From the IMG/VR virus record IMGVR_UViG_3300025030_001138, positions 1 through 22,760 of that record: a stretch of DNA of 22,760 bases. One strand, 5' to 3'. The translations under genes and the position numbers were made by a program. Shown here one piece after another: positions 1 through 22,760 of this stretch. Origin of the DNA: a virus. The notes below the pieces were generated by a model. That model did not search any database. It saw nothing but the letters and a program-made list of their open reading frames with translations, and was not told the origin of the DNA. Each line of letters starts with the position of its first letter. Within the stretch, counting starts at the first letter, position 1.

Positions 1-9
1 TTCTCCCTT
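1..9 (-). promoter_or_regulatory. Ribosome binding site of a gene lying beyond the left edge
   Basis: Read leftward, an AAGGGAGAA purine run follows two bases after the HNH stop codon and reaches the window edge. It is a strong Shine-Dalgarno sequence, so the next leftward gene probably starts just outside the window. In HK97-type operons a head protease or capsid gene often follows the portal, but nothing here shows which it is. Confidence 0.5.
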
Positions 10-11
10 AA

Positions 12-959
12 TTATGACTTATTAAAGCAATCTTTATGGGTATGATGTGAGCGACAGACTAAAATCTGGTGGCTCATATTATCCGCTTCATTTAAATATA
101 AAGAAACCATTAAATTATGATGAATAAATAAGTCTTTCTGATCAAATTCTACACCGCAAACTTCACAAAAATTATACCCAAACTCATCTAATTGCAATTG
201 GAGCAACATTTCTCTATTCAAATCCTGATTACACCTAGCTTGTATTATAAGATCTCTCTGCGATTTTGGCAGAAATTTTGCTTTAAAAACATCACACTCC
301 TGCTTACATTTTTGTGAATCATATAAGTGACATTCTTTCCCATCACTAGTATTAAGTGATGTTATCCTGTTACTTACTTCCCTTACTGTAGGATAAAAAT
401 ATTTACCACATTTAAAACATTTACATAACATGAAGCCATGCTCATTTTCAATTGGAGACTCCTCAACTGTTAACCTGTCAGCAAACGTTTTAAATAACGC
501 CTTGCCATTAGCATATTTTTTCTTTTTTAAAACCAATTCGTCTTTATTTTCAATTCTATATTTCTTATTATATTCCGATTTTTTATCTTTATTGACCTCG
601 TATAACTTACGCGCCGCCAATAATTTCTTCTCTCTGTTTCTATAATACGAAAGTCTTTCCTTTTCCCTTATTCTGTCTCTATTTAATTCTCTCTTTTCCT
701 TACTTTTCTTAGAAATATATTCCTTATTCTTTTTAGTGTAATTCCTTTGTCTTTCTTTTATATATTCTGAATTTTCTAAATATACTTCTTTGCTTTTCTT
801 CAAAAATATTTCTCTATTATTTTCATAATATTTTCTTTTATTTTTAGAACAACATTCTTTGCAGTCAGTCCTCCTCCCATCACTAGAACCTTCTCTTCTG
901 TAAAACTCTCTTAACTCCTTTTCTTCTCCACATTTTGTACAAACTTTCGTTTCTTCCAT
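12..959 (-). CDS. HNH endonuclease with N-terminal zinc finger (homing-type cassette)
   Basis: 315-residue protein. The N-terminus has a four-cysteine finger (C7, C10, C33, C36) of the type seen in free-standing phage HNH nucleases. Residues about 40-150 are a Lys/Glu-rich, probably helical linker built on repeated YYENN/KKY-like units. The C-terminal third has a second CxC/CxxC cluster (from about 180) and then an HNH core: a CEVCG knuckle, an IHHN catalytic pair, and the closing HQILVC and HHTHKDC ligands. The start is firm because GGAGG lies 8 bases upstream. It follows the portal gene and is preceded by a structured leader shared with the second cassette at 5311-6250, to which the protein is clearly paralogous. 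A selfish homing role is inferred; a packaging-associated HNH role is possible but such proteins are usually smaller. Confidence 0.88.
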   Translation of the reverse strand: MEETKVCTKCGEEKELREFYRREGSSDGRRTDCKECCSKNKRKYYENNREIFLKKSKEVYLENSEYIKERQRNYTKKNKEYISKKSKEKRELNRDRIREKERLSYYRNREKKLLAARKLYEVNKDKKSEYNKKYRIENKDELVLKKKKYANGKALFKTFADRLTVEESPIENEHGFMLCKCFKCGKYFYPTVREVSNRITSLNTSDGKECHLYDSQKCKQECDVFKAKFLPKSQRDLIIQARCNQDLNREMLLQLQLDEFGYNFCEVCGVEFDQKDLFIHHNLMVSLYLNEADNMSHQILVCRSHHTHKDCFNKS

Positions 960-981
960 TTTAATACCTCCGATAGGTATC

Positions 982-1054
982 CCGAGTTAAATTATTAGCA
1001 CAGAAATGAGACTCGGATTTTCTCACTTGTCGGGGATCAGCCTATCTGTGCTAA
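982..1054 (-). ncRNA. Structured leader RNA of the HNH cassette, copy 1 (nested stems plus pseudoknot)
   Basis: Outer stem: 995-1004 pairs with 1045-1054 (10 bp, TTAGCACAGA with TCTGTGCTAA). Inner stem: 1007-1011 pairs with 1021-1025 (TGAGA with TCTCA), closing a 9-base loop. The loop edge 1011-1016 is complementary to 982-987 (ACTCGG with CCGAGT), giving a pseudoknot. The element begins 4 bases after the portal stop and ends about 22 bases before the HNH start codon, so it lies in the HNH 5' leader. Copy 2 at 6186-6250 has different stem sequences but the same pairings and spacings. It could regulate translation, cleave or splice; I do not recognise it as a known family. Confidence 0.6.
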
Positions 1055-1058
1055 ACTA

Positions 1059-2444
1059 TTATCTATTTAAAATTTCCTTCATCTTCTCAGGTGACGATAC
1101 AACATTCCCTTCGCCTGTGCCTTCGGCAATACTAGCTAAAAGGCCAGATGGGGTTGTAAAGTTAACTGGGATAAAAGGCTGTTTAAACACGCCACCAAGT
1201 TCAGGTAATCCAAGTTTATCTCTTTCTTCGTCTACTGAAGTGATTGAGGTTTGGATGTGTTTTACGCTTTGATTCAACTCGAACAATTTATCAGATGGTA
1301 TACAATTATCATAAGCGACGAAAAGCTTTTCGTCATAACGCCAAATCATCTTCTCATTTAGTTTTTCTTCAATCCTTCTAAGCCTTGGCTGAATAGTAAA
1401 CTGCATAAATGTCGCAATGGCAGCATCAGCATTGTTCCTATTGGCCTCTGAGCTGTACATACCCAATGCTTGCCCAAACGCATTAAGCACAGCCTCTTTG
1501 ATCCTGTCGCGCCCTCCTAGGTATGACATATCCTTTGGAGAATTGTTCGTGAAAGGTTTGTACTTCAACCCATGATCAAGGAGGGGCATAGAACCACCTT
1601 TTGACGCACCGCCTAACATTTGTTTGATCTCAATTTTCAGACGTTCAAACTCATGGTCTCCTAACTCGGAATCAGTTTCAAAAACACCATTTAGATTATT
1701 TCCCCCATTCCTGAAAATCGCGGCCTCATATTCATTAATGGATTTAGCTAATCCATATTCTTCCGCGATACTAGTGACGGGGCTACTTCCATAATATTGA
1801 TTCTTTGGGTTGGGCATTTTAAAATGGATAATTGAGCGTTCTGATAAATCAATCTCTTCTGTACTTTTTATATACTTGTACCCAGATATAAACTTCTTAG
1901 CATCTGGCATTATTTTACAATTTTGAGGGGGGATCAACCAAATCTCCCTTGGGACCCCAAATTTATCCTCTAATATATGCCAGAAAGCGTTTCCTGTCAA
2001 CTCCTGATACAGCTGAGTCATTTCGAACAAATCAAAGGAATTTACAAATGGGTTTACATTTGTTTTCAGATCTAAAAACGGATGGTCAAGCACCTCTTCG
2101 AAGGATGATGCCTTTCTAATAGCAGGAATATTGTTCAGGAATGGATTTTCTCTTATGAATCTTTCCTGTTTTATGTCAACTGCTTTCGTTTGTACTCGTT
2201 TTACCCTTTGGCTTTTGTTGTTCTTCGCAACATAAAGTCTCAATGGTGTATTCGCTACAGTCGAAGCATTCTTATTCGATGCTACATAAATCCACGACCT
2301 GTAGCTGTTTATCATTGCATAAAAATCTTCATCACTATGCAATTCCCGCCCATATTGAAATGGGTATAAGTATGGTAAAATACTCCCCTTCCTCTTTCCC
2401 CCGGCAGCCTTTAACTGTACTTCATATGAAAATGGATTAGCCAT
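1059..2444 (-). CDS. Phage portal protein, HK97 family
   Basis: 461 residues, the usual length for HK97-type portals (Phage_portal, PF04860). It forms the dodecameric ring at the capsid vertex through which terminase packages DNA. Recognisable segments are a SYRSWIYVASNKNA-like N-terminal helix, the LTGNAFWHI and IWLIPPQ strands, the IIHFKMPNP then YYGSSPV segment, the EAAIFRNGGNNLNGVF stretch, and the late MYSSEANRNNADAA and FMQFTIQPRLRRIEEKLNE helices. The ATG is preceded by AAGGA at about 7 bases and sits 3 bases after the methyltransferase stop, so the genes are co-transcribed. No lesion is seen. Confidence 0.95.
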   Translation of the reverse strand: MANPFSYEVQLKAAGGKRKGSILPYLYPFQYGRELHSDEDFYAMINSYRSWIYVASNKNASTVANTPLRLYVAKNNKSQRVKRVQTKAVDIKQERFIRENPFLNNIPAIRKASSFEEVLDHPFLDLKTNVNPFVNSFDLFEMTQLYQELTGNAFWHILEDKFGVPREIWLIPPQNCKIMPDAKKFISGYKYIKSTEEIDLSERSIIHFKMPNPKNQYYGSSPVTSIAEEYGLAKSINEYEAAIFRNGGNNLNGVFETDSELGDHEFERLKIEIKQMLGGASKGGSMPLLDHGLKYKPFTNNSPKDMSYLGGRDRIKEAVLNAFGQALGMYSSEANRNNADAAIATFMQFTIQPRLRRIEEKLNEKMIWRYDEKLFVAYDNCIPSDKLFELNQSVKHIQTSITSVDEERDKLGLPELGGVFKQPFIPVNFTTPSGLLASIAEGTGEGNVVSSPEKMKEILNR

Positions 2445-2447
2445 ATG

Positions 2448-3182
2448 TTATCCTTCGATTGTATTTGGTATAATTTGAGTATTGTTGATTCTATCTTTAG
2501 CTATATTAAAATAGGTTAAATCTTTTTCTATTCCTATAAATTTTCTACTTAAGTTTTTACATGCTACGCCTGTTGTGCCACTGCCCATTGTAAAATCTAA
2601 TACGGTTTCTGATTCATTTGTATAAGTTTTAATTAAGTATTCCATTAATGCTACTGGTTTTTGGGTGGGATGGATGCCACGTTCTTGTTTAATATACAAT
2701 GTTCTCGTTGGCAATCTCGTCCCATTGTTCACTGTCTCAGTTTGCCTCATTATTGCCCCACTTGTTTCTTTTACTCTATTCGTTTTATCTCTTATAATAT
2801 GATAAGGTTTTCCAGAGGACATTTCTGGGTTATACATTATTTTGCCCCCGAAAACAATTATATTCTCTATATTATTCAGAGGTCTTATTTTTGACATAAA
2901 AGGGTCAACACCTTGAGGTTTAACCCACACCCAGTCATATTTGTACATTTTTATATTACTCATCCGTAATACACTACTAAATGGTTCACTACCAAACAAA
3001 ACAATAGCTCCATTCGGTTTAATCACCCGCTTTAGCTGCTCCCACATAGCCTCAAACGGGATAACTGAATCCCATTTACAAGCAGTAGTCCCGTAAGGAG
3101 GATCAGTGATAACAGCATCTACACTCCCATCAGGAATACTTTTCATTACTTCTAAACAATCACCATGATATAGATTTATCAT
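2448..3182 (-). CDS. DNA adenine-N6 or cytosine-N4 methyltransferase, beta class
   Basis: 244 residues. Motif IV DPPYGT lies near residues 27-32 and the S-adenosylmethionine-binding motif I (LDFTMGSGTTG) lies near 195-205. The order IV-TRD-X-I is that of beta-class amino-methyltransferases such as those of the N6_N4_Mtase family (PF01555). HPTQKP at about 171-176 is the usual motif X region. It would methylate phage DNA, probably to evade host restriction; the target site cannot be read from sequence. No partner nuclease is adjacent, so it is probably an orphan. The ATG directly follows the TAA of the upstream gene (TAAATG), suggesting coupled translation. Confidence 0.93.
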   Translation of the reverse strand: MINLYHGDCLEVMKSIPDGSVDAVITDPPYGTTACKWDSVIPFEAMWEQLKRVIKPNGAIVLFGSEPFSSVLRMSNIKMYKYDWVWVKPQGVDPFMSKIRPLNNIENIIVFGGKIMYNPEMSSGKPYHIIRDKTNRVKETSGAIMRQTETVNNGTRLPTRTLYIKQERGIHPTQKPVALMEYLIKTYTNESETVLDFTMGSGTTGVACKNLSRKFIGIEKDLTYFNIAKDRINNTQIIPNTIEG

Positions 3183-3614
3183 TTACTGTTCCATGATTTT
3201 CTTAAATTGATTAAATCTATTACGAACAAAATCTTCGTGCATTATTTTCTCATTCCAAATTTTACTTTCAATATCATAATATTCGCAAACAACCGATATT
3301 TTATCTTCGTTGTAATTTAAAGAGCATTCGCCGTATTCGTTCTGGCAGAAGTCTTTGATATAAAAATTTATTCCTTCATATACAAACATTAACCCTTTAG
3401 GGAATTCCATTTCAAGTCGTTTAGCGAAGAAATAAAAGTTATCTTCTTTGTTGTTCAGGAGGATAGTTAAATTAAAAGTTAAGTAGTTAAATACTTTAAT
3501 TAACCTTTGTGTTATAAGTTGGAGTGGTTTTAATAACTTGTTTGTTATATTTGTTAAGTTTTTGGTTTTCAATCGATCATCCTTATGTGTGGAACGGCTG
3601 GGGAGTAGAAACAC
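3183..3614 (-). CDS. Hypothetical protein between terL and methyltransferase (start uncertain)
   Basis: The longest frame gives 143 residues from a GTG at 3614 that overlaps terL by 46 bases and has no ribosome site. Its first 50 codons come from AT-rich, repetitive sequence (recurring TTAA and GTTAA words at about 3470-3560) and look non-coding. The convincing part starts near residue 53, with an acidic protein containing FAKRLEMEFPKG and CEYYDIESKIWNE. The ATG at 3410 is an alternative start, but it also lacks a clear Shine-Dalgarno sequence. I recognise no family. Its tight link to the methyltransferase suggests it belongs to the same transcript. Confidence 0.55.
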   Translation of the reverse strand: MFLLPSRSTHKDDRLKTKNLTNITNKLLKPLQLITQRLIKVFNYLTFNLTILLNNKEDNFYFFAKRLEMEFPKGLMFVYEGINFYIKDFCQNEYGECSLNYNEDKISVVCEYYDIESKIWNEKIMHEDFVRNRFNQFKKIMEQ

Positions 3615-5311
3615 ATTCTTAAAGCGGCAAATTTATCATCACTTTTGCCGCTTAATTTCTTCTTAATCGTTTTTTTATCACTTACTTTGATTTTGCCAGA
3701 ATTAGGATCTTCTTTATAGTCATAACATAACATCTGTTCCTTCAATTCTGCATCTTCAGGTAACATAGCTGCTGGTTCTTTTTTTAACCATTCAGCCACC
3801 GCCCATGCAAGTTCATCCCTTGTCAGGGCCAGCTTTCCAAATTCACACTTTTTATTACTTGGAGAACTGACATATACCTTTCTAATGTTGAAATGAAGTC
3901 TCTTCATTTCTTTGTGACACATAGGACATTGAAATATTGTAGTATCAAGATAGGTTTTATTAACTCCTTCGCAACTAATATTTTCACACTGCCAATAAAA
4001 CATTGAGCTTACTTTCGGCGGAATAGCTGCACCGATACCATCTGCCTCAACCTGCGCCTGTAATGCATTAAGATCACAATAAGTTTGAGCTAATCTATCC
4101 GCAGATCTATCAAGATTTATCCCAGACCACGGAATAAAACTAGAAACAAAATTTCCATATTTTATTGCAATACACGAGTCATCTGCGCCTTCATCTGCGA
4201 CATCCATCCCGAGTATGGGTCTAATTCCATTTGTTGCCTGATCGCCATATTGCGCTTTATACAATTTCCATCTTGTAAACGCATTATCAATGTCAACTTC
4301 ATTAAATAGTGCATTTTGACTAGCGGCAGGGTATCGACCTAGTGTAATCGTTGCAAATTGAGAATCTTTTATTCTTCTCCATCCTCCCTCCAATGGTGGG
4401 TAAATTTTACCTGAGCTTGAAACACCTACAGCGCCTACTAGGCAAGATGGAACTTCAAAACAATTAATCTCATCGGGTTCTTCATCTTCTCTAACTGGAA
4501 CAGTCCATTCCATAATACGTTGAATCGTTTTATCCCGGCTAACTGCCCCATGTATTACTTCTTCACCAGTGACAACATTCGGGTGATTCAGTGCATTTAA
4601 ATGAACTATATGTCCTAATTTATCTTTCCAAACCTTATAAGTATAACCAGATTTTTGGCGGGGGTTATATAACATTAAAAGACGAACGTGACTACCGCTA
4701 AGGCAGCCGTCAATCGCTTCAAAAATTTCATCGGGACACCCGTCAGCCTCATCTACTATGTACAGTTGGTATTTGGCGTGCTTGCCGCTGAAGGACGCTT
4801 TTCTGCGTTCTGGGGTTCCAGATGTAGGTATTGCCTTCCCGATTAAAAAATGTTTTAAATTTATATCATCGTCATCATCCTTTGCATTAACATCATCAGT
4901 TATTTTTAACGTAGTCAATACATGATTTTTAAATAATGATTTTTTATACCTATAAAAAACATTTGCTATTTCACTAAACAACCCCTGTTTTAAATTTTCT
5001 TCTGGTGGAGCCGCAGCACAAATTACCTGAGAATCAGGGAAGCATAAATAAAACCAAGCTGCCAAATGAGAAGCGATAAATGTTTTGCCAGTCCCATTCG
5101 ATGACATAGCCAAGGTAATTTTATTGTCCTTTACACTATTTGCCACCCGAATTAAATCATCATATAAATTTTTAACACCTAATTCTTTTTCTAAAAATTC
5201 AATCGGATTTTCTTGGTATTTTTTTAAGTCTCCATGGAGTAAATTAGCTACTTGGTCTTCTCCAAATGCACTTATTAAATAATCTAATGCTTGATCGTCT
5301 AAATTTGTCAT
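3569..5311 (-). CDS. terL: Terminase large subunit (ATPase and nuclease)
   Basis: 580 residues from the ATG at 5311. The ATPase domain has Walker A MSSNGTGKT (about 69-77), Walker B LYIVDEAD (183-190) and a coupling LMLYNP segment (212-217). The RNase H-like nuclease domain has GMDVADEG (D370), EADGIG (D424) and a late SDDKFAAL acidic pair (D558, D559), which together would bind the two metals. A CX4C-X14-CX2C cluster (C442, C447, C462, C465) sits inside the nuclease domain and looks like an inserted zinc ribbon. The ATG overlaps the preceding TAA (TAATG) with AAAGG upstream; a TTG two codons earlier is a weaker start. It powers DNA packaging through the portal. Confidence 0.95.
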   Translation of the reverse strand: MTNLDDQALDYLISAFGEDQVANLLHGDLKKYQENPIEFLEKELGVKNLYDDLIRVANSVKDNKITLAMSSNGTGKTFIASHLAAWFYLCFPDSQVICAAAPPEENLKQGLFSEIANVFYRYKKSLFKNHVLTTLKITDDVNAKDDDDDINLKHFLIGKAIPTSGTPERRKASFSGKHAKYQLYIVDEADGCPDEIFEAIDGCLSGSHVRLLMLYNPRQKSGYTYKVWKDKLGHIVHLNALNHPNVVTGEEVIHGAVSRDKTIQRIMEWTVPVREDEEPDEINCFEVPSCLVGAVGVSSSGKIYPPLEGGWRRIKDSQFATITLGRYPAASQNALFNEVDIDNAFTRWKLYKAQYGDQATNGIRPILGMDVADEGADDSCIAIKYGNFVSSFIPWSGINLDRSADRLAQTYCDLNALQAQVEADGIGAAIPPKVSSMFYWQCENISCEGVNKTYLDTTIFQCPMCHKEMKRLHFNIRKVYVSSPSNKKCEFGKLALTRDELAWAVAEWLKKEPAAMLPEDAELKEQMLCYDYKEDPNSGKIKVSDKKTIKKKLSGKSDDKFAALRMCFYSPAVPHIRMID

Positions 5312-6166
5312 TAACAACCTTTATGTTCATGGCATTCATCACATACTATTATTTGATGGCTCATATCATCAGCCATTGTATGGTCTTTGCCAACCATTAT
5401 GTTGTGATGGATGATTAATTCTTCTCGCGGAAGAGGCCTGCCGCATTTTTCACAGTAGGTATAGCCAAATTCGTCTTCTTGGTTATCCAGTAATGCTTTG
5501 CGATTAATGGGCTGGTTGCAACGTGCTCTTTTTGTTATATTCCTCAATTCTCTTGGCGTTGTTCTTGCTCTGTATACGCCACACGATAATTTATGCTCAT
5601 CACAACAATATAAATGAATTTCTTTCCCATCGTTATTATTATTTAACGAATTAAGTCTATTTGATACCTGTCCGTTATTTGGGATAAAATACTCTTTGCA
5701 ATGATAACATCTACACATAATAAATCCGTTTTCATCGCAAATTGGCTCCTCATCAATTGTTAATTTATTTTTATATGTTTCATAAAGAGCTGAGCTATTC
5801 CTATATTTTTTAGATCTCTATAGCACATATTCCTTGTTATTTTCGTAATATTTTTTACCTCTTTCTTGGAATAAACTTTTATTCTCTTCTCTTCTCTTCT
5901 CTTCTAATTTTTTCATCACTTAATATCTTATCTCTATTTTTCTCGTACCACTTCTTACCGCCTATTTTATGCTTTTCTTTATTATTTTCGTAATATTTTT
6001 TACCGCTATCAGACTTATGAACATTTGGAGAACTTTTTAAATAAATTTGTCTACATTCTTTACATAAAGTGTCCTTTCCAAATTTACAGCCTTTATGATT
6101 GACAAAAGCATCTAATTCCTTTTCTTCACCACAAACTCTGCACTTCTTCGTTTTAATCTCTTCCAT
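5311..6166 (-). pseudogene. Broken second HNH endonuclease cassette
   Basis: This is a paralogue of the protein at 12-959. The N-terminal frame (ATG 6166) carries the CRVCGEEKEL finger and the YYENNKEKH linker, and stops at 5879 after a run of Arg/Glu codons in the pentanucleotide repeat 5882-5905. The remainder continues one base later in frame: KKYYENNKEY, then an in-frame TAG at about 5819-5821, then RSKKYRN through to the zinc cluster and HNH core (CEKCGRP, IIHHN, HQIIVCDECHEHKGC). Both breaks lie in the linker. Adding one repeat unit or removing two would restore the frame, but the TAG would remain. A 135-residue C-terminal piece from ATG 5718 could still be made. The final TAA overlaps the terL start. 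Confidence 0.85.
5882..5905. repeat. TTCTC pentanucleotide tandem repeat, 4.8 units
   Basis: A 24-base array inside the HNH pseudogene. It encodes alternating Arg and Glu on the minus strand, and the frame is lost immediately after it. Because the unit is 5 bases long, any change of a single unit shifts the frame, which is the architecture of a slippage-prone contingency repeat. Confidence 0.9.
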
Positions 6167-6185
6167 CTACGCCTCCTTCAAGCGT

Positions 6186-6250
6186 TCCTTATTACTAAAA
6201 GTGGAAATAGAGCAAGGATTTCTCTACTTGTCGGGTGCCCCCTATCCACT
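6186..6250 (-). ncRNA. Structured leader RNA of the HNH cassette, copy 2
   Basis: Outer stem: 6200-6205 pairs with 6245-6250 (AGTGGA with TCCACT). Inner stem: 6208-6212 pairs with 6222-6226 (TAGAG with CTCTA), with a 9-base loop. Loop bases 6214-6218 (AAGGA) pair with 6186-6190 (TCCTT). As in copy 1, two As separate the outer and inner stems on one side. The long junction (18 versus 19 bases) shares the plus-strand word CTTGTCGGG, and the loop shares GGATTT. All three helices differ in sequence from copy 1, yet each keeps its pairing. It lies 20 bases upstream of the HNH pseudogene start codon. Confidence 0.6.
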
Positions 6251-6270
6251 ACACCATACACCTACCAAAT

Positions 6271-6450
6271 CTACCTATAATTCACAACTAAATGAATTCC
6301 ATTCTTCACCGCAACTTGACACCACAACGCCTCATCAGCAGTCTTATGACCACCCTGGCACTCACACAATCGCTCAGTTCTATCTTCAGTACAGAAGAAC
6401 GATCTAAAATAATCCCCAATCTTACAAGTGGAAATAATATAATCCATCAT
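6271..6450 (-). CDS. Small cysteine-containing protein coupled to terS
   Basis: 59 residues. It begins MMDYIISTCKIGDY, has a cysteine/histidine cluster (C29, C31, H35, C44) in the LCECQGGHKTADEALWC stretch, and ends at a TAG. The first ATG overlaps the terS TGA (ATGA), which predicts translational coupling. The Cys-x-Cys, His, Cys spacing could bind a metal, but I recognise no family. It lies between terS and the HNH cassette that precedes terL, so before the cassette arrived it was probably flanked directly by both terminase genes. A packaging-accessory role is only an inference from position. Confidence 0.65.
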   Translation of the reverse strand: MMDYIISTCKIGDYFRSFFCTEDRTERLCECQGGHKTADEALWCQVAVKNGIHLVVNYR

Positions 6451-7100
6451 TTCTTTTGACCTATTCTCTTCGCCATCCCAACGCGAATATTTTCTTGAAT
6501 TTCAGGAGGCAACAAAGCACAGAACTGCTTAAAATCAACAGGCAACGTCCTTTCTGAATCCTTATCAAACATCCCAAGCGTCTTAGACAAAGCATCTAAT
6601 GCTACAGTCTTCCCGATAAGTTTATATCCCTTTATATTTCCTCTGCGGTCATAGACAATATCCTGAATTGCCGCTGCGTGTTCTCTGTCCAGTAGATGAA
6701 TCGGGATTAGCTTCCCTTCTTCGTCATAATAATTTGCAAAATTGCTATATCCAACGTGCGCGTATTCAGCTAGGACTCTTTCTTGGGTAATTTGTAATTT
6801 TTTAGTGATTTTCTTTTGGAGGCGTTCAATTTCTTTCTGAACGAGCCGATTGGCGAGGAGTCTAGCTCCAAATACTTGAGCATTCCAAGGAGGATACCCT
6901 ACTGCTCTTGCGGCTTTTTCACCGCTATATGAACTGACATACTCAGCGCAAAATCTTTGAACTCTAACTGGAAGATCTTCGTCTTCTTTAATTGTCGATA
7001 GTTCTTTCAAGGCTGAATTGTACTCGTCAACGCTAAAATCAGTATTTTGCACTAATTCAAGCGAATCCTGCATAAATCGTTCTTTTTCTTCTGAGTTCAT
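6447..7100 (-). CDS. terS: Terminase small subunit
   Basis: 217 residues with the Terminase_2 (PF03592) signature: RFCAEYVSSYSGEKAARAVGY near residues 47-68, then ANRLVQKEIERLQKKITKKL leading into a helical oligomerisation region. The N-terminal part contributes the helix-turn-helix that recognises the packaging site, and the subunits form a ring that loads the large subunit on DNA. The C-terminal segment (DFKQFCALLPPEIQENI) resembles the tail that contacts TerL. The start ATG at 7100 has only a weak ribosome site and follows the preceding small ORF by 7 bases, so coupling is likely. Confidence 0.93.
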   Translation of the reverse strand: MNSEEKERFMQDSLELVQNTDFSVDEYNSALKELSTIKEDEDLPVRVQRFCAEYVSSYSGEKAARAVGYPPWNAQVFGARLLANRLVQKEIERLQKKITKKLQITQERVLAEYAHVGYSNFANYYDEEGKLIPIHLLDREHAAAIQDIVYDRRGNIKGYKLIGKTVALDALSKTLGMFDKDSERTLPVDFKQFCALLPPEIQENIRVGMAKRIGQKK

Positions 7101-7107
7101 AGTTATT

Positions 7108-7284
7108 TTAACTAAATTCTTCTATAATTTCGTCTAAATATTCAATAAACTCAGTAATTTGATCGTTTTTTATCGCAATTATCGCCTCTGATTCAGGGAA
7201 AAATTCAATAAAATCGTCGTTATTACTCAATTCATCTTGTAATGAATATTTAACTTCTTTTAGTCTTTCGATTATTTCTTGCAT
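7108..7284 (-). CDS. Small acidic protein upstream of terS
   Basis: 58 residues, strongly acidic, beginning MQEIIERLKEVKYSLQDEL and ending with an EYLDEIIEEFS helix. The composition suggests two amphipathic helices. An AGAGG purine run lies about 13 bases upstream, so the ribosome site is poor. It reads straight into terS with a 7-base gap. No family is recognised. Position and charge would suit a packaging or DNA-mimic accessory, but that is a guess. Confidence 0.6.
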   Translation of the reverse strand: MQEIIERLKEVKYSLQDELSNNDDFIEFFPESEAIIAIKNDQITEFIEYLDEIIEEFS

Positions 7285-7355
7285 TTTAGTTTATTTTGGA
7301 CCTCTTTAGTCTTAAATTTCCTTATCGGCATAATTAAGTAAAAACTTTAATTATT

Positions 7356-7544
7356 TTATTCAATATCCTCTTTACCTTTCCAATACTTGTCGATTTGCTC
7401 CAGCGCCTTGTTGTCTTCTTGTTTATATTTCTGTATTTTACTATATCTATCCCTCAATTCTTTTGTTTTCTTTCCATCTTTTTTGTGATTACGTTTTTTA
7501 CCTTTACTGAATAAATCATCTTCATCAAATTTTGTTGCGTTCAT
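7356..7544 (-). CDS. Small highly charged protein, first gene of the leftward operon
   Basis: 62 residues with a lysine-rich centre (KGKKRNHKKDGKKTKEL) and a helical tail (KALEQIDKYWKGKEDIE). The ribosome site AGGAAAAGGGA directly precedes the ATG at a good distance. It is the first ORF after the leftward promoter at 7584-7613. Its basic nature fits nucleic-acid binding, but no family is recognised. Confidence 0.65.
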   Translation of the reverse strand: MNATKFDEDDLFSKGKKRNHKKDGKKTKELRDRYSKIQKYKQEDNKALEQIDKYWKGKEDIE

Positions 7545-7583
7545 TCCCTTTTCCTGAAATATTTAGTTTAATTGCGTTACAGC

Positions 7584-7613
7584 ATAATATAATCACGTTT
7601 ATTAATTTGTCAA
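7584..7613 (-). promoter_or_regulatory. Leftward sigma70-like promoter of the packaging operon
   Basis: On the minus strand a perfect TTGACA (7613-7608) is followed, after 18 bases, by TATTAT (7589-7584). A 16-base spacing to TATATT is an alternative. The -10 box lies about 40 bases before the first leftward start codon, and no other gene intervenes. Confidence 0.65.
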
Positions 7614-7717
7614 GTGATTATATTTACTTATCGGCGCGGAACCGAAATAACTTTAACAATTTTAGTTGATACAACAAGGAATGCGAATAGTTGAAACAAA
7701 ATGATTGAAAATAGTAG

Positions 7718-7778
7718 CACACGACGCATAGCGTCGTCACTTGGTTGCGTTAGCAACCAACGCTATGGTTAAGGTGTG
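7718..7778. other. Nested hairpin structure in the divergent intergenic region
   Basis: Two perfect hairpins stand side by side: ACGACGC/GCGTCGT (7721-7737, 3-base loop) and TTGGTTGC/GCAACCAA (7741-7760, 4-base loop). CATAGCG at 7727-7733 can instead pair with CGCTATG at 7761-7767. CACAC at 7718-7722 can close on GTGTG at 7774-7778. These mutually exclusive pairings suggest a switchable RNA, a cruciform operator or an origin structure. The roughly 370-base gap 7545-7918 holds this element and the leftward promoter but no convincing gene. Confidence 0.6.
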
Positions 7779-8005
7779 ATATTATATTTGCGTTATGTAT
7801 TTAGTTGTTGAATTATGCGTGTTACGATTTTAATTTTCGTGCTATTCGCTATATTCTTTTTAGAATAAAAAGAAGTAACAGTTATTCGTAATAATTACAC
7901 CTTATATAGTATAACAGTTTGGTAGACACAAAAGTCGAGAGCTATAAAAACATACCTTTGTCTATAGTAAAAGACGTAGATGTCTATTTATTTTCACCTA
8001 ACACC

Positions 8006-8034
8006 TTGACATTTTCAGGCACATGTTTTATAGT
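8006..8034 (+). promoter_or_regulatory. Rightward sigma70-like promoter of the early-type operon
   Basis: A perfect TTGACA at 8006-8011, a 17-base spacer and TATAGT at 8029-8034, which is 53 bases before the start of the winged-helix gene. The same TATAGT word also occurs at 7905 and 7963 without a good -35 box, and TGTCTAT words recur around 7958-7985. Those copies may be operator or secondary promoter sequences. Confidence 0.7.
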
Positions 8035-8087
8035 ATCGGCTTACAAAGTGATCTCAAATTTAACAAAGGATAAACAGGATAAACAGG

Positions 8088-8498
8088 ATGAGCAGAAACA
8101 AAGTACCACAATTTTTATCGGTTCCGATTGAACTTCATTTTAACTTAAATTTAACATCTGGGGCAAAATCATTATTTTCTATTTTTTATTTATTCCATAA
8201 TTCCGATAAGGGTTGTTACGCTGCGAACCACTATTTATCTAGAATGACTGGGTTAGACGAGAGAAGTATTACGAGAAATATTAAGCTATTGGAAGAATTA
8301 AAATATATTATAGTAAAAAATAAAAAATCAACTTCTAAAAGAAGAATCTTTATGAACAATTATAAAGAAATTTACTTTTCTGCTGCTGAAAAAATATATT
8401 CAAATAATCGCTCTCCAGAAAAATTTAATTCAGAGGAATATAAAATTCTTTTTACTGAAGCATTAAATAATTATATTAATAAAAATTTAGAGGTTTAA
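8088..8498 (+). CDS. Winged-helix (HTH_36-like) DNA-binding protein
   Basis: 136 residues. FLSVPIELHFNLNLTSGAKSLF followed by CYAANHYLSRMTGLDERSITRNIKLLEELKYI (split here in two: CYAANHYLSRMTGL and DERSITRNIKLLEEL) is the pattern of the helix-turn-helix_36 or RepA N-terminal fold, with the recognition helix around DERSITRNI. Such proteins act as phage replication initiators or transcription regulators. It is the first gene of the rightward operon, right behind the divergent control region, so either role fits. The start lies in a 9-bp tandem repeat (AGGATAAAC, 2.5 units, 8067-8089) that also supplies the ribosome site. Confidence 0.75.
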   Translation: MSRNKVPQFLSVPIELHFNLNLTSGAKSLFSIFYLFHNSDKGCYAANHYLSRMTGLDERSITRNIKLLEELKYIIVKNKKSTSKRRIFMNNYKEIYFSAAEKIYSNNRSPEKFNSEEYKILFTEALNNYINKNLEV

Positions 8499-8540
8499 TT
8501 TTGGTCACGAAATCTACTTCATTACCAAATGCCTATATGT

Positions 8541-8546
8541 TATAAT
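8541..8546 (+). promoter_or_regulatory. Possible -10 box before the CCxHG gene
   Basis: A perfect TATAAT lies 43 bases before the next start codon. The hexamer 17 bases upstream (TTCATT) is a poor -35 box, so this is a weak promoter call. A short tandem repeat of ATAACTTAA follows it. Confidence 0.3.
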
Positions 8547-8583
8547 TTTAATAACTTAAATAACTTAAAAACAGAGGAAAATC

Positions 8584-9420
8584 ATGAGCAATAGAAATGC
8601 AGAAGGTACTCACTTTGGATATGAAACGTATTGTGCAGAACCGGATGAAGAATATGCCTACGACAATTATAGATTTGTCGACACCAACGAATCAATCTAT
8701 AATCACAACAGGAAGTGCCCTAAATGCCAGCAGAATGAAACAACAGAAGGTCACGACCCTTGTCTCCAAAATCTTCCCGGCGTCCGTTACGCCTGTTGTT
8801 CTCACGGTAAAGGGAAAGGGTACGTTATGTTCACCGATGGGACAGTCATCAGGGGGAAGTTTAAAGTCGAAAGAGGGCAGTACCCCAACTCAACAAATCC
8901 ACTAAAGCAAGAATGGGATTTAAATTATAACAAAGCACTTAGGCATTGTGAATACCACCTTGATAAAGGAAGAAGAGTAGAAGAACCTTACGAAGAAGAA
9001 TTTTATAAATTACTGGATGCTTTACTTGAGACAGATGAAAATCCTTGGTCGTTTATGCCACCTGGATATGAAGAATCATTTTCTAACCCATTTGGTTCTG
9101 ACGCATTTTTAGGCGAATTATACCATTCGATGATTGACGATGGAGAAATTTGTTTTATTTCGCACGAAAATTATAATCCTAAAATTTTATTTTTGAATAT
9201 GTACTGTGATAAGAAAAGGATTGAAGAGTTCATCAAGAAGGATTATTCTGCTCATTTCAGAGCAAATGAAATTAAGGCAAAAATAGTCGATAATTATAAA
9301 GTAAAGGATTTTGAAATTCATAGTAGCGTAGATCAGTTTATTCAGGAATTAAAAATTAGACCAGTTGAACATTTAAAATTGATCAAGGAGAACGAAGAAT
9401 GGATAAAATCAGTGAAATAG
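8584..9420 (+). CDS. Phage protein with conserved CPxC / CCxHG domain
   Basis: 278 residues. Residues about 44-95 contain a cysteine-rich module: CPKCQQNETTEGHDPCL, then LPGVRYACCSHGKGKGY and VMFTDGTVIRGKF. From memory this matches a widespread small phage protein of unknown function with an ACCGHG core, which normally stands alone at about 60-80 residues. Here it carries an acidic C-terminal extension of roughly 180 residues that I do not recognise. Metal binding by the cysteines is likely. ATG 8584 is preceded by AGAGGAAAATC. The last 22 bases overlap a 24-codon ORF. Confidence 0.8.
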   Translation: MSNRNAEGTHFGYETYCAEPDEEYAYDNYRFVDTNESIYNHNRKCPKCQQNETTEGHDPCLQNLPGVRYACCSHGKGKGYVMFTDGTVIRGKFKVERGQYPNSTNPLKQEWDLNYNKALRHCEYHLDKGRRVEEPYEEEFYKLLDALLETDENPWSFMPPGYEESFSNPFGSDAFLGELYHSMIDDGEICFISHENYNPKILFLNMYCDKKRIEEFIKKDYSAHFRANEIKAKIVDNYKVKDFEIHSSVDQFIQELKIRPVEHLKLIKENEEWIKSVK

Positions 9421-9473
9421 CCAATATCCCAAACTTACCCGATATAATCGATTCTAAACGACTTTCAACCTGA
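9399..9473 (+). CDS. Possible 24-residue peptide overlapping the CCxHG gene
   Basis: A short ORF (MDKISEIANIPNLPDIIDSK, then RLST) starts inside the end of the previous gene. It has a strong AAGGAG ribosome site 7-8 bases upstream. It could be a genuine microprotein, a leader peptide or a truncated remnant. Just after it lie an ACCTGA/TCAGGT inverted repeat (about 9467-9486) and a GCTAATTTAGC palindrome (about 9508-9519). Confidence 0.35.
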   Translation: MDKISEIANIPNLPDIIDSKRLST

Positions 9474-9560
9474 ACCATAGTCAGGTATGCCCGGCACCCT
9501 GAATCGCGCTAATTTAGCCGCTATACACCCTAAAATTCTGAAATTAAGAAGGAGGACTAA

Positions 9561-9746
9561 TTGAGATTTATACTTTTCGACGAACCAGATGAAAATGGAG
9601 ATAATATCAGAGTAAAATTAACCGAAGAGGAAGCAATCAAGAGACAACACCAAAGAGGGCTATTTCATAATTACGCTTATAAAAATGACGAAGATGCTTT
9701 ATCTGATTTTATAATTAATAATTGGGCATGGATTGAAGGGGAGTAA
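9561..9746 (+). CDS. Small conserved-looking phage protein
   Basis: 61 residues, starting at a TTG behind a strong AAGGAGG site. It reads FDEPDENGDNIRVKLTEEEA followed by a DALSDFIINNWAWIEGE tail. The pattern of a nucleotide- or ligand-like N-terminus, a TEEEAIK helix and a terminal DFI..NWAW motif is one I associate with uncharacterised phage proteins, but I cannot name the family. Its stop abuts the PAPS-reductase-like gene, so the two are translated together. Confidence 0.7.
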   Translation: MRFILFDEPDENGDNIRVKLTEEEAIKRQHQRGLFHNYAYKNDEDALSDFIINNWAWIEGE

Positions 9747-10580
9747 ATGAATAAACAACTTTTAAAACATACGCAAGACACTATCGATTGCTGGGTTGAA
9801 TCATGGGGAGTTGAAAATGTCTATGTGGCCTTTTCGGGGGGGGCAGATTCGACAGTCCTTCTGGATATCGCAAGAAGATTATACCCAGAGATTAAAGCTG
9901 TATTTAATAATACAGGGTTAGAATTGCCAGAAATTGTTAGATTCGTAAAAACATTTTATAATGTAGATACTCTTTATCCTAAAATCCCTTTTCATAAAGT
10001 AATCGAAAAGTATGGTTGGCCAGTTGTTTCTAAAGAACAATCACAGTTCTTATCTGAGATAAGAACGACTAAATCTGAAAAACTTTTAAATATTAGATTA
10101 AACGGAAATAAATACAACAGAGGAAAAGTCAGTGATAAATGGAGATTCTTAATTGACGCTCCATTTAAAATCAGTCATCAATGTTGTAATAAACTTAAAA
10201 AAGAACCAGCTAAAAGATATGAGAAAGAAACGGGAAGGCATCCTATCCTTGGTATAATGGCAGAAGAGTCTGCCTTGAGGAAGCAAGCGCACTCATGCAA
10301 TGTTTACGATTCAAAGAGACCCATTAGCAAGCCATTATTCCACTGGACGAAAAAAAAGATATTTGGAATTATATAAGAGAAAACAATGTAAAATATTGTG
10401 AAGTTTATGATAAAGGGTGGGATCGGACAGGTTGTATATTTTGTCTTTATGAGATACACAGGCAATCTTTCTAACCTGTTAGAAAGATTGCATGAATTAC
10501 ATCCTAAATTATATGATTTTGTCATTAATAAATTAGGCGCAAAAGAAATTCTGGAATATATAGGAGTTAAATATGAATAA
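9747..10580 (+). pseudogene. PAPS reductase-like ATP-pyrophosphatase, two compensating frame breaks
   Basis: The family is phage CysH-like (PAPS_reduct, PF01507): PP-loop SGGADS at residues 30-35, the FNNTGLELPE segment, a CCNKLKKEP motif and ILGIMAEES. Frame 0 ends at 10376. The conserved continuation (IWNYIRENNVKYCEVYDKGW, RTGCIFC) lies in the -1 frame, entered at an A8 run that contains A_AAA_AAG in the correct phase. That frame stops at about 10475, and the C-terminus (LLERLHELHPKLYDF to EYIGVKYE) is back in frame 0 up to 10580. So a -1 shift and then a +1 shift are needed. The second break coincides with a 13-bp hairpin. Mutation, sequencing error and recoding remain possible; the first is most likely. 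Confidence 0.85.
10462..10491. repeat. Perfect 13-bp hairpin at the second frame break of the PAPS reductase gene
   Basis: GCAATCTTTCTAA (10462-10474) and TTAGAAAGATTGC (10479-10491) pair fully around a 4-base loop. The -1-frame stop codon lies in the left arm. No T-run follows, so it does not look like an intrinsic terminator. Confidence 0.85.
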
Positions 10581-10590
10581 GGAGACCAGA

Positions 10591-10692
10591 ATGTTTAATT
10601 ACTTATGCAGGAAATGTAATTTAATCTTTTTATCGTCACAAGGGACAGTAGCAAATATCTGTCCTGATTGTGGTGGTGATGCAGTGAGGTAG
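10591..10692 (+). CDS. 33-residue zinc ribbon microprotein
   Basis: MFNYLCRKCNLIFLSSQGTV followed by ANICPDCGGDAVR: two CxxC knuckles (C6-C9 and C24-C27) with a beta-hairpin-sized spacer form a minimal zinc ribbon. AAGGAGA lies 5-6 bases before the ATG. Similar one-knuckle-pair proteins occur in phages of many hosts and may bind nucleic acid or host RNA polymerase; the role here is unknown. It lies between the PAPS-reductase-like gene and the next small ORF in one transcript. Confidence 0.75.
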   Translation: MFNYLCRKCNLIFLSSQGTVANICPDCGGDAVR

Positions 10693-10696
10693 AATA

Positions 10697-10936
10697 ATGG
10701 AAAAGAATTATAAAATAGAACCATTTATTATTAGAGAAATAACTATTTCAAAAAATTTGGTAAAAGCCACAGAAATTATCTTTGGAATTGTAAAAAGTAT
10801 AACTGATAAACCTGTACTTGTCGGAAATCAGCGCATCTCTGGACTTTGTGAAAATGTAGTTATGGTCATTGCTAAAGGAGGAGACATCAATGGGACAACT
10901 TTTGAAATTTTTAATATTGAATTTGACAAAATATAA
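10697..10936 (+). CDS. Hypothetical small protein
   Basis: 79 residues of alternating beta-type sequence (EPFIIREITISKNLVKATEI, CENVVMVIAKGGDINGT), ending FEIFNIEFDKI. GAGG lies 7 bases before the ATG and the gene follows the zinc ribbon by 4 bases. No family is recognised. The 65-base gap after it holds only AT-rich DNA with a weak AAGGA/TCCTT dyad. Confidence 0.6.
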   Translation: MEKNYKIEPFIIREITISKNLVKATEIIFGIVKSITDKPVLVGNQRISGLCENVVMVIAKGGDINGTTFEIFNIEFDKI

Positions 10937-11007
10937 TTAATTAAAATTAATAAAATGCCGATAAGGACAGAAACAGTTCCTTATTAACCCCTATAGCAGA
11001 GGTGAAA

Positions 11008-11745
11008 ATGGCGAAGAAATTAGTAAAGCTAATTAAACAGATAGACGAAATACAAAAAGAAACGAAAAAATCCTTCTCCCCAAAACTGAGGCCACAGGAT
11101 TTAAGAGAGTTTTACCCTTTAACAAAAACCCAAGAACACTTTTACAATATCTACATGGACTCTGAGTTTACAGCATTACATGGTGTAGCAGGGACAGGCA
11201 AAACATTTATTGCTCTGTACAAAGCATTAGAAGACGTTCTATCTAAATCAATCTTTAAAAAGATTATAATCATCAGGTCATGTGTCCAATCAAGAGACAT
11301 GGGATATCTTCCTGGTGACGAAAAAGATAAAATGGACAGGTACGCTTTACCGTATAAACAAATCTGCTCCCGTCTTTTCGAGAACAAAGAAGCTTGGAAT
11401 CTTTTAGAAGAAAATAATTTAATTGAATTTATGTCAACTTCTTTTCTAAGAGGAACATCTTACAACAATTCAATAATTCTCTTGGATGAATTTCAGAATT
11501 GCAATTATGAGGAATTAGCAACTGTTATTACTAGAGTAGGAGACAATTCCAAAATCATTTTCTGCGGCGATATTAGACAGACTGATTTAAGGAAAGCAAA
11601 CGACCCTTCTGGATTACGCAAATTTTTCCAGATAGCTTCTTCAGTAAATGCCTTTAATAGAATTGAATTTGGAATTGAGGATATTTGTAGATCAGATCTT
11701 GTTAAGGAATGGATTATAGCTGAATTAGACTGGAAGGAGAAATGA
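11008..11745 (+). CDS. PhoH-like P-loop ATPase
   Basis: 245 residues from the ATG at 11008, chosen because AGAGG lies 5 bases upstream; a GTG two codons earlier is possible. Domain landmarks are Walker A GVAGTGKT (59-66), the RSCVQSRDMGYLPGD signature (90-104), Walker B IILLDEFQN (156-164) and FCGDIRQTD (185-193). This is the PhoH family (PF02562), an SF1-like ATPase domain linked to RNA metabolism and very common in phages, where its benefit is uncertain. Its TGA overlaps the ATG of the next gene. Confidence 0.93.
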   Translation: MAKKLVKLIKQIDEIQKETKKSFSPKLRPQDLREFYPLTKTQEHFYNIYMDSEFTALHGVAGTGKTFIALYKALEDVLSKSIFKKIIIIRSCVQSRDMGYLPGDEKDKMDRYALPYKQICSRLFENKEAWNLLEENNLIEFMSTSFLRGTSYNNSIILLDEFQNCNYEELATVITRVGDNSKIIFCGDIRQTDLRKANDPSGLRKFFQIASSVNAFNRIEFGIEDICRSDLVKEWIIAELDWKEK

Positions 11746-12275
11746 TGGGAGGAGAAAGGATGGAAGGAGTTAAACATATTAATAAAATTAGAGAATATTG
11801 TGATTACGTTGAAGAGCATTTACTTAATGTAGAAAGATCATGGTTTATTCTTCAATCCACTTGTAAAGATATGCCCATAATTTATGATGATTACTGCTAT
11901 TGGTATATTGATGCAATGGTTAAAAATCATGATGTCAGTAAAATGTCAACTGAAGAATTTATTCCATATCAGCGTAATTTTTACCCGGTAGATGAGAAAG
12001 ACAACGCTATTTTCGGTATAGCATGGCAGCACCATTTAATACATAATCCGCACCACTGGGAAAATTGGACTAATATAAAAGAGAAATTTCCCAATGAGCA
12101 AGCATGTCATTGTGTATGCATGGTGATCGACTGGATGGCTATGGGTATGAAATTTGGTGACACAGCAGAAGAATATTATAACGCTAATAAACACAAAATA
12201 AATATACCTGGATGGTCTGTTGAATTTATAAATGAAATTTTTAAAAAGTTGAGAGACTGGAAGGAGAACAAATGA
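11742..12275 (+). CDS. DUF5662-like metal-binding protein
   Basis: 177 residues from the overlapping ATGA. The ATG at 11760 has a better ribosome site (GGAGG at 7 bases), so the protein may be 171 residues. The histidine-rich core, KNHDVSKMSTEEFIPY and then IAWQHHLIHNPHHWENW, is characteristic of the DUF5662 family, an HD-like helical fold of unknown function found in phages and bacteria. The invariant His/Asp residues suggest metal-dependent hydrolysis. Both ends overlap neighbours by 4 bases, showing translational coupling with PhoH and the following gene. Confidence 0.75.
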   Translation: MMGGERMEGVKHINKIREYCDYVEEHLLNVERSWFILQSTCKDMPIIYDDYCYWYIDAMVKNHDVSKMSTEEFIPYQRNFYPVDEKDNAIFGIAWQHHLIHNPHHWENWTNIKEKFPNEQACHCVCMVIDWMAMGMKFGDTAEEYYNANKHKINIPGWSVEFINEIFKKLRDWKENK

Positions 12276-12643
12276 AAATAGTAACAGAACTGGACTTTAG
12301 AATGCCTGAATTTAAGGACGCAGACCCTAATGATTATGAATTCAGAGACGACGGGAAAATAGTCAGGAAAGACAGATGGGAACAAGGTATAAGGAATATA
12401 GCTGGTATCCTTAAATTCGATATAAGAGAAGGATTTGAAGTTGAAGACGTTATTAATTGTGTTCAGTATTTAAAGGGAACTTCTAATCCAATGCTAAAAA
12501 TCCTGAAAATTGTTTATAGTGATAAAGAAGGAGAGGGTTTACACCATAATTTTAAGATTACATCCCCGCTTTCAACTTTTGATGATACTTTAATAGTCCA
12601 TGTATCATTGGATTCAGTTAATGAATTACTAGAGGCGGATTAA
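12272..12643 (+). CDS. Hypothetical protein with conserved N-terminal phage segment
   Basis: 123 residues. The N-terminus (TELDFRMPEFKDADPNDYEF, then RDDGKIVRKDRWEQGIRNIA) looks strongly conserved in phage proteins I have seen without assigned function. The C-terminal half (HHNFKITSPLSTFDDTLIV) is beta-rich. It starts by a 4-base overlap with the previous gene behind AAGGAG, and its TAA overlaps the next ATG. Confidence 0.7.
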   Translation: MKIVTELDFRMPEFKDADPNDYEFRDDGKIVRKDRWEQGIRNIAGILKFDIREGFEVEDVINCVQYLKGTSNPMLKILKIVYSDKEGEGLHHNFKITSPLSTFDDTLIVHVSLDSVNELLEAD

Positions 12644-12810
12644 TGAACCAACTAGATCAACGGTGCAATTTCTGCGGAAGGAGGAAATCCCAAAATCTTA
12701 AACTAACTTTCATCCAAGGTAAAACTAAATCAACTATTTGTAGTATTTGTATTAATGAATTTAAAATTAGGTTAGATTACGAAGAAGAGTTAAATATTCA
12801 TAAGGATTAG
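12643..12810 (+). CDS. 55-residue ClpX-type C4 zinc finger microprotein
   Basis: CNFCGRRKSQNLKLTFIQG, then ICSICINEF: CxxC-X24-CxxC with the SFCG-like first knuckle of the ClpX N-terminal zinc-binding domain (zf-C4_ClpX, PF06689), followed by an acidic helix (RLDYEEELNIHKD). Free-standing copies could dimerise with or compete for ClpX, or simply bind DNA; neither can be shown here. The start overlaps the previous stop (TAATG), so it depends on coupled translation. Confidence 0.75.
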   Translation: MNQLDQRCNFCGRRKSQNLKLTFIQGKTKSTICSICINEFKIRLDYEEELNIHKD

Positions 12811-13005
12811 AATTCAGTCGCAATTAGCTTTATTTAATGTAGTGTTTAGGGAACAGAATATAATTAAGGAGAAAGATGAAAGTTTTGATAGCGTGTGAAT
12901 TTAGTGGAATTATAAGAGAGGCCTTTAAAAGAAAAGGCCATGATGCTTGGAGCTGCGATTTGTTAGATACTGAGATTTCTGGGAACCATATAATCGGTGA
13001 TATTT

Positions 13006-13030
13006 TCCCAGTGCTGTAACAGCACTGGGA
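13006..13030. repeat. Perfect hairpin whose loop is the in-frame stop codon
   Basis: TCCCAGTGCTG (13006-13016) pairs with CAGCACTGGGA (13020-13030) and the 3-base loop is TAA. No U-tract follows, so termination is unlikely. Confidence 0.9.
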
Positions 13031-13324
13031 TTTAATGATCTGCCATCCACCATGTACTCATTTAGCTGTTAGCGGAGCAAGGTATTTTAAAGAGAAAATT
13101 GAAAGTGGAGTCCAACAAGAGGCATTAGATTTTGTTGAATTGTTACTCGAAGCGAATATAAATAAAATATGCCTTGAAAATCCTATTAGTATTATTTCAA
13201 CTAAAATAAGAAAACCAGACCAAATAATTCAACCTTGGCAATTTGGACATGGAGAAACAAAAGCAACTTGTTTATGGCTAAAGAATTTACCTAAATTAAT
13301 TCCAACAAATATAGTCGAAGGAAG

Positions 13325-13338
13325 AGAAGACAGAAGAC
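13325..13338 (+). repeat. 7-bp tandem duplication (AGAAGAC) causing a frameshift
   Basis: Two exact copies followed by a partial AGAA. Removal of one copy restores the conserved reading frame of the surrounding gene, so the duplication is probably the direct cause of the break. Confidence 0.85.
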
Positions 13339-13495
13339 AGAATACATAAAATGGCACCAAATAAAGATAGATGGAAAAATAGGAGTAGAACATATCAAGG
13401 AATTGCTGATGCTATGGCAGAACAATGGGGATAATACAATTATTGTTCTGGAAATAAAAGTTAATAATTCAATAATCCAAACGAAGGAGGACAAA

Positions 13496-13600
13496 ATGAC
13501 AATCGATGAAGTTTTTGAAGATTTAATTACTCCAGTATTGCTCGCAGCAGGTTACTCAAGTAAAAATATTGAAGATCGGATTTGTGATGGATGCGGTTGA
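13496..13600 (+). CDS. Small 34-residue protein, last gene before the terminator
   Basis: MTIDEVFEDLITPVLLAAGY, then SSKNIEDRICDGCG. A near-ideal AAGGAGG site lies 6 bases before this ATG. A longer frame open from 13403 has no ribosome site and overlaps the methyltransferase-like gene, so I reject that start. The C-terminal CDGC could be half of a metal site. No family is recognised. Confidence 0.6.
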   Translation: MTIDEVFEDLITPVLLAAGYSSKNIEDRICDGCG

Positions 13601-13710
13601 AATAAGTTTTAATATTTACTCTTAAAATTTAATATATAATATTTTTGAAATAAGGAGTTGAGTTCTGGATTAGATTCTATTAAATGACCCCTATCCCCTT
13701 AGTATTACTT

Positions 13711-13747
13711 AATGCGCTTACTTGTTAAATCAGGTGGCGCATTTTTG
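13711..13747 (+). terminator. Intrinsic terminator of the rightward operon
   Basis: AATGCGC (13711-13717) pairs with GCGCATT (13737-13743), an inner ACTTG/CAGGT helix extends the stem, and a short T-run follows. It is placed about 110 bases after the last gene of the operon. Confidence 0.7.
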
Positions 13748-13790
13748 TTTGTGGAGTAGTAACGTAAAAGTTGCTTAGTAACAATTGAAA

Positions 13791-13840
13791 TGTTACTTGT
13801 GTAGGAGTTGTGTTACTTGTGTAGGAGTTGTGTTACTTGG
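13791..13840. repeat. 20-bp tandem repeat, 2.5 units
   Basis: The unit TGTTACTTGTGTAGGAGTTG occurs twice exactly and then half a time. It lies in non-coding DNA after the terminator. No reading frame with a ribosome site runs through it. Confidence 0.9.
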
Positions 13841-14050
13841 GTTGGGATTAAGTGTTATGAATAAATTAGAATTAATAAATTTTGGGTCGAGTATAAGAGC
13901 TTGTATCAGGTGTAATTGTTGAGAAAGTGTAGAGGGAAAAGGAAGGGTGGATTGGTGTTAGGATTTAGTTGAAAATTTTAAAATCTTAAGCGTGATACTC
14001 GACCTGCCTAACAGGGGTATGGGGTCGCCTAAAATCGTACCGGCTATCCC

Positions 14051-14228
14051 CACGTCACCACGTCACCACGTCACCACGCCACCACGCCACCACGTCACCA
14101 CGTCACCACGTCACCACGCCACCACGCCATGCGTCACCACGCCACCACGTCACCACGCCACCACGTCACCACGCCCTGCGTCACCACGCCTCACGCCCTG
14201 CGTCACCACGCCACCACGTCACCGCGTC
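14051..14228. repeat. Octamer minisatellite (CACGTCAC / CACGCCAC type)
   Basis: About 180 bases made almost wholly of ACCACGTC and ACCACGCC octamers in mixed order, with rare degenerate units containing ATGCGTC, CTGCGTC or TCACGCC. It is strikingly GC-rich within AT-rich DNA. An open frame runs through it, but only as Thr/Pro/Arg/His repeat translation. Around it, 13748-14512 holds no gene I can support. Confidence 0.9.
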
Positions 14229-14237
14229 ATGATGCAC

Positions 14238-14254
14238 TGCTATCATATATAGCA
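14238..14254. other. Short hairpin after the octamer array
   Basis: TGCTAT (14238-14243) and ATAGCA (14249-14254) pair around a 5-base loop. No T-run follows. Function unknown. Confidence 0.45.
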
Positions 14255-14363
14255 GACGGCTCTAATCCATGATTTTGAGTATCTGCATTTATTTTTATTG
14301 CTTACTCTCATTTTTAAAAATATCTAATGATTAGTCATACTTACGATACTACTTATTTTAAAA

Positions 14364-14383
14364 TAATTTAATCGATTAAATTA
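14364..14383. promoter_or_regulatory. 20-bp perfect palindrome, possible operator
   Basis: TAATTTAATCGATTAAATTA reads the same on both strands. It lies 130 bases before the first gene of the GC-rich block, in AT-rich non-coding DNA. A dimeric repressor site is plausible, although AT-richness raises the chance of a random palindrome. Confidence 0.4.
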
Positions 14384-14432
14384 AATGTAACAATATCAGG
14401 TACTTATGGGATGCTGGATTGATTGTGGTTGC

Positions 14433-14460
14433 TTGACGTGGTTGGGGGGCGTGGTATGAA
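14433..14460 (+). promoter_or_regulatory. Possible promoter of the GC-rich block
   Basis: TTGACG (14433-14438), a 16-base G-rich spacer and TATGAA (14455-14460), about 50 bases before the next start codon. Both hexamers are imperfect. Confidence 0.4.
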
Positions 14461-14512
14461 TAGTCATCTGCTTTATTTATGTTTCTTTTAATTCTTTAAC
14501 AGGAGAATGGCC

Positions 14513-14947
14513 ATGAAAATCACGACCACCGAAACCGAGTTTTTTGACTCCTGGGAGGGCGACGGAATGCGCCCAGGGGATAACGTCCGGTCGGAGAGCT
14601 GGACCGGGCAATGGATAACAATTGACCTGGAAGGGGATGAGAACCCCTTCCTACTGGCAGCGATCAAAGAGTTTGACCGCCGTCAGAGCATCAACACCAC
14701 GCCCGAGAGCGTGGAGGCGCGGCTTATGGCCCGCGCGGGCCACTTGGCGTGGTGCGCCGCCTGGGCCACATACTACCACCAGGACCAGGGAGGGTGGCAT
14801 GTCGGGACTGATTACGCGCCCGACGACCGACCGGAGGTTTACGATTCCGGCGGAAACTTTTTAGGTTTCCTCCCGAAAAGCGTAGTCCCTGGCGACTACG
14901 CGACACTCTCGCCGTTGGTTGACGAGATGTTCGAGGATTGCGACTGA
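14513..14947 (+). CDS. Hypothetical acidic protein, first gene of the GC-rich block
   Basis: 144 residues from the ATG at 14513; AGGAG ends 7 bases before it, whereas an ATG at 14507 is too close to that site. The protein is acidic, with SWEGDGMRPGDNV, a WCAAWATYYHQDQGGWHVG segment rich in Trp and His, and a PLVDEMFEDCD end. GC content and codon choice (many GGC, CGC and GCC) differ sharply from the upstream AT-rich genes, suggesting separate origin. No family is recognised. An intrinsic terminator follows directly. Confidence 0.7.
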   Translation: MKITTTETEFFDSWEGDGMRPGDNVRSESWTGQWITIDLEGDENPFLLAAIKEFDRRQSINTTPESVEARLMARAGHLAWCAAWATYYHQDQGGWHVGTDYAPDDRPEVYDSGGNFLGFLPKSVVPGDYATLSPLVDEMFEDCD

Positions 14948-14957
14948 CCGCCACTGC

Positions 14958-14998
14958 AAGGCCGATTGACTCCAATACGGGGTTGATCGGCCTTTTTT
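14958..14998 (+). terminator. Intrinsic terminator
   Basis: AAGGCCGAT (14958-14966) pairs with ATCGGCCTT (14986-14994) and is followed by an unbroken T-run to 14998. The stem is GC-rich and starts 10 bases after the stop of the preceding gene. Confidence 0.88.
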
Positions 14999-15040
14999 AT
15001 TTGGAGCAGCAAGCAAACAATCTAACACAAGGAGACCACA

Positions 15041-15295
15041 ATGCAGACAATCACAGTAGAGTACAGCACGTCAGTTTTTACCCCGGCCGGATGGCGTAAT
15101 GAGACCGTAACCGCGACACTTGAGCTGATCAGCCCCAAGCGGGGCCGCGTGCTGTGCGTAACCGATATCGGTGGCAATGGCACCTCTGGCTACGGTTCCA
15201 GAACCGGAGCCAAACGGCAGAGGTATCACGTTGGAGGGGTTGCTATGCGGGAAGAGGGCAAAATTAAAAATTTATCGGCGTGCTGTGTACTCTAA
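15041..15295 (+). CDS. Hypothetical protein in the GC-rich block
   Basis: 84 residues. ATG 15041 is preceded by AAGGAGACCACA. The sequence is basic and beta-rich (TVEYSTSVFTPAGWRNETVT, then RGRVLCVTDIGG and GAKRQRYHVGGVAMREEGKI). The last residues (NLSACCVL) overlap the next ORF by 16 bases, and the tail may have been altered from an older, longer version. No family is recognised. Confidence 0.6.
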   Translation: MQTITVEYSTSVFTPAGWRNETVTATLELISPKRGRVLCVTDIGGNGTSGYGSRTGAKRQRYHVGGVAMREEGKIKNLSACCVL

Positions 15296-15489
15296 CAACT
15301 AAGCCGTCTATTTTGCCATCCCAGCCCGTAGCATGGCAGCATACGCCATGGTATCAGGCACGTATCCGATGTACAACTGACTGGATACGGCTGTTAGCCT
15401 ATGATCCGGCAAAGGATTGTTATCTTTGCCGCACCGGAAAAACGCAAGAGATTTTTTGGTCGGACGAGCTGGCCGACTTTTGCGACTGA
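15280..15489 (+). CDS. Small conserved protein, paralogue of the gene at 20898 (start uncertain)
   Basis: Up to 69 residues from a GTG at 15280, but no ribosome site supports it; a TTG near 15310 is another candidate. The core PWYQARIRCTTDWIRLLAYD, then CYLCRTGKTQEIFWSDEL, matches the protein at 20898-21068 (FYQARIRCEDIWVR, WYLCRSGKEKEIFFADEL) closely over about 47 residues to the C-terminus. Function is unknown. The CxxC could bind a metal but there is only one such pair. This copy uses GC-rich codons and the other AT-rich ones. Confidence 0.65.
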   Translation: MLCTLTTKPSILPSQPVAWQHTPWYQARIRCTTDWIRLLAYDPAKDCYLCRTGKTQEIFWSDELADFCD

Positions 15490-15518
15490 TATTAACTCAA
15501 ACTAATAAAGGGGATGAA

Positions 15519-15791
15519 ATGAAAAACCAGACAATTGAACAGGTAAAAAGAGCAATTAGGGAGCCCTTCGCATGGCCCGGTGGATATCCTGTTTACACTA
15601 TCATGCAGGATGGGGAGATTCTTTGTTCTGTATGTGCAAAGGACAATTTTTCTGCTATTGTCCACGCGACAAAAACGCATGACAGATCAGGATGGGAGGC
15701 CGCCGGTGCTGATATTTTGTGGGAAGGGGAGGAACATTGCGCCCACTGTGGAAAGACGCTCGAATCGGCTTATGGTGACACAGAAAAATGA
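15519..15791 (+). CDS. Two-knuckle zinc-binding protein (conserved hypothetical)
   Basis: 90 residues from the ATG at 15519, chosen for its AAGGGGATGAA ribosome site; a longer frame from 15417 would overlap the previous gene. It reads EPFAWPGGYPVYTIMQDGEI, LCSVCAKDN, ILWEGEEHCAHCGKTLESAYG. Two CxxC knuckles about 50 residues apart probably hold one zinc. From memory this is a widespread hypothetical protein of proteobacterial phages and integrative elements. Its stop overlaps the start of a membrane peptide (ATGA). Confidence 0.75.
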   Translation: MKNQTIEQVKRAIREPFAWPGGYPVYTIMQDGEILCSVCAKDNFSAIVHATKTHDRSGWEAAGADILWEGEEHCAHCGKTLESAYGDTEK

Positions 15792-15862
15792 AACTCAAAA
15801 TATTTGCAATCCGGTTGGTTATCGCTCTGGCAATAGTTGCCACACTCAGCATAGATATGTAG
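15788..15862 (+). CDS. 24-residue single-helix membrane peptide
   Basis: MKLKIFAIRLVIALAIVATL followed by SIDM: a short basic N-terminus and one hydrophobic helix, so probably an inner-membrane micropeptide. Its ATG overlaps the previous TGA, so translation is coupled. A similar one-helix peptide follows the paralogous gene in the second operon (21077-21169), which strengthens this call. Confidence 0.6.
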   Translation: MKLKIFAIRLVIALAIVATLSIDM

Positions 15863-15872
15863 GGGGATGACC

Positions 15873-16127
15873 ATGAGGCAACTATACCGCATCAAAACTA
15901 ATCAAATTGTCAGTCAGGAATCAGTCAAAGAGGCCATGCTGGAGCTGTTGCCGTACGCTATGGCCGATGAGATCACCGTCATTCCGGGCCGCTATATCCA
16001 CGGCATTATAATCGCGCCCAATTGGATAGAGGATGGATTCAGGTTTTCGTCCAGCAGGCAGGCTAAGCTCAGGCGCGGATTGAAACGGCAGACGGGCCTG
16101 GAAAACCTAACCGTGAAATTCGTTTGA
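15873..16127 (+). CDS. Hypothetical basic protein
   Basis: 84 residues from the ATG at 15873, preceded by AGGGGG at 6 bases; an ATG at 15867 lies too close to that site. Segments are LYRIKTNQIVSQESVKEAML, IPGRYIHGIIIAPNWIEDGF and a basic C-terminus (QAKLRRGLKRQTG). No family is recognised. A TAGCGC/GCGCTA inverted repeat (16135-16165) follows without a T-run. Confidence 0.6.
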   Translation: MRQLYRIKTNQIVSQESVKEAMLELLPYAMADEITVIPGRYIHGIIIAPNWIEDGFRFSSSRQAKLRRGLKRQTGLENLTVKFV

Positions 16128-16177
16128 CTATTGCTAGCGCTTATATCTAATTGGTATCGGCGCTATGGAGTAGTCAA

Positions 16178-16213
16178 GTGTAGCCGTCAAACAATCAAGG
16201 AGGAAACATCATG
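16178..16213 (+). repeat. 36-bp duplicated leader with ribosome site, copy 1
   Basis: Begins GTGTAGCCGTCAAAC, contains AAGGAGGAAAC and ends at the ATG of the broken ORF at 16211. It is identical to 16396-16431. Confidence 0.9.
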
Positions 16214-16401
16214 GAAAGGCAAAGATTTTTACCGATGAACAGGCCGTTTTAGTAGTTGACGCTATCAAAAAGCAGCTGGATTTTTTGCGTTATAATCCTG
16301 CCGCTCCGATTGACGCTCAGCACGAGATAAAAACGCTGGAGCGAGTTTTGTATAACATCGGTGCCGGTGGTGCCGGTGGTGTAGCCGTGCCGGTGGTGTA
16401 G
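16211..16401 (+). pseudogene. Small frameshifted gene ending in GCCGGTGGT repeats
   Basis: The ATG with the perfect AAGGAGG site opens only 13 codons. The adjacent frame, entered after a T5 run at 16226-16230, gives a protein-like sequence: TDEQAVLVVDAIKKQLDFLR, YNPAAPIDAQHEIKTLERVL, then glycine/valine from three near-copies of GCCGGTGGT, ending at TAG 16399-16401. A single added T would join the frames (RQRFFTDEQAV). No family is recognised; the stretch looks like a short helical protein. Confidence 0.6.
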
Positions 16402-16431
16402 CCGTCAAACAATCAAGGAGGAAACATCATG
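16396..16431 (+). repeat. 36-bp duplicated leader with ribosome site, copy 2
   Basis: Exact copy of 16178-16213, ending at the ATG of the next gene. It overlaps the last codons of the broken ORF before it. Confidence 0.9.
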
Positions 16432-16644
16432 CTCTTGAAACAATATAAACACCTGCAAATTGACGATATTGTTTTTTATCAATCAAAATACCGTTTTGTC
16501 CGTACTGTTACGCACGAAAATGGAACGGTATATTTCACGGCTGGAAATTGTAAAAGAATTGTAAAAAAGTGTGCAGATGATTTTATTAAAAATCCTTGTT
16601 CTTTTGATATAATTAAAAGAAAGAAAACTGGCAATCAATTTTAA
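16429..16644 (+). CDS. Hypothetical small basic protein
   Basis: 71 residues: an SH3-like or beta-barrel-like pattern (YKHLQIDDIVFYQSKYRFVR, TVTHENGTVYFTAGN) and a lysine-rich end. It is AT-rich, unlike the preceding block, although it shares the duplicated leader with the broken GC-rich ORF. The ribosome site AAGGAGG is strong. No family is recognised. Confidence 0.65.
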   Translation: MLLKQYKHLQIDDIVFYQSKYRFVRTVTHENGTVYFTAGNCKRIVKKCADDFIKNPCSFDIIKRKKTGNQF

Positions 16645-16771
16645 GCTGCATACAACGTTCACCACAAGGTTTTCCAGCTTTACCGTAGGGGAACAAGGGG
16701 AAGGGTCTAATCGTAGCGTAGCGGCACCATAGCACGCTAAAAATCAATCAACAGGATAAAGAGGAGAGAAG

Positions 16772-16963
16772 ATGAAAGTAAAAGTTGAGCATTGTAATAA
16801 TGGGAACAACCGTTTTTCATTTCGTGTCACATTACCAGACGGGACACGAAACCATTTTCCAGATGAAGGGGAAAATGGCTGGACACGGAAACTAGCAGGG
16901 GAAGTAAAAGATTTTCTCTCATATCATTACAGATTGAAAAGGCAAAATATCAAATTTGATTAG
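16772..16963 (+). CDS. Hypothetical small protein
   Basis: 63 residues (VEHCNNGNNRFSFRVTLPDG, then a helical FLSYHYRLKRQNIKFD end). The ribosome site is GAGGAG about 7 bases before the ATG. No family is recognised. It is followed 8 bases later by another short ORF. Confidence 0.6.
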   Translation: MKVKVEHCNNGNNRFSFRVTLPDGTRNHFPDEGENGWTRKLAGEVKDFLSYHYRLKRQNIKFD

Positions 16964-16971
16964 GTAATCCC

Positions 16972-17127
16972 ATGCAAACAATAACGCTATCACTCACTGA
17001 TCACATACGCCATTACTGCAATCCTCTGCATATAATGTGTAGGCTGATAACTATTGGATTTTCCAGGCAATCGGCAAAGGCAATTTGTAGACGTTATGAA
17101 GTATTTTTCAAGGCAATTTTGGGATAG
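16972..17127 (+). CDS. 51-residue cysteine/arginine-rich microprotein
   Basis: MQTITLSLTDHIRHYCNPLH, then IMCRLITIGFSRQSAKAICR and RYEVFF. The NPLHIMCRL... G ...A ..C..YE pattern resembles short uncharacterised phage or plasmid proteins I remember, so I believe the frame is real. The ribosome site (AGG at 9 bases) is modest. It converges on the leftward HNH gene with a 9-base gap and no obvious terminator between. Confidence 0.55.
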   Translation: MQTITLSLTDHIRHYCNPLHIMCRLITIGFSRQSAKAICRRYEVFFKAILG

Positions 17128-17136
17128 AATGAATCA

Positions 17137-17724
17137 CTAAAACCTTATCTTATACCCTTTCTTGCTACTCAAAAAACCTTTAGGTAATTCAGGATGCAAT
17201 AATTCATGGCAAGGAATACATACAGCAATATAGTTTTCTTCAATCTCTTTTCCGTCATTTATAGGTGAAATTAAATGATGAGTATGCTCAGAAGGGAAAT
17301 TATTGCATTTTTCGCATATAGGATGCTTTTCTCTATATGCTTTCATCCTGTTTATATCTCTTATCTTATTCCATTTAATACCGATTGCTTCAAGTTGATC
17401 TATAAGATAAGAACAATCAAAATCTTTATTATGAAACTTTCCTTTAATATTTCCGATTGTCTTGAGAAAGGAAATTGATTTTATACCGTACTTGTCAAAG
17501 GCTTTATTAATTTTCTCAATCGCTTTTTTCTCTTCAACAGTTATAGATATTACTGATTTTTTGAGTTTAGGAAAAGAATTTGATAAATAGAAATTATCTA
17601 TATAAATTTTTTGAGTTTTACCAAGAGGCAATTTTAAATGGAATTTTCCTATAGCTGTTATTTGTTGCTTTATCGTAAAGTAAAACGGCTTTTCATTTAT
17701 AAAAAACAATTCTTTTATTTTCAT
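17137..17724 (-). CDS. HNH endonuclease paired with an HTH regulator
   Basis: 195 residues from the ATG at 17724, with GGAAGGTGA upstream. A longer frame to 17796 would run back through the regulator gene. The HNH core is at the C-terminus: ICEKCNNFPSEHTHHL, then NDGKEIEENYIAVCIPCHEL and LHPEL. The first 120 residues are lysine-rich and unrelated by eye to the other two HNH proteins of the window, and there is no N-terminal zinc finger. The regulator gene upstream ends only 4 bases before this start, so they form one transcript. A mobile or restriction-like nuclease under its own repressor is plausible. Confidence 0.82.
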   Translation of the reverse strand: MKIKELFFINEKPFYFTIKQQITAIGKFHLKLPLGKTQKIYIDNFYLSNSFPKLKKSVISITVEEKKAIEKINKAFDKYGIKSISFLKTIGNIKGKFHNKDFDCSYLIDQLEAIGIKWNKIRDINRMKAYREKHPICEKCNNFPSEHTHHLISPINDGKEIEENYIAVCIPCHELLHPELPKGFLSSKKGYKIRF

Positions 17725-17728
17725 ACAT

Positions 17729-17971
17729 TCACCTTCCATCAATAAAGCCGTCAATATGCTCAGGGCAATGCTTTTCCAGATAAAGCAATAGGTCAATCAT
17801 GGCTTGTACTGGCTTGCTGGCTTTCCGTTTCCCTGTTTCAATAGCTGATAGATTGCACCGATTGATTCCTAATACTTTAGAAAAATCACTTTGCGAAAAA
17901 CCTAGTGTTTCCCTTACCTTTTTAATATCCATCTTTGAGCATCTTAAATTAAGTTGTATCATATGATACAT
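17729..17971 (-). CDS. XRE-family helix-turn-helix regulator
   Basis: Up to 80 residues. The HTH is DIKKVRETLGFSQSDFSKVL followed by GINRCNLSAIETGKRKAS, the classic XRE/Cro pattern (HTH_3, PF01381) with recognition helix CNLSAIETG. ATG 17971 has AGGGG at 5-6 bases, but the family normally starts near the ATG at 17932, which lacks a ribosome site. A palindromic operator overlaps the upstream start region, which suggests autorepression of this gene and the HNH gene. Confidence 0.82.
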   Translation of the reverse strand: MYHMIQLNLRCSKMDIKKVRETLGFSQSDFSKVLGINRCNLSAIETGKRKASKPVQAMIDLLLYLEKHCPEHIDGFIDGR

Positions 17972-17976
17972 GTATC
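17955..17976. promoter_or_regulatory. Palindromic operator at the HTH gene start
   Basis: TGTATCATATGATACA (17955-17970) is a perfect 16-bp palindrome, and GATACATGTATC (17965-17976) is a second, overlapping one, so three TGTATC half-sites lie in 22 bases. Their place at the start of an XRE gene fits an autoregulatory site. Confidence 0.65.
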
Positions 17977-18076
17977 CCCTGATATAATCCTATGAAATAA
18001 TCCTATCCTATCCACAAACAACTGCCCTTTCTCAATTCTGGAAGTCTTATTGATTGCCTTTGTGGATTATGGCGTA

Positions 18077-18134
18077 GGGTGCAAGGGTGCAAGGGTGCAA
18101 GGGTGCAAGGGTGCAAGGGTGCAAGGGTGCAAGG
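18077..18134. repeat. GGGTGCAA octamer array, 7.25 units
   Basis: Seven exact head-to-tail copies plus two bases, in non-coding DNA upstream of the second rightward operon. The region 17972-18486 (about 515 bases) holds this array, palindromes, the CGTAC cluster and a promoter, but no gene I can support. Confidence 0.95.
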
Positions 18135-18198
18135 TTTGTTTCAATTAATTCTTTTAATTCTTTTAATTTGAGAAAAGGGGTTGAGTAAAACAGGAAAC

Positions 18199-18239
18199 GC
18201 CATACGTATGGCCCAACCTATACAGTATACCCTATACAG
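18199..18239. promoter_or_regulatory. Palindrome and paired direct repeats, possible regulator site
   Basis: GCCATACGTATGGC (18199-18212) is a perfect 14-bp palindrome. CCTATACAG follows twice, at 18217-18225 and 18231-18239, 14 bases apart, flanking GTATAC. These could be binding sites for a repressor or replication protein. Confidence 0.45.
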
Positions 18240-18294
18240 CTTATTTGCTAAACAATTAAAAGTCTAATCCTAACAAAAGATATTAACAACAACA

Positions 18295-18340
18295 CGTACG
18301 CAATAACGTACTACTTTTTACACGTACGGAAAATCGTACG
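18295..18340. promoter_or_regulatory. Cluster of four CGTAC sites (iteron-like or operator)
   Basis: CGTACG at 18295, CGTAC at 18307, CGTACG at 18323 and CGTACG at 18335, with offsets of 12, 16 and 12 bases: two copies of a 12-base pair repeated 28 bases apart. The cluster lies about 60 bases upstream of the promoter at 18403, in AT-rich DNA. Confidence 0.5.
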
Positions 18341-18402
18341 CATGAATTTACCTATTCCAGAAAAACAATTTTTAGGATTTTTCTAATTGTATAACTTTAT
18401 CC

Positions 18403-18431
18403 TTTACATTAGTTCAAATTATTTGTATTAT
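18403..18431 (+). promoter_or_regulatory. Rightward sigma70-like promoter of the second operon
   Basis: TTTACA (18403-18408), a 17-base spacer and TATTAT (18426-18431), 55 bases before the first start codon. It lies downstream of the CGTAC cluster and the octamer array. Confidence 0.65.
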
Positions 18432-18486
18432 CTATTTAACAGTTGAGATCAAGAAGTTATTAACTCAAAACACAAGAGGCCAAAAA

Positions 18487-18648
18487 ATGAAAACTTGCTA
18501 CTATTGTGGAAAACAGATCAAGGGAAAAGCGATTGTTACTAATCCGTCAATTCTCATGGTTAAGCTCGGAGACTTCGCAAAGGCTTTTCACCCTGCTTGC
18601 TACGAAAAAGCAGAAAAAGAAGCAGAAAAAGAATTAAGAGGCCAGTAA
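18487..18648 (+). CDS. 53-residue zinc knuckle microprotein (LIM/PARP-finger-like)
   Basis: MKTCYYCGKQIKGKAIVTNP at the start and FHPACYEKAEKEAEKELRG at the end: CxxC, then HxxC 30 residues later, the order of a single zinc finger of LIM or PARP type, with a charged helical tail. AGAGG lies 7 bases before the ATG. It is the first gene of the operon. Function unknown; nucleic-acid or protein binding is likely. Confidence 0.75.
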   Translation: MKTCYYCGKQIKGKAIVTNPSILMVKLGDFAKAFHPACYEKAEKEAEKELRGQ

Positions 18649-18731
18649 TGATTACTTATGACGAAATGAAATCAATGGCATTTCCTGAAGTTTTTTCCAG
18701 ACCTAACGGTTATAATGGCGCATATGGCTAA
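18648..18731 (+). CDS. Possible 27-residue peptide
   Basis: MITYDEMKSMAFPEVFSRPN, then GYNGAYG. Its ATG overlaps the previous TAA (TAATG), as seen in other coupled pairs of the window. Its shortness leaves doubt; it may be a truncated remnant. Confidence 0.4.
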   Translation: MITYDEMKSMAFPEVFSRPNGYNGAYG

Positions 18732-18777
18732 TTGATCATCATCCAAATTTTAAACAATACCGGTTGGAGGTATGAAA

Positions 18778-19107
18778 ATGTCAGCAAAAGAAATTAATAA
18801 GCTCAATTTTATCACTAACATTTGTCAAGAGGTTTCAGGCTTGACGGATACTATCTGGACTGATATAAATTATGGGGATATTTTCCCTATTGAGTTTAGC
18901 ATGATCGGAGGAAGTGATTCTGTTAAGCTGGTATGGGATATTGACCAGTATCTTAAAGATCACTGGAAAGTTGAAATATATCCTATTGATAACACAAATG
19001 CAATTGCCACTTATGATTTTTCGAGCAAAGATGACGCTGTTAAAGCCTTTAATGTTTTCCGGGCTTATTACAGGTTGGTTGTCGAAGAAAATTTCAAAAT
19101 GTTTTAA
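18778..19107 (+). CDS. Hypothetical protein
   Basis: 109 residues from the ATG at 18778, with GGAGG 7 bases upstream; the ATG at 18772 is too close to that site. The sequence mixes helix and strand (IWTDINYGDIFPIEFSMIGG, VKLVWDIDQYLKDHWKVEIY, DDAVKAFNVFRAYYRLVVEE). No family is recognised. The gene is followed by a repeated leader element. Confidence 0.65.
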   Translation: MSAKEINKLNFITNICQEVSGLTDTIWTDINYGDIFPIEFSMIGGSDSVKLVWDIDQYLKDHWKVEIYPIDNTNAIATYDFSSKDDAVKAFNVFRAYYRLVVEENFKMF

Positions 19108-19123
19108 GTTGAGCAAAATAAAC

Positions 19124-19206
19124 CTTGTATAAATAGAAAATCATTTATACAAGATAACTGTCAGCGGGCAGTTAAATACTTCAAAAAAATTAAAAGGAGA
19201 AAAATC
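19124..19206 (+). promoter_or_regulatory. Repeated intergenic leader, copy A, with 11-bp hairpin
   Basis: CTTGTATAAAT (19124-19134) and ATTTATACAAG (19143-19153) form a perfect 11-bp hairpin with an 8-base loop. The element continues through TTAAATACTTCAAAA and ends with AAAAGGAGAAAAATC just before the next ATG. Most of it recurs at 19734-19810. It could be an internal promoter with an operator, or an mRNA processing site. Confidence 0.6.
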
Positions 19207-19710
19207 ATGTTTAATGTCAGATTAAATAGTGTTATTACAATGCTCGTTGACCATTCCTTAAATCGTTCTTTATCTCCGAAGTGGAACAATGACGGGACAA
19301 TTACAAGAGAGGGTATTTGTGTTCAGGTCCGGCTTTCTGCTGATAAATACGAGAAACCAAGAAAAAACGAGTGCCAGATTATTTATATCCTGTTTTGTGG
19401 AAATACTTCTGTTTTCTGGGTACCTGCTTATGACGAAAATGGAGACTTTGCACATACTCCCGGTGGTGTTCCTTGTGATAAATGGGTAAACACTTCAAAC
19501 CATGACTCATGCTGGAGGAGTGATGGTTTGAATTTTCTGGATACCCTGTATTTTGAATTTTGCAATAGGGTCAATCCCAAAATCGCCCCTATTCAGGTTG
19601 ATACAAGTGCAGATTTCTTTTGGTCTTGGCCGATTTCAAAAGTTGCTATTACTTATAAAAATGATGGAGATTACCGTAATAAAATTGTCGGGTTGTCTCT
19701 CCTGAAATAA
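19207..19710 (+). CDS. Hypothetical protein
   Basis: 167 residues, ATG behind AAAAGGAG. It is beta-rich with many Trp, Cys and Asp residues (GICVQVRLSADKYEK, NTSVFWVPAYDENGDF, DKWVNTSNHDSCWRSDGLNF). No family is recognised. It stands between two copies of the same leader element, so it may be expressed as its own unit next to DUF932. Confidence 0.65.
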   Translation: MFNVRLNSVITMLVDHSLNRSLSPKWNNDGTITREGICVQVRLSADKYEKPRKNECQIIYILFCGNTSVFWVPAYDENGDFAHTPGGVPCDKWVNTSNHDSCWRSDGLNFLDTLYFEFCNRVNPKIAPIQVDTSADFFWSWPISKVAITYKNDGDYRNKIVGLSLLK

Positions 19711-19733
19711 ATTGCATTATTTGAAATTTTTCA

Positions 19734-19810
19734 CTTGTATAAATAGAAAATAGTTTGTATAAAGAATCATAAGTTTTAAATACTTCAAAATACAAAAAGG
19801 AGAAAACGTC
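19734..19810 (+). promoter_or_regulatory. Repeated intergenic leader, copy B
   Basis: It shares CTTGTATAAATAGAAAAT with copy A, and also the TTAAATACTTCAAAA and AAAAGGAGAAAA segments at matching distances from the ATG. The right hairpin arm is degraded (TTTGTATAAAG). TTGTAT, 17 bases and TATAAA could act as a promoter. Confidence 0.6.
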
Positions 19811-20797
19811 ATGGCCGCAAATATGGAGCTTCAGATGTTCAGCTCGAAAAACGCCGCCGCTTGGTGGTGGAATGATTCTATGGAAAACCATGTATTCCCC
19901 AACGCCACTAACCGGGAGCTGTTTGAGTTGAGCAAAGCAGACTTTCCGGTTGAAATTGTCCCGATTTTCAAGAAAGACGGCTCCGAAATTCCCGGCTATT
20001 TTATCCTGGAAAATACCAGAACGGGGGCAGCGTTGAGGATGGCAAAGAGTCGTTTTCAGGCCTTGCAAAGTGAAACGCTTTTTGAGAAACTGGACCAGCT
20101 TGGAAACATTACCGATATCGGGGCCATCGGTCAAGGCGAAAAGGTGTTCTTCTCTCTTGATGCCGGTCAATTTGAGATAGGGGAAGGTAATACCCATAAA
20201 CAATTTATTAATGCAGTTCTTCCCCATGACGGAACAATGAAGATTACGCTAGGTTTAGGCGATTTCAGGATCGAGTGTCAAAACACCTTTAATCTTTGGA
20301 AACGGTCACTTGATAGTACTGAAATATTAGCTTGTAAGCAGACTGCCAACGCAGAGGCGAAAATTGACGGCTGGGTCAAGGCATTCCAGGAAATGCAAGC
20401 CGAAAATGAGACATTGAAAGAGAAATTCAAGCGACTGGCAAGCATGAAATTTTCCGCTGAAAGTCAAGCCGGGATCATTGGCAAGTTGTTTGGCGGAGAC
20501 AAAGACAAGCCGTCAACCAGGAGCATTAATACACAAAAGATGCTGGCGGAAATCATCGCCGATAATGCAAGTAATGTGAGCCAGGATGTCCGGGGCACTG
20601 GTTACGATCTTTTTAACGGCCTAACGTACTGGACTAGCCGGGGAATGGGACTCAAGGCAAACACCTCAGCACTGGAGTCCGTCATGTTTGGAAGTGGCCA
20701 GAAGTTGGCGGAAACGGCTCTAAATTTGATTCTGGAAAGTATCCCGGATGGTATCATACCGAACCGTGAAAACCTTGTCAGAACGATAACCGTGTAG
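19811..20797 (+). CDS. DUF932 phage/plasmid-like protein
   Basis: 328 residues, typical of DUF932 (PF06067; also called phage/plasmid-like protein TIGR03299). Landmarks are an N-terminal WWWND segment, YFILENTRTGAALRMAKSRF, KVFFSLDAGQFEIG, the core GLGDFRIECQNTFNLWKRSL, and the C-terminal GTGYDLFNGLTYWTSRGMG. Its function is unknown; such genes sit in prophages, plasmids and defence-rich islands. ATG 19811 follows AAAAGGAGAAAACGTC. It is more GC-rich than its neighbours. A terminator-like hairpin follows 20 bases after the stop. Confidence 0.9.
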   Translation: MAANMELQMFSSKNAAAWWWNDSMENHVFPNATNRELFELSKADFPVEIVPIFKKDGSEIPGYFILENTRTGAALRMAKSRFQALQSETLFEKLDQLGNITDIGAIGQGEKVFFSLDAGQFEIGEGNTHKQFINAVLPHDGTMKITLGLGDFRIECQNTFNLWKRSLDSTEILACKQTANAEAKIDGWVKAFQEMQAENETLKEKFKRLASMKFSAESQAGIIGKLFGGDKDKPSTRSINTQKMLAEIIADNASNVSQDVRGTGYDLFNGLTYWTSRGMGLKANTSALESVMFGSGQKLAETALNLILESIPDGIIPNRENLVRTITV

Positions 20798-20817
20798 GTT
20801 AATTTGTTGATTGCTTG

Positions 20818-20855
20818 AGCCGGTAAGGAATAAAGGAAACTTTACCGGCTTTCTG
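20818..20855 (+). terminator. Terminator-like hairpin after DUF932
   Basis: AGCCGGTAA (20818-20826) pairs with TTACCGGCT (20842-20850), followed by TTCT rather than a full T-run. It is perhaps a partial terminator, because the genes downstream have no obvious new promoter. Confidence 0.6.
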
Positions 20856-20897
20856 GAATTAATAAACATCAAAACACCAACTCAAGAGGCTAAAAAA

Positions 20898-21068
20898 ATG
20901 GACGAAATCAAATGGATAAAAAGTCCCTTCTACCAGGCAAGAATTCGCTGTGAAGATATTTGGGTAAGGACAATAGGTTTTTGTCCTGCAAAAAATTGGT
21001 ATTTGTGCCGGAGCGGGAAAGAGAAAGAAATCTTTTTCGCTGATGAATTGGTAGAATTTTGTGAATAG
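20898..21068 (+). CDS. Small conserved protein, paralogue of the gene at 15280
   Basis: 56 residues from the ATG at 20898, preceded by AGAGG; a longer frame from 20811 begins inside the terminator hairpin and is rejected. The sequence WIKSPFYQARIRCEDIWVRT, then WYLCRSGKEKEIFFADEL, matches the GC-rich paralogue along its whole core. This copy gives the cleaner start and suggests the family is about 55 residues. Function unknown. It is followed 8 bases later by a membrane peptide. Confidence 0.75.
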   Translation: MDEIKWIKSPFYQARIRCEDIWVRTIGFCPAKNWYLCRSGKEKEIFFADELVEFCE

Positions 21069-21076
21069 GTGAAAAG

Positions 21077-21169
21077 ATGCTAAAATATTGGTTGAAAAAT
21101 TTTGGGATTGCTGGTTTAATTATTTCTGGTTTTTACGTTTTCTTTTTATTAATTTATGTTATTTTTTGA
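21077..21169 (+). CDS. 30-residue single-helix membrane peptide
   Basis: MLKYWLKNFGIAGLIISGFY, then VFFLLIYVIF: a basic start and one long hydrophobic helix. The ribosome site is AGGTGAAAAG. Its position after the FYQARIRC protein mirrors the micropeptide at 15788-15862 in the GC-rich block, though the sequences differ. It is likely an inner-membrane micropeptide of unknown function. Confidence 0.6.
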   Translation: MLKYWLKNFGIAGLIISGFYVFFLLIYVIF

Positions 21170-21178
21170 GGTGAAAAG

Positions 21179-21724
21179 ATGAATACTGCTGTTCCTCTTT
21201 ACAAAGTTTTGACCCCTGAAAATACTGGAGGATATTCGGATTTTGTTTGGCCTTTACCTATTAATGGAAAACCTGGAAAATGGGTAAAGATAGAAAACGA
21301 TCTTAAAATGTGTTCTAACGGGTTTCATCTAACTGCGAATCCAGAAAGGTGGTGGAAGCATGGTGCAAGGATTTTCCGGGCTGAGTACAAGGGCGAAATA
21401 CTGGTTGAAAACTCAAATAAAATTTGTTGCCGGGAAGCAAGGTTAATTTGTGAAATTACAGAAAATGATCCTTGTTTTCTAATTAATTCCCTCATCCGTT
21501 GTTATGTTTTAATCGGGATGAAACAAAGAGGGGAAATTGAACAAATTGACCTGGAAGGCGCAGACCTGTATGGCGCAAACCTGAGAAACGCAGACCTGAG
21601 AAACGCAAACCTGAGAAACGCAGACCTGAGAAACGCAAACCTGAGAGGCGCAAACCTGGAAGGCGCAGACCTGTATGGCGCAAACCTGAGAGGCGCAATA
21701 AATTATAAAGAGGCCAAAAAATGA
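21179..21724 (+). CDS. Pentapeptide-repeat protein with an N-terminal GFH domain
   Basis: 181 residues. The first 110 residues ([20 protein letters not shown], then [26 protein letters not shown]) resemble a phage domain with a CxxGFH signature, related by eye to DUF7666-type proteins. Residues about 122-176 are eleven A(D/N)LxX pentapeptides ([15 protein letters not shown]), a right-handed beta-helix about three coils long (PF00805). Long pentapeptide proteins such as Qnr mimic DNA; this one is too short to assume that. GAGGTGAAAAG precedes the ATG, and the TGA overlaps the AAA ATPase start. Confidence 0.82.
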
Positions 21725-22760
21725 ACCTGACAAATTACTGCAAGGCCGGTTTTCCTTTACTCTCAATCCAGACAGAAGAGGTCAAGAGATGCGTTCAGTC
21801 TATCAGTACCGATGCTCCCTTTACCGTCAACAGGTGGAACGCTGTTGACGGTATCAGAGGAGAATACAAGAAAATTCCTGACCTGATAGAATACAGTACC
21901 ACCTTAAGTCAATCCATTTTAATTCTTGAGAATTTCAACTGGTTTTTTGAAGACAAGGGAATTCTTCAGGTAATAAGCAATAATCTCGAATTGTATAAAA
22001 ACAATCAAGTCACTTTGGTTATTGTTGGCAAAGATAAAATCAATCCCTTTTTCGACAAAGCGGCCTGTACAGTAGATTTCCGGTTGCCGGTTGCGAATGA
22101 TTTTTTGCCGATGATCTTAAATTTTGCTGGCCAGATCGGGCAAAATATCGCGCTTGGTGAGCAAAGAAATATCGCTGAGAATTGTCTTGGTTTGAGCTAT
22201 GATGAAGCGGAAAACGCTATTGCACTTGAGATTGTCAAGAGCGGCAAAATTACAGTAGAGGCGGTTTATCGGGCAAAAGAAGGGATAATTAATAATTCGG
22301 GGTTGATGCAGATTCAGAAACCCGAAAGTTTAGAAAACATCGGCGGTCTTGAGCCGTTAAAAAAGTATTTTGAAGCACGATTACAAGCATACCAGATGGG
22401 CAATGAGCATATGCCAAAGCTGAAAGCAATTTTGCTTGTTGGAACACCTGGTTGTGGGAAAAGCCTCTTCAGCAAGGCACTTGCAAGCGTTTTCAATCGG
22501 CTACTGATTTCCGCTAATATTAATAATTTGAAAGATAGCTTAGTGGGGAATACGGAAAAACGAACAAAGCAATTTACGGAAATAGTTGACAGTATAGGGG
22601 ACTGTATCGTTCACCTTGACGAGATTGACCGGATGTTTAGCAATGGCCAAGGTGATTCAGGGACAAGTAAAGGCCAGCTCGGAGCGTTTCTTACATGGAT
22701 GAACGACAGATCGAGTTCAGCAATTATCGTAGCTACCAGCAACAACCTTTCAGACCTTCC
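21721..22760 (+). CDS. Ycf46-like AAA ATPase, cut by the right edge
   Basis: 346 residues are visible and the frame is open at the edge. The N-terminal domain ([18 protein letters not shown], then [14 protein letters not shown] and VTLVIVGKD) matches the layout of Ycf46-type AAA proteins, with an inactive-looking first lobe. The AAA domain follows: [20 protein letters not shown], Walker A GTPGCGKS (241-248), Walker B IVHLDEID (296-303) and sensor 1 ATSNN (338-342). The C-terminal part with the arginine finger is missing from the window. Role unknown; such ATPases remodel protein complexes. ATGA overlap couples it to the pentapeptide gene. Confidence 0.88.

What the first reader, a model, noticed from the sequence alone, without database searches (positions are those of the whole stretch)
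982..6250. Same pseudoknotted leader RNA before both HNH cassettes, with compensatory changes
Seen: the elements at 982-1054 and 6186-6250 both have an outer stem, two As, an inner 5-bp stem with a 9-base loop, an 18-19 base junction with CTTGTCGGG, and a loop segment pairing with a strand about 25-30 bases upstream of the HNH start codon. The outer stems (CACAGA versus AGTGGA), inner stems (TGAGA versus TAGAG) and pseudoknot strands (CTCGG versus AAGGA) differ in sequence, yet each still pairs. That is covariation in all three helices. Known: homing endonucleases travel with introns or as free cassettes. Inference: the RNA is a functional part of the mobile unit, perhaps a ribozyme, a translational switch or a splicing relic. 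It does not fit the hammerhead, HDV or group I cores as I remember them.
Basis: partly seen in the sequence, partly recalled or inferred. Interest (0 to 1): 0.88.

Follow-up and report, generated by a model that had tools for sequence, protein, structure and literature searches.

The report
Shared leader RNA of homing endonucleases
The two phage genes for DNA-cutting 'homing' enzymes are each preceded by the same folded RNA leader, a distant form of an orphan RNA family (int-alpA) that we find in front of dozens of unrelated homing-enzyme genes in other phages, apparently as a portable switch controlling how they are translated.

Summary
The window holds exactly two copies of this architecture, at the stated places on the minus strand. 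A mechanical scan finds none in 60 random windows. Both leaders match Rfam int-alpA (RF02996) end to end, below its cutoff. A covariance model built only from 34 gammaproteobacterial int-alpA RNAs ranks them first and second in the window. One built only from other phages' leaders gives E=2e-10 and 2e-8. Pattern scans of IMG/VR gave 77 non-redundant phage leaders with intact helices. At least 37 of 68 downstream proteins carry nuclease domains of unrelated superfamilies (HNH, GIY-YIG, endonuclease VII, PD-(D/E)XK-like). Paired positions co-vary strongly.

The same loop can therefore pair upstream (pseudoknot) or with the ribosome-binding site, at nearly equal predicted energy. This holds even where the loop is not anti-Shine-Dalgarno-like.

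Best reading: a portable cis-acting translational leader of mobile-element genes. Ribozyme and splicing-relic readings have no support. The link to homing endonucleases and the two-partner loop appear new. No experiment was run.

The parts
957..1054 (-). Leader RNA 1, complete, from P1 5' arm to the start codon of HNH gene 1
   Evidence: RF02996 match 981-1052, 24.4 bits; R1 957-1052 E=3.3e-4; R2 E=2.4e-8
1045..1054 (-). P1 5' arm TTAGCACAGA (pairs with 995-1004)
   Evidence: sequence; P1 co-varies in 46 phage leaders
1026..1044 (-). UAG + P2 region + CCGACAAG core; UAGGCUGAUCCCCGA identical to int-alpA RNAs L067 and L099
   Evidence: alignment
1007..1025 (-). P3 TGAGA/TCTCA with 9-nt loop AAATCCGAG (1012-1020)
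   Evidence: sequence; scan
995..1004 (-). P1 3' arm TCTGTGCTAA
   Evidence: sequence
982..986 (-). Pseudoknot strand 1 CTCGG (pairs with loop CCGAG)
   Evidence: sequence; permutation test on the class
963..981 (-). P4 hairpin GATACCT-ATCGG-AGGTATT; loop and 3' arm hold copy 2 (TCGGA, 969-973) and the Shine-Dalgarno GGAGG (967-971)
12..959 (-). HNH-type homing endonuclease 1 (315 aa), directly after the portal gene
   Evidence: PHROG endonuclease match; orthologue with own leader in L222, 43% identical
6164..6250 (-). Leader RNA 2, complete, from P1 5' arm to the start codon of HNH gene 2
   Evidence: RF02996 match 6186-6252, 28.2 bits; R1 E=1.5e-4; R2 E=2.1e-10
6245..6250 (-). P1 5' arm AGTGGA (pairs with 6200-6205)
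   Evidence: sequence
6227..6244 (-). UAG + P2 (GGG-GGCA-CCC) + GACAAG core
   Evidence: sequence; CM alignment
6208..6226 (-). P3 TAGAG/CTCTA with 9-nt loop AAATCCTTG (6213-6221)
   Evidence: sequence; scan
6200..6205 (-). P1 3' arm TCCACT
   Evidence: sequence
6186..6190 (-). Pseudoknot strand 1 AAGGA (pairs with loop TCCTT)
   Evidence: sequence
6169..6185 (-). P4 hairpin ACGCTT-GAAGG-AGGCGT; copy 2 AAGGA (6174-6178) overlaps the Shine-Dalgarno AAGGAGG (6172-6178)
5311..6166 (-). HNH gene 2, broken into two ORFs in different frames (5879-6166, 95 aa; 5311-5718, 135 aa)

Best explanation
Each element is the structured 5' leader of a homing-endonuclease cassette and a distant member of the int-alpA RNA class (membership shown by comparison). 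Its fold is P1 enclosing P2 and P3 with conserved UAG and GA(C/U/A)AAG joints, then a linker, a pseudoknot strand (PK1), and a small hairpin P4 carrying the Shine-Dalgarno just before the AUG (shown by comparison). The P3 loop has two mutually exclusive partners: PK1, and a second copy of PK1 inside the ribosome-binding site (shown statistically). Inferred mechanism: when the loop is held by PK1, the binding site is left to P4 and to ribosomes. When the loop pairs with copy 2 it covers the Shine-Dalgarno and translation is off. The leader therefore sets the level or timing of endonuclease synthesis and goes with the cassette, often with its own promoter. What tips the balance (co-transcriptional folding, a terminating ribosome from the gene just upstream, a protein or a ligand) is unknown.
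For: Full-length RF02996 matches for both. R1, built without any window sequence, ranks them 1 and 2 with the next hit at E=0.31. R2, built from phages only and excluding the window, gives E=2e-10 and 2e-8. Reciprocal hits: R2 finds 14 of 56 int-alpA loci and R1 finds 27 matches in the 46 phage loci. Covariation in 46 phage leaders: 183 double-change cells versus 65, 0/500 shuffles; in 34 int-alpA: 122 versus 33, 0/500. Loop-PK1 Watson-Crick run 5.38 versus 3.21 with shuffled loops (z 19, 60 distinct loops); loop-copy2 4.67 versus 3.35 (z 12.7); still z 9.4 in 32 loops that are not anti-Shine-Dalgarno-like; same in int-alpA, z 9.1 and 7.6. Duplex energies of the two partners are nearly balanced: -7.7 and -7.2 kcal/mol on average, window -8.1/-7.0 and -5.7/-5.6. 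P4 has at least 4 bp in 48 of 57. A TATAAT-like -10 box in 38 of 76 versus 15 of 76 shuffled, ending 11-14 nt before UAG in 25 of the 38. Fixed place before a start codon in 73 of 77.
Against: No experiment. Both matches are below the Rfam gathering score (24-28 versus 35.8 bits). The leader also precedes genes that are not nucleases. About half the leaders lack an obvious promoter. Minimum-energy folds of the two window leaders are not better than shuffles, and no pseudoknot energy was computed. Copy 2 could be a protein-binding repeat or ribosome standby site rather than a competing pairing partner. The direction of the switch (which state is on) is not shown.
Confidence: 0.68

Rival explanations
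1. Purely structural translational repressor of the T4 type: the leader simply buries the Shine-Dalgarno in hairpin P4 and keeps endonuclease synthesis low. The P1-P3 pseudoknot only stabilises it or protects the mRNA 5' end, with no switching.
For: P4 holds the Shine-Dalgarno in nearly every member. Hairpins that sequester the ribosome-binding site are established for I-TevI, I-TevII, I-TevIII, segB and mobE (PMC2988022).
Against: It does not explain the conserved UAG and GAYAAG joints, nor why the loop complement is kept twice when it is not Shine-Dalgarno-like. Where a promoter is visible it lies upstream of P1, so promoter-derived transcripts keep the whole structure, unlike the T4 late promoters that bypass the hairpin.
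Confidence: 0.15
2. The RNA is bound by a ligand or a protein (riboswitch or protein-operated leader). The conserved core is the binding site and the loop exchange is the read-out. This is compatible with the best explanation and names its trigger.
For: Strongly conserved unpaired core and a few discrete P2 loop types (UAGCU, UCGCU, UGAUC, GAC, GGCCA) shared by int-alpA and phage leaders. Two near-isoenergetic states.
Against: The cargo genes have no common metabolic theme. No ligand or binder is known. Core conservation in the phage set is partly imposed by the search patterns.
Confidence: 0.3
3. Self-cleaving ribozyme or relic of a group I intron.
For: Compact pseudoknotted three-way junction next to homing endonucleases, which often ride in introns.
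Against: No Rfam ribozyme or intron match, even with permissive thresholds. No split host gene: element 1 starts just after the intact portal stop codon. No hammerhead CUGANGA core. Fixed distance to a start codon.
Confidence: 0.03
4. DNA-level element: a folded single-strand end or recombination site of the mobile unit rather than an RNA.
For: It travels with mobile genes of unrelated kinds and contains direct and inverted repeats.
Against: One copy only, always 5' of the ORF, phased to the Shine-Dalgarno and often to a promoter. G-U pairs outnumber A-C at the same P1 places, 11 to 3 (small numbers).
Confidence: 0.04
5. Guide-like RNA used by the downstream nuclease, by analogy with the omega RNA (HEARO) of IscB.
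For: RNA directly upstream of HNH genes.
Against: Downstream nucleases belong to unrelated superfamilies and many downstream genes are not nucleases. No HEARO match. The pairing loop is matched to the mRNA's own ribosome-binding site.
Confidence: 0.02

Closest known systems
int-alpA RNA (Rfam RF02996)
   Same: P1/P2/P3 junction, UAG and CGA(x)AAG joints, 9-nt loop, pseudoknot strand, place just before a start codon, P4 with Shine-Dalgarno and second copy
   Different: Window leaders score 24-28 bits against a cutoff of 35.8; GAC/GAU instead of GAA in the core; inner stem one pair longer; HNH genes instead of unknown ORFs between int and alpA; AT-rich phage setting
Ribosome-binding-site hairpins of T4-like phage homing endonucleases (I-TevI, segB, mobE; PMC2988022)
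   Same: Leader structure of a phage homing endonuclease that involves the Shine-Dalgarno
   Different: Those are described as hairpins that late promoters bypass; here one conserved pseudoknotted RNA class recurs before unrelated nuclease families, with the promoter, where visible, upstream of the structure
repZ activator pseudoknot of IncI-alpha plasmid ColIb-P9 (PMC8383071)
   Same: Works like it: a loop pairs with a strand just upstream of the ribosome-binding site and controls translation
   Different: No antisense RNA or leader peptide seen here; no sequence relation tested; here the loop complement is duplicated inside the binding site

Membership tests
int-alpA RNA (RF02996) | Score at or above the Rfam gathering score of 35.8 bits | tested here: not met
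   28.2 and 24.4 bits; none at gathering
int-alpA RNA (RF02996) | Full-length match to the consensus structure (P1, P2, P3) | tested here: met
   model positions 1-71 of 71 in both; R1, built from int-alpA only, finds both. P2 of element 1 is weak
int-alpA RNA (RF02996) | Conserved UAG and CGAAAAG joint sequences | tested here: met
   UAG and CGACAAG in both; one position changed
int-alpA RNA (RF02996) | Loop pairs with a strand 3' of P1 (pseudoknot) | tested here: met
   CCGAG/CTCGG and TCCTT/AAGGA; class-wide z 19 and 9
int-alpA RNA (RF02996) | Genomic place between an integrase gene and alpA | tested here: not met
   After the portal gene, and after a short ORF following TerS; before HNH genes
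T4-type RBS-sequestering hairpin of homing endonucleases | Shine-Dalgarno inside a stem-loop before the endonuclease AUG | tested here: met
   P4 in both leaders
T4-type RBS-sequestering hairpin of homing endonucleases | Late promoter placed so that its transcript lacks the inhibitory strand | tested here: not met
   -10 boxes in the class lie upstream of P1, so the transcript keeps the structure; phage late promoters other than sigma70-like are not covered
Group I intron / self-cleaving ribozyme | Match to a catalytic core model | tested here: not met
   No Rfam match
Group I intron / self-cleaving ribozyme | Self-cleavage or splicing activity | not testable with these tools
   needs in vitro transcript
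HEARO / IscB omega RNA | HEARO model match and IscB-type nuclease downstream | tested here: not met
   No HEARO match in the window; downstream proteins are PHROG endonucleases and no Pfam match names an IscB-type domain

The most novel reading that the evidence does not exclude
A single portable RNA switch, with a conserved core that senses a common cue of infection or host state, has been captured by homing endonucleases of at least four unrelated nuclease superfamilies and by the unknown cargo genes of integrative islands, and times their translation by moving one loop between an upstream decoy and the ribosome-binding site.
Probability: 0.3. Interest if true: 0.92.

Novelty: new variant of a known kind. 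Interest (0 to 1): 0.76.

Why it matters
int-alpA RNA is filed by Rfam as an sRNA, and no function for it was found in the papers searched here. Showing that its architecture recurs as a 5' leader of phage homing endonucleases gives it a gene context, a location at the ribosome-binding site and a testable mechanism. It also suggests that selfish nucleases of unrelated ancestry share one regulatory RNA module, which bears on how homing endonucleases enter transcription programmes of new hosts without harming them. The two-partner loop can be tested by simple compensatory mutants.

Tried and rejected
Protein search with HNH 1 in IMG/VR returned only near-identical phages, and tblastn against named phages only weak N-terminal matches. 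BLASTN with leader 1 against phages gave nothing. A strict two-leader pattern gave only the same phage plus a chance hit, and a looser one only chance hits besides the known leaders. The genome contigs pattern scan gave 33 hits, all chance on inspection, but supplied genome handles. The RF02996 whole-record search missed both leaders because of its fast first look; small-region scans found them. Empty-site test: relatives of the portal gene (57% and 48% identical) carry their own leader (weak, E=0.014, in the second) and HNH-type gene at the same place, so no cassette-free site was found. Ribozyme, intron relic, omega-RNA and DNA-site readings were considered and set aside (see rivals). A start-codon or pseudoknot misassignment in the first automatic parse was corrected. 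Wrong orientations were corrected. The original int-alpA paper (doi 10.1093/nar/gkx699) is not held.

Full report
OBSERVATION. The two elements are in the sequence as described, on the minus strand, each ending just before an HNH-type gene. A mechanical scan for the same architecture finds exactly these two places on both strands of the window, and none in 60 Markov-random windows. Folding energy alone would not have shown them: z is -1.1 and 0.04.

IDENTITY. Rfam at gathering thresholds is silent. Small-region scans match both elements to RF02996, int-alpA, over all 71 model positions, including the UAG, CGAxAAG, the loop and the pseudoknot strand: 28.2 and 24.4 bits against a cutoff of 35.8. 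To test this without circularity I collected int-alpA RNAs from Gammaproteobacteria, where 41 of 369 genomes have one, and built model R1 from 34 of them. R1 ranks the two window leaders first and second (E=1.5e-4, 3.3e-4; next 0.31; filters off). The P2 region of leader 1, UAGGCUGAUCCCCGA, is letter for letter that of int-alpA RNAs L067 and L099.

HOMOLOGUES NEAR HOMING ENDONUCLEASES. R1 found a third leader in a related phage contig, before a CxxC-repeat protein. Patterns made from the three then found about a hundred loci in IMG/VR. After parsing, 77 non-redundant leaders had P1 and P3 intact and 73 had an ORF at the expected distance. By Pfam at E<0.01, at least 37 of 68 downstream proteins carry nuclease or homing-endonuclease domains: 23 HNH/NUMOD-type, 6 GIY-YIG plus L150 (NUMOD1) and L190 (MUG113, placed with GIY-YIG from general knowledge), 4 endonuclease VII, 2 PD-(D/E)XK-like, one of them weak. 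Others are tail, helicase, Rha-like, RepA-like or unknown proteins. The genes downstream of int-alpA in bacteria show no nuclease family. Two more diverged phages carry a leader and an HNH-type gene at the same place after the portal gene: L222 clearly (E=1e-11), L223 weakly (E=0.014), with portals 57% and 48% identical to the window's. The L222 endonuclease is 43% identical to HNH 1. Searches of bacterial genomes with R2, a model free of the DNA patterns but trained on their hits, found leaders in 2 of 291 genomes of the class of L022, 1 of 200 of the class of L043 and 3 of 190 of the class of L031 (one weak hit, L225, looks doubtful). L022, L043 and L031 are records titled Clostridia, Pontibacillus and Alphaproteobacteria. 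One of these leaders precedes an HNH protein (L224) and one a zinc-ribbon protein (L233); the third group's precede unknown ORFs.

COVARIATION. On 46 phage leaders, 183 cells change on both sides of a pair against 65 in shuffles (0/500), and sliding the partner strand destroys the signal. On 34 int-alpA RNAs the figures are 122 against 33. R2, built from the phage leaders without the window, scores the window leaders at E=2.1e-10 and 2.4e-8, and finds 14 of 56 int-alpA loci. R1 finds 27 matches in the 46 phage loci. The UAG, P2 and GAYAAG letters of the phage set are partly fixed by the search patterns and are not counted as evidence.

Between the pseudoknot strand and the AUG lies a hairpin P4: at least 4 bp in 48 of 57, mean stem score 4.89 against 3.38 in shuffles. 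Its loop or 3' arm holds the Shine-Dalgarno and a second copy of the pseudoknot strand. With loops shuffled among leaders, the loop-PK1 complementarity is z 19 and the loop-copy2 complementarity z 12.7. In the 32 leaders whose loop does not look like an anti-Shine-Dalgarno, copy 2 still stands at z 9.4, and int-alpA RNAs show the same (z 9.1 and 7.6). Clear examples: L115 loop AATCATTCA with TGAATGA and GAATGA; L110 loop TCGTCTA with TAGACGA and TAGAC; L176 loop TCACCG with CGGTGA twice. The two partners are nearly equal in predicted duplex energy, as expected for an exchange. Relatedness between leaders was reduced by using distinct loops only, but was not modelled.

PROMOTER AND PLACE. Half of the phage leaders have a TATAAT-like -10 box (38 of 76 against 15 shuffled), mostly ending 11-14 nt before UAG, so that transcription would begin at the 5' arm of P1. 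Many leaders start a few nucleotides after the stop codon of the upstream gene: 6 nt for leader 1 after the portal gene, about 6-12 nt for many int-alpA RNAs. Window leader 1 has only a weak -10-like GATAAT and leader 2 none that is clear.

MECHANISM. Shown: structure class, covariation, duplicated loop complement, location at the ribosome-binding site. Inferred: loop-PK1 pairing leaves the ribosome-binding site free and loop-copy2 pairing closes it, so the leader tunes or times translation. Unknown: the trigger and which state dominates. This works like the repZ activator pseudoknot (PMC8383071) and serves the same need as the T4 endonuclease hairpins (PMC2988022), but it is a member of neither.

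NOVELTY. The library search found one paper that names int-alpA, as a list entry only, and none linking it to homing endonucleases. The founding paper is not held, and most subscription journals are not in the library, so prior description elsewhere cannot be excluded. I rate it a new variant of a known RNA class with a newly seen architecture and gene association.

Noticed in passing
window 5719-5878: HNH gene 2 is interrupted: its two halves (5879-6166 and 5311-5718) are in different frames, so it is a decayed gene or a sequence error, although its leader is intact.
   Followed up: partly
window 17137-17796: A third HNH-type protein (phrog_144, Pfam HNH 0.003) on the minus strand, preceded by an XRE-like ORF; it has no leader of this class by model R2.
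   Followed up: partly
window 14001-16000: G+C jumps from about 0.33 to about 0.5 for 2 kb and the gene content changes; possibly acquired DNA or a chimeric assembly.
   Followed up: no
window 14050-14229 and 18076-18134: Two arrays of 8-base tandem repeats (CCACGTCA x 23, 80% matches; AGGGTGCA x 7.4, perfect).
   Followed up: no
window 21549-21698: 15-base repeats coding for a pentapeptide-repeat stretch ([14 protein letters not shown]...) at the end of ORF 21179-21724.
   Followed up: no
L017-L021, L055-L106: In bacterial islands int-alpA RNA often sits immediately after the upstream ORF (an integrase where annotated) and 13-25 nt before the start codon of highly diverse unknown ORFs, so its Rfam label 'sRNA' looks doubtful; it looks like a 5' leader.
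   Followed up: yes
L168, L172, L204, L175, L171, L167: Phage leaders of the same class before genes that do not look like nucleases (tail-chaperone-like, helicase, Rha-like, RNA polymerase alpha-CTD-like); either relics of lost cassettes or direct users of the leader.
   Followed up: no
L109 (2094 and 6453), L148 (7837-7925 and 8923-9005): Two leaders within 1-4.5 kb on the same phage contig, suggesting repeated invasion by cassettes that share the leader.
   Followed up: no
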